64,000 bases of DNA, taken from assembly GCF_024158035.1 (NCBI RefSeq), contig NZ_JAMZEK010000001.1, forward strand, positions 1,158,001-1,222,000. Reading direction: 5' to 3'. Shown here one piece after another: positions 1 to 64,000 of this stretch. The notes beneath the pieces were generated by a model. That model had not been told where the DNA came from, made no database searches, and worked only from the letters and a program-made list of their open reading frames with translations. This stretch comes from Dyella lutea (GTDB lineage Bacteria > Pseudomonadota > Gammaproteobacteria > Xanthomonadales > Rhodanobacteraceae). The first letter of the stretch is position 1, and each line of letters starts with the position of its first letter. A program made the position numbers and the translations under genes.

Positions 1-1311
1 CAGCCGCAGGTGCTGGCCGACGCCTACCTGCAGGCGATCGAGCGCATCGATGCGCAGCTCAACTGTTACGTGGACGTGCGCGGCAGCCTGGTGCAGGAGC
101 AGGCACGCACGGCCAGCAAGCGCCGGCGTGATGGCGTGATCGGGCGGCTCGACGGCATTCCAATCGCGATCAAGGACAACTTCGATGTGGCTGGCTGGCC
201 GACCCGCGCCGGGCTGCCGGGGCGCCTGGTGCCGGCCGAGGACGACGCCCACATCGTCGCGCGCCTGCGTGCTTCCGGCTCCGTGCTGCTGGGCAAGACC
301 AACATGGACGAGGGCGCACTGGGCGCCGTGACCGACAATCCGCATTTCGGCGCCACCCACAATCCGTGGAAGCACGGTTACAGCGCGGGTGGCTCGTCCG
401 GTGGCGCAGCGGCGGCGGTGGCGGCTGGACTGGCGGTGGCGGCGGTCGGCTCGGACAGCCTCGGGTCGATCCGCATTCCGGCCAGCTACTGCGGCGTTTT
501 CGCGCTCAAGCCCACCCACGGCGAGATCTCCGCCCGCGGCCTGGTGCCTGCCGCTCGGCGCCTCGATGCGGTGGGCCTGCTGGCGCGCGGCGTGGACGAC
601 CTCACGGTGCTGCTGCAGGTGCTCGCCGGCTACGACGCCGACGATGCCCGCTCGCGCCGCCGGCGCGTTGCCTTCGATCTGCCGGACTGGGAACCGGGAC
701 GGTTGCGCGCCGGCTTGCTGCCGGACCTGGCCGCGGTCGGCGTGGCACCGGAGGTGATCGACGTGTTCGACGCGGCGATGGCGAAGTTGCCGCGCGAGCT
801 GGGCGAGCGCCGCTCCGTGGATTTCAGCGACTGGGATTTCGCCCGCACCCGCCGCGCCGGACTGCTGCTGATGGAAGCGGAGATGCTGGGCACCTTCGCT
901 GCCGACCTGGTGAACACCGAGCGTCCGGTCTCGCCGCGCTTCCGCGAAATGCTCGACTACGCCGCACGCAAGTCCTCCGGCGACTATGCCAACGCCGACC
1001 GCGTGCTCGATGCAGCCACCCTGAAGATGCGCCGGCTGTTCTCGCAGGTGGATGTGCTGGTGCTGCCGACCACGCCGCAGGGGGCGTTTCCGCTCGATGG
1101 CCCGGTGCCGGATTCGATCGCCGACCTCACCAGCTTCGCCAGCCTGGCCGGCTGCCCGGCGGTGAGCATCCCGATGGGCACGTTGCCGGACGGCCTGCCG
1201 ATCGGCCTGCAGCTGGTCGGTGCGCGCGGTTCGGACCTGCGCCTGCTGGAGCTGGCCAGCGTGGTCGCCGCCACGCTCGATGCCGAGCCGGTATACCCGG
1301 CGATCGCCTGA
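1..1311 (+). CDS. Amidase signature family hydrolase, 5' end outside the window
   Basis: This protein hydrolyses an amide bond; the substrate cannot be read from sequence. The frame is open from base 1, so the true start lies upstream; 436 residues are visible. The Ser-cisSer-Lys triad of the amidase signature family is present: the lysine in AIKDNFDV, the Gly/Ser-rich SAGGSSGG stretch, and GSDSLGSIRIPA with the nucleophile serine. The C-terminal SIPMGTLPDGLPIGLQLVG is also typical. Overall it resembles the AtzF/allophanate-hydrolase-like branch, but no second domain is visible. The AlkB-like gene begins 10 bases after the stop, so the two are probably cotranscribed. The GTG at base 10 is not a convincing start because the codons before it are open. 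Confidence 0.85.
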   Translation, partial: QPQVLADAYLQAIERIDAQLNCYVDVRGSLVQEQARTASKRRRDGVIGRLDGIPIAIKDNFDVAGWPTRAGLPGRLVPAEDDAHIVARLRASGSVLLGKTNMDEGALGAVTDNPHFGATHNPWKHGYSAGGSSGGAAAAVAAGLAVAAVGSDSLGSIRIPASYCGVFALKPTHGEISARGLVPAARRLDAVGLLARGVDDLTVLLQVLAGYDADDARSRRRRVAFDLPDWEPGRLRAGLLPDLAAVGVAPEVIDVFDAAMAKLPRELGERRSVDFSDWDFARTRRAGLLLMEAEMLGTFAADLVNTERPVSPRFREMLDYAARKSSGDYANADRVLDAATLKMRRLFSQVDVLVLPTTPQGAFPLDGPVPDSIADLTSFASLAGCPAVSIPMGTLPDGLPIGLQLVGARGSDLRLLELASVVAATLDAEPVYPAIA

Positions 1312-1321
1312 GTCGTTCAGG

Positions 1322-1924
1322 GTGGGCGAAGTCGTATGGCAGGTGCTGCCGCTGCCGGGCGCGGAGCTTGCGATCATCGAGGACTGGCTCGCGCCGACCG
1401 AGGCCGACAGGCTGCTCACCGACCTGCTGTCGTCGATTCCCTGGGAAATCCACCGCATCCGCATGTTCGGTCGCGAGGTCGCCTCACCGCGGCTGAGCTG
1501 CTGGATTGGCGACCCCGGTGCCAGCTACGTCTACTCGCGTACGCGCTTCGAGCCGCATCCTTGGCCGGGCGCCCTGGGCGCACTGCGCGCGCGGGTGGAG
1601 CAGGCCTGCGGTGTGCGTTTCAACAGCGTGCTGGCCAATCTCTACCGCGATGGCAGTGACGCGATGGGCTGGCACAGCGACGACGAGCCGGAGCTGGGTG
1701 CGCGTCCGGTGATCGCCTCGCTGAGCCTGGGGGCGGAGCGGCGGTTCGTGTTCCGTCCGCGGCGGCGCGATGAACCCGGCCGCCGCGCGTCGGAGCTGCG
1801 CCTGGCGCACGGCAGCCTGCTGCGCATGGCCGGCGATACCCAGCAGCTTTACCAGCACGCGCTGCCGCGCACGACGCGGGTGACGATGCCACGCATCAAC
1901 CTGACCTTCCGGCACATTTCCTAG
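1322..1924 (+). CDS. AlkB-like Fe(II)/2-oxoglutarate dioxygenase
   Basis: A 200-residue AlkB-family oxygenase, probably removing alkyl groups from DNA or RNA bases by oxidative demethylation. The iron ligands are visible as H118 and D120 (WHSDDEPEL) and H179 (QHALPRTTR). The 2-oxoglutarate-binding arginines are in RINLTFR at the C terminus (191-197). The stretch NSVLANLYRDGSDAMGWHSD matches the ALKBH2/3-like bacterial group better than E. coli AlkB. The GTG at 1322 is chosen because homology begins directly after it and it lies 10 bases beyond the amidase stop; longer in-frame starts would overlap the amidase. No Ada or SOS operator is evident. Confidence 0.85.
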   Translation: MGEVVWQVLPLPGAELAIIEDWLAPTEADRLLTDLLSSIPWEIHRIRMFGREVASPRLSCWIGDPGASYVYSRTRFEPHPWPGALGALRARVEQACGVRFNSVLANLYRDGSDAMGWHSDDEPELGARPVIASLSLGAERRFVFRPRRRDEPGRRASELRLAHGSLLRMAGDTQQLYQHALPRTTRVTMPRINLTFRHIS

Positions 1925-1979
1925 AGTCATCGCGCTGTTCGCTCAGCGAGCCGCATCGCTGGCAATGCGCGACCGGTGT

Positions 1980-2050
1980 GTCGGGGCTGAAGCCCCTCCC
2001 ACAGTACCCCGGAGTTTTGCTGGCCCTGTGGGAGGGGCTTCAGCCCCGAC
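1980..2050. repeat. Inverted pair of REP palindromes upstream of gcvT
   Basis: Two 25-base arms, 1980-2004 and 2026-2050, are perfect reverse complements separated by 21 bases. Each arm holds a GGGGCTTCAGCCCC palindrome next to a GTGGGAG head, the layout of repetitive extragenic palindromes of Pseudomonas and Xanthomonadaceae. The pair lies between the AlkB-like gene and the gcvT promoter. It could act as a transcript end or an mRNA stabiliser. A related pair lies at 45641-45727 and a half copy near 26848. Confidence 0.85.
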
Positions 2051-2082
2051 TCGTGGGTCGGCATCGGAGGCCGGCAGCGCCG

Positions 2083-2112
2083 TTGCCCCGATCAAGGGCG
2101 GCCGGCGATAAT
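2083..2112 (+). promoter_or_regulatory. Candidate sigma-70 promoter of gcvT
   Basis: TTGCCC at 2083-2088 and GATAAT at 2107-2112 with an 18-base spacer form a reasonable sigma-70 promoter about 27 bases before the gcvT start. No glycine riboswitch motif is visible in this short leader. Confidence 0.5.
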
Positions 2113-2138
2113 CGACGCTTTCCCCAGGCGCGCTCCCC

Positions 2139-3239
2139 ATGACTGCGAAGACCGTACTCAACGACACCCATCGCGCGCTTGGCGCCCGCATGGTCGATTT
2201 CGGCGGGTGGGACATGCCGATCAACTACGGCTCGCAGATCGAGGAGCATCACGCCGTGCGCGGCGACGCCGGCATGTTCGACGTGTCGCACATGACGGTG
2301 ATCGACCTGCACGGCCCGCGCACGCGCGACTTCCTGCGCCACCTGCTGGCCAACAGCGTGGACAAGCTCAAGGTGAGCGGCAAGGCGCTGTATTCGTGCA
2401 TGCTCAACGAGCGCGGCGGCGTGATCGATGACCTGATCGTCTACTTCTTCGACGACGCCCATTACCGCCTGGTGGTGAATGCCGCCACCCGCGCCAAGGA
2501 TCTGGCCTGGATCGAGGCACAGGCGAAGGACTTCGACGTGGTGGTGAAGGAGCGCCCCGAGTTCGCGATGATCGCGGTGCAGGGACCGAACGCGCGCGGC
2601 AAGGTCATTGCGCTGCTGCACGAAGGCGATCGTCCGCGCATCGAGAAGCTGGGCAAGTTTGCCGCCGCGGCCGCGCAGGGTCCGCACGGCATGCCGCTGT
2701 TCGTCGCGCGTACCGGCTACACCGGCGAAGACGGCTTCGAAATCATCGTGCCGGAAGAGCATGCCGTGGCGTTGTGGCAGGCGCTGGTCGACGCAGGCGT
2801 GAAGCCCTGCGGCCTGGGCGCACGCGACACCCTGCGGCTGGAGGCGGGCATGAACCTGTACGGCCAGGACATGGACGAGGACGTCTCGCCGTGGGAGGCC
2901 AACCTCGGCTGGACCATCGCCTTCGACGAGGGTCGCGACTTCATCGGCCGCAGCGCGCTCGAGGCGCAGAAGGCCGAAGGCGTGAAGCGGGTGATGGTCG
3001 GACTGGTGCTGGACGACAAGGGCGTGTTGCGCCACGGCCAGAAGGTGCTCACCGCACAGGGCGAGGGTGAGATCCTCTCGGGCAGCTTCTCGCCGACGCT
3101 GGAAAAGGCGATCGCCTTTGCGCGCATCCCGGCCGGTGAGCCGGGCGACATCCGCGTGGACATCCGTGGTCGCGAGCTGCCGGTGCGTCTGGTGAGATAT
3201 CCGTTCGTGCGCGACGGCAAGCCCTGCGAGGGCATCTGA
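2139..3239 (+). CDS. gcvT: Glycine cleavage system T protein (aminomethyltransferase)
   Basis: GcvT transfers the methylene group from the aminomethyl arm of lipoyl-GcvH to tetrahydrofolate, releasing ammonia and giving 5,10-methylene-THF in the cytoplasm. At 366 residues it matches the usual length (E. coli 364). Family landmarks are [19 protein letters not shown] near residue 20, GVIDDLIVY at 94-102 with the catalytic aspartate, [12 protein letters not shown] in the middle, and a C-terminal [19 protein letters not shown]. gcvH follows 92 bases downstream. gcvP is not in the window, so the glycine-cleavage genes are split here. Confidence 0.97.
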
Positions 3240-3282
3240 CTTCCTGCCGTCGGGGCGACTCGGCGGCACCGGACGCACGCGC

Positions 3283-3288
3283 TAGAAT
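3283..3288 (+). promoter_or_regulatory. Candidate -10 element of gcvH
   Basis: TAGAAT in the context GCTAGAATCGCCG, 43 bases before the gcvH ATG, looks like the -10 box common in Xanthomonadaceae. The -35 region is poor. gcvH may have its own promoter in addition to read-through from gcvT. Confidence 0.35.
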
Positions 3289-3331
3289 CGCCGCGTCCAC
3301 CTTCCTCCCACTCCAACGACTGGACCCGATC

Positions 3332-3727
3332 ATGAGCGAGATTCCCGGCGATCTGAAATTCCTCAAGTCCCACGAATGGGCCCGCGTCGAGGACGACGGC
3401 ACCGTCCGCGTGGGTATCTCCGACCACGCCCAGGCGGCACTGGGCGACCTGGTGTACGTCGAGCTTCCCGAGGTCGGCGCCAGCGTGCAGGCCGGCAACG
3501 GTGTCGCGGTGGTCGAGTCGGTGAAGGCCGCTTCGGACATCTACGCGCCGGTGTCCGGCGAGATCGTGTCGGTGAACGAGGCGCTGACCGACAAGCCCGA
3601 GACGATCAACGAAGACGCGTTCGGCGACGGCTGGCTGTTCGTGATTCGCCCGAGCGATCGCGGCGAGCTGGACGAGCTGCTCGATGCCGATGCGTACGCC
3701 GAGCAGATCGAGAACGAAGACCACTGA
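3332..3727 (+). CDS. gcvH: Glycine cleavage system H protein (lipoyl carrier)
   Basis: GcvH carries the aminomethyl intermediate on a lipoyl-lysine between GcvP, GcvT and the L protein. The 131-residue length is standard. The N terminus has [27 protein letters not shown], typical of the family, and the lipoylated lysine is K65 in [13 protein letters not shown]. The C terminus [10 protein letters not shown] is also conserved. It lies just downstream of gcvT on the same strand. A strong GC hairpin (3752-3777) follows the stop. Confidence 0.98.
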
Positions 3728-3751
3728 CGGAACCGCTTCGTCACCGTTCCC

Positions 3752-3777
3752 ACGACGGCCGCGCGAGCGGCCGTCGT
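3752..3777 (+). terminator. GC-rich hairpin after gcvH
   Basis: ACGACGGCCGC at 3752-3762 pairs perfectly with GCGGCCGTCGT at 3767-3777 around a GCGA loop, 25 bases past the gcvH stop. There is no T-run, so it may be a weak terminator or a 3'-end stabiliser. Confidence 0.5.
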
Positions 3778-4009
3778 CGTGTCTGGAGGGTGTCGACGCG
3801 GGTGTCGGGAAAAAAAAATTAGCGGCCCGACGGGGTGCCGGTCGTCTTCCATTCATGCATTTCAGCAGGGCTCCGGATGCCGTTTCGTGCGGCGAACCTC
3901 CGTGCGTGCACGGCCGGTTCCATGCGGACATTTTTTTCTGGCTGTGGTCGCAAACCTTTATGCGGTGCGGCCTCCGAGGCATGCGGGTGAATTTTTAGTG
4001 TTTTTAAAT

Positions 4010-4025
4010 AGACGTCTATACGTCC
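4010..4025. promoter_or_regulatory. Tandem met boxes (MetJ operator) upstream of metJ-tail
   Basis: AGACGTCT at 4010-4017 is an exact match to the 8-base met-box consensus. It is followed directly by ATACGTCC at 4018-4025 (six of eight). MetJ dimers bind tandem 8-base boxes cooperatively with SAM, so this fits autorepression. A possible -10 TACACT (4036-4041) would place the boxes over the -35 region; TTGATT at 4031-4036 is an alternative -35. Which promoter is used cannot be decided from sequence. Confidence 0.75.
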
Positions 4026-4181
4026 TTATGTTGATTACACTATCGCCTGCAATGCCTTGTGTGGCGGGACTTTTCGGCGGTCCGGGCGGGCGTCGGAGGG
4101 GTGTCTGCGGACGCGCAAAATCAATTGACAGTTGAAATCTTCGGGAATAGCTTTCGCACCAGATTCTGGGGAACAGGTGCT

Positions 4182-4727
4182 ATGTCGGCAGTGAAGTACG
4201 TACAACCCTATGTCGAGCACGGCGAGAAAGCTGGCGCGGTACGCAAGATCACCGTCTCGATTCCACTTCACGTCCTGCGTCTTCTGTCCGATCTGCGCAC
4301 CCACCGCCAGGTGAACAATCTTCGGCACGCCACCAACAGCGATTTGCTGGTCGAGGCGTTCCTTCACGCTTTTACTGGGCAACCACTGCCAACTGATGAG
4401 GAGCTGAGACGAACCATGGCCACTGCCAAGAAAACCGCTGCAAAGAAACCGGCCGCCAAGAAGGCCGCCAAGAAGACCACCGTGAAGAAAGTCGCCGCCA
4501 AGAAGCCGGTGGCGAAGAAGCCGGCCGCCAAGAAGGCTGCCGTGAAGAAGGTTGCCGCCAAGAAGGCTGCTCCGAAGAAGGCTGGTGCCAAGAAGCCGGC
4601 CGCCGCCAAGAAGACCGCCGCCAAGAAGACCGCGGTGAAGAAGGTCGCTGCCAAGAAGGCCGCGCCGAAGAAGGCCGCTCCGGCCAAGGTGGCCAAGGCC
4701 ACCAAGACGGCCAAGGCCAAGAAGTAA
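4182..4727 (+). CDS. metJ: MetJ-type methionine repressor fused to a histone H1-like lysine-rich tail
   Basis: Residues 1 to about 78 are clearly MetJ, the ribbon-helix-helix repressor that uses SAM as corepressor: RKITVSIPL (the DNA-contacting beta strand, with K22 and T24), [13 protein letters not shown]-like and [13 protein letters not shown] are near-identical to E. coli MetJ. Instead of the last helix of the 105-residue E. coli protein, the frame runs on without a stop into 103 residues (79-181) holding 40 lysines. These are mostly xAAKK, xVKK and PKK pentads, like histone H1-like or AlgP/HctB-type proteins. ATG 4182 is chosen because homology starts there and GGGGAA lies 8 bases upstream; a GTG at 4059 is in frame but has no family support. 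ATG 4416 (M79, MATAKK) could be a second internal start. Met boxes lie upstream. The MetJ assignment is firm; the role of the tail is inferred. Confidence 0.9.
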
Positions 4728-5017
4728 GTCGCTACATAACTAGAAAGTTCGTTCGAATTTGTTTCCCCGCGGTGCCCAGCGCGGGGAAGCCCTTCGAAAG
4801 CGATTCGTCCCGGCCATGCGCCGGGATGCTTCGTTCTGGGGCCGGGAAAAGCCGTTCCGGGCCTTTTGCCGCGGCGGGCGCTGCGCCCGTTTGCCGTGAC
4901 TCCGCAATGCGGTTACCTTTCGCTCATCCGCGCCGCGCCGCACCTGGGGGCAGGTCGTCGCTCCTGGATTTACGGGGGGAAAAAGCGCGGGTATCTGATG
5001 CCACTCAGCGAGAGATC

Positions 5018-6025
5018 ATGGATACCCGAATCAAACTCGAGGCGCGTCGTCGTGCGCGCGGGGCCGTACGGCCCGTCACACTGGCCGCTCTGGCCATCAT
5101 CGTCGTCCTGGCAGTCGCCTCCTGGTTCCTGGTGATCCAGCCGCATGAGGAGATGGTGCTGTCCGACGCAGGCGGCCATCCGTCCAGCCCGGTCACCACC
5201 AATACCGTGCAGGCGCCGCCGCCGGCCAACGTGGAGGCGATGGGCACCGACCAGCTGCTGGCCGAGGCGCGCAAGGCGATGAACGACCAGCGCTATCTGG
5301 CGCCGGCCGGCAACAACGCCTTCGAGTTCTACCTCAAGGCGCTGGAGCGCGAGCCGGGCAATCCGGTGGCGACCGACGCGTTGCGCGAGACTTTCCCGTT
5401 CGCGGCGAGCGCGGCCGAACAGCAGATCAATGCCGGCAACTTCAACGAGGCCCAGCGCGAGATCGACCTGCTCGCGAAGGCCGATCCGGCCAACTACACG
5501 CTGACGATCCTGCGTTCCAAGCTGGATGCCCAGCGCAAGGTGGCGGACAAGGCCCAGCAGGATGCTGCCGACCAGGCGCGCCAGCAGCAGCTCGCCGCGC
5601 AGAAGGCGGCCGAAGAAAAGGCGGCTGCGGACAAGGCGGCGCAGGAGCAGGCGACCCAGGTGGCTGCGACGACGACCAGGCCGGCTGGGCCGGCGACCAC
5701 GCAGAAGCCTGCCAGCACGCCGAACCAGACCGCGCAGGTGGCACCGGTGCAGTCGAGCTCGACGCCGGCGGTGCTCATCCGCAGCGTGCAGCCGCGCTAC
5801 CCGACCCAGGCGCAGCGCGCGCGGACCGAGGGCTTCGTGGTGCTGTCCTTTACGGTCAAGCCCGACGGGCATACCGCGGACATCAAGGTCGTCGAGGCGC
5901 AGCCGCGGCACGTCTTCGAGCGTGCAGCGATCGACGCGGTGGACCGCTGGGAGTTCAAGCCGGCGACCCGCAATGGCGAGCCGGTCGACAGCACGGTCAC
6001 CAACCGCATCAACTTCAAGCTCTGA
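5018..6025 (+). CDS. TonB-family energy-transducer protein
   Basis: A 335-residue protein with one N-terminal membrane span (about residues 24-45, TLAALAIIVVLAVASWFLVI), a periplasmic middle part and a C-terminal TonB domain. The middle holds a TPR-like region (100-165) and a long Ala/Lys/Gln coiled coil. The TonB domain is recognisable from VQPRYPTQAQRARTEGFVVLSFTV and WEFKPATRNGEPVDSTV. It would pass proton-motive force from an ExbB/ExbD motor to outer-membrane receptors; exbBD is not in the window. The start is set at ATG 5018, just before the membrane segment; upstream in-frame codons lack homology. TonB-dependent receptors lie at 27 and 36 kb, but a partnership is unproven. Confidence 0.85.
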   Translation: MDTRIKLEARRRARGAVRPVTLAALAIIVVLAVASWFLVIQPHEEMVLSDAGGHPSSPVTTNTVQAPPPANVEAMGTDQLLAEARKAMNDQRYLAPAGNNAFEFYLKALEREPGNPVATDALRETFPFAASAAEQQINAGNFNEAQREIDLLAKADPANYTLTILRSKLDAQRKVADKAQQDAADQARQQQLAAQKAAEEKAAADKAAQEQATQVAATTTRPAGPATTQKPASTPNQTAQVAPVQSSSTPAVLIRSVQPRYPTQAQRARTEGFVVLSFTVKPDGHTADIKVVEAQPRHVFERAAIDAVDRWEFKPATRNGEPVDSTVTNRINFKL

Positions 6026-6045
6026 CGCGTCACGAGGGTTGAACG

Positions 6046-6077
6046 GAAACGGCCAGCAGGCGACTGCTGGCCGTTTC
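6046..6077. terminator. Rho-independent terminator between convergent genes
   Basis: A perfect 14-base stem (6046-6059 with 6064-6077) with a GCGA tetraloop ends in GTTTCTTC on the plus strand and GTTTCC on the minus strand. It lies between the convergent TonB-family and beta-lactamase-fold genes and could serve both. Confidence 0.8.
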
Positions 6078-6128
6078 TTCATCCGGGGGTGGGGACATCG
6101 ACCTTCGTGGCCGACCCCGCGATCGCCA

Positions 6129-7418
6129 TCAGCGACGGTGATGCCGTCGGGGGCCGTGTTTCCGTTGCGGCTTCTGCGGTGGCGGTGGACTTTCCAGTCC
6201 CGCCCAGTCCACGTGCGGCAGGCCGAGCAGGCGGTCGAACATCATCGGCATCAGACCGGATGGCGCTGCGCCAGCCGAGTTCCACATGGTCACGATGCCC
6301 ACGTGGTACCTGGGGAAAAAGCCGATCATCGTGCGATAGCCCTGCACCGCTCCGGCGTGGAAGATCAGCGTCTCGCCGCCGTAGGTGAACACACGCCAGC
6401 CTAGTGCGTAATGGGCCTGGGTGATTCGCGCGCGGCGCCAGGGCGTGGAGTGCATCTCCACCGGTGTGGCCACGCCGGGGGCATGCAGTACCGCCAGCAG
6501 GTCGGCGGGCAGCACGTCGGGTCGGCCACCCATCTGGGCGATCAGCCATTTCTCCATGTCGCGCAGGCTGGCGTTTACACCGGCGGCGGGAGCAACGCGG
6601 TAATAGGCCTCCTTCGGCTCGAACGGGCGCCACTCGCCGTGGCCGACGGGTCGATGGGGCCGCGCCCAGCTCGGACTGGCCTCCAGCGCGGCGCGCCCGT
6701 AGCTCGCCGTCTTCATGCCGAGCGGGTAGAAGATCCGCTTGTCCACGAGGCGGTAGAAGAAGTCCCCTGTCTCGGTGTAGATCACATCGCCGATCAGGCT
6801 GAAGGCGACGTTCTGGTAGCCGTAGCACTGGCCCGGGCCGCAGGCCATGTCCACCTCGTCGAGCTTGCGCACCAGCTCCTCGTAGGGGACATCGTCCTCG
6901 AGCATGTTGTCGTAGGTGTTGCGCGGAAGGCCGACGCGCTGGCCGAGGATATCGCCTACCGTGACCTGCCCGGCCGCCTGCATGTCCTTGAGCTTGAAGA
7001 ACGGCAGTACGTCGATCAGCCTGGTGTCCCAGCTCAGCTTGCCGTCGCGCACCAGCAGCGCGGTGAGCCCGGTGGCGAAAGCCTTGGACAGCGAGGCGAG
7101 ACGGAACACCGTGTTCGGCTCCACCGGGGCCTTGGTGGAGGCATCGGCGTAACCCATGGTGTATTCGAAGGCCACCTTGTCGTTGACCACCACGGCGGTC
7201 GCCAGGCCCGCAACCGAATGGCGCCGGCTCAGTTCGTCCAGCCAGTGTCGGTAGTCGCCGAGGGCTGCCTTGACCCGGGCCGGTGGCACCTGGGCGGACG
7301 GCACGTTGCTGACCACCTGGGTGGCCGGATCCTGTCGAGGTGGGGCCGCGGCGGCGGACATGGTGACGGACAGGGCCAGCGCGCTGGCGAGGGCGAGGGT
7401 CAGGGGACGGAACGGCAT
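6129..7418 (-). CDS. Beta-lactamase-fold (class C/DD-peptidase-like) serine hydrolase, exported
   Basis: A 429-residue secreted serine hydrolase of the beta-lactamase/penicillin-binding protein fold. Its substrate may be a peptide, an ester or peptidoglycan; resistance is not implied. The SxxK nucleophile motif is SLSK (near residue 108), the YxN equivalent is in YGYQNVAFS (near 197), and a C-terminal HAG in FHAGAVQGYRTMIGF stands for KTG. The ATG at 7418 starts a clear signal peptide (MPFRPLTLALASALALSV, cleaved after AAAA). A longer TTG start at 7481 is possible but would bury the signal peptide. The C terminus is rich in Pro, Lys and Arg. Confidence 0.85.
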   Translation of the reverse strand: MPFRPLTLALASALALSVTMSAAAAPPRQDPATQVVSNVPSAQVPPARVKAALGDYRHWLDELSRRHSVAGLATAVVVNDKVAFEYTMGYADASTKAPVEPNTVFRLASLSKAFATGLTALLVRDGKLSWDTRLIDVLPFFKLKDMQAAGQVTVGDILGQRVGLPRNTYDNMLEDDVPYEELVRKLDEVDMACGPGQCYGYQNVAFSLIGDVIYTETGDFFYRLVDKRIFYPLGMKTASYGRAALEASPSWARPHRPVGHGEWRPFEPKEAYYRVAPAAGVNASLRDMEKWLIAQMGGRPDVLPADLLAVLHAPGVATPVEMHSTPWRRARITQAHYALGWRVFTYGGETLIFHAGAVQGYRTMIGFFPRYHVGIVTMWNSAGAAPSGLMPMMFDRLLGLPHVDWAGLESPPPPQKPQRKHGPRRHHRR

Positions 7419-7598
7419 GCGGCTCGAGGATGTGCCCGGCAGCGCTGCCGGAGGTGGGAAGAACGGGGGGACTTCCGGCAAGCGCCGGTCGTGCTTCTGA
7501 TCGCCCGATTGTCGGCGAGTTCGCGCTCGCCCACAACGAAACCCTCAGCGCGCGAAAAGGTGGGAGTCAGCCACCTGGCAGAGCTGGCACCGCCAGCT

Positions 7599-9185
7599 TC
7601 AGCGCTCCATCCCGAGCAGCAGTGCGCTGGCTCGCTCGGCGATCATGATCGTCGGCGCGTTGGTGTTGCCCGACGGCACGCTGGGCATGACCGAGGCATC
7701 GACCACCCGCAGGCCGTCGATGCCGCGCAGGCGCAGTTCGCTGTCGACCACCGCCGCGTCGTCGCGGCCCATCCGGCAACTGCCGACCGGGTGGTAGACC
7801 GATTCGGCCTTGCGACGGATGAAGGCCTCGAACTCGGCATCGCTCGCCAGCGCCGTCTCCGGGAACACCGGTTCGCCCCGGTAGGGGTCGAAGGCGGGCT
7901 GGGCGAGGATGTCGCGCGACAGCTTCGCCGCCTCGATCATCCGGACGAGGTCATGGCCCTCGCCGTCGCCCAGGTAATTGGCGTGGATCGCCACCGGCCG
8001 GGTCGGGTCCGCCGAGCGCAGCCGCAGCCGTCCGCGGCTGCGCGGGTGCAGGTAGCAGGCATGCAGGGTGTAGCCGTCGCCGGGCAGACGGTGCCGGCCG
8101 TGGTCGTCGAGCAGGGCGGGCACGAAGTGGAACTGCAGGTCGCAGCGCTCGTCGGTGGCCAGCCGGCTGCGCAGGAAGCCGCCGGCCTCGGCGATGTTCG
8201 ACGTACCCGGGCCCTGCCGCGCGATCAGGTAGCGCAGGCCGGCGGCCACTTCGTTCAGATGGTCGTAGGTGACCGGACGGGTGCTGCCGACCAGGGTGCA
8301 GATATCCAGATGGTCCTGCAGGTTGCCACCGACTTCCGGCCGGTCGAGCACGACGGGGATGCCGTGCTCGCGCAGGTGGTTGGCCGGGCCGATGCCCGAC
8401 AGCATCAGCAGGTGCGGCGAATTGATCGCACCGGCCGCCAGCAGTACCTGGCCGGCGTCGATGCGCTGCAAACCGCTGCCGTTGCGCAGCTGCACCCCGA
8501 CCGCGCGGCCGCGCTCGATGATTACGCGCTCGACCAGCGCACCCGTGCGTACCTCGAGGTTGGCGCGGTCGCGCACCGGCCGCAGGAAGCCGGTCGCGGT
8601 GGAGCAGCGCGCGCCGTTGCGCTGGGTAACCTGGTACAGGCCGAAGCCTTCCTGGCGCTCGCCGTTGAAGTCGTCGTTGCGCGCATGGCCGGCCTGGCTT
8701 GCGGCCTCGAGCAGGGCATCGGAGAGCATGTTGTGGTGGCGAAGGTCCGACACGCCCAGCGGCCCGCCGGTGCCGTGGCAGGCATCCGCACCGCGCGCAT
8801 TGTCCTCGCTCAGCTTGAACCAGGGCAGCACCTGGTCCCAGCTCCAGCGCGGGTCGCCCGAGACCTCGGCCCAGCGGTCATAGTCGCCGGGCACACCGCG
8901 GATGTAGCACATCGCGTTGATCGAACTGGAGCCGCCCAGGGTCTTGCCGCGTGGCCACCACAGGCGTCGACCGAGCAAATGCGGCTCGGGCTCGGTGTGG
9001 TAGTCCCAGTTCACGCTGCGCACCTTGACCAGCCGCGCCAGGCCGGCGGGCATGTGGATCAGCGGATTCCAGTCGCGCGGCCCGGCCTCCAGCAGCAGTA
9101 CCCGCGTGTTCGGATCCGCGCTCAGCCGGTGGGCCAGCACGCAGCCGGCCGAGCCGGCGCCGACGATGACGTAGTCGTAAGCCAT
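7599..9185 (-). CDS. GMC-family FAD oxidoreductase (choline dehydrogenase-like)
   Basis: A 528-residue glucose-methanol-choline oxidoreductase that oxidises an alcohol using FAD. The N-terminal Rossmann motif VIVGAGSAGCVLAHRLS lies at about residues 6-22. The GMC signature GKTLGGSSSINAMCYIRG follows near 80-97. The C-terminal catalytic His/Asn pair is in HPVGSCRMG and SGNTNAPTIMIAERAS. Such genes are often labelled betA or alkJ, but nothing nearby points to choline or alkanol use, so no symbol is given. ATG 9185 is preceded by a GGGGGA stretch. The transporter at 9226 is divergent, 40 bases away. Confidence 0.9.
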   Translation of the reverse strand: MAYDYVIVGAGSAGCVLAHRLSADPNTRVLLLEAGPRDWNPLIHMPAGLARLVKVRSVNWDYHTEPEPHLLGRRLWWPRGKTLGGSSSINAMCYIRGVPGDYDRWAEVSGDPRWSWDQVLPWFKLSEDNARGADACHGTGGPLGVSDLRHHNMLSDALLEAASQAGHARNDDFNGERQEGFGLYQVTQRNGARCSTATGFLRPVRDRANLEVRTGALVERVIIERGRAVGVQLRNGSGLQRIDAGQVLLAAGAINSPHLLMLSGIGPANHLREHGIPVVLDRPEVGGNLQDHLDICTLVGSTRPVTYDHLNEVAAGLRYLIARQGPGTSNIAEAGGFLRSRLATDERCDLQFHFVPALLDDHGRHRLPGDGYTLHACYLHPRSRGRLRLRSADPTRPVAIHANYLGDGEGHDLVRMIEAAKLSRDILAQPAFDPYRGEPVFPETALASDAEFEAFIRRKAESVYHPVGSCRMGRDDAAVVDSELRLRGIDGLRVVDASVMPSVPSGNTNAPTIMIAERASALLLGMER

Positions 9186-9225
9186 TCCCGTCCCCCCGTG
9201 CCCCCGCGGGGGCCCTGATGACCCC

Positions 9226-10572
9226 ATGCTAGTCTTTGCCGGACCCACGCTGGAACTCCCCTTGAGCGCATCCCCCCATCACGCTGCCAGGCTGGGCACC
9301 GCCTCGGCCCTGTCGGCACTGGCCTTCTTTTTCCTGATGACGTCGTACTACATCATCCGGCCGGTGATGAACCAGCTCGGCGGCGCCGTGGGTTCGCAGT
9401 CGTTGCCGCTTTTCTACGGGGCGGTGTTCGTGGTCATGCTGGCGCTGACGCCGGTATTCGGCCTTCTGGTGGCGCGCTTCCCGAGGCGCCCTTTGCTGTG
9501 CTGGAGCTACAGCTTCTTCATCCTGTGCCTGCTGGCCTTCGTGCCTGCGTTCCTGGCGCAGGATCGTCTCGGCGCGCGCAACCTGGGCGTGGTGTTTTTT
9601 GTGTGGGTCAGCGTGTTCAACCTCTTCGTGGTGTCGCTGTTCTGGAGCTTCATGGCCGACATCTTCTCCAGTGTCGAGGCGCGCAAGGCGTTTTCGCTGA
9701 TCGCACTGGGCGGCATGGGCGGGGCCATCTTCGGCCCGCTGCTGACCAAGCTGCTGCTGCAGCTCATCGGTGTGCCGCCGCTGCTGCTGGTGTCGGCGCT
9801 GGCGTTGGGTGCGTCGCTCGGACTGCTTCTGCTGCTGTCGGCCAGGGACCGGAGGGAGCCGCAAAGTCGCGGTGACCAGGTGATCGGCGGCTCGCTGTGG
9901 GCCGGCCTGCGCGCAGTGTGGGCCCAGCCGTTCATGCGCTACATGGCGCTGTTGATGCTGTTCGGCGACGGCATCGGCACCCTGGCTTATGCACTGGTGG
10001 CCGATTACGCCAAGGCACATTTCGCCGGCGTGGTGGCGCGCACGGCGTTCTACAACAACCTGGACCTGGCCACCAACACGCTGGGGGCGGTGCTGCAACT
10101 GAGCGCCACGCGATGGCTGCTGATCCGCCTCGGTCCCGGCTGGGGGCTGGTGGTGCCATCGGTGGTGAACGTGCTGCTGCTGGTCGCTCTGGCGCTGGCC
10201 GGTTCCGATGGCAGCGTCGTCGTGTTCGGCTCAAGCGTGTCGCTGCTGGCCCTGACGATGGTGATCACGCGCGGTTTTGCCTACGGCATGACCAAACCGG
10301 CCACCGATGCGCTCTACACGCGGGTATCCCGCGAAAACCGCTACAAAGGCAAGAACTTCGTCGAGACCGCCGTCTGGCGATTCGGCGATGTGGTGGTCAC
10401 CAGCGCGGTCAGTGGCCTGCGCTTGCTTGGTCTCGGCGTGGGTGGCCTGGCACTGCTCGGCGCGGGGGTGGCCTCGATGGCCACCTGGGTGGCCACCCGT
10501 GCCGGCTGGTCGGCCGATCTGGCGCCCGACGAGCCGGCCGGGCCGGGTACCGACGGGACCGCGGCAGGGTAG
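9226..10572 (+). CDS. Twelve-helix MFS-type transporter, possibly Npt/ADP-ATP translocase related
   Basis: A 448-residue polytopic inner-membrane protein with about twelve hydrophobic spans. The first helix contains FLMTSYYIIRPVMNQLGG, reminiscent of the SYYxLRPVRD motif of Npt1/Npt2-type nucleotide transporters and their bacterial relatives. The loop LVARFPRRPLL resembles the loop 2-3 of MFS carriers. The substrate is unknown and the nucleotide link is only a motif resemblance. The start at ATG 9226 could instead be TTG 9262. Divergent from the GMC oxidoreductase. Confidence 0.7.
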   Translation: MLVFAGPTLELPLSASPHHAARLGTASALSALAFFFLMTSYYIIRPVMNQLGGAVGSQSLPLFYGAVFVVMLALTPVFGLLVARFPRRPLLCWSYSFFILCLLAFVPAFLAQDRLGARNLGVVFFVWVSVFNLFVVSLFWSFMADIFSSVEARKAFSLIALGGMGGAIFGPLLTKLLLQLIGVPPLLLVSALALGASLGLLLLLSARDRREPQSRGDQVIGGSLWAGLRAVWAQPFMRYMALLMLFGDGIGTLAYALVADYAKAHFAGVVARTAFYNNLDLATNTLGAVLQLSATRWLLIRLGPGWGLVVPSVVNVLLLVALALAGSDGSVVVFGSSVSLLALTMVITRGFAYGMTKPATDALYTRVSRENRYKGKNFVETAVWRFGDVVVTSAVSGLRLLGLGVGGLALLGAGVASMATWVATRAGWSADLAPDEPAGPGTDGTAAG

Positions 10573-10594
10573 GCCGCACGCTGCTGCCGCAGGC

Positions 10595-11023
10595 TCACCC
10601 GGTGATGTAGCGCTGCAGTTGCTCGATCTGCTCGGCCTGCTCGTCGATCACCGCCTTGACCAGGTCGCCGATCGAGATCACGCCGGCCACGCGGCCGTCT
10701 TCGATCACCGGCAGGTGCCGGATCCGGCTGTGCGTGCACAGGCGCATGCATTCGAGCACCTCGGTCTCCGGGGTCACCGTGATCGGTTGTGCGCTCATGA
10801 TCTCGGACACCGGGGTGGACGCCGAGGCACGCCCCTGCAAGATCACCTTGCGCGCGTAGTCGCGTTCGGAAACGATCCCTTCCAGCCGCTCGGCATGCAT
10901 CACGAGCAGGGCGCCGACGCGGCGCTCGGCCATCATCCGGATCGCCTCCAGCACCGGTGTCTCCGGCGCCACGGCGTGCACCGCGTGCCCCTTGATCTCC
11001 AGCAGATGCTTGACCTGGTTCAT
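10595..11023 (-). CDS. Two-CBS-domain protein
   Basis: A 142-residue cytoplasmic protein made almost entirely of two CBS motifs (about residues 10-65 and 75-135). These usually bind AMP, ATP, SAM or NAD and regulate a partner. Characteristic strings are RRVGALLVM, LEGIVSERDYARKVI, IRHLPVIEDGRVAGVISIGDLVKAVI. The last residues (EQAEQIEQLQRYITG) look helical. ATG 11023 is chosen by homology; the much longer open frame upstream is the antisense of the glycosyltransferase. Downstream end is 22 bases from the convergent transporter gene. Confidence 0.88.
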   Translation of the reverse strand: MNQVKHLLEIKGHAVHAVAPETPVLEAIRMMAERRVGALLVMHAERLEGIVSERDYARKVILQGRASASTPVSEIMSAQPITVTPETEVLECMRLCTHSRIRHLPVIEDGRVAGVISIGDLVKAVIDEQAEQIEQLQRYITG

Positions 11024-11100
11024 GGCCGCCTCCCGGGCTTGGATCTGTGCCGAGTCTAGCGCCGCCGAAGCCCTGCGGTGTGGTGGCGCCGTGAATCGCC

Positions 11101-12030
11101 TCAACGGTCGCTGCCGACACGCTCCTGCACGAAGTACAGCGGGCGCTGCTTGGTCTCGGTGTAGTTGCGGCCCAGGTACTCGCCGATCACACCCAGTGCC
11201 AGCAACTGCACGCCGCCGAGGAACAGGATCACCACCATCAGGGTCGGGTAGCCGCGCACCGGGTCGCCCCAGATCAGCGCCTTGGTGAACACCCAAGTGC
11301 CGTAGATGAAAGAGACCGCCGCCGCGGCCACGCCGATCCAGGTGGCCAGGCGCAGCGGGGCGCTGGAGAATGAGGTGATGCCCTCGATCGCCAGCTGGGT
11401 CAGTCGCCAGTAGTTCCACTTGGTGTCGCCGGCGAAGCGCGGGTCGCGCTGGTAGCGGATGGCGGTCTGGCGGAAGCCGATCCAGGCGAACAGGCCCTTC
11501 ATGAAGCGCTGGCGCTCGCGCAGCGTGCCCAGTGCGTCCAGCGAGCGGCGCGAGAGCAGGCGGAAGTCGCCAGTATCGCGTGGCAGCGGGGTATTGGAGA
11601 GACGTTCCATGGTCCGGTAGAAGGCCGCCGCGGTGAACCGCTTGAGCCGGCTTTCGCCGGCGCGGGCGCTGCGCGTGGCATAGACCACGTCGTAGCCGGC
11701 CCGCCATTGCTCGACCAGCGCGGGGATCAGTTCGGGTGGATCCTGCAGGTCGGCGTCGATGACCACGGCGGCGCCCTCGGTGACGGCGTCGAGGCCGGCG
11801 GTGAGTGCCGCCTCCTTGCCGAAGTTGCGCGACAGGCACAGTCCGGTTACGCGCGGGTCCGCACAGTAGCCGCGGATCAGTTCCCAGGTGTTGTCGCGGC
11901 TGCCGTCGTCGACGTAGAGCAGCCGCCCTTCCATGCCCAAGGTGTCGAGCACGGCCAGCGCGCGCGCGTGGAACGCATCGAGCACGCTCGATTCGTTGTA
12001 GGCGGGGACGACGATGGTCAGTTCGGTCAT
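11101..12030 (-). CDS. GT2 glycosyltransferase, undecaprenyl-phosphate sugar transferase type
   Basis: A 309-residue enzyme of the dolichol-phosphate-mannose-synthase/GtrB/ArnC group, moving a nucleotide-sugar residue to undecaprenyl phosphate on the cytoplasmic face. The N-terminal GT-A domain shows ELTIVVPAYNESSVLDAF, YVDDGSRDNTWE and VVIDADLQDPPELI (the DxD-like metal motif). Two C-terminal membrane helices follow (about 225-290, ATWIGVAAAAVSFIYGTW and LMVVILFLGGVQLLALGVIG), ending in GEYLGRNYTETKQRPLYFV. ATG 12030 matches the family start; an in-frame GTG at 12054 would add eight residues. Neighbours (mtgA, CBS protein) suggest an envelope role only loosely. Confidence 0.88.
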   Translation of the reverse strand: MTELTIVVPAYNESSVLDAFHARALAVLDTLGMEGRLLYVDDGSRDNTWELIRGYCADPRVTGLCLSRNFGKEAALTAGLDAVTEGAAVVIDADLQDPPELIPALVEQWRAGYDVVYATRSARAGESRLKRFTAAAFYRTMERLSNTPLPRDTGDFRLLSRRSLDALGTLRERQRFMKGLFAWIGFRQTAIRYQRDPRFAGDTKWNYWRLTQLAIEGITSFSSAPLRLATWIGVAAAAVSFIYGTWVFTKALIWGDPVRGYPTLMVVILFLGGVQLLALGVIGEYLGRNYTETKQRPLYFVQERVGSDR

Positions 12031-12095
12031 GGGGAAGGCGGCTTGGGTTGACACGGCATGCTATGCACTGACCGGCCGTTGGCCAATAGAGGAAG

Positions 12096-12833
12096 TCAGC
12101 GCCGGCCGGTATGGGCAGGCGGGCGTTCGCTGTCCAGATATCCTGGCCCACCCAGTCTTTCCATTTGCTTTTCGATCCAGTCCACCCGGCGCTGCACATA
12201 GGCACTCGGACGGTCGACGTGGAACCGTCGCGGGCTGGGCAGTACCGCGGCGAGCCGCGCGGCCTGTTCCGGACCGAGGCGCGCGGGCGGCACATGGAAG
12301 TAGGTGTCGCTGGCCGCCCCCACGCCGTAGATGCCGTCGCCCAGCTCGGCGATGTTCATGTACACCTCGAGGATGCGTCGCTTCGGCCAGGTGGCCTCCA
12401 GCAGCACCGTGAAGTAGGCCTCCAGCCCCTTGCGGATGAAGCTGCGTCCGTTCCACAGGAACAGGTTCTTGGCCGTCTGCTGGCTGATCGTGCTGGCGCC
12501 GCGCAGGCGCCGGCCATCGTCGGCGGCGTCGATCGCGTCCTGGATCTGGTCGAAATCGAAGCCGTGGTGGAACGGGAATTTCTGATCCTCGCCGGCGACC
12601 ATCGCCAGCGGCACCCAGGGCGAAACCTCCCGCCACGGCACCCAGCGGTGGCGCAAGTGGAAATCCTTCTCGCCGTGCACCCAGGCGCTGAGCTGCCGTT
12701 CCATCATCACCGCCGAAGTCCACGGCGGAACGAAGCGCAGCACCAGCACGAACAGCCAGCTCACGGCCACCCAAGCCAGGGCGAGCAGGCCAAGCCAGCG
12801 CAGCAGGCGGCGTAGTGCGGTTCGTGGAGGCAT
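12096..12833 (-). CDS. mtgA: Monofunctional peptidoglycan transglycosylase
   Basis: MtgA polymerises lipid II into glycan strands at the inner membrane. The 245-residue length is typical. A single N-terminal membrane anchor lies at about residues 9-33. The GT51 motifs are all present: AMVAGEDQKFPFHHGFD with catalytic E82, RGASTISQQTAKNLFLWNGRS, RKGLEAYFT, and ILEVYMNIAELGDGIYGVGAAS. There is no transpeptidase domain. It stands alone between the glycosyltransferase and the divergent hslO. Confidence 0.96.
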   Translation of the reverse strand: MPPRTALRRLLRWLGLLALAWVAVSWLFVLVLRFVPPWTSAVMMERQLSAWVHGEKDFHLRHRWVPWREVSPWVPLAMVAGEDQKFPFHHGFDFDQIQDAIDAADDGRRLRGASTISQQTAKNLFLWNGRSFIRKGLEAYFTVLLEATWPKRRILEVYMNIAELGDGIYGVGAASDTYFHVPPARLGPEQAARLAAVLPSPRRFHVDRPSAYVQRRVDWIEKQMERLGGPGYLDSERPPAHTGRR

Positions 12834-12930
12834 GGACGGCGGCTTGGCGCGAAAGCGTCGAGTATAAGGGGCGCGTGTGGATCGACCGTTGAGGCGGCGC
12901 TGGCCAGCCCCATATAGCCGGGTTCAACGA

Positions 12931-13845
12931 ATGACGAGGCTTCCCGTGGAAACGATTCTGGTCGAAGACGTGCTGCACCGCTTCCTGCTCGAGCGCGCCG
13001 GTGTGCGTGGCGTGCTCGTGCGGCTGGGGCCGGCCTGGCGCGAAGTCGCCGGACGGGCCGACTATCCGGCGTCCCTGCGGGCGCTGCTGGGCCAGTCGCT
13101 GGCGGCCAGCGCGTTGCTGACCGGCAATATCAAGCTCGACGGCGCGTTGTCGATCGAGCTCAAGAGCACCGGTGCCCTGCGCCTGCTGTTCACCGAGTGC
13201 ACCGATCGGGGGCGCCTGCGCGGCCTGGCGCGGTGGAGCGATCCGTTGCCGGAGCCGCTGGCGCTGGCAGACCTGCCCGGCGCGGTAATGGCGATCACCA
13301 TCGGCTCGGCCGAGCGTGGCCAACGCTACCAGGGCTTGGTGGACCTGCATCAGCCCGATCTGGCCCGCTCGCTGGAAGCCTATTTCGTGCAGTCCGAGCA
13401 GTTGCCGGCGCGCATCGTGCTGGCCGCCGATGGCGAGCATGCGGTCGGCCTGATGCTGCAGCGCCTGCCGGGCGAGGGTGGGCACGACGCGGTGCAGGAC
13501 GAGGACGCGTGGTCGCGCATCGAGCACCTCACCGCCACTCTGGGCGCGGACGAAATGCTGGCCACCGCGCCCGAACAATTGCTGTACCGGCTCTACCACG
13601 AGGAGAACGTGCGCCTGTTCGAGCCGCGTCCGCTGGCCTTCGGCTGCAGCTGCACCCGCGAGCGGGTGTCGGCCATGCTGCGTGCGCTGGGGCGCGAGGA
13701 GGTGGAGGCGGCACTCGCCGCGCGCGACGGCGAGATCGAAGTGGTCTGCGAGTTCTGCGCCCAGCGCTACACCTTCGATCGCATCGACGCCGAACACCTG
13801 CTGAGCAGCCCGGGTGGCAGCCAGCCGTCGACCACGGCGCAGTAA
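12931..13845 (+). CDS. hslO: Redox-regulated chaperone Hsp33
   Basis: Hsp33 is a cytoplasmic holdase switched on by oxidative unfolding. The C-terminal zinc switch is complete: C239 and C241 (FGCSCTRERV) and C273 and C276 (VVCEFCAQRYTF). The length of 304 residues is near that of E. coli (292). The start ATG 12931 is followed by RLPVETILVEDVLHRF, where family similarity begins; an in-frame start at 12877 adds 18 unlikely residues. The gene is convergent with the GGDEF-EAL gene, 18 bases apart. Confidence 0.95.
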   Translation: MTRLPVETILVEDVLHRFLLERAGVRGVLVRLGPAWREVAGRADYPASLRALLGQSLAASALLTGNIKLDGALSIELKSTGALRLLFTECTDRGRLRGLARWSDPLPEPLALADLPGAVMAITIGSAERGQRYQGLVDLHQPDLARSLEAYFVQSEQLPARIVLAADGEHAVGLMLQRLPGEGGHDAVQDEDAWSRIEHLTATLGADEMLATAPEQLLYRLYHEENVRLFEPRPLAFGCSCTRERVSAMLRALGREEVEAALAARDGEIEVVCEFCAQRYTFDRIDAEHLLSSPGGSQPSTTAQ

Positions 13846-13863
13846 GGCGGCGAAGGCGGGCGC

Positions 13864-16791
13864 TCAGTCCGCCGGCGGCAGGAGCCTGGCCGGCGCGTCG
13901 GGCCCCAGCCAGTGCGAGGCGGGCTGCGCGCGTGCAAACAGGAAACCCTGCGCGTAGCGGGTGCCGATACGGAGCAGTGCTTCGCGCTGGTGTTCTTCCT
14001 CGATACCCTCGGCGATCACTTCCATCTTCAACGAGTCGGCCAGCACCTGGATGCCGCGCACCACGGCCAGTCCCTGGTTTTCCTCCAGTTCGGCCAGATC
14101 GCGGGGCAGCTCGGTGATGAAGGAGCGATCGATCTTCAGGGTCTGGATCGGATACTGGTGCAGGTAGCTCAGCGACGAATAGCCGGTGCCGAAGTCATCC
14201 AGGGAGATCCGCACGCCCTGTTGGCGCAGACTTTCCAGGATGCGTTTGACCTGCGGCGGGTTCTCCAGCAGCGCGCGTTCGGTGACCTCGATGCGGATGC
14301 AGTGGGTCGGCACGCCGTGACGTTCCATCGCCGCCAGCAGTCGTTCGTCCAGATCGGCCAGCCGGAAGTGCCGGCCGGACACGTTGATGCTGATGAAACC
14401 CTCGCCACGGGTCAGCACGAGCGTCTGAGCGAACACCTGCTCGAAGATCTGCCAGTCGATGTTTTCGGCGCAGCCGCTCTCCTCGGCGACGATCAGGAAG
14501 TCGCCGGGTGACAGTAGGCCGCGTTCCGGGTGGTTCCAGCGCAGCAGCGCCTCGAAGCCCACGATGCTGCCATCGGCGATCGCCACCACCGGCTGGTAGT
14601 AGGGCTCGAACTCGTTGCGCGCGAGGCCGCGGCGCAGGTCACCCTCCATCTCGAGCAGGGACAGCGCTTCGTAACGCAGGCGGTCGTCGAACAGCGCGGC
14701 GCGGTGGCGGCCGTCGTCCTTGGCGCTGTACATCGCTGCATCGGCGTCGCGCAGGAGCTCTTCGGGCTGCTGGTAATGAGGCGCGGGCAGGGAGATGCCG
14801 ATCGAGGCCGAAGTGAAGATCTCCTTGATACCCAGCCGGAATGGGGCCTGGAGCTGGGTGATGATGCGCTCGGCGATCTGCTGCGCCATGGCCGGTTCGG
14901 TAATGCCGTCGAGCAGCACCGCGAACTCGTCGCCGCCGAGGCGGGCCACCAGGTCGCGCGTCTTCAGGCAGCCGCGGATGCGGCCGCCCACCTGGAACAG
15001 CAGGTCGTCGCCGACCAGATGGCCGACCGAGTCGTTGATGACCTTGAAGCGGTCCAGGTCGATGAACAGCACCGCGAACAGCCGCTGCGGATCGGCCTTG
15101 TACTGGTTCAGTGCGTGGTCGAGCCGTTGCAGCAGCAGGGTGCGGTTGGGCAGGCCGGTCAGCGAGTCGTGCAGCGTCTCGTACTTGAGTCGGCGCTCGA
15201 CCCGCTCGCGTTCGGCGATCTGCTCGCGCAGATCCCGGTTGGCCAGCGCCAGCGCGCGTGTGCGCTCATCGACGCGACGCTCCAGGCTCGCATAGGCCTG
15301 CTTCAACGATTCGTTGGTGTGCTTGCGCTGCAGCGCATTGGCGATGTGGTAGCTGACGAAGGTGAGCAGTTCCTGGTCGCGCGCCGTGTAGGTGTGCTCC
15401 GGGGTATAGCTCTGCACCGCCAGCACACCCATGACACGGTCGTTCCAGACCAGCGGCACGCCCAGCCAGCATACCGAGCGGGCGCCGAACTGGCTGATTT
15501 CGCCGATCGACACCAACCGGTCGATCTCCGCCGGATCGGCCAGCAGCGGTTTGCCATGCCGGAGCACGTACTCGGTGGCGCCCCGGCCGTGGGTGCGGGG
15601 TGGGCGCACCGCATCGACCTCGTCCACGGAATAGGGGAAGTTGATCTGCTTGCCGTCCTCGTCCAGCAGCGCGATGTAGAAATTCCGGGCGTAGATCAGG
15701 CCGCTGATGATCCGATGCACCGCGGCGTAGAAGCCCTCCAGGCTCTCCGGTGCGCTGGCCATTTCGGCGATGCGGAACAGTGCGGCCTGCAGTCGCTCCC
15801 CGCGCTGGCGCTGCAGCACCTGCTGGCGCAGCACCCGGTTGGCCTCCCGCAGCGCCGCTGTGCGGTCGGCCACGCGACGCTCCAGCTCGGCGTGGGCCGC
15901 CCGGCGCTCCAGCGCTGTCTGCACGTGCTGGGCGACATAGCTGAGCAGCTCACGGTCATTCTGGGTATATCGCGTGTCGCTGCGATAGCTCTGCATTACG
16001 ATACCGCCCACGACCCGCCCTTCGCGCAGCAGCGGGACGCCGAGCCAGTGCTCGCAATTCGGGCCGATCGGTATCAGCCGGCCGGGCAACTGTTGCGACA
16101 CCTCCTCGATCGATCCCATGATCGGCTGCCCGCCCTTGAGCAGGTTCCAGGTGAGGCTGTACTCCATCTCCCTGAGCGGAACACTCTCGCCGGGCGAGGG
16201 CGGGTCTTTGTCCATCGTGTCCACGTAGTACGGGAAGCGCACGCTTCCCGAAGCTTCGTCGTACAACACGATGTAGAAATTCTCCGCGTACATCAGGCTG
16301 CCAACGATGCCGTGCAGGGCGCGCATCATGTCCGGCATCGCATGGTCGGAGCCGGCCTGCTCGGCGATCGCGTAGAGCGCGCGCTGCAGGCGCTCGGCCA
16401 TGGCCAGGCGGGAGATGGCCTCGTAGAGCCTGGCGGTTTCGGCCAGTTGCCGCAGCCGCGAAGCCACCACCCGGCCCAGCCAGGCCAGTTCGGCCTCCAG
16501 GGTCACCGGCAGTGGTGCGGCAGGACACTCGAGAATCAGTGTGCGCAGGCCCTGCGGATCGTCGGCCAGGTCGATCTGCCGCACCCCGGGGTCCGGCGTC
16601 CAACTGTCGCCATGGAGTCGCCAGCGCAGGCGCCCGGCGAATCCGAGAGTAGCGAGCAGGCGCTCGCAGACATCGACGACGCCGGCCGCGTCGGTCACGC
16701 TGAACAGCCGTTCGACCGCTCCATGCAGCGCAAGCTGCCCGGAACTGGTCCGGCCAGATCCGCTCGCGCTCTGGGTGGGCACGAAGCTCAT
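13864..16791 (-). CDS. GAF-GAF-GGDEF-EAL cyclic-di-GMP signalling protein
   Basis: A 975-residue soluble sensor that could make and break cyclic di-GMP. Two GAF-like sensory domains (about 140-300 and 325-480) each have NFYI(V/A)LYD/LLDE and HWLGVPLL or CWLGVPLV strings and are followed by helical linkers with VADRTAALREANR and VDERTRALALANRD. The GGDEF domain (about 540-700) has an intact ARLGGDEFAVLL near 618 and LTGLPNRTLLLQRL upstream. The EAL domain (about 715-965) has intact FEALLRWNHPERG near 747 and DDFGTGYSSLSYLHQYP near 865. Both active sites look competent. No membrane segment is seen. The ligand of the GAF domains is unknown. Confidence 0.93.
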   Translation of the reverse strand: MSFVPTQSASGSGRTSSGQLALHGAVERLFSVTDAAGVVDVCERLLATLGFAGRLRWRLHGDSWTPDPGVRQIDLADDPQGLRTLILECPAAPLPVTLEAELAWLGRVVASRLRQLAETARLYEAISRLAMAERLQRALYAIAEQAGSDHAMPDMMRALHGIVGSLMYAENFYIVLYDEASGSVRFPYYVDTMDKDPPSPGESVPLREMEYSLTWNLLKGGQPIMGSIEEVSQQLPGRLIPIGPNCEHWLGVPLLREGRVVGGIVMQSYRSDTRYTQNDRELLSYVAQHVQTALERRAAHAELERRVADRTAALREANRVLRQQVLQRQRGERLQAALFRIAEMASAPESLEGFYAAVHRIISGLIYARNFYIALLDEDGKQINFPYSVDEVDAVRPPRTHGRGATEYVLRHGKPLLADPAEIDRLVSIGEISQFGARSVCWLGVPLVWNDRVMGVLAVQSYTPEHTYTARDQELLTFVSYHIANALQRKHTNESLKQAYASLERRVDERTRALALANRDLREQIAERERVERRLKYETLHDSLTGLPNRTLLLQRLDHALNQYKADPQRLFAVLFIDLDRFKVINDSVGHLVGDDLLFQVGGRIRGCLKTRDLVARLGGDEFAVLLDGITEPAMAQQIAERIITQLQAPFRLGIKEIFTSASIGISLPAPHYQQPEELLRDADAAMYSAKDDGRHRAALFDDRLRYEALSLLEMEGDLRRGLARNEFEPYYQPVVAIADGSIVGFEALLRWNHPERGLLSPGDFLIVAEESGCAENIDWQIFEQVFAQTLVLTRGEGFISINVSGRHFRLADLDERLLAAMERHGVPTHCIRIEVTERALLENPPQVKRILESLRQQGVRISLDDFGTGYSSLSYLHQYPIQTLKIDRSFITELPRDLAELEENQGLAVVRGIQVLADSLKMEVIAEGIEEEHQREALLRIGTRYAQGFLFARAQPASHWLGPDAPARLLPPAD

Positions 16792-16983
16792 CAGGGAGGG
16801 TGAACTCGACGTGAAAAATTACAGGCAGCCTTTATAGCTCGGCAGCCTTGCTTTGTCGCCGGGCCTGGCGCGTTTTGGCGCCGGAAACCATTCGCTCGGA
16901 CGGGGGTCCGACGTTGGCGTCAGCCCTGCCGTTCTGTGCACCACAGCGGCTTTTCGGTGCTGTTAGCAAAACGTAAAAAGGGA

Positions 16984-16989
16984 TATACT
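16984..16989 (+). promoter_or_regulatory. Candidate -10 element of the 17026 gene
   Basis: TATACT lies 37 bases before ATG 17026, in an AT-rich patch. TTAGCA at 16963-16968 is a possible -35 but the 15-base spacer is short. The rest of the 234-base gap back to 16792 shows no gene. Confidence 0.4.
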
Positions 16990-17025
16990 GACCGTCATTC
17001 TCGACTTGGTGTGCTTTTTGCCGTT

Positions 17026-17931
17026 ATGCGCCGCCCGCTTGTCCTCGCCGTGCTTCTGCTGCTGCCGCTCTCGGCGGCCGCCCAGGCGTTGCCCGGGAAT
17101 GACCAGTTTGCCGGTCAGTTGCTGTCCGGGCAGGCGGACCAGGTGGCCGAGGTGTCTCCCGGGGTAGCGGTCCCGCTGTGGCGGGGCGCTGACGGTCGGG
17201 TACTCATGCTGGGGGCCGGTCGACAGCCGGCCGGCGTCTCCGCGGCGGATGCCCCGCTGGCTTTCAGCGTGGTGGATGCCGGCGCGGTCGCTACCAACGG
17301 GGTGCTTTACCGGCTCAGTCCGTCCCTGCAGGCCCACGCCGGGGTCACCGAGCATTCCTGGGCCAATGCCCCCTATCGGGTGCTTGGCAGCGAAGTCGGT
17401 GCAACCTACAGTGCCGGCCGTTACAGCCTCGGTCTGAGCATGGGCGCCGACGCCGTGAACAGTGCCGCGCGCCTTCCGCGGGTGCTGCCGGGCGCGCTTC
17501 CCGGCGTGAACGGGTTGTCCTCGTTCGGCAGCAGTACCCAACTCAATGCCCGTGGCCGTGTGGCGCTCGATGCCAGCAGTGGCATCGACCTTGGTGCCAG
17601 CGTGGGGCGCATCCATCTGCTCCCGGGCAACCTGATGGGCATCGATACGCTCGACCAGAAGGCGCTGAGCTTCGGCATCGACCGTGGTCCGCTCAGTGGC
17701 AGTCTGGTGGGGCGGGTGATGCAGCCTTCGGCTGGCATCCCCGGTGCCTATAGCCCGGATCGCCGTTGGAGCAGCATCGACTTCGGCGTGACCTGGAAGC
17801 TTCCCTGGCAGGGGCAATTGAGCGTCGGTGCGCAGAATCTCTGGTCCTCCGGCTCTTCGACCAGCACCCCGGCCGGCCCCGAGCCTGACCAGTCCAGGAC
17901 GCCATACGTGCAGTATCACCAGGATCTCTGA
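17026..17931 (+). CDS. Exported, beta-strand-rich protein of unknown function
   Basis: I do not recognise a named family. The 301-residue product starts with a clear signal peptide (MRRPLVLAVLLLLPLSAAAQA). The rest alternates hydrophobic and polar residues, with strand-like repeats such as GRYSLGLSMGADAV, LNARGRVALDASSGIDLGASVGRI and GQLSVGAQNLWSSG. These suggest an outer-membrane barrel or beta-sandwich; similar proteins are common in Xanthomonadaceae in my recollection. ATG 17026 is chosen by the signal peptide; the frame is open from 16936. A good terminator follows. It stands alone between divergent and convergent neighbours. Confidence 0.65.
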   Translation: MRRPLVLAVLLLLPLSAAAQALPGNDQFAGQLLSGQADQVAEVSPGVAVPLWRGADGRVLMLGAGRQPAGVSAADAPLAFSVVDAGAVATNGVLYRLSPSLQAHAGVTEHSWANAPYRVLGSEVGATYSAGRYSLGLSMGADAVNSAARLPRVLPGALPGVNGLSSFGSSTQLNARGRVALDASSGIDLGASVGRIHLLPGNLMGIDTLDQKALSFGIDRGPLSGSLVGRVMQPSAGIPGAYSPDRRWSSIDFGVTWKLPWQGQLSVGAQNLWSSGSSTSTPAGPEPDQSRTPYVQYHQDL

Positions 17932-17962
17932 GTTCCGCCTTCCGGCACCACGATCCCAATGA

Positions 17963-17991
17963 AAAATGCCGTCGCGATGCGACGGCATTTT
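17963..17991. terminator. Strong rho-independent terminator
   Basis: A 13-base perfect stem (17963-17975 with 17979-17991) with a GAT loop is followed by a T-run on the plus strand and an A-run mirror on the other. It ends the 17026 gene and can also serve the convergent DUF4097 gene. Confidence 0.9.
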
Positions 17992-18013
17992 TTTGCGCCC
18001 GATTCCGTCGGAC

Positions 18014-18919
18014 TCAGTGATCGTCGGCGCGGATCCGCACGTCACCGCTGAAGCTCTCGATCACGATGCGGGCACTGCCACTGCCGGCCGTGGCGTCGAG
18101 TTCGCTGCCTGGCCCGTGTTCGTTGCGCTGCGCCGTGCCGAAGGCGCTGCGAAGGTTGCCACTGAAGCTGCTGGCGTGGATCGAGGTGGATACGCCGGTC
18201 GGCAACGACACCTGGACGTCGCCGCTCATGCTGTCGATGTCCATCTTGCCGTCTGCGGCCATGTCGCCGGCCACGTCCACGTCGCCCGATACGGTGCTGA
18301 GCGTGACTTTTTTCCACGGGCCGCCGTGCGCCTGTACCTTGCCGGATACCGTTTCAAGCCGGGCCTCGGCGCCCAGTACCGGAGCGAGGATGTCGCCGCT
18401 GACGGTCTGCAGATCGGCGGTCGCCGCATGGCCGGCCTGCTCGATGCTGCCGCTGACGCTGTCCACGCTGAGCTTCGGGGTTCGCGCATTGATGCGGACG
18501 CGACCGCTCACCGAGTTCACTTCGACCGTGCCGCCGTCGATCCCGTCGATGCTCAGGGGGGCGCTCACCACGCTTACGTCGAGCGATGCACCGCGTGGAA
18601 CCTGCACATCAAGCGTGCTTGCCCCCATGGCGTTGTCGCTGCCCCAGTTGAGCAGCCCGGAGTGCCCCTGCGCGCGCACCTTGATCTCGAGATCGTCGTC
18701 TGACCCGGTGATCTCCAGCGGCCGGGCACCGTCGCCCAGCGTGCCGCCGACGTGGACGGTGTCGCGGTCCCACGCGGTAACGTTGACCTCGCCCTTGATA
18801 TTGCTGATCGCTACGCGGACCTTTGGTGTGGCAGCGTGGGTGAGATCCAGCGGTGTGTCGGCCCATGCAGCTCCGGCATGGAGCGCGGCGAGCAGGGTCA
18901 GATAGCGGAATGTCTTCAT
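18014..18919 (-). CDS. DUF4097-type exported adhesin-like beta-helix protein
   Basis: A 301-residue exported protein with signal peptide MKTFRYLTLLAALHAGAAWA. The body is a right-handed stack of short repeats with the pattern VDSVSGSI, LQTVSGDI, LETVSGKV, LSTVSGDV, IDSMSGDV and IESFSGDV. This is the hallmark of the DUF4097 (putative auto-transporter adhesin head GIN-like) family. Its biochemical role is unknown. It is the last gene of an ECF sigma/anti-sigma operon, 17 bases after the anti-sigma-like gene, so it is probably an effector or target of that envelope-stress-like module. Confidence 0.85.
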   Translation of the reverse strand: MKTFRYLTLLAALHAGAAWADTPLDLTHAATPKVRVAISNIKGEVNVTAWDRDTVHVGGTLGDGARPLEITGSDDDLEIKVRAQGHSGLLNWGSDNAMGASTLDVQVPRGASLDVSVVSAPLSIDGIDGGTVEVNSVSGRVRINARTPKLSVDSVSGSIEQAGHAATADLQTVSGDILAPVLGAEARLETVSGKVQAHGGPWKKVTLSTVSGDVDVAGDMAADGKMDIDSMSGDVQVSLPTGVSTSIHASSFSGNLRSAFGTAQRNEHGPGSELDATAGSGSARIVIESFSGDVRIRADDH

Positions 18920-18936
18920 GGCGATGCTCCGGGGCT

Positions 18937-19362
18937 TCAGCCCGCGTCGTGGCCCAGCTGGCGCAGGCGTGACTGTTGCTGTTCGGTACGTTCGAGCAGG
19001 CGCTGCAGCGCCGATGAATCGGGTGCCTGCGCGATGGCCTGGCGTAGTTCGATCTGGGCGGCGCCCAACTCGATCGCGGCGCCGGCCAGGCGCGGATCCT
19101 CGGGCTTCCAGCGACTGCTTGCGGCGATATCCGGTGTCGTCGGGGTCGGCGCCGGCTGCAGCCTTGCCAGGCCGATCGCGAGCACGGTCACGGCGGCCAG
19201 CCCGGCTGCGAAGAACCATGTTGCCCGCGCAGGCGTCCGTCCTCCCGGTGCGGCCGGACGGTCGACGCCGATCGCCTGCTCGATGCCGGCCCAGAGGTCG
19301 CGGCCCGGAGCATGCGGCTGGCCCAGATCGCGCAATCGCCGGCGCCATTCGAAATCGTTCAT
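18937..19362 (-). CDS. Small single-span membrane protein, likely anti-sigma factor
   Basis: A 141-residue protein with a soluble N terminus (FEWRRRLRDLGQPHAPGRDLWAGIE), one membrane span near residues 47-66 (ATWFFAAGLAAVTVLAIGLA) and a periplasmic C-terminal helix rich in Gln, Leu and Ala. The layout and its position directly after an ECF sigma gene suggest an anti-sigma factor. No zinc-binding HxxxCxxC motif is present. Its ATG overlaps the sigma stop by four bases, indicating translational coupling. Confidence 0.7.
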   Translation of the reverse strand: MNDFEWRRRLRDLGQPHAPGRDLWAGIEQAIGVDRPAAPGGRTPARATWFFAAGLAAVTVLAIGLARLQPAPTPTTPDIAASSRWKPEDPRLAGAAIELGAAQIELRQAIAQAPDSSALQRLLERTEQQQSRLRQLGHDAG

Positions 19363-19940
19363 GCGGGTTCTCCCAGTAGCTTGCGCAGCAGGGCGCGGGC
19401 GCGGTGCAATTGCGCCTTGGAGGTTCCGACGGCCATGTCCAGGTCCCGGCTGATGTCCTCGTGTTTCCAGCCTTCGATGTCATGCAATACCAGCACCGCC
19501 CGTGCACGCGGCGGCAACTTGCCGATCGCGCGCTCAAGTTCGTCCCGCTCGGCGGCACAGAACGGCGTGTCGCCCTGTTCCGGGAGGGCGTCCTCGTCGA
19601 CGAAACCCACCGGGTTGGCCCCGCGCGCGCGGATGTCCATCAGCGCCACGTTGACCGCCAGCCGATACAGCCAGGTGCCGAAGGCGCTCTCATGGCGGAA
19701 CTCGGCGAGCTTCTGCCAGGCCCGGACGAAGGCGTCCTGCGTAAGGTCTTCGGCGCGGGCGTGGTCGTAGCCGGCCAGCCGAAGCACCGCTCCGTACACA
19801 CGATCGACGTGGCGGCGATAAAGGCGCTGGAAGGCCACGCGATCACCGCTGGCGGCGGCGCGCACATCCTCCGTGTCGGGGGCCGGTGCGGTCATCGCGG
19901 GCGTCATCGGGTATCCGGTGGCGAGGCAGGCGGTGCTCAT
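19359..19940 (-). CDS. ECF-type RNA polymerase sigma factor
   Basis: A 193-residue sigma-70 family factor of the extracytoplasmic-function class. Region 2 is seen in FQRLYRRHVDRVYGAVLRL and EDLTQDAFVRAWQKLAEF, and region 4 in LPPRARAVLVLHDIEGWKHEDISRDL then GTSKAQLHRARALLRKLL. It heads a three-gene operon with a putative anti-sigma factor and a DUF4097 protein. The start is uncertain: ATG at 19940 is taken, but ATG 19907 and 19895 are in frame and would trim a nonconserved N terminus. Confidence 0.9.
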   Translation of the reverse strand: MSTACLATGYPMTPAMTAPAPDTEDVRAAASGDRVAFQRLYRRHVDRVYGAVLRLAGYDHARAEDLTQDAFVRAWQKLAEFRHESAFGTWLYRLAVNVALMDIRARGANPVGFVDEDALPEQGDTPFCAAERDELERAIGKLPPRARAVLVLHDIEGWKHEDISRDLDMAVGTSKAQLHRARALLRKLLGEPA

Positions 19941-19981
19941 CTTGCCAGCTTCGATGCACCACCCTCGCAAAGGGTTTGAAT

Positions 19982-20015
19982 CACCCGTCCGGTCGCCGTG
20001 GCGACCGGACGGGTG
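19982..20015. terminator. Perfect 16-base-stem hairpin after pckG
   Basis: Bases 19982-19997 pair perfectly with 20000-20015 around a GT loop, seven bases past the pckG stop. No T-run follows on the minus strand, so it may be an mRNA 3'-end structure more than a classic terminator. It also lies just upstream of the sigma gene. Confidence 0.6.
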
Positions 20016-20022
20016 GAGAGGC

Positions 20023-21807
20023 TCACGCCGAGGCGACGCTGCGCCGGGGTGCTTCCGGGGCTTGCGCCAGGGCTGCGGCGATCCGGGCCTGCTCGCGCAT
20101 GAGCGCCTCGGGCAACCGGGGAGCGAATTCCCGCAGGTAACCGCCGATCGCTTCCATCTCCTGTCGCCAGCCATCCTCGTCGATCGCCAGCAATGCCTCC
20201 AGGCTCTGTCGTGACAGGTCGAGCCCCTCCGATCGCAATTCGCCAGTCGAGGGCACCACGCCGACCGGAGTCTCCCGTCCTTCTGCCCGTCCCGCGACCC
20301 GCTCGATCATCCACTCGAGCACGCGCAGGTTGTCGCCGAACCCCGGCCAGAGGAAGCGACCATCTTCGCCCTTGCGGAACCAGTTGACGTGGAAGATGGC
20401 CGGCAGTTTCGCACCGGGGCGGTCGAGCGACAGCCAGTGCGCGAAGTAGTCGCCGTAGTGGTAGCCACAGAACGGCTTCATCGCCATCGGGTCGCGACGC
20501 AGCACGCCGACCGCTCCGGTGGCCGCGGCGGTGGTTTCCGAGCCCATCGCCGCGCCCATCAGTACGCCGTGGGTCCAGTCGCGCGCCTGCATCACGAGGG
20601 GCAGTAGCGACGGACGGCGGCCGCCGAAAACGATGGCACTGATCGGCACGCCCTGGGCATCTTCGGCCTTTTCCGACCAGGTCGGGCATTGCTTCGCGCT
20701 GACCGTGAAGCGCGCATTCGGATGGGCCGCCGGGCCGTTGGCCGGGTCGTAGGGACGGCCTTGCCAGTCGGTCGCGGGCCGACCTGGCAGGCCTTCCCAC
20801 CACGGCTGGTTGTCGGCGGTCACCGCCACGTTGGTGAAGATGGTGTCGCGCGCAATGCTGGCCAGCGCGTTGGGGTTGCTGTTCGCGCTGGTGCCGGGAG
20901 CCACGCCGAAGAAGCCCGCCTCGGGGTTGATCGCGTACAGGCGGCCGTCCTCGCCCGGGCGCATCCAGCAGATGTCGTCGCCCACCGTCCAGACCTTCCA
21001 GCCCTCCCGGCGGTAACCCTCTGGCGGAATCAGCATGGCCAGGTTGGTCTTGCCGCAGGCCGACGGGAAGGCCGCGGCGATGTAGTGGGTTTCGCCGGCC
21101 GGGTTCTCGATACCGACGATCAGCATGTGCTCGGCGAGCCAGCCCTCGCGGCGGGCCTGGTGGCTGGCGATGCGCAGCGCATGGCATTTCTTGCCCAGCA
21201 GGGCATTGCCGCCGTAGCCGGAGCCGTAGGACTGGATCGAGAGCTCTTCCGGGAAATGCATGATGAAGCGGCGATCCGGATCCAGCTCGCCGGTGGAGTG
21301 CAGGCCCTTCACGAAGCTCGCTTCCCGCTCGATGCGGGACAGTGCGGCAGCACCCATGCGGGTCATCGTACGCATGTTGGCGACCACATAGGGGCTGTCG
21401 GTGATTTCCACGCCGCAACGCGACAGCGGCGAGTCGATCGGGCCCATGCAGTAGGGCACCACGTACATCGTGCGGCCCTCCATGCAGCCGTCGAACAGCG
21501 CATCCATCTTCGCGTGCGCCTCGGCCGGGTCCATCCAGTGGTTGTTCGGGCCGGCATCCTCGCGCTGCGGCGGGCAGACGAAGGTCAGGTGCTCCACCCG
21601 GGCCACGTCGGAGGTGTTCGACCGGTGCAGGTAGCAGCCGGGATGGGTTTCCTGGTTCAGCTCGATCAGGTCGCCGCTGGCCAGCATCTGCTGCACCAGG
21701 GCGGCGTACTCGGCATCGGAACCGTCGCACCAGTGGATCCGCGCCGGGCGCGTGCGCGCAGCCGTCTCGTTGACCCAGCTTTCCAATGCCTGCAGCGTGC
21801 TTGCCAT
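20023..21807 (-). CDS. pckG: Phosphoenolpyruvate carboxykinase (GTP)
   Basis: PckG converts oxaloacetate and GTP to PEP, GDP and CO2, the entry step of gluconeogenesis in the cytoplasm. At 594 residues it has the usual size. The P-loop (kinase-1a) is AAFPSACGKTNLAMLIPP with the reactive cysteine of GTP-type enzymes. VPYCMGPIDSPLSRCGVEITDS, GGNALLGKKCHALRIAS and FHVNWFRKGEDGRFLWPGFGDN are also diagnostic. It is monocistronic here. Confidence 0.97.
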   Translation of the reverse strand: MASTLQALESWVNETAARTRPARIHWCDGSDAEYAALVQQMLASGDLIELNQETHPGCYLHRSNTSDVARVEHLTFVCPPQREDAGPNNHWMDPAEAHAKMDALFDGCMEGRTMYVVPYCMGPIDSPLSRCGVEITDSPYVVANMRTMTRMGAAALSRIEREASFVKGLHSTGELDPDRRFIMHFPEELSIQSYGSGYGGNALLGKKCHALRIASHQARREGWLAEHMLIVGIENPAGETHYIAAAFPSACGKTNLAMLIPPEGYRREGWKVWTVGDDICWMRPGEDGRLYAINPEAGFFGVAPGTSANSNPNALASIARDTIFTNVAVTADNQPWWEGLPGRPATDWQGRPYDPANGPAAHPNARFTVSAKQCPTWSEKAEDAQGVPISAIVFGGRRPSLLPLVMQARDWTHGVLMGAAMGSETTAAATGAVGVLRRDPMAMKPFCGYHYGDYFAHWLSLDRPGAKLPAIFHVNWFRKGEDGRFLWPGFGDNLRVLEWMIERVAGRAEGRETPVGVVPSTGELRSEGLDLSRQSLEALLAIDEDGWRQEMEAIGGYLREFAPRLPEALMREQARIAAALAQAPEAPRRSVASA

Positions 21808-21892
21808 GTGCTCCTCACCGTGGTCTTGCCAGAAAAAGAAGCGCGCACGCTAGTTTACGTGCACTGGCATTGCAAGGAAGGGTGCAGCAAAA

Positions 21893-21912
21893 ACGGCGCC
21901 CGTGGGCGCCGT
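21893..21912 (-). terminator. Terminator of the tetR-family gene
   Basis: On the minus strand a nine-base stem (ACGGCGCCC with GGGCGCCGT, GT-sized loop) is followed by a run of five T residues. It lies 22 bases past the stop of the 21934 gene and fits a rho-independent terminator. Confidence 0.85.
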
Positions 21913-21933
21913 CTTGCGGGATCGGAGCGGGCC

Positions 21934-22512
21934 TCAGGCCGGGATCAGGGTCGCGATCATGTGCTCGACGTAGGCGTCGAACTCCTCATGGGTAATGCGT
22001 GGCAGGCCCAGGGTGAAATTGAGCTGGAGGAAACCGACGTAGGCGGCGTAGGTCAGGCGAGCCCGGTTGAGCGCCTCGACCGGAGGCATGCCGGCCTCGC
22101 GGTAGGCGGTGTTGAGGAACTCCATGCGCCGCTGCGACACGCGGGCCATCACCGGGATCACCTGCGGATGATCGAGCGCCTTGAGCAGCGCGGCATACAC
22201 GCGGTGCGGCTGCAGCTCATGGGCGACCCGGCGGAACAGCTCGGGCAGTCGCACGCGAGGGTCGGGAATGGCCTCGATCTGGCTGATGATCTCGCGTTCG
22301 CCATAGAGCTCCCAGCGCTCGAGCGAGGCCTGCACGAGTGCCTCGCGGGTGCGGAAGTGCCAGTAGAAGCTGCCCTTGGTCACCCCCAGCTGCCGGGCGA
22401 GGGCCTCGACAGCCACCGCGTTGACGCCCTGTTCGGCGATCAGCTTGAGCGCGGCTTCTTCCCAGTCCTCGGCGCTGAGGCGGGTCCGTTCAGGTTTGGC
22501 GTTCGCATTCAT
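21934..22512 (-). CDS. TetR/AcrR-family transcriptional regulator
   Basis: A 192-residue repressor-type protein. The N-terminal helix-turn-helix is clear in AALKLIAEQGVNAVAVEALARQLGVTKGSFYWHF (residues about 20-55); the C-terminal ligand domain is variable. It is divergent from the alpha/beta hydrolase and fadE, 127 bases away. By position and by analogy with other TetR regulators beside acyl-CoA dehydrogenase genes, it may sense an acyl-CoA and control that pair. No operator could be defined with confidence. Confidence 0.9.
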   Translation of the reverse strand: MNANAKPERTRLSAEDWEEAALKLIAEQGVNAVAVEALARQLGVTKGSFYWHFRTREALVQASLERWELYGEREIISQIEAIPDPRVRLPELFRRVAHELQPHRVYAALLKALDHPQVIPVMARVSQRRMEFLNTAYREAGMPPVEALNRARLTYAAYVGFLQLNFTLGLPRITHEEFDAYVEHMIATLIPA

Positions 22513-22639
22513 CGGCGTATGGTAGCCCGCGTCCCCCTCTTTGCAATGTGCGACGCGCCACGCCAGTCCGGGACCGGAAGGGGCGTCCGGTCAATGCTGC
22601 ATCGCGGGTTGACGGCGGCCGCGGGCAAAATCCATACTC

Positions 22640-23530
22640 ATGCGTATGTTCGAAGTCGCCCCCCGTACCTCTCGCCTCAAGACTCCCGACGGCCTACAGC
22701 TGGCGGTGGAGACTCGCGGTGCTGCCGGCGGCCCGGTGCTGCTGTTCGCTCATGGTTTCGGCCAGACGCGCGGTGCGTGGTCGGGTAGCGCCACGGCGCT
22801 GGCGGCGGACGGCTGCCAATGCGTGAGTTTCGACAGCCGCGGTCATGGTGAGAGCGACCGTGTGCCCGGTGGCAGCTACCACATCGAGCAGTTCGCGGCC
22901 GACCTGGCGATCGTGGCAGCCGCCCAGCCGGAAGCCCCGATCCTGGTGGGTGCCTCGATGGGTGGCCTGCTCGGGCTGGTGGTCGCCGGCGAGCAACGCC
23001 CCGCGCCGTTCCGCGCGATGGTGCTGGTGGATATCACGCCGCGCTGGGAGACCGCGGGTGTGGAGCGCATCCTTGCTTTCATGCAGGCGCATCCGGACGG
23101 CTTCTCCGACTACACACACGCGGCCGAGGCGATCGCCGAGTACCTGCCGCAGCGGCGCGAACGCAAGACCGAAGACCAGCTCCGGCCGCTGTTGCGCGCA
23201 GGCGGCGACGGCCGGCTGCGCTGGCACTGGGACCCGGCCCTGCTGGCCGGCGTGGTCAGCGACAGCGAACGCTACCAGCCCCGTTTGATGGCCGCCGCGG
23301 CGAAAGTGGACGTGCCGGTGCTGCTGCTCTCCGGTGGTCGCAGCGACGTGGTGTCGCGCGCCACCGTGGAGGAATTCCTGCAACTGGTGCCGCATGCCCG
23401 CCACGTCGAACTGCCGGCGGCTACGCACATGCTGGCGGGCGATGCGAACGACGCATTCACGCGCGAGATCGCAACGTTCGTCCGCGACCTGGATCGCCAA
23501 GATGCCCGTGCGGGCATTGCGGCTGGTTGA
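22640..23530 (+). CDS. Alpha/beta-fold hydrolase
   Basis: A 296-residue alpha/beta hydrolase, probably an esterase, thioesterase or lipase-like enzyme in the cytoplasm. The oxyanion-hole HGFG is at 38-41, SRGHGESDR at 66-73, and the nucleophile elbow GASMGG has S106. The acid is probably in GGRSDVVS and the histidine in AATHMLAGD near 270. It lies 33 bases before fadE and probably shares its transcript, suggesting action on acyl thioesters or esters. Confidence 0.88.
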   Translation: MRMFEVAPRTSRLKTPDGLQLAVETRGAAGGPVLLFAHGFGQTRGAWSGSATALAADGCQCVSFDSRGHGESDRVPGGSYHIEQFAADLAIVAAAQPEAPILVGASMGGLLGLVVAGEQRPAPFRAMVLVDITPRWETAGVERILAFMQAHPDGFSDYTHAAEAIAEYLPQRRERKTEDQLRPLLRAGGDGRLRWHWDPALLAGVVSDSERYQPRLMAAAAKVDVPVLLLSGGRSDVVSRATVEEFLQLVPHARHVELPAATHMLAGDANDAFTREIATFVRDLDRQDARAGIAAG

Positions 23531-23563
23531 ACCGCAACACCAACCTGCAACGAGGGTGTCGAG

Positions 23564-26038
23564 ATGTCCGTGTTACTGACCCTGCTGGCCGCGCTGATCG
23601 CCACCGGCGCCTGTGCCTATCACCGCACCAGCCTGCGCACGTGGGCGATCGCCACCGCCCTCGCGACTGTGGTGGTCGGCGTGCTTGCCGGCGCACCGGT
23701 GACCACGGTGATCCTGCTGATCATCGTGGCGGTAATCGCCGTACCGTTGCTGATGCCGGCGTTCCGCCGCCGCCAGATCAGCGCGCCGCTGCTGAAGATC
23801 TTCGCCAAGGTCACGCCCAAGCTGTCCGACACCGAGCAGACCGCGCTGGAGGCCGGCACCGTCGGTTTCGAGGGCGAGCTGTTTTCCGGCAAGCCGGACT
23901 GGCACGAACTGCTGAAGCAGCCCAAGCCGGAGCTCAGCGTGGAGGAGCAGGCCTTCCTCGATGGCCCGGTCGAGCAGTTGTGCTCGATGATCGATGATTG
24001 GCAGATCACCCATGAACTGGGCGACCTGCCCCCGGAGGTCTGGGAGTTCATCAAGAAGAACAAGTTCTTCGGCATGATCATCCCGAAGCAGTACGGCGGC
24101 CTGCAGTTCTCCGCGCTGGCCCATTCGGCGGTGCTGCAGAAGCTGGCCACGATGTCTGCCACGGTCGCCTCGACGGTCGCCGTGCCGAACTCGCTGGGCC
24201 CGGCCGAGCTGTTGCTGCATTACGGCAGCGACGAGCAGAAGAACTTCTACCTGCCGCGTCTGGCGGTGGGCGAGGAGATCCCGTGCTTCGCGCTGACCGG
24301 GCCGTACGCCGGCTCCGACGCGACCTCGCTGACCGACTACGGCGTGGTCTGCAAGCAGATGGTCGATGGTGTCGAGACGCTGGGCATCCGCCTCACCTTC
24401 GACAAGCGCTACATCACGCTGGCGCCGGTCGCCACCGTGGTCGGTCTCGCCTTCCGCATGTACGACCCGGACCACCTGCTAGGCGACAAGGAAGACCTGG
24501 GCATCACCCTGGCCCTGTTGCCGCGCTCGACGCCGGGGCTGGAGATCGGGCGCCGCCATTACCCGCTGAACATCCCGTTCCAGAACGGCCCGGTGCACGG
24601 CAAGGACGTGTTCGCGCCGCTGACCACGCTGATCGGCGGTCCGCACATGGCCGGCCACGGCTGGCGCATGCTGGTCGAGTGCCTGTCCGTCGGTCGCGCG
24701 ATCTCGCTGCCGTCCAACGCCACCGGTGGCGTGCGCATGGCGGTGGCTGCCACCGGAGCCTACGCGCGCATGCGCAAGCAGTTCGGCCTGGCCGTCGCCC
24801 GCTTCGAGGGTGTCGAGGAGGCGCTGGCGCGCATCGGCGGCCTGACCTACGCCACGGCCGCGCTGTCGCGTGCCACCGCGGCGGCGGTCGACCGTGGCGA
24901 GAAGCCGGCGGTGCCGTCGGCGATCGCCAAGTACCATGCCACCGAGTGGGGCCGCGTGGTGGCCGGCGATTCGATGGACGTGCACGGCGGCAAGGGCGTG
25001 CAGCTCGGTCCGAAGAACTACGCCGGTCGCGCCTGGCAGGGCGTGCCGATCGCGATCACGGTAGAGGGCGCGAACATCATGACGCGCAGCCTGATGATCT
25101 TCGGCCAGGGCGCGATCCGCTGCCATCCATACGTGCTGAAGGAGATGCAGTCGCTGTCGATCGCTGACTATGGCGACCGCCTGAAGGCGTTCGACCGAGC
25201 GTTGTTCGGCCACATCGGTTTCGGCATCTCCAACGCGGTGCGCGCCTTCACGCTCGGCATCACCGGTTCGGCGATCGGTGACGCCGCAGGCGATGCCTAC
25301 ACCCGCCGTTACTACCGCAAGCTCAACCGCTACTCCGCCGCGCTGGCGTTGTGTGCCGACGTGTTCATGGGCGTGCTGGGCGGCAAGCTGAAGTTCAAGG
25401 AGAAGCTGTCCGCCCGCCTCGGCGACGTGCTCAGCTACCTCTACATCGCCAGTGCGATGCTCAAGCGCTACGAGGACACCGGCCGTCCCGAGGCCGACCG
25501 CCCGCTGCTGGCCTGGGCGTTCCACGAGTGCGTGTGGCGCATGCAGATGGCGCTGGATGGCGCGATCCGCAACTTCCCGGTGAAGCCGGTGGGCTGGTTG
25601 CTGCGCGTGCTGGTGTTCCCGTTCGGGCGTCGTGAGGTGCCGCCGTCGGATCGCCTCGGCCGTCGCGTCGCGGCGATCATCACCGCGCCGGGCGAGGCCC
25701 GCGATCGACTCACCGAATGGGCCTACCTCACTCCGAGCGCGAACAACACGGTGGGTCGCATGAATGCATTGCTGCCCGATGTGATCGCCGCCGAACCGGT
25801 GGAGCGCAAGTTCCTCAAGGCGCAGAAGACCGGCCAGTTCACCTCGCACGAGTACAACGACCAGTTGCTGGAAGCGGTAAAGGCGGGAGTCATTGCCGAT
25901 GGCGAAGCGGCCCTGCTCAAGCGAGTGCGCGAGGGTACCTTCGAGTTCATCTCGGTGGACGACTTCGATCCGAAGGAGCTGCGTGCCGCCGTGGTGCGCA
26001 GCGAATCGGCTCCGAAAGGGCTTGCCGACGCGGCGTAA
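23564..26038 (+). CDS. fadE: Acyl-CoA dehydrogenase, FadE type
   Basis: FadE introduces the first double bond into acyl-CoA in fatty-acid beta-oxidation, using FAD. The 824-residue length matches E. coli FadE (814) and far exceeds ordinary acyl-CoA dehydrogenases. Two N-terminal membrane helices (about 1-62) precede the catalytic core with WEFIKKNKFFGMIIPKQYGGLQ, FALTGPYAGSDATSL and HGGKGVQLGPKNYAGRAW. The C-terminal extension is FadE-specific. A terminator hairpin follows. Probably controlled by the divergent TetR regulator. Confidence 0.95.
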   Translation: MSVLLTLLAALIATGACAYHRTSLRTWAIATALATVVVGVLAGAPVTTVILLIIVAVIAVPLLMPAFRRRQISAPLLKIFAKVTPKLSDTEQTALEAGTVGFEGELFSGKPDWHELLKQPKPELSVEEQAFLDGPVEQLCSMIDDWQITHELGDLPPEVWEFIKKNKFFGMIIPKQYGGLQFSALAHSAVLQKLATMSATVASTVAVPNSLGPAELLLHYGSDEQKNFYLPRLAVGEEIPCFALTGPYAGSDATSLTDYGVVCKQMVDGVETLGIRLTFDKRYITLAPVATVVGLAFRMYDPDHLLGDKEDLGITLALLPRSTPGLEIGRRHYPLNIPFQNGPVHGKDVFAPLTTLIGGPHMAGHGWRMLVECLSVGRAISLPSNATGGVRMAVAATGAYARMRKQFGLAVARFEGVEEALARIGGLTYATAALSRATAAAVDRGEKPAVPSAIAKYHATEWGRVVAGDSMDVHGGKGVQLGPKNYAGRAWQGVPIAITVEGANIMTRSLMIFGQGAIRCHPYVLKEMQSLSIADYGDRLKAFDRALFGHIGFGISNAVRAFTLGITGSAIGDAAGDAYTRRYYRKLNRYSAALALCADVFMGVLGGKLKFKEKLSARLGDVLSYLYIASAMLKRYEDTGRPEADRPLLAWAFHECVWRMQMALDGAIRNFPVKPVGWLLRVLVFPFGRREVPPSDRLGRRVAAIITAPGEARDRLTEWAYLTPSANNTVGRMNALLPDVIAAEPVERKFLKAQKTGQFTSHEYNDQLLEAVKAGVIADGEAALLKRVREGTFEFISVDDFDPKELRAAVVRSESAPKGLADAA

Positions 26039-26060
26039 GCCCGGTCCGGAAAGAACGCAC

Positions 26061-26090
26061 GGACAGCGGCCATCCGGCCGCTGTCCTTTT
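26061..26090 (+). terminator. Terminator after fadE
   Basis: An 11-base stem (26061-26071 with 26076-26086) around ATCC is followed by TTTT. It lies 22 bases after the fadE stop and just before the hotdog gene. Confidence 0.8.
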
Positions 26091-26102
26091 ATGGGGGGAC
26101 TC

Positions 26103-26576
26103 ATGTCATCCAGCGTGCTTGCGCTGTACCGCCGTATCACCCGCTGGCCGCTCGGCCACTGGCTGTTCTCGCGAGCGGTGTGCCTGAAGGCGCCGTATTT
26201 CGCGACCATTGCGCCCCGCTTCGTGGAACTGGCTCCCGGTCGTTGCGTGGTGCGTATCCGTGACCGTCGCCGCGTGCACAATCATATCGGCACCGTGCAT
26301 GCAATCGCCCTGTGCAACATGGCCGAACTCAGTGCCGGGGTGATGACCGACGCCACCATCCCGGAGGACATGCGCTGGATCCCCAAGGGCATGGAAGTGC
26401 GTTATCTGAAGAAGGCCGTGGGCACGCTGCACGCGACCGCGACAACCACGGTCCCGGCAACCTCGGTCGCGACTGGCTACGAGTGGCCTGTCGCGGTAAG
26501 AGTGACCGATGGCGCCGGCGAGGCAGTGTTCGAAGCCGAGGTACGGATGTGGGTTTCGCCCCGATCCCGCGGCTAG
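26103..26576 (+). CDS. DUF4442-type hotdog protein (thioesterase-like)
   Basis: A 157-residue protein with features of the DUF4442/YiiD-like hotdog thioesterase group: an N-terminal amphipathic helix, then RVHNHIGTVHAIALCNMAELSAG, typical of the hotdog central helix, and MRWIPKGMEVRYLKKAVG. It may cleave acyl-CoA or bind acyl chains, in keeping with fadE just upstream. ATG 26103 is preferred over ATG 26091 because a GGGGGGAC ribosome-binding stretch lies just before it. A terminator separates it from fadE, so read-through or a separate promoter is needed. Confidence 0.75.
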   Translation: MSSSVLALYRRITRWPLGHWLFSRAVCLKAPYFATIAPRFVELAPGRCVVRIRDRRRVHNHIGTVHAIALCNMAELSAGVMTDATIPEDMRWIPKGMEVRYLKKAVGTLHATATTTVPATSVATGYEWPVAVRVTDGAGEAVFEAEVRMWVSPRSRG

Positions 26577-26847
26577 TGGAACAGTCGGCGTAGTCGCCTG
26601 GCGCGCTCCGCCCCCGCTGGGGCTTCGCCTCCTGGAGCGCGCAGTCGGCCTTCTGGTGCGGCAGCTGCTCGTCCCACGGTCCGTCGTGCCACGGCGTGAT
26701 GCCCCGGCTGGCGCTGGCGTTTGCCATGAGATGTCCATCGCGGCGAGCAAGTGGGACTGGATGGGCAGCCGGCGCTCGGTATCGGCCGTCCAGTCGGTCA
26801 GGATGATCAGCGTGCTGACGCGCGTCCCGTGTTGTGCCAGCTCATCA

Positions 26848-26874
26848 TCCCGGGCTTCAGCCCGCTCCCATGCC
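26848..26874. repeat. Half REP-like element
   Basis: CCGGGCTTCAGCCCGCTCCCAT carries the GGGCTTCAGCCC palindrome and the CTCCCA head of the REP family seen at 1980 and 45641, but no inverted partner is present. Confidence 0.55.
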
Positions 26875-27340
26875 CGGCTTGCCATGGCGCACCCGCGACC
26901 AACGCAGCACTCGGGTGTGCCTCCCGGATCGGCGACGGTCCAGCTGGTCGGCCGCGGCGGATCGTTGGCGACAAGCCGGCGCAGTGGGGTTCATGCTTGC
27001 GTCACGGCCGGCGTACACGTGCTCCTGCGATGCTCCTGCCGCGCCGTTGAGCAGATGTCGCTCGCGCAAGCCCTGTCCGGTCTGGTCGAGCGGGATCGGT
27101 ACTGCGTGGGTGCGTGGCGAGCCATCGCGCGCGGAGTTGTACGCATCGGCCCATGCGCGGAGCCGGTGTCGCCCCAAGCCAGGCAAGGCGGGTGCAATCC
27201 GGTGGGTGCATTCCGGCACGAGGGACCTCGTCGTCACCCATATCCATCCGAGGCTTGGCGCGGCATTCGTCCGGAATGGCTTGCCCCGTTGCAGTGCGCC
27301 GCAGCATTACACCCGAAGAAATTTCGGATAGGGTTCGTGC

Positions 27341-27372
27341 ACGTGGAATTTAGATCGATCTAAATTCCACGT
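27341..27372. promoter_or_regulatory. 32-base perfect palindrome, candidate operator
   Basis: The 16 bases at 27341-27356 are the exact reverse complement of 27357-27372, with the centre GATCGATC and AT-rich flanks inside GC-rich DNA. It lies 90 bases before the receptor ATG, where an operator would be expected. LacI-family regulators often bind such palindromes before receptor/tryptophan-halogenase loci in Xanthomonads and Caulobacter. No lacI gene is in the window. Confidence 0.7.
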
Positions 27373-27462
27373 CTCAAATCAGGGGCTGTGAATGCTTCGG
27401 AGGGGCGAGCCAAGGGGCGGCTGCTCTGGAGTCGTGCTGATCCAGATCCAAGGGGTATAGAT

Positions 27463-30400
27463 ATGAAACGTCAATCCGTGCCGGCCAGGATGCTGACCGT
27501 GGCCGTGCTGTCGGCGTTGTACTGCGTGGGGGCCCAGGCGCAGGCCGATGCCGGGGACAAGGCCCAGCAGAGCCAGGCGCAACAGGGCAAGGCAACGCAA
27601 AAGAAGGCGAAGCAGGACAAGGTGGTCTCGCTGGACAAGATCACGGTCTCCGGCTACCGCTACTCGATCGAGAAGAGCCTGGACCAGAAGCGCGAAGCCA
27701 ATGCCGTCGTCGAGGTCATCACCGCCGAGGACATCGGCAAGTTCCCCGACAAGAACGTGGCTGATGCGTTGCAGCGCGTGCCCGGCGTGATCATCAGCCG
27801 CGACGGCGGCGAGGGCAAGAACGTCAGCGTCCGCGGTCTGTCCTCGGAGCTGACGTTGACCGAATTGAACGGCAACTACATCGCCACGGCCGAATCCAAC
27901 GGCGACCCGACGCGCTCGTTCAACTACACGCTGCTGCCGTCGAACATGCTCTCTAGTGCCGAGCTGTTCAAGACGCCGGAAGCGCGCATCGACGAGGGCG
28001 GAATCGGCGGCACGGTGATCCTGCACACCCGCCGTCCGCTGGACATGAAGGCGAACTCCGGCTTCGTTTCTGCCGAGGGCACCTGGGCCGACACGACCAA
28101 GAAGACCGACGGACAGTTCTCCGGCTTGTATTCCTGGCACGACAAGGACGACCGCCTCGGTATCCTCGTCGGCTACACCACCCAGCGACGCACGACGCGC
28201 ACGATGGGCGCCAGCACCGAGAACTGGCAGTGGTACGGCGACGACTACAACGGGCATCCGGCCACCGACGTCAACGGCAGGCCGTCGGGCATGACCGGCT
28301 ACTGGTGGGGGCAGTCGGGGTTCAACGACCAGAACCACCCGTACACCGGCCCCTTCGTCAATGGTTCGCCCACCGGCTGCGGCTATTACTGCAATTTCGC
28401 GATGCCGACCTCGGTCAACCTCAACATCAAGGACGAGCAGCGCGAGCGCAAGGGCGGGCAGTTGACCGTGCAGTTCCGGCCGGTGGACCAGCTCACCCTG
28501 ACCGCCAACTACTTCCGCTTCGACCTGTCGCAGGACTCGCAGACCAATACGCTGAAGATCCCGGAATGGAACCTGGCCCGATACAACGGTGACGGCAACT
28601 GGCCCGGTGGCCGCATGCTCGACGGGCTGACTTTTGATCCCAGCGGCACCATCGTCACCGGCGCCAACTATTCGGTGCATCCGGGCAAGACCTACTACTG
28701 CAGCAGTGCCGAGGCGGCTGCGGGCGGACTGACCAATACCGGCGGCTTTGGTCCGGACGACTGCACCATCCCCACGCCGCAGATCACCGGCAGCTACAAC
28801 CGCGAGCATGCGTTGTCGCAGACCATTGACCTCGGCGGCGAGTGGGAGGGCGAGTCGTTCAACGCCAGCTTCAAGGCCGGCCGCACCTGGGCCCAGGGCG
28901 GTCCGCAACTGCAGCTCTCGGTACCGATCAAGCCGCGCCGCCAGAATGCGACGGGCGACTACGACCTCGGCAACTATATGAGCGCCTGGAGCCTGGTCGG
29001 CACGCCGACGATGACGTTCTCGCCGGAATTGCTGCAGAACCTCAAGAATGGCATCGGCGAGATCGACCTCGGTTCGACCGGTTCTTCCTGGACACGCAAC
29101 GCGACCCGGCAGAAGTATGCCCAGGCCGATTTCACCTGGCTCGCCTACGGCAACTGGCTGGACTCGCTGCAGTTCGGCGTGAAGTACCGAGACGGCGGCA
29201 CCCATCGCAGCACCGGCAACAACTACTGGGTCTGCCAGGGTACCGATCCCTCCAACTACGACAACCGCTTCCAGAACGGCTGCGACCCGAATGCCTCGGT
29301 GTTCCAGCCGCAGTTCCTGTACGGGCAGTCGCTGGGCGACATCGCAGGCGGCATCCGCGCCAGTGCCTTCCCGGCGATCAACTACCCGGCCTACATCGCC
29401 TATCTGAACCAGACCTACGGCGGCATGCAGACCCGCAACGAGAACAACTTCGTCTACAACGTCGACGAGAAGATCTACTCGGGTTACCTGCAGGCGAACT
29501 TCAAGACCGAGCGCCTTCGCGGCAACTTCGGCGTGCATATCGCGCGTACCCGGCAGCACGCCGACTCGACGGACCAGGTCGACTACTACAACGACTACTT
29601 CTTCAACGGACCCAACGGCAGCCCGGCACCCTGCCAGACCGGCGGCCTGCCGGCGGTGGGTGCACCCGCCGGGTCCGGCTGCGTCAGCGGCTTCACGACG
29701 CTGCCGGACAGCCAGACCAACCCGGCCACCGGGCACATTTCCTCGTTCGTGGTCAGTTCGCTCGATCGTACCTACACCGACGTCCTGCCGAGCTTCAACA
29801 TCGCCTACGACCTGACCGACAGCCTGCTGCTGCGCGGCGCCGCGTCCAAGGTGATTTCGCGTCCGAGCTACAACGACATCGCCGCCCCCGGCGGCCTGCA
29901 GTACTACAGCCAGGAATACGTCAACGACCGTCGCCTGATCGGTGGCGGCGACGAGGTGGGCTGGTACGGCGCAGGCAGCAACAAGAACCTGCAGCCGTAC
30001 AAGGCCACCCAGTACGACCTGGCACTGGAGTGGTATTTCCATCCGGGCTCCGTGCTCGGCGCCGACCTGTTCCGCAAGAACGTCAGCAACTTCTCGGTGC
30101 CGGTGGTGCAGAACGTCTCGATGGACGTCGGTGGCCAGAAGGTGACCGTGCAAAACTACTCGACCACCGCCGGCGGCCGCAATGGCGTGTCCGAAGGCGT
30201 CGAGCTGTACGCCCAGCACACGCTCGATTTCGGTCTGGGCTTCCAGGTCAACTACACCTACAACAAGACCAACGAGGCGGCCATCACCCTCGGCGACGGC
30301 ACCGCGATCGGCAAGTCGCCGCTGGTCGGCAGTGCCAAGAACCAGGCCAACTTCACCGTGTTCTACGAAACCGCCCGGTTCCTGGCGCGGGCCTCGTACA

Positions 30401-30642
30401 ACCGGCGCGGCCAGGTGGTCGACGGGCTCGACAACGGCCTGAACGTCTACGAGGAGCCATATCAGCAGATCGACCTCAATGCGGCGTACAACATCACCAA
30501 GGCGCTCAGCGCGTCTGCTTCGGTGCTCAACCTGACCAAGGAGGAGTCGCGTTCGCACCTGGGCAACGACACCAAGGCCCGCTTCTACTCCAACGGTTAC
30601 GCCGGTCGCATCGTCTACATGGGCCTGACGTACAAGTTCTGA
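27463..30642 (+). CDS. TonB-dependent outer-membrane receptor
   Basis: A 1059-residue receptor. Signal peptide at about 1-28 (MLTVAVLSALYCVGAQAQA), then a Gln/Lys-rich linker and a TonB-box-like DKITVSGYRYS. The plug holds AEDIGKFPDKNVADALQRVPGV and VSVRGLSSELTLTELNG, the 22-strand barrel follows, and the chain ends in GLTYKF with the terminal Phe expected for barrel insertion. The long form and the following tryptophan-halogenase-like gene are typical of carbohydrate-uptake receptors in Xanthomonads, so an oligosaccharide ligand is inferred. ATG 27463 has AAGGGG upstream and starts the signal peptide. A terminator separates it from the next gene. Confidence 0.92.
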   Translation: MKRQSVPARMLTVAVLSALYCVGAQAQADAGDKAQQSQAQQGKATQKKAKQDKVVSLDKITVSGYRYSIEKSLDQKREANAVVEVITAEDIGKFPDKNVADALQRVPGVIISRDGGEGKNVSVRGLSSELTLTELNGNYIATAESNGDPTRSFNYTLLPSNMLSSAELFKTPEARIDEGGIGGTVILHTRRPLDMKANSGFVSAEGTWADTTKKTDGQFSGLYSWHDKDDRLGILVGYTTQRRTTRTMGASTENWQWYGDDYNGHPATDVNGRPSGMTGYWWGQSGFNDQNHPYTGPFVNGSPTGCGYYCNFAMPTSVNLNIKDEQRERKGGQLTVQFRPVDQLTLTANYFRFDLSQDSQTNTLKIPEWNLARYNGDGNWPGGRMLDGLTFDPSGTIVTGANYSVHPGKTYYCSSAEAAAGGLTNTGGFGPDDCTIPTPQITGSYNREHALSQTIDLGGEWEGESFNASFKAGRTWAQGGPQLQLSVPIKPRRQNATGDYDLGNYMSAWSLVGTPTMTFSPELLQNLKNGIGEIDLGSTGSSWTRNATRQKYAQADFTWLAYGNWLDSLQFGVKYRDGGTHRSTGNNYWVCQGTDPSNYDNRFQNGCDPNASVFQPQFLYGQSLGDIAGGIRASAFPAINYPAYIAYLNQTYGGMQTRNENNFVYNVDEKIYSGYLQANFKTERLRGNFGVHIARTRQHADSTDQVDYYNDYFFNGPNGSPAPCQTGGLPAVGAPAGSGCVSGFTTLPDSQTNPATGHISSFVVSSLDRTYTDVLPSFNIAYDLTDSLLLRGAASKVISRPSYNDIAAPGGLQYYSQEYVNDRRLIGGGDEVGWYGAGSNKNLQPYKATQYDLALEWYFHPGSVLGADLFRKNVSNFSVPVVQNVSMDVGGQKVTVQNYSTTAGGRNGVSEGVELYAQHTLDFGLGFQVNYTYNKTNEAAITLGDGTAIGKSPLVGSAKNQANFTVFYETARFLARASYNRRGQVVDGLDNGLNVYEEPYQQIDLNAAYNITKALSASASVLNLTKEESRSHLGNDTKARFYSNGYAGRIVYMGLTYKF

Positions 30643-30661
30643 GGCAACGGATCCTCCCGCG

Positions 30662-30698
30662 ACGGCAGGGCCTGTACTTTTGCAGGTCCTGCCGTTTT
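30662..30698 (+). terminator. Terminator/attenuator between receptor and halogenase-like gene
   Basis: A 13-base stem (30662-30674 with 30683-30695, one G-T pair) is followed by TTTT. It lies 19 bases past the receptor stop and 33 before the next ATG, so it would lower expression of the downstream gene relative to the receptor. Confidence 0.8.
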
Positions 30699-30730
30699 CA
30701 TTCACGGATCTCATCCCGGGCGCAGGGGCA

Positions 30731-32248
30731 ATGAACGACCACCGGATCAGGAACATCGTCGTCGTGGGCGGCGGCAGCGCCGGCTGGATGGCGGCGGCGA
30801 CCTTGGCTACCTACGTCGGCGAGGGCGCCACGATCCGCCTGGTCGAGTCCGAGGAGATCGGTATCGTCGGCGTGGGCGAGGCCAGCGTGCCGCACATGCA
30901 GACGTTCAACCGTTCGGTTCTGGGCATCGACGAGTGCGAGTTCGTGGTCCGCACCCAGGCCACCTTCAAACTGGGTATCCAGTTCAATGACTGGGGCCGC
31001 ATCGGCGAGAGCTATATCCACGGTTTCGGCAAGATCGGCCGCGGCCTGGGGCCGCTGCCGTTCCACCAGTTCTGGCTGAAGCTGTTCCTCGGCGGACGCG
31101 CGGAGCCGATCGGCGCCTATTCGCTGCAGACCGTGGCAGCACCGATGGGGCGTTTCATGGCGAGCGCCGGCGACGCGCCACCCGGCTCGCCGCTGAGCGA
31201 CATTGCCTACGCCTACCACTTCGACGCGGCCGCGTACGCCGGCTACCTGCGCGGCCTGGCCGAAAGGCGCGGTGTGCAACGGGTGGAAGGCAAGATCGTT
31301 TCGGTGAGCCGGCGCGCGGGCGACGGATTCGTCGATGCGGTGGTGATGGAGGGCGGCGAGCGCATCGAGGGTGAGTTGTTCATCGACTGCTCGGGCTTCC
31401 GCGGCCTGCTGATCGAGCAGGCACTGCAGACCGGCTATGAGGACTGGACGCACTGGCTTCCCTGCGACCGCGCGATGGCGGTGGCGTGCGAGATCACCGG
31501 GCCGCCGTTGCCCTACACGCGCGCCACGGCAAGGCCGGCCGGATGGCAGTGGCGCATTCCGTTGCAGCACCGAGTGGGCAATGGCTACGTGTACGCCAGC
31601 GGGCAGATCAGCGACGACGAGGCGGCCGCGACCCTGCTGGCGAACCTGGACGGCCCGGCGTTGGGCGATCCGCGCCCGCTGCGCTTCACCACCGGCCGGC
31701 GCAAGCGGTTCTGGGACCGGAACGTGGTGGCGCTGGGGCTCGCCGCCGGCTTCATGGAGCCGCTGGAGTCGACCAGCATCTACCTGATCCAGTCGGGTCT
31801 GCAGCGGTTGCTGGGCTTGTTCCCCGATCGCGATTTCGACCCGATGCTGGTCGAGCGCTACAACCGCGAAACGATCTTCGAGTACGAAAAGACCCGCGAC
31901 TTCCTGATCCTGCACTACAAGGCGACGGAGCGTGACGACACGCCGTTCTGGGATACGTGCCGCACCATGGAGGTGCCTGCTTCGCTGCAGGAGAACATCG
32001 ACCTGTTCCGCGCCAGCGGCCGCTTCTTCCGCGATGCGGAGGAATTCTTCGCGCTGCCGAGCTGGATCCAGGTGATGCTGGGGCAGGGCATCGTGCCGCG
32101 CAGCTACCACCCGGTGGTGGACCGCATGCCCGAGGCCGAGCTGGTGCAGTTCGTCGAGCGCGTGCGCCAGTCGATGGCCGAGGCAGCGGCGGCGATGCCG
32201 ATGCACCAGGTGTTCATCGACCGCTACTGCAAGGCGCCGGCCCCTTGA
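30731..32248 (+). CDS. Tryptophan-halogenase-family flavoprotein
   Basis: A 505-residue FAD protein of the PrnA-like superfamily. It has the FAD motif GGGSAGW (13-19), the lysine equivalent to PrnA K79 at K80 (ATFKLG), the WxWxIP motif at 272-277 (WQWRIP) and a glutamate in MEPLEST near 343-346. The catalytic set for hypohalous-acid chemistry is therefore formally present. However, relatives beside TonB receptors are common in carbohydrate-use loci and their true substrate is not established. Halogenation should not be assumed. Follows the receptor gene on the same strand. Confidence 0.88.
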   Translation: MNDHRIRNIVVVGGGSAGWMAAATLATYVGEGATIRLVESEEIGIVGVGEASVPHMQTFNRSVLGIDECEFVVRTQATFKLGIQFNDWGRIGESYIHGFGKIGRGLGPLPFHQFWLKLFLGGRAEPIGAYSLQTVAAPMGRFMASAGDAPPGSPLSDIAYAYHFDAAAYAGYLRGLAERRGVQRVEGKIVSVSRRAGDGFVDAVVMEGGERIEGELFIDCSGFRGLLIEQALQTGYEDWTHWLPCDRAMAVACEITGPPLPYTRATARPAGWQWRIPLQHRVGNGYVYASGQISDDEAAATLLANLDGPALGDPRPLRFTTGRRKRFWDRNVVALGLAAGFMEPLESTSIYLIQSGLQRLLGLFPDRDFDPMLVERYNRETIFEYEKTRDFLILHYKATERDDTPFWDTCRTMEVPASLQENIDLFRASGRFFRDAEEFFALPSWIQVMLGQGIVPRSYHPVVDRMPEAELVQFVERVRQSMAEAAAAMPMHQVFIDRYCKAPAP

Positions 32249-32273
32249 GCCCCGCACGCCTTGCTGCGGAAGG

Positions 32274-33875
<1,602 letters not shown>

Positions 33876-34053
33876 GGGGCAAGAGTCATGCTGGCCAACT
33901 GGTCATTGTAGCGTGGCCGGACTGCCATCGGCGGCCGATTCCCGCCCAGGCCCGCACCCCCCACTCACCGCCATTTCACACTCCGGCAGCCCGGGATCGG
34001 GGATGATGTAGATGCCGCCAACGGCAAGACGAATCGATTCAGGAGGAATTGAT

Positions 34054-34395
34054 ATGCGCATCGTGAGCTTTCCCGCCATGGCCATGGCATCCCTGTTGAC
34101 CCTGAGCGGAGCCTGCGGGGCACAGGAAGTCCACCAGAACGTGATACCCACCGCCGTGCCGATCACCCCCAGGGCCACCCAACTCAAGCGCTGCGAGAAC
34201 TTCGGCAATCTGGTCCGGATGGCGGCCGATGCCCGCGATCGGCAGATACCGCAGAGCCGCTTCACCTCACGCTTCGGGCCCCGCAAGCTGAGTCAGGGCA
34301 TGCTGGGCGTGATACACGACGTATACGCAAGCAAGCAGAGTCCCGCGGCCCTGCAGGAACAGATGCAGAAGCAGTGCGAGGCCCGCATTTCCTGA
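34054..34395 (+). CDS. Small exported protein of unknown function
   Basis: A 113-residue product that I do not recognise. It begins with a signal-peptide-like MRIVSFPAMAMASLLTLSG, cut around GACGAQ, and the mature part has two cysteines (KRCENFG and KQCEARIS) that could form one disulfide. An almost perfect ribosome site, AGGAGG at 34041-34046, eight bases before ATG 34054, strongly supports translation. A palindromic terminator follows 39 bases after the stop, so it is a single-gene transcript. Confidence 0.7.
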   Translation: MRIVSFPAMAMASLLTLSGACGAQEVHQNVIPTAVPITPRATQLKRCENFGNLVRMAADARDRQIPQSRFTSRFGPRKLSQGMLGVIHDVYASKQSPAALQEQMQKQCEARIS

Positions 34396-34434
34396 TGCCT
34401 TCACCTGCCGCGTGTATCGCGGTCTGTCCTGACA

Positions 34435-34460
34435 AAAGGCCCGGCAATTGCCGGGCCTTT
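34435..34460. terminator. Perfect palindromic terminator
   Basis: Thirteen bases at 34435-34447 are the exact reverse complement of 34448-34460, a GC-rich core with AAA and TTT ends. It lies between the convergent small exported protein and M20 peptidase genes and can work in both directions. Confidence 0.8.
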
Positions 34461-34488
34461 CGCTTCCCCTGGGCAGGCCCCGGCTGGG

Positions 34489-35898
34489 TCACTTGGCCAG
34501 CTTCATCAGCACCTGGTGCCAGAACTGCAGGCCAGCGCCCACCTCGGACGCCGGCAGCTTTTCGTTGAGGCCGTGGGCGAAGGTGTCGTCGGGTTTGGTG
34601 AAGGCGGCATCGACGCCGTAGCTGGGCACGCCGGCGTTGCGGAAGTACATGCTGTCGGAGGCGCCGGCGGACATGCCCGGTACGATCTCGACGCCGGGGA
34701 AGCGTGCGTGCACCGCCTCGGTCACCGCGGCGATCACGTCCGGGCGCAGCGGGGAGGCGGGGCTCTCCACGGGCTTCGGATCGAGCACGGTGATGGTTGC
34801 CGTCGGGTCGTCGATCACCTTGGTCAGCGTCTCGCGCACGCTGGCCACCGGGGTGCCCGGGAAGATCCGGCAGTTCACGTTGACGCTGGCGCTCTGCGGG
34901 AGCGCGTTCAACGCGTGGCCGCCCTGCAGCATGGTGGCCACGCACGTGGTGCGGATCTGGCCGACATAGGCCGGGTCGGCCGAAATGGTGGCCGCGGCTT
35001 TCGCGTCGTCAGGGTGGTCCGCGAACTGCAGCATCGCCGCCCCCAGTGGCCCCGGCGTGTGTGCCCCGGTGGCGCGCAGCGAGGCGCGGGTGATGTCGTT
35101 GATCATCGGTGGAAACGCGTAGGCCGCCACCTTGTCGATCGCGTGTGACAGGCGGTAGATCGCGTTGTCGGGCGAGGGCTCGCTGGAGTGGCCGCCGGGC
35201 GAGGTGAAGGTGATTCGGAAGTCCGCGTAGGTCTTTTCCGCCGCCTGGATTTCGTAGACCGAGGGCTTGCCCGTGGTTGGGTCGATGGTGCCGCCGCCGG
35301 CGTCGGCGTTGAGCAGGAATTCGGCGTCGTGGTAGCGCCTGGCCAGCTCGCGGGTGGTCGCCATATCGGTTTCTTCGTCGCCGGACAGCAGCAGCACGAT
35401 GTCGCGGCTGGGCTTGAAGCCCTCGCGCTTGAGTCGGATCAGCGTCTCCACCAGCACTACCACGGCGGTCTTCATGTCGGCGGTGCCGCGGCCGTAGAGG
35501 TAGCCGTTTTCCTGAAGCAGGGTGAACGGGTCGCGGGTCCAGTCCGCACGCTTGGCTGCCACCACGTCCATGTGGCCGGACAGGTAGATCGGCTTGCCGT
35601 GGCCGGTGCCGCGGTAGCGGGCGACCAGGGCGGCGGTTTCGCCGACCGGGATGATCTGGACGTCGTCTGCGGCGAAGCCGCCTTCCTTGAGCTTGCCGGC
35701 CAGATAGGTCGCCAGTGCCGGTACCTGGTGGTTGCCCTTGACCGTGGGCACGCTGATCGCATGGCGCAGCATGGCCATCGCCTCGCCCAGCTCGCGGGTC
35801 TGCATCGGCGGCCCGGGCGGTCCGGCGACGGCAGTGGTGGCGGTCAGGCCCAAGGCGATCAGGGCGGCCAGGGGCCGCAGGGTGCGTGCTGCTCTCAT
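34489..35898 (-). CDS. M20-family metallopeptidase, exported
   Basis: A 469-residue zinc peptidase or amidohydrolase of the M20 (ArgE/DapE/CPG2/PM20D1) family. It carries a signal peptide (MRAARTLRPLAALIALGLTATTAVA). Metal ligands are seen in IYLSGHMDVVAA, YGRGTADMKTA, LSGDEETDMATT with the catalytic glutamate, and LNADAGG. A dimerisation-domain stretch TFTSPGGHSSEPS follows. It probably acts on peptides or N-acyl amino acids in the periplasm. It begins 114 bases after the end of the upstream TonB receptor, so cotranscription is likely. Confidence 0.9.
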   Translation of the reverse strand: MRAARTLRPLAALIALGLTATTAVAGPPGPPMQTRELGEAMAMLRHAISVPTVKGNHQVPALATYLAGKLKEGGFAADDVQIIPVGETAALVARYRGTGHGKPIYLSGHMDVVAAKRADWTRDPFTLLQENGYLYGRGTADMKTAVVVLVETLIRLKREGFKPSRDIVLLLSGDEETDMATTRELARRYHDAEFLLNADAGGGTIDPTTGKPSVYEIQAAEKTYADFRITFTSPGGHSSEPSPDNAIYRLSHAIDKVAAYAFPPMINDITRASLRATGAHTPGPLGAAMLQFADHPDDAKAAATISADPAYVGQIRTTCVATMLQGGHALNALPQSASVNVNCRIFPGTPVASVRETLTKVIDDPTATITVLDPKPVESPASPLRPDVIAAVTEAVHARFPGVEIVPGMSAGASDSMYFRNAGVPSYGVDAAFTKPDDTFAHGLNEKLPASEVGAGLQFWHQVLMKLAK

Positions 35899-36012
35899 TT
35901 CGATGGTTCTCCCCAGGGTGCGTCGAGTGACGTTCGCCCGAGTATGCGTGGCGCCGCGTGCGCTGCCTATGGGGTCCCGGCCCGCGCTGGCGCGCGGGCC
36001 GGGTGGGCGGCC

Positions 36013-38904
36013 TCAGAGCTTGTAGTTCAGCCCGAACATGACCGTACGCCCCCAGGTGTCGTACTCCAGCGGGCGGGCGACCTGCACGTTGTTGGGCAGG
36101 CCGGCGATCTGCTGCCTGGTATCCGCCGAGTTGGTCAGGTTGTTGACCTGCAGCAGCAGGGACAGGCCCTTCATGCGGCCCTCGTCGAAGGCGTAGCCGA
36201 GCTGCAGGTCGGTCTGCCGGTTGGCCAGGATCGTGGTGTAGCCGAGTTGGTCGAACAGCGCGACCGCCTCCCCGGTGTAGGAGGAGCGGTAGCGCTCGGC
36301 TATGCGCGCGGAGAAGCCGTACTTTTCGTAGTAGATCGCGAGATTGGCTACCTTGCGCGACAGGCCGGGCAGGGTGTGCGGACCGCCGGGGATCGAGGAT
36401 ACCGAGCTCTTCGGGATGCTGCTGTTGGTCAGCGAGAAGTTCCCCTGCACACCGAAGCCGTCCAGTGCATCGGCGACCAGCCCGCCCTCCAGCGAACCGG
36501 ACAGCTCCAGGCCTTCCATGCGTCCGCCGGTGCCGTTCTCCGGCCGGGTGAACGAACCGTAGTTGCTGGTCGGGGTGAGGGTGGGGTTGTCGTTGGTGTA
36601 GTTGGAGAAGTCGTAGTGCAGCGTGGTCTGGTTGTAGACGTAGTTCAGCAGGTTCTTGTTGAACACCGCGACCGCGACGTAGCTGGACTTGCCGAAGTAG
36701 TTCTCCCACGACAGGTCGGTGCCGACCGCGACGTACGGCTTGAGCTTCGGGTTGCCGCCGCTGCCCGACCACAGCACCTGGCCGGCGGCCGGACCGTTCT
36801 GCACCAGCGCCACGCCCGCCGAGGTGGCCACCTTTTCGTCGTCGATGCGGCCGCGGGCCATGGTCTTGGCCAGGCCGAAGCGCAGCACCTGGTGATCGGT
36901 GAGCTGGGCGAGAAGGTTCAGGCTGGGTAGCACGTTGGTGTAGGAGGCGCCGCCGGAGATGTGGCCGACCAGGGTGTCGCCGTTGGTCTGCAGCGCATCG
37001 GACGACTGGTTGGTATGCACCACCTGCACACCGACGTTGCCGCGCAGCGGGAGGTCGCCTAGGTGCGTGTCGATGTCGAACTTCACGTAGCCCAGCGGCA
37101 CTTTCTCGCGCACCGTGTAGTTGCGGTTGTAGTCGGCCAGGCCGTTGCGGGCGGTCAGGTAGAACTGGTTGCCCAGGGCGCCGAGCACGTCGTAGTAGAC
37201 GATGCCCGGGATGCCGCCGTAGGCCAGCGAGGTCGGCGAGCCGATCAGGTTGCCGTCGATCGGCGCCCCGAAGGTGTTGGCGTAGGTGCCGCTGGTCGAA
37301 CCGTTGCCGTTGAGCCAGGCGAAATAGACGTCCGCCTGCTTGATCTTGGTGCGTTCCGAATAATCCGCGCCCAGGGTGAAGTCGGAGAAGATCCAGCCGG
37401 CCGGATGGGTGGCCTCCAGCCGGATCGCGCGGATCGTGTCGCGCTGGCGGTCGAACTCCTCGCGGCCGTTGTAGCCGTAGTTGTCCGGGTCGGTAAACAC
37501 CACGTTGGCCGGATTGGACAGGTCCACACCGGTGCGGAATTCCGGGTAGCCATTGCCCACCGGGGTATTGAACTGCACGCTGGTGGTGCCGCCGTTGGGC
37601 AGGCCGGTGAACAGGTAGGCGTCGCGCAGCTTCCGCTTGGCGGTGGAATAGGACAGGTCGGCCATCGCCTGCCAGCCGTTGCCGAAGTCGTACTGGTTGT
37701 TCCAGCCGGCCGAGAACAGTTTGTCGTGCTCGCGGTTGAACTCGTTCTGCATGATCGGCTTGATGCCGTCGATGGTGCCCGAGGTCACCAGCGGGTAGGG
37801 CGAGTAGGGCGTCACCCCGACATTGCTGTAGGAGATGCCGTCCCAGGGACTGCTCGACCACTGCAGGCCGTTGGTGTATTGCCGCTGGTTGAAGGTCGAG
37901 TAGTACATGTCCAGGGTCGAGTGGTAGTGCTCGCCCGGCGCCCACTCGATCACCGCCATCAGGCCGTTGCGCTTCTGCCGCTCGGACTTGGCGCGCAACT
38001 GCATGCCCTCCTGCGAGATCACCCCGTCCGGCATCCCCGGCGTATGCGGCGCGCCCCAGTTCTGTTCGGCGCTGCCCGGGCCGTTGTCCATGCTCCACCA
38101 CCAGGCCTGGTACTGCTTCTCCTGGATCGGCGAGTCGAGCTGGGCGAAGCCCACCGCCACGCCGAGCGTGTGGTCGAAGAACTGGTCGATGTAGGAGACG
38201 CTGGCGCGGTGGCCCATGTCGCCGACGCCAGCGCCTGGATTGAGGTCGCCGTTGGTGCTGTGCTCGCCGCGCAGGTTGAGCACGATCGCGCGATGGGGCA
38301 GATCGAGCGGGCGGATCGTGTGCAGGTCCACCGTGCCGGACAGGCCTTGGCCGATCACGCTGGCGTCCGGCGTCTTGTAGACCGTGACGCTGTTGATCAG
38401 CTCGGACGGGTACTGGTCGTATTCCACGCCGCGGTTCTCGCCGATGGTGGCCTGCTCGCGGCCGTTCAGCGTGGTGCCGGCGAAATCGGGCGACAGGCCG
38501 CGGATCGAGATCAGGTTGGCCCGGCCGTCCAGCCGCTGGGTGGCGAGGCCAGGCAGGCGCGCCAGGCTTTCGGCGATGCTGGCGTCCGGCAGCTTGCCGA
38601 TATCCTCGGCCGAGATCGCCTCGATGATGTCGTTGGAGTTCTGCTTGGCCTTGATCGAGCTCTCGATGCTGCCGCGGATGCCGGTGACCACCACGGTCTG
38701 CAGTGTCGTGGCGGCGGGCTTGGTGGGCTTCTTCGCTGGCGTATCTTGACTGCTCTGCGGTGCGGGCGGCGGCGTGTCCTGCGCCTGCACCACACCGGTC
38801 GCGAGCAGTCCGAGCAAGGCCACCCGGCAAGCCTGCGCCAACCGTCGGTAACGGAGTGGCGGACTGAATTTGCCGGTGGTGCCCGATGGATGGCCGAAGT
38901 GCAT
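36013..38904 (-). CDS. TonB-dependent outer-membrane receptor
   Basis: A 963-residue receptor. After a long basic N terminus, the signal-peptide core is VALLGLLATGVVQAQ (about 28-43). A Pro/Gln linker and a TonB-box-like TVVVTGIRGSI precede the plug with AEDIGKLPDASIAESLARLPGL and ISIRGLSPDFAGTTLNG. The barrel ends in TVMFGLNYKL. ATG 38904 is preceded by AGGGAG six bases upstream; longer in-frame starts are less likely. It precedes an exported M20 peptidase on the same strand, which suggests a peptide-like or amino-acid-conjugate ligand; this is a guess from context. Confidence 0.92.
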   Translation of the reverse strand: MHFGHPSGTTGKFSPPLRYRRLAQACRVALLGLLATGVVQAQDTPPPAPQSSQDTPAKKPTKPAATTLQTVVVTGIRGSIESSIKAKQNSNDIIEAISAEDIGKLPDASIAESLARLPGLATQRLDGRANLISIRGLSPDFAGTTLNGREQATIGENRGVEYDQYPSELINSVTVYKTPDASVIGQGLSGTVDLHTIRPLDLPHRAIVLNLRGEHSTNGDLNPGAGVGDMGHRASVSYIDQFFDHTLGVAVGFAQLDSPIQEKQYQAWWWSMDNGPGSAEQNWGAPHTPGMPDGVISQEGMQLRAKSERQKRNGLMAVIEWAPGEHYHSTLDMYYSTFNQRQYTNGLQWSSSPWDGISYSNVGVTPYSPYPLVTSGTIDGIKPIMQNEFNREHDKLFSAGWNNQYDFGNGWQAMADLSYSTAKRKLRDAYLFTGLPNGGTTSVQFNTPVGNGYPEFRTGVDLSNPANVVFTDPDNYGYNGREEFDRQRDTIRAIRLEATHPAGWIFSDFTLGADYSERTKIKQADVYFAWLNGNGSTSGTYANTFGAPIDGNLIGSPTSLAYGGIPGIVYYDVLGALGNQFYLTARNGLADYNRNYTVREKVPLGYVKFDIDTHLGDLPLRGNVGVQVVHTNQSSDALQTNGDTLVGHISGGASYTNVLPSLNLLAQLTDHQVLRFGLAKTMARGRIDDEKVATSAGVALVQNGPAAGQVLWSGSGGNPKLKPYVAVGTDLSWENYFGKSSYVAVAVFNKNLLNYVYNQTTLHYDFSNYTNDNPTLTPTSNYGSFTRPENGTGGRMEGLELSGSLEGGLVADALDGFGVQGNFSLTNSSIPKSSVSSIPGGPHTLPGLSRKVANLAIYYEKYGFSARIAERYRSSYTGEAVALFDQLGYTTILANRQTDLQLGYAFDEGRMKGLSLLLQVNNLTNSADTRQQIAGLPNNVQVARPLEYDTWGRTVMFGLNYKL

Positions 38905-39062
38905 GGTGATCTCCCTGGGTGACGATGCATCGATAATTCCGGCGATCCCCTGCATCACCGGTGGGCGCGGAGCATCCGTGAGCGTGTGCGGTGCTGTCAC
39001 CATGCGACGCACCAACTGAAGCGGGCGGCCACTTGGACGGGCCGCACGAAATTGCGACAGGC

Positions 39063-39099
39063 AAAAAAAAAGCCCGGGGATCGCTCCCCGGGCCTTTTT
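39063..39099. terminator. Bidirectional terminator of the EF-G gene
   Basis: GCCCGGGGA (39072-39080) pairs with TCCCCGGGC (39085-39093) around a TCGC loop, with nine A before and five T after. On the minus strand this gives a nine-T tail, an excellent terminator 40 bases past the EF-G stop. Confidence 0.93.
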
Positions 39100-39138
39100 C
39101 CGCCGCCGGCAGTGAAGCCGGCGTCATGAGGCGAATAC

Positions 39139-41280
39139 TTACTTCGCCTCCTTCTCCATCAGCTTGTCGACCAGGTTCGCCGGCACTTCCTCGTAGTGAT
39201 CGAAGATCATCGTGAAGTTGCCGCGGCCGGAGGTGGCCGAACGCAGGAAGTTGATGTAGCCGAACATCTCGGCCAGCGGCACAAAGCCCTGCACGTAGGC
39301 CTGCGGCCCCTTCTGGCCCTGCTCGCTCACCGAGCCGCGACGACGGTTGATGTCGCCGATGACGTCGCCGAGGTAATCGGCTTCGGTCACCACTTCCAGG
39401 CTCATGATCGGCTCGAGCAGCTTCGGCTTGGACATCCGCTGCGCTTCGCGGAAGCAGGCGCGGCCGGCGATTTCGAACGCCAGCGCCGACGAGTCGACGT
39501 CGTGGTACTTGCCGTCCACCAGGCGTGCCTTGAAGTCGAGCACTTCGTAGCCGGCCACCTGGCCCTGGCGCGACTCCACCTCGATCGCGTGCTGCACGGC
39601 CGGGATGTACTCGCGCGGCACGCGGCCACCGACGATCTCGTCGGAGAACACCACGCCCGAACCCGGCTCGCCCGGCTCGAAGATCATCTTCACTTCGGCG
39701 AACTGGCCCGAACCACCGGACTGCTTCTTGTGGGTGTAGGTGTGCTCGACGGTCTGACCGAAGGCTTCGCGGAAGCTGACCTTGGGCTTGCCCATGTTCG
39801 CGTCCACGCCCAGCTCGGTGCGCATGCGGTCGATGGTGATTTCCAGGTGCAGCTCGCCCATGCCCTTGAGCACGGTCTGCCCGGTTTCCTTGTCCACTTC
39901 CAGCTTCAGCGACGGGTCGGCCTTGACCATCTTGTAGAGCGCGGTGGACATCTTGTCGACGTCGTTGCGGCTCTTCGGCTCCACCGACACGCTGATCACC
40001 GGGTCCGGGAAGCGCATGCGCTCCAGCAGCACCGGGTGGGCCGGATCGGTCAGCGAGTCACCGGTCTCGGTTTCCTTCAGCGAGACGAAGGCGCAGATGT
40101 CGCCGGCGCGGACCTCGTCGATTTCCTTGGTGGCGTTCGCCTGCACTTCCACGATGCGGCCGATGCGCTCCTTCTTGCCGCGGGTGACGTTCTGCAGGGT
40201 GTCGCCCTTCTTGATCACGCCGGAGTAGATGCGGGTGAAGGTCAGGGTGCCGAACTGGTCGTTGATCACCTTGAACGCCAGCGCGCGGGCCGGGGCGTCG
40301 TCGGTCACTTCCTGCTCGCCGAGCACGTTGCCGTCCTCGTCCACCAGCTGGATGCCGCCGTTCTCGCCCGGGTACGGCATGTAGTCGATCACGCCGTCCA
40401 GCAGCTGCTGCACGCCCTTGTTGCGGTAGGAGGAACCGCAGAACACCGGCACCAGCTTGCCGGCCACGCAGCCCTTGCGGATGCACTCCTTCAGCTTCTC
40501 CAGCGACGGAACCTCGCCGTTGGAGAGGTAGGCGTCCATCGCCTCGTCGTCCATTTCCACGGCGGTCTCGATGCTCTGCTCGCGCAGCGCGGCGAGGTTG
40601 GCGACCCACTCCTTGTCGGCGGTGGCGCTAAGCGCCTGCACGCGCGGGTGGTTGGCCACTTCCTCCAGCGGGATCGACTCCCACTTGCTGTCCTTGTCGT
40701 CGCCCTGCCAGATGTAGCCCAGGCCAGCGATCAGGTCGACCATGCCCATGAAGTCGTCATGGCTGCCAAGCGGGACCTGGCACAGCACCACGTTGGCGCC
40801 GAGGCGGTTCTTGATGCCGTCGACGCAGTGTTTGAAGTTGGCACCGATGCGGTCCATCTTGTTGACGTAGCACATGCGCGGCACGTTGTACTGGTCGGCC
40901 AGGCGCCAGTTGGTCTCGGTCTGCGGCTCCACGCCGGCCACGCCGTCGAACACCACCACGGCGCCGTCCAGCACGCGCAGGGAGCGGTTCACCTCGATGG
41001 TGAAGTCCACGTGCCCGGGGGTGTCGATCACGTTGATCTGGTGGCCCTTCCACTCGGTCGACACGGCGGCCGACTGGATGGTGATACCGCGCTTGCGCTC
41101 CTGCTCCAGGTAGTCGGTCGTGGTCGAACCCTTGCCGTCCTTGGTGTCGTGAACGTCGACGATCTGGTGCTTTTTGCCGGTGTAGTACAGGACGCGCTCG
41201 GTGGTCGTCGTCTTGCCGGCGTCGATGTGCGCGATGATGCCGATGTTGCGATAGAGCTTGAGGGGTTTCTGTCGGGCCAC
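39139..41280 (-). CDS. fusA: Elongation factor G, stand-alone copy
   Basis: A 713-residue translational GTPase that drives translocation and ribosome recycling. Motifs: [20 protein letters not shown] (G1), RGITIQSAA (switch I), [12 protein letters not shown] (G3), [10 protein letters not shown] (G4), and all five domains follow, ending in [13 protein letters not shown]. It lies alone with its own terminator and not in an rpsL-rpsG-fusA-tuf operon. Its switch I region ([20 protein letters not shown]) differs from the usual bacterial GEVHDGAATMDWMEQE form. It could be a second EF-G paralogue; the str-operon copy would be elsewhere in the genome. Confidence 0.9.
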
Positions 41281-41788
41281 TGTCGGAGTTCCGTAGGTGC
41301 GTTTTAAGGGAAGCGTGAGCAGGACAGCGCTCGTGCTGCCCCATGGAATATCGTGCGCTTTCGGTGGTTCGATGCTTGCAACGCGCCCGATTGCCCGGCG
41401 CGCAGGTGCGTCAAACTGCCGATTATAGCCGGGTTTCTTGGCAAATCAGAGCCCTGCGTTCAGTCGGCCGGCAGGGGGAGGGGCGATCCGGCAGCGAATG
41501 GCGTCCAGGCCGACCCCGGCGCGGTCCTCCGGCCCGGGCGCCCTGCGGACGGTGGTCCGCCACCGCGCCGTCTGGCGTGCAGGGATTTCCGCGCCCGGTG
41601 GGGCGCCGGGAACCCGTTCAGCCAGCCGTCGCCGAAGGATGGCCGAGGCGCCATCCCGTCGGCGTGGGGCATTCGACGGGCAAATGCCTGCCGCGCCGCC
41701 CGGACCGGGGCCGAGGCATGCCCCGGTGGCACGGGTGGCCGATGGCCCGGTCTCGCAGGACAGGGGGGGGGCGGCAGGTGCCGGCGGC
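41281..41788. other. 508-base region without a recognised gene
   Basis: Very GC-rich DNA between the start of the EF-G gene and the end of the desaturase gene, both on the minus strand. All open frames are low-complexity Arg/Pro/Ala products without homology. A nine-G run lies near 41763-41771. The part next to 41281 should contain the EF-G promoter; I could not identify it securely. Confidence 0.5.
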
Positions 41789-42958
41789 TCAGGGCGCAGT
41801 GAGCCGCTCGACTCCGGGCAGCGGCGCGACGGCAGGTATCGCTGCACCCAATCGCCGCAGCCAGCGGTAATGCGAGGCGATGCCGGCGAAAAACGTGCGA
41901 TGCGCATGGTACGGCACGCCGAATTCGCGGCATGTGGCTTCCACCACCTTCGCCACGGCCGGGTAGTGCACGTGGCTGATGCGTACGAACAGGTGGTGCT
42001 CCACCTGGAAGTTGAGCCCGCCGATCAGCCAGCTGAGCAGGCGGTTGTCGCGCGCGAAATCGACCGTGGTCCGCAACTGGTGGATTGCCCAGGGAGCCTC
42101 CATGCGGCCGCTGACGCCGTCCGGCTGAGGAAAGTCCGCCTCTTCCACCACGTGCGCAAGCTGGAACACGATCGCCAGCAGGAATCCGGCCACCGCCGAC
42201 ACCGCGGCGTAGAACAGCACCACCGTGCCCACCGGGTGAAGCGCCAGCGGCAGCCCGAACGCCAGCGTGAAAAACGCCAGCTTGCCCAACACGAACAGCG
42301 TCAGGTCCCAGCCGCGCGGCCGCTCGAAGGGCCGCTCGCCGATGCGGCCGGTCAGCATGTCGCGGAAGTCGCCGTACAGGTGCCAGCGGATCGCCGTGAC
42401 GGTGTAGAGCGCCCACAGGTAGATGTGCTGGAAACGGTGCCAGGGTCGCCGCGGCTGGTCGGGCGAGAGCCGGCCGAGGACGCCGAGGTCGATGTCGCTG
42501 TCGTGCTGGTCGATGTTGACGTAGGTGTGGTGGTAGCGGGCGTGCTTCCACTGCCAGATGTACGAGCTGCCGCCGACCAGGTCGAGCGTGAACGCCATCA
42601 GCTTGTTGACCCAGCGGTGCTCCGAATACGCCTGGTGGCCGCCGTCATGCATGATGTTGAAGCCGATGCCGGCCATGGCCGCGCCGAGCAGCAGGGTCAG
42701 CGGCAGCGCCTGCCACCATGCCCGGGCCAGGAACACCAGCCCGACGTAGGCGGCGATGAAAACGGCCAGGATGATCGCGGTCTTCGCGTACATCGAGCCG
42801 GCGTCGCGCGGGTCACAGCCCCGCACCCGGAAATCGGCTTCGACCCGTCGCCGCAGTTCGCGCTGAAACGTGTTGTCGCCACTGAATCCCAGGCGTTCGC
42901 TGGTGGCGGTTGGGGGGCGATGCGTATCGTCCCGGCGTTGGGTGGACCCGTGGGACAT
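41789..42958 (-). CDS. Membrane fatty acid desaturase
   Basis: A 389-residue di-iron desaturase that puts a double bond into an acyl chain of a lipid or acyl-CoA in the inner membrane. Three histidine boxes are complete: HDGGH (104-108), HARYHH (139-144) and QVEHH near 320. The QxxHH third box is typical of front-end or acyl-lipid desaturases such as Delta-6 type. No cytochrome b5 domain is fused. Hydrophobic spans lie around the boxes. The downstream side is the 508-base gap; the upstream neighbour on the same strand is the DUF1304 gene. Confidence 0.9.
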   Translation of the reverse strand: MSHGSTQRRDDTHRPPTATSERLGFSGDNTFQRELRRRVEADFRVRGCDPRDAGSMYAKTAIILAVFIAAYVGLVFLARAWWQALPLTLLLGAAMAGIGFNIMHDGGHQAYSEHRWVNKLMAFTLDLVGGSSYIWQWKHARYHHTYVNIDQHDSDIDLGVLGRLSPDQPRRPWHRFQHIYLWALYTVTAIRWHLYGDFRDMLTGRIGERPFERPRGWDLTLFVLGKLAFFTLAFGLPLALHPVGTVVLFYAAVSAVAGFLLAIVFQLAHVVEEADFPQPDGVSGRMEAPWAIHQLRTTVDFARDNRLLSWLIGGLNFQVEHHLFVRISHVHYPAVAKVVEATCREFGVPYHAHRTFFAGIASHYRWLRRLGAAIPAVAPLPGVERLTAP

Positions 42959-43032
42959 GTCGCTGTTTTCCAGGCGGAACGGACACCGATGGTAGCCGCT
43001 ATCCCGGTCGCCCCGTGCGAGCCGGGCGATCG

Positions 43033-43398
43033 TCAGGCGTTACCGGCCAGCAGCAGGGCCAGGCCCAGCACCGCAGGCGCGGCTTGGATCCACAACACCT
43101 TGCGCGTGGCGGTCAGCCCACCGTAGAGCCCGGCCACCAGCACGCAGCCGAGGAAAAATGTCTTCACGTGCAGGCCCTCCGGGCCGCCCAGCCACAGGCC
43201 CCAGGCGAGGCCCGCGGCGAGGAAGCCGTTGTACAGCCCCTGGTTGGCCGCCAGCACCCTGGATTGCTCGGCGAATTCGACGGTCAGCCCGAAGGCCCGC
43301 CGGCCGGCCGGCCGGGTCCACAGGAACATTTCCAGCACCAGGAACCACAGGTGCAGCAGGGCGATGATGGCGATGACGATGGAGGCGGCGGTGGCCAT
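43033..43398 (-). CDS. DUF1304 four-helix membrane protein
   Basis: A 121-residue integral membrane protein with about four spans. The pattern LHLWFLVLEMFLWTRPAGRRAFGL and AANQGLYNGFLAAGLAWG near residues 15-70 is characteristic of the DUF1304 family (YqjF-like neighbours), whose function is unknown. It lies 86 bases downstream of the 2OG-Fe dioxygenase gene and may be cotranscribed with it. Confidence 0.85.
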   Translation of the reverse strand: MATAASIVIAIIALLHLWFLVLEMFLWTRPAGRRAFGLTVEFAEQSRVLAANQGLYNGFLAAGLAWGLWLGGPEGLHVKTFFLGCVLVAGLYGGLTATRKVLWIQAAPAVLGLALLLAGNA

Positions 43399-43484
43399 GG
43401 CGCGAGACCGGCAGCGGGTGGCCGGGCAGTGTCGCAAGTCACCGCGGCGGCCGGCAAATCCCGGCCGGGGACGCGACGTTTCCC

Positions 43485-44210
43485 TCAGGCCGCGCGGAAG
43501 GTGACCACCAGCACGTCGCGATGCGCCGGTTGCGCGGGATCCAGCGGGCTGACCGGGGTTACGCCGTGGAACACGCGGGCATCGTCGACCAGGGCGGCAT
43601 CCAGCGGCCGGGTGAGGGTGAAGCTGCCCAGTTCGGTGCCGTCCGACGCCAGGATGGTGGTGGTCCCGCTGGCGATGTTGTGGCGGTCGATCATCAGCAC
43701 CAGCACGTAGTCCACGCCGTCCCGGTGCATGCCCTCGGGCGTCGGTTCGCCGGCCTGCTCCGGCAGCGCCTCGATGCGGAACTGGTGCACTTCCACGTGC
43801 CACTGGCGGGCTGGCGGGGCCAGTGCGCCGAACAGGTCGCGACTGAAGGTCAGGATCCGCTGCAGGCTGTCGCCCTCGACCACCGCCGGCTCGATCGGCT
43901 CGAACCAGCGCTGTATGTCGCCCTGCAGCCGGTTGTAGGCCAGGCTCTGGAAGTGCGGCTGGTGGGGCTGGCGGACGATCGCGCCGTCCTCGCCGACGGC
44001 GAAGGTGGCGTGGCGCCGGCGCCGATGGCGGCCTTGCGCGGCGAGATAGGTGTCGGGCGCCAGGTCGTTCCAGCTCGCGGCGAAGGCCGGCCAGTCGCCA
44101 AGGGCGGCCGGAGCGCCAAGCAGGGCGCCGGTGACCGGGGCATCGAGGAAGGCGAAGCCGTCGCGCCGCAGGCGTTCGCCCAGCGCGGTGAGGTCGGGAG
44201 GGGGGGGCAT
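43485..44210 (-). CDS. 2OG-Fe(II) dioxygenase, amino-acid-hydroxylase (IDO-like) family
   Basis: A 241-residue 2-oxoglutarate oxygenase resembling the family of L-isoleucine 4-hydroxylase. Iron ligands are H162 and D164 (EGMHRDGVDYVLVL) and H215 (ARVFHGVTPV). HVEVHQFRIEA upstream and HRDVLVVTFRA at the C terminus also fit. Family members oxidise free amino acids, including methionine to its sulfoxide in the characterised Bacillus enzyme, as I recall. The gene is divergent from the MetJ/SAM-controlled metX operon, so an amino-acid link is plausible but unproven. ATG 44210 is chosen; a TTG at 44240 would add ten residues. Confidence 0.8.
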   Translation of the reverse strand: MPPPPDLTALGERLRRDGFAFLDAPVTGALLGAPAALGDWPAFAASWNDLAPDTYLAAQGRHRRRRHATFAVGEDGAIVRQPHQPHFQSLAYNRLQGDIQRWFEPIEPAVVEGDSLQRILTFSRDLFGALAPPARQWHVEVHQFRIEALPEQAGEPTPEGMHRDGVDYVLVLMIDRHNIASGTTTILASDGTELGSFTLTRPLDAALVDDARVFHGVTPVSPLDPAQPAHRDVLVVTFRAA

Positions 44211-44358
44211 GCATGAAAGCGTAGCAGCTGGCCGGCGCAATGGGCTTCGCCAGGCCGGCCCGGCCTGGCCTGGCCCGGCCGCCCGTCGCGGTGGTCGCCT
44301 CGCTGGATCGTTTCAACTGCACCGGATTTCTACATGATCAAATCTTATATGGGCGTAT

Positions 44359-44374
44359 AGACGTCTATACGTCT
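44359..44374. promoter_or_regulatory. Tandem met boxes (MetJ operator) of the metX operon
   Basis: AGACGTCT at 44359-44366 is an exact met-box consensus, followed directly by ATACGTCT at 44367-44374 (seven of eight). A weaker third box, GGGCGTAT, may lie at 44351-44358. The boxes end one base before the -35 TTGACA, so MetJ-SAM would block RNA polymerase. The same core, TAGACGTCTATACGTC, occurs upstream of the metJ-tail gene at 4009. Confidence 0.88.
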
Positions 44375-44375
44375 G

Positions 44376-44405
44376 TTGACACGAACGCGCCGGCGTCGAT
44401 ACAGT
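44376..44405 (+). promoter_or_regulatory. Sigma-70 promoter of the metX-metB-hom operon
   Basis: A consensus -35 TTGACA (44376-44381), an 18-base spacer and a -10 TACAGT (44400-44405). Transcription would begin near 44412, exactly where the riboswitch P1 helix begins. Confidence 0.8.
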
Positions 44406-44412
44406 CATCCCA

Positions 44413-44525
44413 CTCATCGAGACCGGCGGAGGGACAGGCCCTTTGATGCCGGGGCAACCTGCAGGCGCAAGCCTGCGACGGTGCCAACTCCTGCGGGGCG
44501 CCCTCGGGTGCCACCGGTAGATGGG
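44413..44525 (+). ncRNA. SAM-I (S-box) riboswitch
   Basis: The leader matches the SAM-I aptamer. P1 pairs CTCATC (44413-44418) with GATGGG (44520-44525). GGAGGGACAGGCCCTTTGATG and GGGGCAACC hold the nearly invariant core, with P2 stem CCGGC (44423-44427)/GCCGG (44448-44452). P3 is GCAGGC-GCAA-GCCTGC (44461-44476). GGTGCCAACTCC (44480-44491) is the conserved J3/4-type element, and P4 is GGCGCCC/GGGTGCC (44497-44512). SAM binding should stabilise P1 and lower expression of metX-metB-hom. No T-tailed terminator follows, so control is probably at translation. Confidence 0.9.
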
Positions 44526-44573
44526 ATGCCGCTTACGGGCGCCGACGGCGCGTCGCAACGGCAACTCACTCGG

Positions 44574-44602
44574 CTCTCCGCAGGTGCGATGTCACAGGAG
44601 AG
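44574..44602 (+). promoter_or_regulatory. Candidate Shine-Dalgarno-sequestering hairpin of metX
   Basis: CTCTCC (44574-44579) can pair with GGAGAG (44597-44602), which contains the AGGAG ribosome site eight bases before the metX ATG. It may be the riboswitch expression platform. The loop is 17 bases and the folding energy was not computed. Confidence 0.45.
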
Positions 44603-44608
44603 TCCCGA

Positions 44609-45634
44609 ATGTCCGCCCAGCTCGCCCACCTCCCCGTCACCGCGTCGGCCCAACCCCAGGCCGTTGCCACGCCATCGGTCTGTCCGTCCGCGCTCACCCG
44701 CCAGCGCAGCGCGCGCCGCATCACGCTGGAGCCCAAGTACGGCGGCGGCGCGCGGGGTGTCGAGGTCAGCTATCTCTGGTGCGGCGCGCCGGACGCGCCG
44801 ACCGTGGTGGTGCAGGGCGGGATCTCCGCCAGCCGCGACGTGGTGGCGCCGGAAGGCGAGGCCGCCGGCTGGTGGCAGGCGCTGGTCGGCGACGGCCAGG
44901 CGATCGACCTGAACCGCTACCGCGTGCTCTCGATCGACTGGCTGAGTCCGGCCGAGCTCGGCTCCACCGCCGTCTCCAGCGAAGACCAGGCCAACGCGAT
45001 CAGCGCGCTGGTCGACGCCCTCGGCATCGGCCGCATCGCCGCCTTCGTCGGCTCGTCCTACGGCGCGATGGTTGGCCTGGCGTTCGCCAAGCTGCACCCG
45101 TGGCAGCTCGACCAGCTGGTGCTGCTGGCCGGCGCGCACCGCGCCCACCCGATGGCCACCGCCCTGCGCAGCGTGCAGCGCGGCATCGTGCGGCTGGGCC
45201 AGTCCTCCGGCCAGCTCGACGAGGCGCTCGGCCTGGCGCGCCAGCTGGCAATGACCACCTACCGCGGCAGCGAGGAATTCGCCCGCCGCTTCGCCGGCTC
45301 CCCCGAACTGCGCGAAGACCGCTTCCACTTCCCGGTGGAGGACTACCTCGACCAGGCCGGCCGCCGCTTCGTCGAGCGTTTCGACGCCGAGCGCTTCCTG
45401 GCCCTGTCCGAGTCGATCGACCTGCACGACGTGCCACCGGAACAGGTGCCCACGCCGACCACGCTGATCGGCTTCCCCTCCGACCGGCTGGTACCGCTGG
45501 CCGACCTGTGCGAGCTGCAGCGCCGGCTCGCCGGGCCGGCCACGCTGGAAGTGGTCGAGTCGCCGTACGGCCACGACGGCTTCCTCAAGGAAACCGACCG
45601 TCTCGCCCTGCTGCTGCGCCAGGCGCTGCCCTGA
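44609..45634 (+). CDS. metX: Homoserine O-acyltransferase (MetX type)
   Basis: MetX-type enzymes acylate L-homoserine with acetyl- or succinyl-CoA, the committed step to methionine. The 341-residue alpha/beta hydrolase fold has nucleophile S150 (GSSYGAMVG), D292 (FPSDRLVP) and H322 (YGHDGFLKE), plus VQGGISASRDV at the oxyanion region. Which acyl-CoA is used cannot be told with certainty. It is the first gene of metX-metB-hom under MetJ boxes, a sigma-70 promoter and a SAM riboswitch. The ATG has AGGAG eight bases upstream. A REP pair lies between it and metB. Confidence 0.9.
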   Translation: MSAQLAHLPVTASAQPQAVATPSVCPSALTRQRSARRITLEPKYGGGARGVEVSYLWCGAPDAPTVVVQGGISASRDVVAPEGEAAGWWQALVGDGQAIDLNRYRVLSIDWLSPAELGSTAVSSEDQANAISALVDALGIGRIAAFVGSSYGAMVGLAFAKLHPWQLDQLVLLAGAHRAHPMATALRSVQRGIVRLGQSSGQLDEALGLARQLAMTTYRGSEEFARRFAGSPELREDRFHFPVEDYLDQAGRRFVERFDAERFLALSESIDLHDVPPEQVPTPTTLIGFPSDRLVPLADLCELQRRLAGPATLEVVESPYGHDGFLKETDRLALLLRQALP

Positions 45635-45640
45635 ATCGAC

Positions 45641-45727
45641 GTTGTGGGAGCGACTTCAGTCGCGACCGCTTTGCCCCAAGCCCGCCGAAGGGGAGGAGCG
45701 TCGCGACTGAAGTCGCTCCCGCACAAG
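45641..45727. repeat. Inverted REP pair inside the met operon
   Basis: Arms at 45642-45666 and 45700-45726 are near-perfect reverse complements, each with a CGACTTCAGTCG palindrome beside GTGGGAG (GCGGGAG in the second). It sits in the 135-base gap between metX and metB and could stabilise the metX mRNA or lower expression of the distal genes. Confidence 0.85.
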
Positions 45728-45769
45728 CGCGGCCATCCCCGTTCGACATCTGATGTACCGGAGAAACCC

Positions 45770-46957
45770 ATGACCAACTCGGCCCCCAGCACCCGCGCCG
45801 TCCGCGCCGGCATCGAGTCCGACACCCAGCACGGCGCCATCGTGCCGCCGCTGCACCTGTCGACCAACTACAGCTTTACCGGGCTGGGCGGCAAGCGCGC
45901 CTACGATTACTCGCGCAGCGGCAATCCCACCCGTGACCTGCTCGGCGAGGCGTTGGCCGATCTGGAGCAGGGCGCCGGCGCGGTGATCACCGCCAGCGGC
46001 ATGTCGGCGGTGGCGCTGGCGCTGGAACTGGTGCCCGCCGGTTCCACTGTGCTGGCCGCGCACGACTGCTACGGCGGCACCTGGCGCCTGCTCGATGCGT
46101 GGGCGAAGAAGGGGCGCTTCCGCGTAGTGTTCGCCGACCTCACCGACCCGGCCGCGCTGGCTGCCGGCCTGGCACATCGTCCGGCGCTGGTGTGGGTGGA
46201 GACCCCGTCCAACCCGCTGCTGCGGATCACCGACATCCGCCACGTGGCGCATGCCGCCCACACCGTCGGCGCGCTGGTGGTGGTGGACAACACCTTCCTC
46301 TCGCCGGCGCTGCAGCAGCCGCTGGCGCTGGGTGCGGACCTGGTGGTGCACTCCACCACCAAGTACATCAACGGCCACAGCGACGTCGTCGGCGGCGCGG
46401 TGGTCGCGCGCACGCCGGAGCTGGCCGAGCAGATCAAGTGGTGGGGCAACTGCAATGGTCTCACCGGCGGCGCCTTCGACAGCTACCTGACCCTGCGCGG
46501 CCTGCGCACGCTCGGCGTGCGGCTGCGCCAGCACGAGGCGAATGCCGCGCGCATCGCCGAACACCTGGCCGGTCACGGCGCCGTGCGCAAGATCTACTAC
46601 CCAGGCCTGGCCGAGCATCCGGGGCACGCGCTGGCGGCGCGCCAGCAGCAGGGCTTCGGCGCCATGCTCAGCTTCGAGCTGCACGGCGAGGTGGAGGAAA
46701 TCGCCGCCTTCGTCGACGGCCTGGAATACTTCTCGCTGGCCGAGTCGCTCGGCGGGGTGGAGAGCCTGATCGCCCATCCGGCGTCGATGACCCACGCCGC
46801 GATGGCGCCGGAAGCGCGCCGCAACGCCGGCATCGCCGATACGCTGCTACGCCTGTCGGTGGGCATCGAGGATGGCGATGACCTGCTGCGCGATCTCGAC
46901 GCGGCGTTGCGCCGCGCCATGGCCGCCGCCGCGTCGAAACGCAAGGTGCGTGCATGA
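45770..46957 (+). CDS. metB: Cystathionine gamma-synthase/sulfhydrylase family, methionine pathway
   Basis: A 395-residue PLP enzyme of the Cys/Met-metabolism family. It would condense acyl-homoserine with cysteine (cystathionine gamma-synthase) or with sulfide (sulfhydrylase). The PLP lysine is K198 in HSTTKYINGHSDVVGG; PLP-phosphate and ring contacts lie in ITASGMSAV and VVDNTFLSPALQQP; YDYSRSGNPTRD and the C-terminal SLGGVESLIAHPASMTHA are also diagnostic. metB is chosen by operon context, but metZ-like activity is possible. CCGGAGAAACCC precedes the ATG. It overlaps hom by four bases. Confidence 0.88.
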   Translation: MTNSAPSTRAVRAGIESDTQHGAIVPPLHLSTNYSFTGLGGKRAYDYSRSGNPTRDLLGEALADLEQGAGAVITASGMSAVALALELVPAGSTVLAAHDCYGGTWRLLDAWAKKGRFRVVFADLTDPAALAAGLAHRPALVWVETPSNPLLRITDIRHVAHAAHTVGALVVVDNTFLSPALQQPLALGADLVVHSTTKYINGHSDVVGGAVVARTPELAEQIKWWGNCNGLTGGAFDSYLTLRGLRTLGVRLRQHEANAARIAEHLAGHGAVRKIYYPGLAEHPGHALAARQQQGFGAMLSFELHGEVEEIAAFVDGLEYFSLAESLGGVESLIAHPASMTHAAMAPEARRNAGIADTLLRLSVGIEDGDDLLRDLDAALRRAMAAAASKRKVRA

Positions 46958-48060
46958 GCGCGGTGGTGGCGGACAAATCGGGCCCGGCGACGCGTTCGCT
47001 GAAAGCGCCGGCAGAGGCGCCGACCGCCGCCATCGTGCTGCTGGGCACGGGCGTGGTCGGCGGCGCCCTGCTCAAGCTCCTGTGTACGCCGGCCGCCGCG
47101 CGCATCCGGCTGGTCGGGGCGGCCAATTCGAAGCGCCAGCAGACCGAGCCGGCGAAGCTCGCCAACCGTCAGCTGCGCGAGCAGATCCGCACCGAGGGCG
47201 ATCCGCGCGACAACGCCGCGCTGCTTGCCGCGCTGGACGCCAGTGGGGTGGCGGCGAAAGTGGTCGTGGATGCCACCGCCAACGCCTCGCTGGCCGCGCG
47301 CCACGCCGAATGGCTGGAGCGCGGCTATCACGTGGTCACCGCCAACAAGGCGCTGGCCGGCGGCGAACTGACCGGTTGGCGGGCGCTGCAGGCGGCCACC
47401 GCCGCTGGCCGGGCACAGTACGGCGATTCGGCCACCGTCGGCGCCGGTCTGCCGGTGCTGTCCACACTGCGCCGCCTGCGCGGCTGCGGCGATGCGCTGC
47501 TGACGCTGGAGGGGGTGTTCTCCGGTTCGCTGTCCTACCTATTCAATCTGTACGACGGCAGCGTGCCGTTCTCCTCCCTGCTCGCCGATGCGCGGCGGCT
47601 CGGCTACACCGAGCCGGACCCGCGCTCGGACCTGTCCGGCGAGGACGTGGCGCGCAAGCTGCTGATCCTCGCCCGCCACGCTGGCTTCTCGCTCAACGCC
47701 GACGAAGTGGAGGTGGAAAGCCTGGTGCCCGAGGCGCTGCGCGGCCTGTCCACCGAGGCCTTCCTCGAGCGGCTGGCCGAGCTGGACGCTCCCCTGGCGG
47801 CGCGCGTCACCGAGGCCCGCGAGCGCGGCCACGTATTGCGCTACCTGGCCCGGCTCAACCAGCGCGGGCATGCCCGCGTCGGGCTGATGGAGGTGCCGCC
47901 GACGCATCCGGCGGCGCGCCTGTACGGCACCGACAACCAGTTCGCGCTCACCACCACCCGCTACAACACCCAGCCGCTGGTGATCCAGGGACCGGGTGCC
48001 GGGCCGGAGGTCACTGCGCAGGCCCTGCTCGGCGACGTGCTGGCGCTGGCCGGGGGCTGA
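46954..48060 (+). CDS. hom: Homoserine dehydrogenase, short form without ACT domain
   Basis: Reduces aspartate semialdehyde to L-homoserine with NAD(P)H, feeding MetX. The nucleotide motif IVLLGTGVVGGALL is at about 27-40, and the catalytic lysine K132 is in VVTANKALAGG. FSGSLSYLFNLYDG and the double-aspartate EPDPRSDLSGEDVARKL are typical of the catalytic domain. At 368 residues it has neither an aspartokinase domain nor a C-terminal ACT domain, so threonine feedback is unlikely. The ATGA overlap with metB shows coupled translation. It places homoserine supply under methionine control. Confidence 0.93.
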   Translation: MSAVVADKSGPATRSLKAPAEAPTAAIVLLGTGVVGGALLKLLCTPAAARIRLVGAANSKRQQTEPAKLANRQLREQIRTEGDPRDNAALLAALDASGVAAKVVVDATANASLAARHAEWLERGYHVVTANKALAGGELTGWRALQAATAAGRAQYGDSATVGAGLPVLSTLRRLRGCGDALLTLEGVFSGSLSYLFNLYDGSVPFSSLLADARRLGYTEPDPRSDLSGEDVARKLLILARHAGFSLNADEVEVESLVPEALRGLSTEAFLERLAELDAPLAARVTEARERGHVLRYLARLNQRGHARVGLMEVPPTHPAARLYGTDNQFALTTTRYNTQPLVIQGPGAGPEVTAQALLGDVLALAGG

Positions 48061-48065
48061 GCGGC

Positions 48066-49502
48066 TCAGGGGGCGGTGGCGTCGACCGCCGCGTGCCCAG
48101 GCGCCTGCGGACGCAGCAGCAGGCCGCCAACCAGTGCCGCGACCGCGGCCGCACCGGCTCCGGCCAGGAACGCCCGGTGGTAGCCGCCATTGAGTGCCGC
48201 CAGCGTCGAGGCACCGGCGCCGTCCAGGGCGTTCGTGGTGGCCGCTGCGAGGCTGGCGAGCACGGCCAGGCCCAGCGCGCCGCCCATCATGAAGGCGGTG
48301 TTGACCACCCCGGACGCCAGTCCCGACTGGTCCGGCGCCACGTCGCCCATCGCCGCGAGCAGCACCGGGTTGAACGCAATCCCCGCACCCAGGCCCAGCA
48401 GCATCATTGCCGGCAGCACGTCCGTGGCGAATCGTCCATCGAGCGGTGCGCGTGCGAACAGGGCCAGCCCGATCGCCGCCATCGCCAGGCCGGCGGCGAG
48501 CGGCCGGCGGATGCCGAAGCGCATCACCAGCCGCGCCGAGAGGCTGACCGAACAGACTGCCATCACCAGGTTTGCCGGCAGGAAGGCCAGGCCGACCCGG
48601 AACGGGTCGTAGCCCAGTACCTGCTGCATGTAGAGCGCCGAAAGGAAAAACCAGGCGAACATCGCCGCGCACCACAGCACGCCGATCAGGCTGGCCATGC
48701 TGAGGTTGCGGTGGCGGAACAGACCCAGCGGGATCAGCGGACTGCGGACGCGCGACTCGACGGTCACGAACAGCGCCAGCAAGGCCAGCGCGCCCGCCAG
48801 CACGCCCAGCGTGGCGGGGGAGGTCCAGCCGGCCTCGTTGCCGTTGACGACGGCGTAGATCGCCAGGGTCAGCGCCAGCGTCACGCTGGCTGCGCCGGCC
48901 ACGTCCAGCCGGCCTTCGAACGGCTTGCGTGCGCCGGGGACCAGCCGCAGGGTGGCCAGTGCCACGGCGATGCCGATCGGCAGGTTCACCAGGAAGATCC
49001 AGTGCCAGCTCAGCGTGCTGGTCAGCAGGCCGCCCAACAGCACGCCGATGCTGCCGCCGCCGGCGCAGACGAAACCGTAGATGCCCATCGCCCGGGCGCG
49101 GTCGGCCGGGCCGGTGAACAGGTCCATGATCAGCGACAGCGCCACCGCCGACACCACTGCACCGCCCAACCCCTGCGCGGCGCGGGCCGCCACCAGCATC
49201 AGCTGGGACTGCGCCAGTCCGCAGGCCAGCGAGGCCAGCGTGAAGGCGGCCAGTCCGATCAGGAACACCCGGCGGTGCCCGAGCAGGTCGCCGAGCCGTC
49301 CCGCCAGCAGCAGGCAGCCGCCATAGGTCAGCATGTAGGCGTTGACCACCCAGGCCAGCGCGGTCTCGGAGAATCCGAGATCGGCCTTGATCGAGGGCAG
49401 CGCGACGTTAACGATCGTGGTGTCCAGCACGATCATCAGCACTCCCGCGCAAAGCACGTAGAACGCCAGCCAGTCGTGTCGGGCGGGTGCGGCAGCAGTC
49501 AT
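48066..49502 (-). CDS. MFS efflux transporter, DHA2 (EmrB/QacA) family
   Basis: A 478-residue inner-membrane proton-driven exporter with about fourteen spans. Motif C of drug exporters appears as LMIVLDTTIVNVALPSI near residues 22-38, motif A as GRLGDLLGHRRVFLIG near 74-89. DHA2 proteins export drugs or metabolites, but no substrate is indicated here. ATG 49502 has GAGGAGC upstream. It is convergent with hom, six bases away, and follows the yceI-like gene. Confidence 0.9.
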   Translation of the reverse strand: MTAAAPARHDWLAFYVLCAGVLMIVLDTTIVNVALPSIKADLGFSETALAWVVNAYMLTYGGCLLLAGRLGDLLGHRRVFLIGLAAFTLASLACGLAQSQLMLVAARAAQGLGGAVVSAVALSLIMDLFTGPADRARAMGIYGFVCAGGGSIGVLLGGLLTSTLSWHWIFLVNLPIGIAVALATLRLVPGARKPFEGRLDVAGAASVTLALTLAIYAVVNGNEAGWTSPATLGVLAGALALLALFVTVESRVRSPLIPLGLFRHRNLSMASLIGVLWCAAMFAWFFLSALYMQQVLGYDPFRVGLAFLPANLVMAVCSVSLSARLVMRFGIRRPLAAGLAMAAIGLALFARAPLDGRFATDVLPAMMLLGLGAGIAFNPVLLAAMGDVAPDQSGLASGVVNTAFMMGGALGLAVLASLAAATTNALDGAGASTLAALNGGYHRAFLAGAGAAAVAALVGGLLLRPQAPGHAAVDATAP

Positions 49503-49537
49503 CGGGAAGCTCCTCGGATCGTGGTCGGTCGGGCGGC

Positions 49538-50128
49538 TCACGGTTCCTGGATCGCCTCGACCTGGATGCGCAGCGTTACCCCCATGTGGAAGCCGTAGTC
49601 CTCGCCGGCGCTCATGCCGTAGGCGTCGCGCTGGAACGTGGCGAAGGCATCGGCGCCGCACACCTCGCGCTTGAGCAGCGGGTGCGGCATGCACTTGAAG
49701 CTGCGGATCGCCAGGGTGAGCGGATGGCTGACCCCATGCAAGGTGAGCGTACCGTCCACGCGCGTGGGCGCGCCGGCGCGGAACCCGGCCAGGTGGCCGG
49801 TGTAGTGCGCCTCGGGCCACTTCTTGGCATCGAACAGTTCCGGCCCCTGGGCCACCGCGTTGAGCTGGTCTTGGCCGAAGTCGACGCTGCGCATGTCGAC
49901 GACGACGTCGACCGTGCCGGCCTGCTTCGCGCGGTCGAGCGTCACCGTGCCCCGGCTGTGGTTGAACTTGCCGCGCCAGGTCGACAGGCCGCCGAGGTGA
50001 TCTGCCTCGAAGCTCGGGTAGGTGTGGTCCGGATCGATGCGGTAGGTCACCGGCGCGGCTGCGGCCTGGGCGGTGATGGACAAGGCGAGGGCGGCAAACA
50101 GCACGGTAGGGGACGGGCGACGCGGCAT
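49538..50128 (-). CDS. YceI-family periplasmic lipid-binding protein
   Basis: A 196-residue exported lipocalin-like protein with signal peptide ending ALSITAQAAAAP. YRIDPDHTYPSFEADHLGGLSTWRGKF and GTLTLHGVSHPLTL are YceI-family signatures; these proteins bind isoprenoid-like lipids such as polyprenyls. ATG 50128 starts the signal peptide, while ATG 50188 is in frame but adds a 20-residue basic extension. It lies 35 bases before the DHA2 transporter on the same strand. Confidence 0.9.
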   Translation of the reverse strand: MPRRPSPTVLFAALALSITAQAAAAPVTYRIDPDHTYPSFEADHLGGLSTWRGKFNHSRGTVTLDRAKQAGTVDVVVDMRSVDFGQDQLNAVAQGPELFDAKKWPEAHYTGHLAGFRAGAPTRVDGTLTLHGVSHPLTLAIRSFKCMPHPLLKREVCGADAFATFQRDAYGMSAGEDYGFHMGVTLRIQVEAIQEP

Positions 50129-50246
50129 CGAGGGATTCCGGAAAGTGGGTTCGCCGGAACGACGGGTGACAGACGGTCGCTTCGACATGCTTCCAAAAGA
50201 ACGCGCGGCCGGAGCCGCGCGTCTGGATCGAGCCCTGCCGCCGCGA

Positions 50247-51914
50247 TCAGCGGTGGCCGGTCGTCTTCTCCACTTCGTCCTCGTCCGGCGGGATCTGCAG
50301 GTCGTCCGGATGCGCGTGGGCTTCGCTGCGCTCGGCGACGATCGAGGGCGTGCGCCAGCCCGACTTCACGCCCCACAGGAAGAACACCAGCCCGATCACC
50401 GCCACCAGCGCGAGGTCCCAGCCGTAGGGGATGTAGTCCAGGCCGCCGAACTTGGCGCTGCCGAACTTCGACACCACGGCCAGGGTGACCAGGTAGGCGA
50501 TCAGCCACCACGCGCCCTTCAGGTGCGCGCCGAAGTCCTTCCAGCCGTGCTTGGCCTGGTAGTAGAAGTACACCGGCAGCGCCACGACCATCAGCAGGAT
50601 GATCTCGCCGGTCAGCGGCCACTTGGCCCAGTACAGCAGCTCGGCCGACATGATGAAGGCGATCGCGGCGATGATCGGCAGCCCGGCCAGCCGGAACGGA
50701 CGATGCAGCTCCGGGGCGGTGCGGCGCAGGGTCATCACGCTGACCGGGCCGGTCAGGTAGGAAATGATCGTCGCCACCGAGATCACCGCGGCCAGCGAAT
50801 CCCAGCCGCGGAAGAAGAACAGGAACAGGAACGACACCGCCAGGTTCAGCCACATCGCCGGGCGCGGCACGCCGGACTTCGGATCGATGCGGCCGAAGAT
50901 CGCCGGCAGCGTGCCGTTGCGCTCCATGCCGTAGATCATGCGGGCGGTGGTGGCGGTGTAGGTCATGCCGGTGCCGCTGGGGCTGACGAAGGCATCGGCG
51001 TACAGCAGGATCGCCAGCCAGTTGAGGTTGACCAGCACCGCCAGCTCGGCGAACGGCGAGCTGAAGTTGATACCCTTCCAGCCGGCCTGGGCCAGCAGGT
51101 CCGGCGGCACCGCGCCGAGGTAGGCGATCTGCAGCAGCACGTAGACCACGGTGGCCAGCGCGATCGCACCGATGATCGCGAACGGGATGCTGCGGCCCGG
51201 GTTGCGCGCTTCGCCGGCCAGGTTCACCGGGCTCTGGAAGCCATTGAAGCTGAACACGATGCCCGCCGTGGCCACCGCGGTGAGGATCGCCGCGAAGTCG
51301 TTCGCGTGGCTGCCGCCGGCCGCGCCCACCGCGAGGTTCTCGCTGTGGAAGCCGCTGGCGATCAGGGCGATACCGGTGGCCGCCGGGATGATCAGCTTGA
51401 CGATGGTGATCAGGCTGTTGGAGCGGGCGAACAGCTTCACGCTCCAGTAGTTGAGCAGGAAGTACACGATCACCAGCACCGCGGCGATGCCTAAGCCCAT
51501 GTGGCTCAGCTCGCCGTGCTTGCCCGGCATCGCATGGTAGAGGTCCTGCGCCCACTGCCACTTCCAGCCGGCCATGTACTGCACCGAGGCCTCGGCCTCC
51601 ACCGGGATCACCGAGACGATCGCGATCCAGTTCGCCCACGCCGCGATGAAGCCGACCAGCGAGCCGTGCGAGTAGTGGCCGTAGCGCACCATGCCGCCGG
51701 ACTCGGGGAACATCGCGCCGAGCTCGGCGTAGGTCAGCGCGATCGACAGGATGATCACCGCGCCCAGCACCCAGGCCCAGATCGCGCCCGGGCCGGCCAG
51801 CTTGGCGGCGTTCCAGGCACCGAACAGCCAGCCTGAGCCGATGATCGAGCCCAGGCCGGTGAACATCAGGGCGAAGGGTCCGACGTCGCGCCGGATCGCG
51901 TTCTGGTTTGCCAT
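50247..51914 (-). CDS. APC-superfamily amino acid permease
   Basis: A 555-residue inner-membrane transporter with about twelve to fourteen spans. The helix 1 motif FTGLGSIIGSGWLFGAW (near 17-33) is the amino-acid-binding unwound region of APC transporters. NGFQSPVNLAGEARNPGRSIPFAI near 230-255 is the helix 6-7 motif. It resembles the YveA/aspartate-like subfamily, but the substrate is unknown. The C terminus (ERSEAHAHPDDLQIPPDEDEVEK) is acidic and cytoplasmic. ATG 51914 is chosen from homology; the long upstream frame is the antisense of the neighbouring gene. Confidence 0.9.
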   Translation of the reverse strand: MANQNAIRRDVGPFALMFTGLGSIIGSGWLFGAWNAAKLAGPGAIWAWVLGAVIILSIALTYAELGAMFPESGGMVRYGHYSHGSLVGFIAAWANWIAIVSVIPVEAEASVQYMAGWKWQWAQDLYHAMPGKHGELSHMGLGIAAVLVIVYFLLNYWSVKLFARSNSLITIVKLIIPAATGIALIASGFHSENLAVGAAGGSHANDFAAILTAVATAGIVFSFNGFQSPVNLAGEARNPGRSIPFAIIGAIALATVVYVLLQIAYLGAVPPDLLAQAGWKGINFSSPFAELAVLVNLNWLAILLYADAFVSPSGTGMTYTATTARMIYGMERNGTLPAIFGRIDPKSGVPRPAMWLNLAVSFLFLFFFRGWDSLAAVISVATIISYLTGPVSVMTLRRTAPELHRPFRLAGLPIIAAIAFIMSAELLYWAKWPLTGEIILLMVVALPVYFYYQAKHGWKDFGAHLKGAWWLIAYLVTLAVVSKFGSAKFGGLDYIPYGWDLALVAVIGLVFFLWGVKSGWRTPSIVAERSEAHAHPDDLQIPPDEDEVEKTTGHR

Positions 51915-52094
51915 CGAGAAATCCCCACGCGGCGCGGTCCGCCACGGTTCAAAACGGCGATAGTGGCAAAGTGGGCCGGGGCTGTCACGTCGCGCCACGG
52001 GGTGCTTCCGCAGGAAGCTTCGGCCCGGCTGGGGCAAGATGGGCGCCTTGCCCGGCACGATGGCCCGATGCACGACGAGGTCCGCCAGCACGCC

Positions 52095-54982
52095 ATGACG
52101 CACCCGGTATGCCGCCTGCGCCGCTGGCTCGCGGGAGCTGCCGGCCTGCTGGCTGCCAGTGTGCTGGCCGCCGCCCCGGCTCCGCTTGCGACGCCTGCGG
52201 TGGCCGACCGGGCGATCGAGCTGCAGCAGTTCACCCCGGAGCAGGGCCTGGGCAACCTGGCCGCCAATGTCCTGCTGCGCGACCGGCAGGGTGTGCTCTG
52301 GGTGGGCACCGAGCACGGGCTGTACCGCTTCGACGGCGTCGGCTTCCAGCCGGTGCGGACCTCGGTGGATCCGCTCGACCTGGTGGTGAACGACCTGTAT
52401 CTCTCTCCGGCCGGGCGACTGTGGGTCGGCACCCGCCGGCGCGTTTATGTGTGGGATGGCAGCGACCTGCGCCGCGTCGCCGACCTGCCGGTGGACGACC
52501 TGCAGCGCATCGCCGGTGACGGTGGCGAAGGCGTCTACGTGCGCCGCCAGCGCCAGCTCTGGCACGTGACGGCCGATGGCCTGGTGCAGACGGTGTCCTG
52601 GCCGCAGGCGCTCACGGTCGGAGCCCTCACCGATGGTCCGCTGCTCTGGCTGGACGGCAGCCTGTGGACGAGTTGCGGCCCGGCGTTGTGCCAGCGCACC
52701 GGCAGTGTCACCCGCGTGTGGGGAGCCGCCGACGGTGTGCCCGCCGACGACTGGCTCACCCTGCATGCGTCGCCGGAGGGCGAACTGTGGGCCGGAGGCG
52801 ATGCCCACCTGCTGTTCCGGCGCGCGGGTGACAGCCGTTTCGCGGCGGCGGCCGCGCCGCATCCGCTCGATGCCCTCGACCTGGATGCCGAAGGGCGCGT
52901 GCTGGCGGCCAGTGCCGGAGCGGTGTGGCGCTGGAACGGCAGCGCCTGGACCAGCTTTTCCGACGACCGCACCCTGCAGCACGCGCATCTGCGCGACCTG
53001 CTGGCCGATCCGGCCGGTGCGGTCTGGCTGGCCAGTGGCGGCCGCGGCGTATTGCGCTGGCGCGGCTACGGCCAATTCCAGAACTGGACCACCGCGCAGG
53101 GGCTGGACAGCGCGCCGACCTGGGCGATCGCCCGCGATGCCGACGGCTGGCTGTGGTTCGGCAACCAGCGCCAGGGCAACCGCCTGGCGCCGGAGGCATC
53201 GCAACTGACCCCCTGGCCAGCCGCGCTGCTGCGCCCGGGCTGGACCGACGCGATGGCGATCGTCCCGCGCGGCCGGCAGGTGTGGATCGTGTTCAACCAT
53301 GGCGTGCTGGTGCGCTACGACCTGGACAGCGGCAAGGCCCTGCAGGTGGCGACCCATCTCGGCTGGGCCAAGTTCGCGCTGGCCGACCCGCAGGGACGGC
53401 TGTGGATCGGTACCCACGGCATGCTCTGGCGCGTGGATACGCCGGACGCCCCCCAGCCCTCGGCGCAGGCGCTGCTGACCGGACTGCCGCCGGACACCAG
53501 TTTCCTGGGCGCCAGCGTGGACCGGCAGGGCCGCGTCTGGGTCGCCACCACGCACGGCCTGCTCCGTTTTGCCGATGGTCGTTTCACCCTGGTCGACCTG
53601 GGGTCGCACGAGCCGGCCGGGGGCTTCGCCGACGTGGCAGTCACGCCCGACGGGACGCTGTGGCTGGCGCCGGTGAAGGGCGGGCTGCTGCGCGGCAAAG
53701 CGGGCGCCGCCGACCGCATCGACGTGCAGGATGCCGGCGATCCCCTGCTGGGCGACACCGCGCTTTACTCGCTCGACGTCGATCCGGTGGGCCGGCTCTG
53801 GGCGTTCCACGATGCGGGCGTGGATGTGCATGCGGGCGATCACTGGCGGCGGCTGGACCACAGCGACGGCCTGGTGTGGAACGACCTGGCCACCGGCGCT
53901 TTCCATGCCGACAACGACGGTTCGATCTGGCTGGGCACCGCCGGCGGCGTCTCGCACGTGCTGCATCCCGGGCGTTTCATCGATGCCCGGCTCTCACCGA
54001 CGGTACTGCTCGATGCGCGGTACGGCGCTGCGCCGATCCGCGCCGGCGTCGCCGCCTCGCTGCCGTGGGACCGTCGCGCGCTGGTGGTCAGCCTGGCCCA
54101 GCCGGGCGTCACCCACCCCGGCGAGCAGCAGTGGCAGTACCGGCTCGACCCGGTCGGCGCGCCGGCGCACTGGGAAACCTCCACCACGCAGCGGATGCGC
54201 TATCCCGCGCTGGCTCCGGGCGACTACCGCTTCCAGGCGCGCGTGTACGACCCGGCGATGCGCGCCTACGCGCCACCGGTCGGCTTCGGGCTCGACGTGC
54301 GGCCGCCGTGGTGGCAGACCCCGTTGGCCCGCCTCGGCTACGCCGTGCTGGCGGTGCTCGTGCTGTGGGCGGGTTGGCGTTGGCGCCACGCCCGCCTGCT
54401 GCGTCACCAGGCCGAGCTGGAGGCGATGGTGCGCGAGCGCACCGTGGCGCTGGAGCAGGACAAGCGTGCGCTGGAGATCGCGCACCAGGCCCTGCAGTAC
54501 GAGGCCAGCCACGATGCGCTCACCGGCCTGCTCAACCGCGGCGCGGCGATCGAGGTGCTGGTGCGGCTGGCCAGCGAGGACGGGCCGCCGCGGCGACGGA
54601 TCGCGGTCGCGCTGATCGACCTGGACCACTTCAAGCGCATCAACGACACCTGGGGGCACCTCGCCGGCGACGCGGTGCTGGTGCAGTGTGCCGATCGCCT
54701 GCGCACGCTGGCACCGGCGAGCGCCGCGCTGGGACGCTACGGCGGCGAGAGCTGCTGGTGGTCTGGCCCGGGCTGTCTGGCGAGACGGACCTGGCCGGGC
54801 TGTTCGCGCCGCTGATGGAGATGCCCTACCGGTTCCGCGACATCGACATGCACGTGACCTGTTCGGTCGGCATCACCTGGGTGCGCGCCGGCGAGGACGT
54901 CAATGCCATCCTGCACCGCGCGGACACAGCGCTCTACGAGGCGAAGGAGCGCGGCCGGGCGCGCGTGGTGCGGGCGGACTGA
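52095..54982 (+). pseudogene. Propeller-sensor diguanylate cyclase with a frameshift in the GGDEF motif
   Basis: Layout: signal peptide (MTHPVCRLRRWLAGAAGLLA), a periplasmic two-component-propeller region with WVGTEHGLYRF, LWVGTRRRVYVW and similar repeats to about residue 640, a Y_Y_Y-like domain near 670-735, one membrane span near 742-762 (LGYAVLAVLVLWAGW), a coiled coil and a GGDEF domain. The domain starts normally (SHDALTGLLNRGAAIEVL, DLDHFKRINDTWGHLAGD) and reaches GRYGGE, where one base is missing near 54750. The first frame then stops at 54815. The other frame continues as ELLVVWPGL through CSVGITWVRAGEDV and ALYEAKERGRARV to 54982. Restoring one G gives GGEELLVVWPG, a normal active site. 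It is a recent mutation or a sequencing error. Confidence 0.85.
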
Positions 54983-55038
54983 GGCGTCCGGCCCGGCGCT
55001 CGATCACATTGACCACGGCACCAGGTGGAGCAGGTCGC

Positions 55039-55060
55039 GGCATGCGTTGAAGCGCATGCC
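55039..55060. terminator. Hairpin between convergent genes
   Basis: GGCATGCG (55039-55046) pairs with CGCATGCC (55053-55060) around a six-base loop. It lies between the diguanylate cyclase and sdaA 3' ends; no T-run, so it may be a weak terminator. Confidence 0.45.
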
Positions 55061-55120
55061 GTAGGGTTCGAGGGGGAGTCGTGAACCGGCGAACGGGGAA
55101 GTGGCAAAGCGATCTCGCGC

Positions 55121-56503
<1,383 letters not shown>

Positions 56504-56584
56504 GGATGCGCTGCGGGGGAGTGGGGAAGGACCGTTATTCTAGGCGCTCCCGCCGGTCCGGCGTCTGTACGCCCGCGTGTGTTG

Positions 56585-56824
56585 ATGAGCCACCTGATCC
56601 TCTACCAGCGCGACTACTGCCACCTGTGCGACATGGCGCTGGCGGTGATGGCCGAGGCGCACGCGCCGGATTTCGACAGTGCCTGGGTCGACGACAGCCC
56701 GCAGCTGGAAGCGCGCTACGGCACCCGCCTGCCGGTGCTGCACGACACCCGCGACGGGCGCGAGCTGGACTGGCCGTTCGATGCGGCGGCGGTACGCGCC
56801 TTCCTTCGATGCAGGGCGGGGTAG
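56585..56824 (+). CDS. Glutaredoxin-like (DUF836) small protein
   Basis: A 79-residue thioredoxin-fold protein with MSHLILYQRDYCHLCDMA, an intact C12-x-x-C15 pair and a cis-proline in GTRLPVLHD. This is the DUF836/glutaredoxin-like family, often a single-domain electron carrier of unknown partner. The ATG is in frame within a longer spurious open frame. It is divergent from sdaA (81 bases apart) and followed by a terminator-like hairpin. Confidence 0.8.
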   Translation: MSHLILYQRDYCHLCDMALAVMAEAHAPDFDSAWVDDSPQLEARYGTRLPVLHDTRDGRELDWPFDAAAVRAFLRCRAG

Positions 56825-56917
56825 ATCAGCCCGCTTTCGATCGTGTCGGCCGGTACCTTGCTTCCGCGGTGCTCTCGGTATGGAGCACTCGGCAGCACGC
56901 GCTACACGACCTGCTCG

Positions 56918-56959
56918 CCGGGCGGAAGCCGGATGCCTCCAGCTTCCGCCCGGGGTTTT
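56918..56959. terminator. Terminator between convergent genes
   Basis: A 12-base perfect stem (56918-56929 with 56942-56953) is followed by GGTTTTC on the plus strand. It lies between the glutaredoxin-like gene and the convergent propeller/VCBS gene. Confidence 0.75.
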
Positions 56960-56988
56960 CGGTATGGATGCGCCGCCGATGTCGTGTC

Positions 56989-59331
56989 CTACCGCCAGGG
57001 CAGCGGAGTAGCTCCGTTGGCTGGTGCTCCCACGACGCGCCAGCCATACGGATAGGTCCAGCTGGTGCCACCCGGTTGCGGTGCGGCTCCCGAGATGGCC
57101 GGACTGCCGGCGACCGGGCCGTACGTCATGATGGTGTGGCTTTGCGGGTTCAGGGTGTACAGGCCGGTGTTCCCATTCTGGACGAGGTAGCCAGCCGAAC
57201 CCGGTGAAATGAACGGCGCCGTGCCGCTCCAGGTCTGGCTCCTCACGACGTCGGTCTGGAAGCCGCGGGCATCGAACGTGCGCTGGAGTGTCAGGCCGTA
57301 GCCCTGGCCAGTCGCGCTGTCGTAGCGCTCCAAGCCGATGCCGTTGCCGGCATGGCCGCCGCCGATGGCCCAGGCGCTGCGGGCGGGCCGGTCGGTGGAG
57401 CCCGAGCCATCGAACGCACTGGACAGGTTGTAGCTGCGGAAGCCGCTGCCGGTGCTGTCCCACACGTAGAGGTCGCCTGCCGCACTGGTCCAGAAGATGC
57501 TGAGCCGCGGGCTCGAATTGAAGTACCCCAGCGAGACCGGGTAGTACCCGCAGCTCACGTTGACCACCTTGGAACCGATTCGCTTCGACCCTTTCATCAG
57601 CCAATAGCCGAACTGGCAGTCGGACGGATCCAGCCACAGCAGGTCGTCGTAGCCGTCGCCGTTGATGTCGCCGGCACCCACCAGCTGCCAGTTGTACGGG
57701 TAGGTGCCCACGTACTCGGACTGGAAGCCACGCCCCCCGACGTTGCTCCAGAGCCAGAGGTCGCGGTTGGTGCTGGTGAACACGAGATCGCCGTAGCCGT
57801 CGCCAGTGAAGTCGCCCGAGGCACCCACGTAATAGCCCGGGGTGATATTGAACGTACGGGCGCCGGTGCGGCGGGGGCCATGGGCGGATGAGGTCATCGT
57901 CCAGATCCCCAGCTCGCTCAGGTCGGGATTGAACCAGATCAGATCCGAGGCGCCGTCGCCGTTGAAGTCGTTCGGCACGGTATGGCTTCCCGGCGCCGCA
58001 TTGGTCGGGGAAAGCGCCGGCAGCGTGCCGAAAGACACCAATGTGTAGGAGGTGCTGAACGGCGTCACGGTGATCGAGACCGGAGCGGAGGCCGAGGTGT
58101 TTCCGTAGTGCGCCGCGTAGCTGAAGGTGTCCGTGCCGCTGAAGCCCGGGTCCGGGACGTAGGTCATCACCCCGTCGTTCACGAACACCTGGCCGTGGGC
58201 CGGTGCGGTCGGGAAGTCGTAGGCCATCGGTCGGCCGTTGCCGATGCTGGCCGGGAGGCGGACGACCAAGCGGCCACCATTACTGGTCGCATTCAGGGGA
58301 GCGGCGGAGACGGGGGCGTACAGGTTGATGTACTGGACGCCTCCGGTCACCGAGACGGCGAGGATCGAGCCGTCGGCCGACATCTTGGTGCGGCCCTGCA
58401 CGAAGGCGTTGATGCCGACGTTGTTGAATACATCCCCCACACTGTAGCTGCCGACCTGGGTCAGGGTGGAGCTGTCGTAGATCCGGACTTCGCTGGTGGT
58501 CGTCCACGGGAGGTACAGGAGCGGGCGCACCGGGTCGTAGGTGCCCCCGATCGGCTGGGGTGCCAGGGTCGCTCCGAGTGTGATGATCTGCTGGTAGCTG
58601 CTGTCATAGACGATGGCACCATGCGCCGTCGGGATCATGAACTGCGATCCGTCAGGGCTGGTCGCCATTTCGTAGTTGAATGCGGAGGTTCCGTCGGTAT
58701 ACCACTGGCGTCGGACGATGTTGCCCGTATCCGCGTAGTACACGCCCCATCGGCCATCGGAGATGTTCGACTCTGCAAAGCCGATGACCTTGCGATCGGC
58801 GCTGGGAGCAAGCATGGCGCGCTGCTGGACCATGGCGAGCTGGGTCCAGATTCCAGTCGAGGGATCCAGCTTTCGCAGCGGGACATCGCCTGAGCCCGGG
58901 AACTCGGATGTCGTCAGGAGGGTGCCATCGTAGGCATATGCGACCGAAAAAATGCCAACTTCGAAAATCTGCCCGTAGATATTCGCCAGCGGCACGGTGA
59001 TCTTGTTGTCGCTGAACGTATCCAGATTGACGAGATGAACCCACGTATTCACGCCGTCGTTGGCTTCGTCGGCTACCGCCAGCGTGTTGCCGTCCGGCGA
59101 CAGGTCCATGCCCTTGAGCACACCACCGAGGACGATCGGCGTCGACTCGCAGTCGCAGCTGAGGTCGTAGCGCAGCACCTCGGTGCCGTTGGCGATGTAG
59201 ATCATCTGCCGTGCGGTGTCGATCACCATGTCGGTACGGTTGGGCGCGGCGATGAAGGTGCCGTCGGCCTGCGCCACGCTGGCGCACAAGGCCAAGGCTG
59301 CCGCGAAGACGGCAGCAATCGAACGATGCAT
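56989..59331 (-). CDS. Large exported protein: beta-propeller, cadherin-like domain, VCBS/FG-GAP repeats
   Basis: A 780-residue secreted or surface protein. Signal peptide MHRSIAAVFAAALALCASVAQA. Residues about 25-345 look like a YVTN/WD-like propeller (DMVIDTARQMIYIANG, MDLSPDGNTLAVADE, MSADGSILAVSV). Residues about 350-430 form an Ig/cadherin-like domain (VNDGVMTYVPDPGFSGTDTFSYAA). Then FG-GAP/VCBS calcium-binding repeats follow: DFNGDGASDLIWFN, DFTGDGYGDLVFTS, DINGDGYDDLLWLD. AGGGGGAAAAC precedes ATG 59331. Function is unknown; adhesion or matrix binding is plausible. It is monocistronic. Confidence 0.75.
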   Translation of the reverse strand: MHRSIAAVFAAALALCASVAQADGTFIAAPNRTDMVIDTARQMIYIANGTEVLRYDLSCDCESTPIVLGGVLKGMDLSPDGNTLAVADEANDGVNTWVHLVNLDTFSDNKITVPLANIYGQIFEVGIFSVAYAYDGTLLTTSEFPGSGDVPLRKLDPSTGIWTQLAMVQQRAMLAPSADRKVIGFAESNISDGRWGVYYADTGNIVRRQWYTDGTSAFNYEMATSPDGSQFMIPTAHGAIVYDSSYQQIITLGATLAPQPIGGTYDPVRPLLYLPWTTTSEVRIYDSSTLTQVGSYSVGDVFNNVGINAFVQGRTKMSADGSILAVSVTGGVQYINLYAPVSAAPLNATSNGGRLVVRLPASIGNGRPMAYDFPTAPAHGQVFVNDGVMTYVPDPGFSGTDTFSYAAHYGNTSASAPVSITVTPFSTSYTLVSFGTLPALSPTNAAPGSHTVPNDFNGDGASDLIWFNPDLSELGIWTMTSSAHGPRRTGARTFNITPGYYVGASGDFTGDGYGDLVFTSTNRDLWLWSNVGGRGFQSEYVGTYPYNWQLVGAGDINGDGYDDLLWLDPSDCQFGYWLMKGSKRIGSKVVNVSCGYYPVSLGYFNSSPRLSIFWTSAAGDLYVWDSTGSGFRSYNLSSAFDGSGSTDRPARSAWAIGGGHAGNGIGLERYDSATGQGYGLTLQRTFDARGFQTDVVRSQTWSGTAPFISPGSAGYLVQNGNTGLYTLNPQSHTIMTYGPVAGSPAISGAAPQPGGTSWTYPYGWRVVGAPANGATPLPWR

Positions 59332-59598
59332 GTTTTCCCCCTGAAATCCCTTTGCCGGAAGCATCCTGCTGCATTCCTGTCGCTCCGGCTCCTGTGACAG
59401 GATTCACGGATACTAGCCTCAAGATGTGATGAGGGGGAGTGCCGCCGGCGCCAGACAGCCAGCGTGAAGCTGCAGGAAGGATCTGGCGCTCGATGGCGGG
59501 CGTCATGACGACACCACTCTCCCGCGCGACGCGCCTCGACGCCACGCCGACACGCCGATGCGCAGACTCGGGCTTTCGTCGAGCGGGCCATCGATCCC

Positions 59599-59742
59599 AT
59601 GAAACAGCCACGCCGCCTGGCCTGGATCGTTTTCGTCATCGCGCTGCTGCTCATCATTGCGGTGGGCTTCTTCCGCGCGTCGATGCATGACGAGGCACGT
59701 CCGGCGTCCGGGCCGGCTCCATCCGCGTCGACGGCCCGCTAG
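59599..59742 (+). CDS. 47-residue single-span membrane protein
   Basis: A short open frame: basic N terminus (MKQPRRLAW), one hydrophobic segment (IVFVIALLLIIAVGFF) and a polar Pro/Ser/Ala C terminus. The N-in topology expected from the charges is plausible. The ribosome site is weak (GAGCGGG), and no homologue is recognised. It lies between divergent and convergent neighbours in otherwise noncoding DNA. Could be a real small protein; support is modest. Confidence 0.4.
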   Translation: MKQPRRLAWIVFVIALLLIIAVGFFRASMHDEARPASGPAPSASTAR

Positions 59743-59764
59743 GTTCGCTGGCGTCGATCCGGCA

Positions 59765-60730
59765 TCAGCTTTCCGCGCCGATCGGATCCACCGCCTCGCC
59801 GTGCGCCAGCACGCAGGTGATCACGCCGGCGACCAGCAGCACGAAGGCCAGCGCCTCCAGCGTGGTCGGCGGGCGGTGTTCCCAGACGAAGCCGTAGATC
59901 AATGCGAACAGCGTCTCGAACAGGATCATCTGGCCGACCAGGGTGAGCGGCAGCAGCCGGCTCATGCGGTTCCACAACGCGTTGCCGGTGATCGAGGCGA
60001 GCAGGGCCAGAGCTGCCGATATGCCGCCGAAGCGCAGCCAGTCGCCGGAAGCATGGCACGCCGTATCGCCGAGCAGGGCGAACGGCACCAGGGCGAGCGC
60101 CAGCGCGCCGGTCACCACGCCGGTGAGCAGGCTCCAGTCGTGCGCGGAAACGTCGTGCAGGCGCGCCAGCCAGCGGCTGTTCGATACCGCGTACCAGGTC
60201 CACGCGGCCAGTGCGCCGCAGGCGCACAGCAGCCCCAGCAGCGCGCGGGTTCCGGTCGCATGGCCGCTGGGCAGCAGCGCCTGCCAGCCGATGCAGACTG
60301 CGCCGGCGATGCACAGAACGATCGAGGGCAGCAGGCGGCGCAGCGGCACCGCACCGTGGTCGCGGCTACCGATCACGGTGACCGTCACCGGCAGGAAGCC
60401 GACCACCAGCGAGGTGATGGCGATGCCACCCAGCTGCACGGCGCTGGACAGCAGCACGAAGTACACCACGTTGCCGACCAGCCCCAGTCCGGCCAGCCCG
60501 AGCCATTCGCGTCGCCCCAGCGCGTCGGTGGCCGCCCGCCAGCGCGGGGCCAGCAGCGCCAGCGCGATTGCGCCGTAGGCGGTGTAGCGCCCGGTGGTCA
60601 GCTCCAACGGCGTGAAGCCATGTAGCAGGGCGGGGGCGAGAAACACCAGCCCCCAGATCGCGCCCGCGGCCATGCCGTAGCCGATGCCGGCGGCGGTACG
60701 CGACGAGGTGGAAAGCGAAGCTCGGTTCAT
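59765..60730 (-). CDS. EamA/DMT-family metabolite transporter
   Basis: A 321-residue inner-membrane protein with ten predicted spans in two EamA repeats. The first has GMAAGAIWGLVFLAPALL and LVGNVVYFVLLSSAVQLG; the second ends with PLTLVGQMILFETLFALIYGFVWEHR. DMT exporters carry amino acids, sugars or drugs; the substrate is unknown. The next upstream gene on the same strand is an AraC regulator 38 bases away, so they may form an operon with the regulator first. Confidence 0.88.
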   Translation of the reverse strand: MNRASLSTSSRTAAGIGYGMAAGAIWGLVFLAPALLHGFTPLELTTGRYTAYGAIALALLAPRWRAATDALGRREWLGLAGLGLVGNVVYFVLLSSAVQLGGIAITSLVVGFLPVTVTVIGSRDHGAVPLRRLLPSIVLCIAGAVCIGWQALLPSGHATGTRALLGLLCACGALAAWTWYAVSNSRWLARLHDVSAHDWSLLTGVVTGALALALVPFALLGDTACHASGDWLRFGGISAALALLASITGNALWNRMSRLLPLTLVGQMILFETLFALIYGFVWEHRPPTTLEALAFVLLVAGVITCVLAHGEAVDPIGAES

Positions 60731-60768
60731 GTCGGCCAGCGTGGCGCAGTGTCTGCGCCCGGTCTTGT

Positions 60769-61605
60769 TCAGGGCTCGCCCCGGTTTTGCCGGGACGCCT
60801 GCGCCTGCCGCCGGTAGGCTGCGGGCGGCAGGCCGACGGCCCGCCCGAACGCGCGGGTGAAGGCACTCTGGTCCGCATACCCGCAGGCCAGCGCGATCTC
60901 CGCCAGCGGCAGCGACGTGTCCGCCAGCCAGCGCCGTGCCCGCTCGATCCGGCGCTCGGCCAGCCAGGCCTGCGGGGTGGTGTCGAGCTCCTCGCGAAAC
61001 ACCGCATGCAGCCGGCTCGAGCTCAGCCCCACGCGGGCGGCCATGTCGGCGGCGGTCCAGTCGTACTCCGGGTGCTCGGTCATGGTCGCCAGCAGGCCGA
61101 CCAGCCGTGAGGCCGGCCCCGGCGCGCTGCGCTCGACCGCATCCAGCAGCAACGGCAGCCACGCTGCGGCGCGTTGCGGCAGGCCGTCGTCGCCGAGGCT
61201 GGCCGCCATGTAGTCGATCAGGTGCGCGGCGCCCGGCCCGACCGGCAGGAAGCGCCGCGCGGCCAGCCGTTCGAGCTCTGGTTCGCCAAGCGCACGTGCA
61301 TCCACGTCGACCACCAGGAACCGGTTCGCGGTGCCGCTGGACTGTGCATGCCGCGCCGTTGGCGCGACGAACGCCGCCCGCGTCCGGTCCAGCCACGCCC
61401 CATGGCCTTCCACGTCCACCTCCATCGAGCCGCCCAGCGGCAGCACCAACTGCGCGAACGTGTGTGCGTCGGCGGCTCCGTCACGGCCGTAGCTGCGGAT
61501 ATCGAGCGAGAGGGGCGAGGCCGGTTGCATGGTGGGGGCGGCGGCGAACGGGGACGGCAGAGCATAGCCCGCCGCATGCGTCACCGTGCGCCAGGGGTTG
61601 GGCAT
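60769..61605 (-). CDS. AraC-family transcriptional regulator
   Basis: A 278-residue regulator with an N-terminal cupin-like part (FAQLVLPLGGSMEVDVEGHGAWLD) and a C-terminal double helix-turn-helix: WTAADMAARVGLSSSRLHAVFREEL and ADTSLPLAEIALACGYADQSAFTRAFGRAVGLPPAAYRR. It probably controls the neighbouring EamA transporter. ATG 61605 is used; ATG 61530 (MQPASPLSL) is in frame and may be the true start because the first 25 residues look nonconserved. Confidence 0.88.
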   Translation of the reverse strand: MPNPWRTVTHAAGYALPSPFAAAPTMQPASPLSLDIRSYGRDGAADAHTFAQLVLPLGGSMEVDVEGHGAWLDRTRAAFVAPTARHAQSSGTANRFLVVDVDARALGEPELERLAARRFLPVGPGAAHLIDYMAASLGDDGLPQRAAAWLPLLLDAVERSAPGPASRLVGLLATMTEHPEYDWTAADMAARVGLSSSRLHAVFREELDTTPQAWLAERRIERARRWLADTSLPLAEIALACGYADQSAFTRAFGRAVGLPPAAYRRQAQASRQNRGEP

Positions 61606-61723
61606 ATCGGCGCCTGGCCGGTGGCGCGGCAGGGGGGGGGCAACGGGACGCCCGTTGACCCTGCCCGGGGCGCCTGCCTAGGCTGCATCGTTCGCTTCGC
61701 GCGATCCACACGGGGAACCACTC

Positions 61724-63526
61724 ATGCGCGCACTTCGTCTTTGCCTTCCCGCCCTGCTGCTGGCGTCCACGGCGGTGACCGCCGCCGACACGGCCATTCA
61801 CGGCTTTCCGCCCGCGCTGCCGGCCGCCGATCTGGTGTTGCGCGACGCCACCATCGCCACGCTCGATCCGCTGCAGCCCAGTGCGCAGGCGCTGGCGGTG
61901 CGCGACGGCCGCATCGCCGCGGTGGGTAGCGATGCGGCGATCGCGCGCTACATCGGCCCGCACACCCGCGTGCTGGACCTGCACGGCGCCTTCGTCACGC
62001 CGGGCTTCATCGAAGGCCACGGTCACCTGCTCGGCACCGGCACCGTGCTTACCGAACTCGACCTGGGCAAGGCGCCGGACTGGGACGGCATCGTGGCGAT
62101 GGTGAAGGCCGCGGTGGCCAAGGCGAAGCCGGGTCAGTGGATCGTCGGGTCGGGCTGGCAGCAGAGCAAGTGGACGCATGCGCCGCAGCCGAACATCGAC
62201 GGCCTGCCGCTGCGCGCCAGCCTGGATGCGGTATCGCCGGACAACCCGGTGCTGCTGGAACACGTCAGCGGCCACGCCGTGTTCGCCAATGGCGCGGCGC
62301 TGAAGCTGGCCGGCATCGGCCACGACACGCCGGACCCGGCCGGCGGCACCATCGTGCGCGACAAGCAGGGCAATGCCATCGGCATGCTGCGCGACACCGC
62401 CGATGCGCCCGTCTACGCCGCCTACCAGCACCACGTCGAATCACTGCCGCCGACGTTGCAGGCCGCGCGGCGCGAGCACGCGCTCAAGCTCGCGATGCAG
62501 AACGAGGTCAGCAAGGGCATCACCAGCTTCGTCGACATGGGCGAGGACTTCGCCACGGTGGACTGGCTCAAGCAGCAGGCGGCCAAGGGCATTCCGCTGC
62601 GTCTGTACGTGAACATCGCCGAGGAGCCGGTGGCGGCGCTCGATGCAAAGCTGGCGAGTTACCGCAGCATTGATGACGCCGACGGCCACTTCACCGTGCG
62701 CGGCATCGGCGAGATCCTCTCCGACGGTGCGCTGGGCACGCACAGCGCGTGGTTCCTCAAGCCCTACAACGACGACCCCGGCATCACCGGCAAGAACGTC
62801 GTCTCGATGGCGGAGGTCCGGCAGATCGCCGAGATCGCCGCGCGCGACGGCTTCCAGCTCTCCGTGCACGCCATCGGCGACCGCGCCAACCGCGAGGTGC
62901 TGGACACCTTCCAGGACATCTTCACCCAGGATCCCGCCGCGCATGCGCTGCGCTGGCGCATCGAGCATGCGCAGCACCTGGATCCGGCCGACATCCCGCG
63001 CTTCGCGCAGCTGGGCGTGATCGCCTCGATGCAGTCCATCCACGCCTGCTCCGATGCGCCGTTCGTGGTACAGCACCTGGGCGAGCAGCGGGCCCGTGAA
63101 GGCGCCTACGTGTGGCACACGCTGATCGAAAGCGGCGCCATCGTGCTGGACGGCAGCGACACCCCGGTGGAGGACACCAACCCGATCGCCGGCTTCTATT
63201 GCGCGGTGACCCGTCGCGAAGGCAACGGCACCGCGTTCTTCCCCGCCCAGGCGAAGACGCGCCTCGAAGCCCTGCGCTCCTACACCTTGAACAATGCCTA
63301 CGCCATTTTCGAAGACCACCAGCTGGGCTCGCTCAGCCCCGGCAAGCGCGCCGACCTGGCGGTGTTCTCCGGCAATCTGCTGACCATGCCGGCCGACCGG
63401 ATCCTGCGCACGCGCGTGCTGTACACCGTCGTGGGTGGGCAGGTGGTCTACCAGCGCCCCGGCGCGCAGGCATGGAAGCACGGCGAGCTGTTCGCGCCGA
63501 TGCCGGAGTTCGATCACGTGAACTGA
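61724..63526 (+). CDS. Exported amidohydrolase (YtcJ-like)
   Basis: A 600-residue metal-dependent hydrolase of the amidohydrolase 3/YtcJ group. The signal peptide is MRALRLCLPALLLASTAVTA. The HxH metal motif is in TPGFIEGHGHLLG near residue 100; further ligands are in LSVHAIGDRANREVLDTF and WRIEHAQHLDPAD. GSDTPVEDTNPIAGFYCAVTRR and the C-terminal NAYAIFEDHQLGSLSPGKRADLAVF are family signatures. The substrate is unknown. Divergent from the AraC gene, 118 bases away. Confidence 0.9.
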   Translation: MRALRLCLPALLLASTAVTAADTAIHGFPPALPAADLVLRDATIATLDPLQPSAQALAVRDGRIAAVGSDAAIARYIGPHTRVLDLHGAFVTPGFIEGHGHLLGTGTVLTELDLGKAPDWDGIVAMVKAAVAKAKPGQWIVGSGWQQSKWTHAPQPNIDGLPLRASLDAVSPDNPVLLEHVSGHAVFANGAALKLAGIGHDTPDPAGGTIVRDKQGNAIGMLRDTADAPVYAAYQHHVESLPPTLQAARREHALKLAMQNEVSKGITSFVDMGEDFATVDWLKQQAAKGIPLRLYVNIAEEPVAALDAKLASYRSIDDADGHFTVRGIGEILSDGALGTHSAWFLKPYNDDPGITGKNVVSMAEVRQIAEIAARDGFQLSVHAIGDRANREVLDTFQDIFTQDPAAHALRWRIEHAQHLDPADIPRFAQLGVIASMQSIHACSDAPFVVQHLGEQRAREGAYVWHTLIESGAIVLDGSDTPVEDTNPIAGFYCAVTRREGNGTAFFPAQAKTRLEALRSYTLNNAYAIFEDHQLGSLSPGKRADLAVFSGNLLTMPADRILRTRVLYTVVGGQVVYQRPGAQAWKHGELFAPMPEFDHVN

Positions 63527-63610
63527 GCGGCGGCGGGTGGCACGTGTCCGGCAATCGCGCGGACACGGCTGTCTCCCGATTGCGCGATCAAATGCGTGGC
63601 GCCCATGAAG

Positions 63611-63633
63611 CCGAGGTCGGTCTCCGACCTCGG
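63611..63633. terminator. Perfect 10-base-stem hairpin
   Basis: CCGAGGTCGG (63611-63620) and CCGACCTCGG (63624-63633) form a perfect stem with a TCT loop, 84 bases past the amidohydrolase stop. It is the second of three hairpins in this 192-base convergent gap; the first is GTGTCCG/CGGACAC near 63543-63567. Confidence 0.5.
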
Positions 63634-63692
63634 TTACATCGTCAGGCACTGCGCGGACCGTGTCGCGGATCCGAACATCCGCATACATGGCC

Positions 63693-63713
63693 GGGGCGCG
63701 ATATCCGCGCCCC
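63693..63713 (-). terminator. Hairpin at the end of the partial minus-strand gene
   Basis: GGGGCGCG (63693-63700) pairs with CGCGCCCC (63706-63713) around ATATC, six bases beyond the stop of the partial gene when read on the minus strand. No T-run. Confidence 0.45.
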
Positions 63714-63718
63714 GCCTC

Positions 63719-64000
63719 TCAGATCGGGCGACCGTGGCTCGTGTCCACGGCGTTCCAGTACCAGTAGAAGTAGCCGTGCTTGAGCTGCAGCAGGGTGTGG
63801 GTCTGGACGCTGTCGTGCTCGATGTCGCCCCAGCAGGCGCGCGCCGAATTGCGGTTGTTGTGCAGGTCGATGCACTCCGGATCGGGCAGCTCAGGCTTGG
63901 GCGGGATGTACAGCGCCGAGCCCTGCGGCACCCACAGGTCGGCCAGACGGATCCGGCCGAGTTTCGGCCAGTAACGCCCCACCGAGATCACCAGCGGAAA
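63719..64000 (-). CDS. C-terminal part of an unrecognised protein, cut by the window edge
   Basis: The minus-strand frame is open to base 64000, so only the last 93 residues are seen (ending LKHGYFYWYWNAVDTSHGRPI). There is no start in the window; the GTG at 63991 is internal, preceded by F-P-L codons. The piece is rich in aromatic residues and has two cysteines (PECIDLHN, ARACWGD). I do not recognise the family. Confidence 0.6.
   Translation of the reverse strand, partial: FPLVISVGRYWPKLGRIRLADLWVPQGSALYIPPKPELPDPECIDLHNNRNSARACWGDIEHDSVQTHTLLQLKHGYFYWYWNAVDTSHGRPI

Follow-up and report, generated by a model that had tools for sequence, protein, structure and literature searches.

In-frame nested genes that are read from internal starts are familiar from bacteria, as in the long and short forms of cheA and the forms of infB. 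A second arrangement of interest here is the histone H1-like tail, and the part of the literature on AlgP and PhaF of Pseudomonas drawn upon in this report describes an H1-like C-terminal domain, disordered and rich in Lys and Ala, with reported DNA binding (PMC9239181). Regarding the methionine repressor MetJ, Table 1 of Leyn et al. (2014) shows no MetJ for its four genomes of Xanthomonadales, the order in which Dyella is placed (PMC4239095), and a study of Rhodanobacter R12 reports, in a mass-spectrometry section without domain detail, that its MetJ is upregulated with nitrate (PMC12146267).

The locus described here brings these themes together. It lies in the window, i.e., the whole 64,000-nucleotide stretch of Dyella lutea DNA that was analyzed, and its features are collected in Table 1. 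In the reading that we consider likely, a nested H1-like gene has its promoter on one side of metJ and its leader, still intact, on the other, so that one mRNA would give rise to both a MetJ-H1 fusion and a free H1-like protein. In the following, Rhodanobacteraceae are labeled f1, while f3, f4, f6, f9, and f12 denote other families in the sample of the order.

Table 1. Features of the metJ-H1 locus and of the methionine genes in the window (positions count from the first letter of the window)
Feature	Position	Strand	Basis
gcvT-gcvH, neighbors common to stand-alone H1 loci	2139..3727	+	NCBIfam; synteny in 5/6 loci
Tandem met boxes AGACGTCT ATACGTCC upstream of metJ	4009..4025	.	second-best genome match, 1 mismatch
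Inferred promoter of metJ-H1, TTGACA-N17-TAGC	4125..4151	+	conservation across f1; similar motif at stand-alone H1
Fused reading frame MetJ-H1, 181 aa	4182..4727	+	translation; Pfam/NCBIfam; family loci
MetJ domain, residues 1-78; C-terminal segment of E. coli MetJ missing	4182..4415	+	Pfam/NCBIfam above cut-off; matches 1cma/1mj2
Conserved leader block in metJ, TTTACTGGGCAACCACTGCCAACTGATGAGGAGCTGAGACGAACC	4371..4415	+	wobble constraint; same sequence is untranslated leader of stand-alone H1 genes
Putative Shine-Dalgarno GAGGAG of nested H1 gene	4398..4403	+	12 nt 5' of ATG
H1-like coding sequence nested in the fused frame, 103 aa, starting with the ATG of Met79	4416..4727	+	NF038053 alignment; Met conservation
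Terminator-like hairpin 3' of the H1 stop	4806..4828	+	3 such sites found vs 2.3 expected from shuffles
Tandem met boxes before metX-metB-hom (44609-48060)	44358..44374	.	best genome match, 0 mismatches

The fused frame and probable methionine control in Rhodanobacteraceae

Conceptual translation of the frame meets no internal stop. Its residues 5-89 match the Pfam model of MetJ (E 1.3e-35, 121.7 bits against a cut-off of 25), the NCBIfam MetJ equivalog is matched with 128.2 bits (cut-off 110), and no other MetJ match occurs in the genome. The tail, counted from residue 79, comprises 103 residues with 40 Lys and no Arg, Asp, or Glu, and its KK doublets are mostly spaced by five. These data bear out the sequence-only reading, which had identified the N-terminal 78 residues as MetJ and had seen the frame run on without a stop into a tail of this length and composition.

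When aligned to E. coli MetJ, the window protein contains the conserved beta-strand and helix-B segments, and among 29 aligned Rhodanobacteraceae MetJ proteins the positions K22, T24-S26, and E58-Q67 are invariant, segments which we take to contact DNA and SAM. The alignment stops at query residue 89 and chain residue 90, and the C-terminal part (about residues 91-105 of E. coli MetJ) is missing; the assignment of the core to MetJ is made on the curated equivalog and not on this part. It had been claimed that the tail replaces the C-terminal helix of MetJ. The absence is real, but the tail is not necessarily what displaced it, because MetJ proteins without a tail in another family of the same order (79-82 aa, ending in ...PTDEELARPE) end at the same point. 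In metJ, first, second, and third codon positions have changed 184, 60, and 893 times, respectively, and MetJ therefore evolves under normal constraint as a functional protein. A structure model, made for the MetJ-H1 monomer only and kept out of the functional evidence, has a pLDDT of 50, with core blocks at 52-71, residues 89-181 below 50, and a disordered tail.

The sequence-only reading had further raised the matter of how widely MetJ homologues carry the tail, and of whether resequencing would disclose a stop or a frameshift at the junction. MetJ was matched in 193 of 197 Rhodanobacteraceae genomes, among the matches listed, and tail status comes from the 160 loci that were read, duplicates included, which correspond to 123 distinct coding sequences. 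A complete lysine tail, of 34 to 309 residues, is present at 155 of them, the other five end at contig ends, and none lacks a tail. The short MetJ frames of G156 and G157 are contig ends, and, from their coordinates, the MetJ frames of G055, G106, G117, and G183 begin no more than 12 bases from one; weak MetJ matches in G110 and G150 fall outside the loci read. All 26 genera, with one genome for each, have the tail, and the named ones with the same gene include Dyella, Rhodanobacter, Luteibacter, Frateuria, Fulvimonas, and Oleiagrimonas, besides metagenome bins that bear other labels; in the MetJ part, the window and Dyella ginsengisoli LA-4 do not differ. Beyond this family, the order sample has MetJ in 28 of 101 genomes, 15 from f1 and 13 from f9 and f12, and all 13 of the latter loci are untailed. 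In the class sample MetJ occurs in three of 274 genomes, our own counted; the frames of the other two measure 112 and 118 aa, and they were rejected as candidates for a fusion outside f1. Among the genomes sampled, tailed MetJ was thus seen only in Rhodanobacteraceae. Given the 26 genera and the named isolates, the proposal that the fusion is a sequencing or annotation artefact, owing to a missed stop or frameshift, is refuted by independent genomes and has a negligible probability: no such lesion was found at the junction in any of the 155 complete loci, and nothing in support of an artefact was found.

Among the genes metX-metB-hom, which follow the second pair of met boxes, metX and cystathionine gamma-synthase score above their NCBIfam cut-offs and hom below. 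The two sites proposed at the outset, at 4010 and 44359, proved to be the top two matches of the genome (1 and 0 mismatches), with a pattern that had been loosened at one base to fit the window sites. At up to three mismatches this pattern returns 23 matches against 20 for the reversed control, hence only the top sites are meaningful. Across Rhodanobacteraceae, the best met-box pair lies at -166 to -187 of metJ in all 27 loci checked; in 20 of these at most 4 of 200 shuffles did as well, and in seven the signal is weaker (6 to 178 of 200). Since met boxes occur both at metJ and at metX-metB-hom, it is very probable that MetJ functions as a methionine repressor and controls its own gene, with SAM dependence predicted, and the H1-like part shares its transcript if the promoter discussed later is correctly placed. 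A three-mismatch match is also present about 150 nt 5' of the siroheme synthase gene CysG (L238, G000:C4:415009-415025), at a level where control matches are likewise many.

A putative internal start and a conserved leader within metJ

The sequence-only reading was right about the fusion, which holds family-wide, and incomplete in taking the fusion as the whole story, having overlooked the ATG at 4416 and the conserved sequence that precedes it. This in-frame ATG, at the start of the tail, is found in 25 of 26 genera; a Met falls within five codons 3' of TDEEL in 122 of 123 distinct f1 sequences, and the residues after it are Ala and then Lys-rich in nearly all of them. Position 1 of the NCBIfam H1-like model NF038053 aligns to residue 79, with scores under the cut-off of 80 bits (32.7, and 49.2 in the genome search), and the H1-like part reaches 36.3 bits with PF07382, for which the cut-off is 40. 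Being Lys/Ala-rich, acid-free, and disordered, the tail has the composition of H1-like proteins, and by analogy it may bind and compact DNA.

The codons ahead of this ATG are constrained at the nucleotide level. In 116 distinct sequences, the block codons ACT, GGG, CCA, CCA, GAG, GAG, and AGA have no synonymous variation, GAG GAG being present in 116 of 116; AGA accounts for 0.5% of the Arg codons in a background of 23 long open frames taken from the window. Codon -3 encodes P, Q, T, or K, yet it always ends in A. Fitch counts on a tree built from the upstream metJ codons only for 122 sequences give an average of 16.5 wobble changes for each upstream codon, whereas a codon of the core, which spans -7 to +3, has 1.6 (p 2.7e-7 by Mann-Whitney), and for the same residues of untailed MetJ the synonymous codons vary freely (13 loci, two families). 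Minor codons are common elsewhere in metJ, so the rare codons of the block prove nothing by themselves, and it is their invariance that counts, as the minor codons elsewhere do vary. The block is not uniform: three codons in its 3' half vary (8, 12, and 6 changes), and its 5' edge is not sharp, because synonymous change declines gradually, about twofold, across some 17 codons ahead of it.

The spacing between GAGGAG and ATG is 12 nt in 149 of 175 loci and 9 nt in nine, with 17 loci, the untailed ones included, devoid of the GAGGAG pattern. A 12-nt spacing is longer than optimal. Overall, the locus has the mark of an in-frame nested gene, namely an internal start that is conserved and preceded by putative initiation signals.

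Other readings of the block were discarded. Hammerhead-like or met-box-like features, perceived by eye, have their key positions broken in relatives, and a conserved hairpin, or a fold sequestering the Shine-Dalgarno sequence, is contradicted by folds that differ from genus to genus. No virus-borne copies of the block core were found. When 3700-5000 was compared with Rfam, nothing reached a gathering score; the best match, below the cut-off, was an anti-hemB-like double hairpin at 4764-4834, 3' of the H1 stop (E 0.01), which is probably a terminator structure.

One lineage provides a natural control. In G006, the only member of its genus in the sample, GTC GTG stands in place of the ATG, GAGGAG is lost, and the block has decayed to GCC TTC ACT GGT CAG CCT CTG CCT ACC GAT GAC GAG CTG AAG CGC, while a lysine-rich tail of 140 residues is still fused. 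The fused form can therefore persist without the leader, a case that is suggestive only, since just one lineage shows it and translation might still begin at its GTG.

Stand-alone H1-like genes, their leader, and a shared promoter motif

The same leader occurs where metJ does not. Seven genomes, belonging to f3 (G198, G209, G218), f4 (G199, G210, G226), and f6 (G201), have no MetJ match and carry stand-alone H1-like genes of about 80-180 aa, each with the leader sequence directly 5' of its ATG, as in the metJ block. The f3 leader reads TTTCACTGGGCAACACACACAACCACTAACGAGGAGCTAAGACCCATC-ATGGCCACTGCC, and AGGAG precedes all seven starts. The five leaders tested all align to the 3' end of the window metJ better than any of 1000 shuffles; those of G198 and G226 were read outside this test. 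The pattern CTGGGCAAC-N5-30-GAGGAGCTNAG has a single occurrence per genome in 71 of 299 genomes, distributed by a hand tally as 67/76 in f1, 3/3 in f3, 1/1 in f6, and 0/219 in the others, and the reversed pattern has no match in the 299 genomes; the f4 leaders are too diverged for this strict form. Lysine-rich genes without the leader also exist in these families, such as L313 of G226. There is a weak similarity between the leaders and the ends of some untailed metJ genes, with uncorrected p values of 0.002-0.02 in some of 75 pairs. Elsewhere in the class, 29 loci besides our own were scanned for the leader before H1-like genes and a testable start was found in 20, the best of which was equalled by 7 of 100 shuffles; this is a weak negative, because the script missed our own internal start and four of five added loci of the order.

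The genomic context is shared as well. At five of six stand-alone H1 loci, gcvT-gcvH lies upstream and the serine-hydrolase gene of the window downstream, with tonB also at the locus in f3 and G210 and not found in f6; G199 has none of these neighbors within its 12 kb. Between gcvH and the H1-like gene, f4 (G210) and f6 have another frame of about 450 aa, and in the window this place is taken by metJ. On this evidence the 'tail' is also a gene in its own right, given its conserved internal start, its own leader, and stand-alone relatives at the same locus, and for this reason the locus probably makes a second product besides the fused repressor.

These observations have to be weighed against a simpler view, namely that MetJ-H1 is the sole product and that the conserved codons have another role, such as pacing translation before the tail or stabilizing the mRNA. 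It would agree with the frame being open in all 155 complete loci, and with the tail that G006 keeps without an internal ATG. However, in metJ-free genomes the same nucleotides stand before stand-alone H1 genes as an untranslated leader, and the junction Met is kept in 122 of the 123 distinct sequences, so that we regard this view as distinctly unlikely.

The leader is accompanied by a promoter motif. In 124 of 124 distinct f1 loci, TTGACA is found 55-63 nt 5' of metJ and is followed 15-19 nt on by TAG, ATA, or TAA, and the distance from this motif to the internal ATG is 289-297 nt in 123 of 123 loci (291 nt in the window). For six of the seven stand-alone genes, TTGACA-N14-19-ATTAGTTT occurs 254-307 nt 5' of the ATG, and the seventh, in G226, has a variant. 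Alignments of the stand-alone promoters to those of f1 beat all 200 shuffles in five of six loci (p 0.02 for f6), and inspection by eye of 15 untailed metJ genes revealed no such promoter in the preceding 130 nt. A consensus sigma-70 scan lists no site at the 4125 motif, and the metJ-H1 promoter is accordingly proposed from its conservation.

The motif bears on whether the block is itself a promoter, internal to metJ and serving the H1-like gene, instead of a translation leader. The extent of the constraint, about 45 nt conserved 5' of the ATG and weaker before, would suit such an element. The motif of the sister families, though, is 254-307 nt upstream, and, if the shared promoter is right, their leader falls well inside the transcript, which favors a translation element; moreover, the block has no match to the sigma-70 consensus, in a scan that also misses the promoter proposed at 4125. 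An internal promoter is, in our judgment, improbable.

The long 5' regions of the stand-alone genes deserve mention on their own. In L239-L243, L311, and L312, the length from the promoter motif to H1 is close to that of metJ plus leader in the window, and these regions may be structured RNA or decayed metJ; a search of six of them for a relic of the MetJ protein found none, with all scores below 0 bits. At three f3 loci (L239, L243, and L311), in genomes without a MetJ match, CGTCTAGACG, the center of a tandem met box, is one base 5' of TTGACA, and in L311 the leader ends in AGACGTCT adjoining the ATG; these met-box-like sequences are possibly a relic of MetJ control. A second lysine-rich stretch of our own genome (L002, G000:C1:177166-177426) resides in a frame of 835-854 aa, and similar long lysine-rich frames of about 820-890 aa recur in the order; our guess is that it is a topoisomerase-type tail.

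A different weighting of the two products would make the free H1-like protein the one that matters, with MetJ-H1 arising on the side and being cleaved or degraded, so that processed MetJ would do the repressing. The higher conservation of the leader core at synonymous sites, compared with the rest of metJ, and the highly variable tail length speak for it. The codon-position changes of MetJ, which fit a functional protein, speak against it, as do the met boxes 5' of metJ and of metX-metB-hom and the stop-free junction in every complete locus, and we find it unlikely.

In the two-product reading that we prefer, an H1-like gene would have been present at the locus before metJ, and metJ would now lie, in frame and stop-free, between the promoter and the translation leader of this ancestral gene, whether the H1 unit captured metJ or the sister families lost it. 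One mRNA, transcribed from the promoter near 4125, would offer two start sites. Initiation at 4182 would yield MetJ-H1, a SAM-responsive repressor that binds met boxes and bears a flexible cationic tail, which by analogy with the AlgP and PhaF domains is expected to add non-specific DNA affinity and may so influence repression. Tighter binding, wider spreading, or a methionine-linked nucleoid role, as put forward in the sequence-only reading, may be consequences of such a tail. Initiation at the ATG at 4416, by means of the GAGGAG at 4398 and of the leader embedded in the metJ codons, would yield the free H1-like protein; the block would then act in translation, and both products would exist in the cell. 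Going further, the SAM level may set the supply of both the repressor and the H1-like protein, as one nested gene under the operator of MetJ, and couple methylation capacity to nucleoid packaging, with the leader having a dual use as C-terminal codons of the repressor and as an RNA element retained in repressor-free relatives; this extension is speculative and, for now, doubtful.

Comparison with known systems

Both fused H1-like tails and internal starts are kinds already known. Their combination, in which a repressor of solved structure shares its codons with the leader of a chromatin-like gene nested in it, appears to be new, as none was found in the literature searched, and among the matches listed from the open-access literature neither a fusion of MetJ with H1 nor a nested gene of this sort was described. 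If the proposed arrangement is correct, a structurally solved, classic repressor has a nucleoid-protein tail throughout a bacterial family, and the locus offers a clean example from nature of conserved protein codons on which a regulatory leader is superimposed. What is read as one gene would probably make two products, and proteomics or genetics aimed at 'MetJ' of these bacteria may pick up H1 too. Since relatives with tails of 34-309 residues exist along with untailed MetJ, the effect of such a tail on a sequence-specific repressor becomes testable.

With E. coli MetJ (PDB 1cma), the window protein shares the family defined by the curated model, the conserved segment, and met boxes before both metJ and met genes; it differs in the missing C-terminal part and in being in frame with an H1-like gene. 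AlgP and PhaF are alike in that their N-terminal domain is structured and the Lys/Ala-rich domain after it disordered, whereas their N-terminal domains are not MetJ-type repressors and the part of the source used here mentions no nested start (PMC9239181). The H1-like part resembles the stand-alone bacterial H1-like proteins (NF038053; Hc2, PF07382) in its MATAKK-type start, its pentamers rich in KK and A, and its size of about 100 aa, but it is below both curated cut-offs and nested in the 3' end of metJ. As for cheA and infB, one frame has two starts and the short form is the C-terminal part; unlike these, the short form here corresponds to an independent gene in relatives, and its leader doubles as codons of a repressor.
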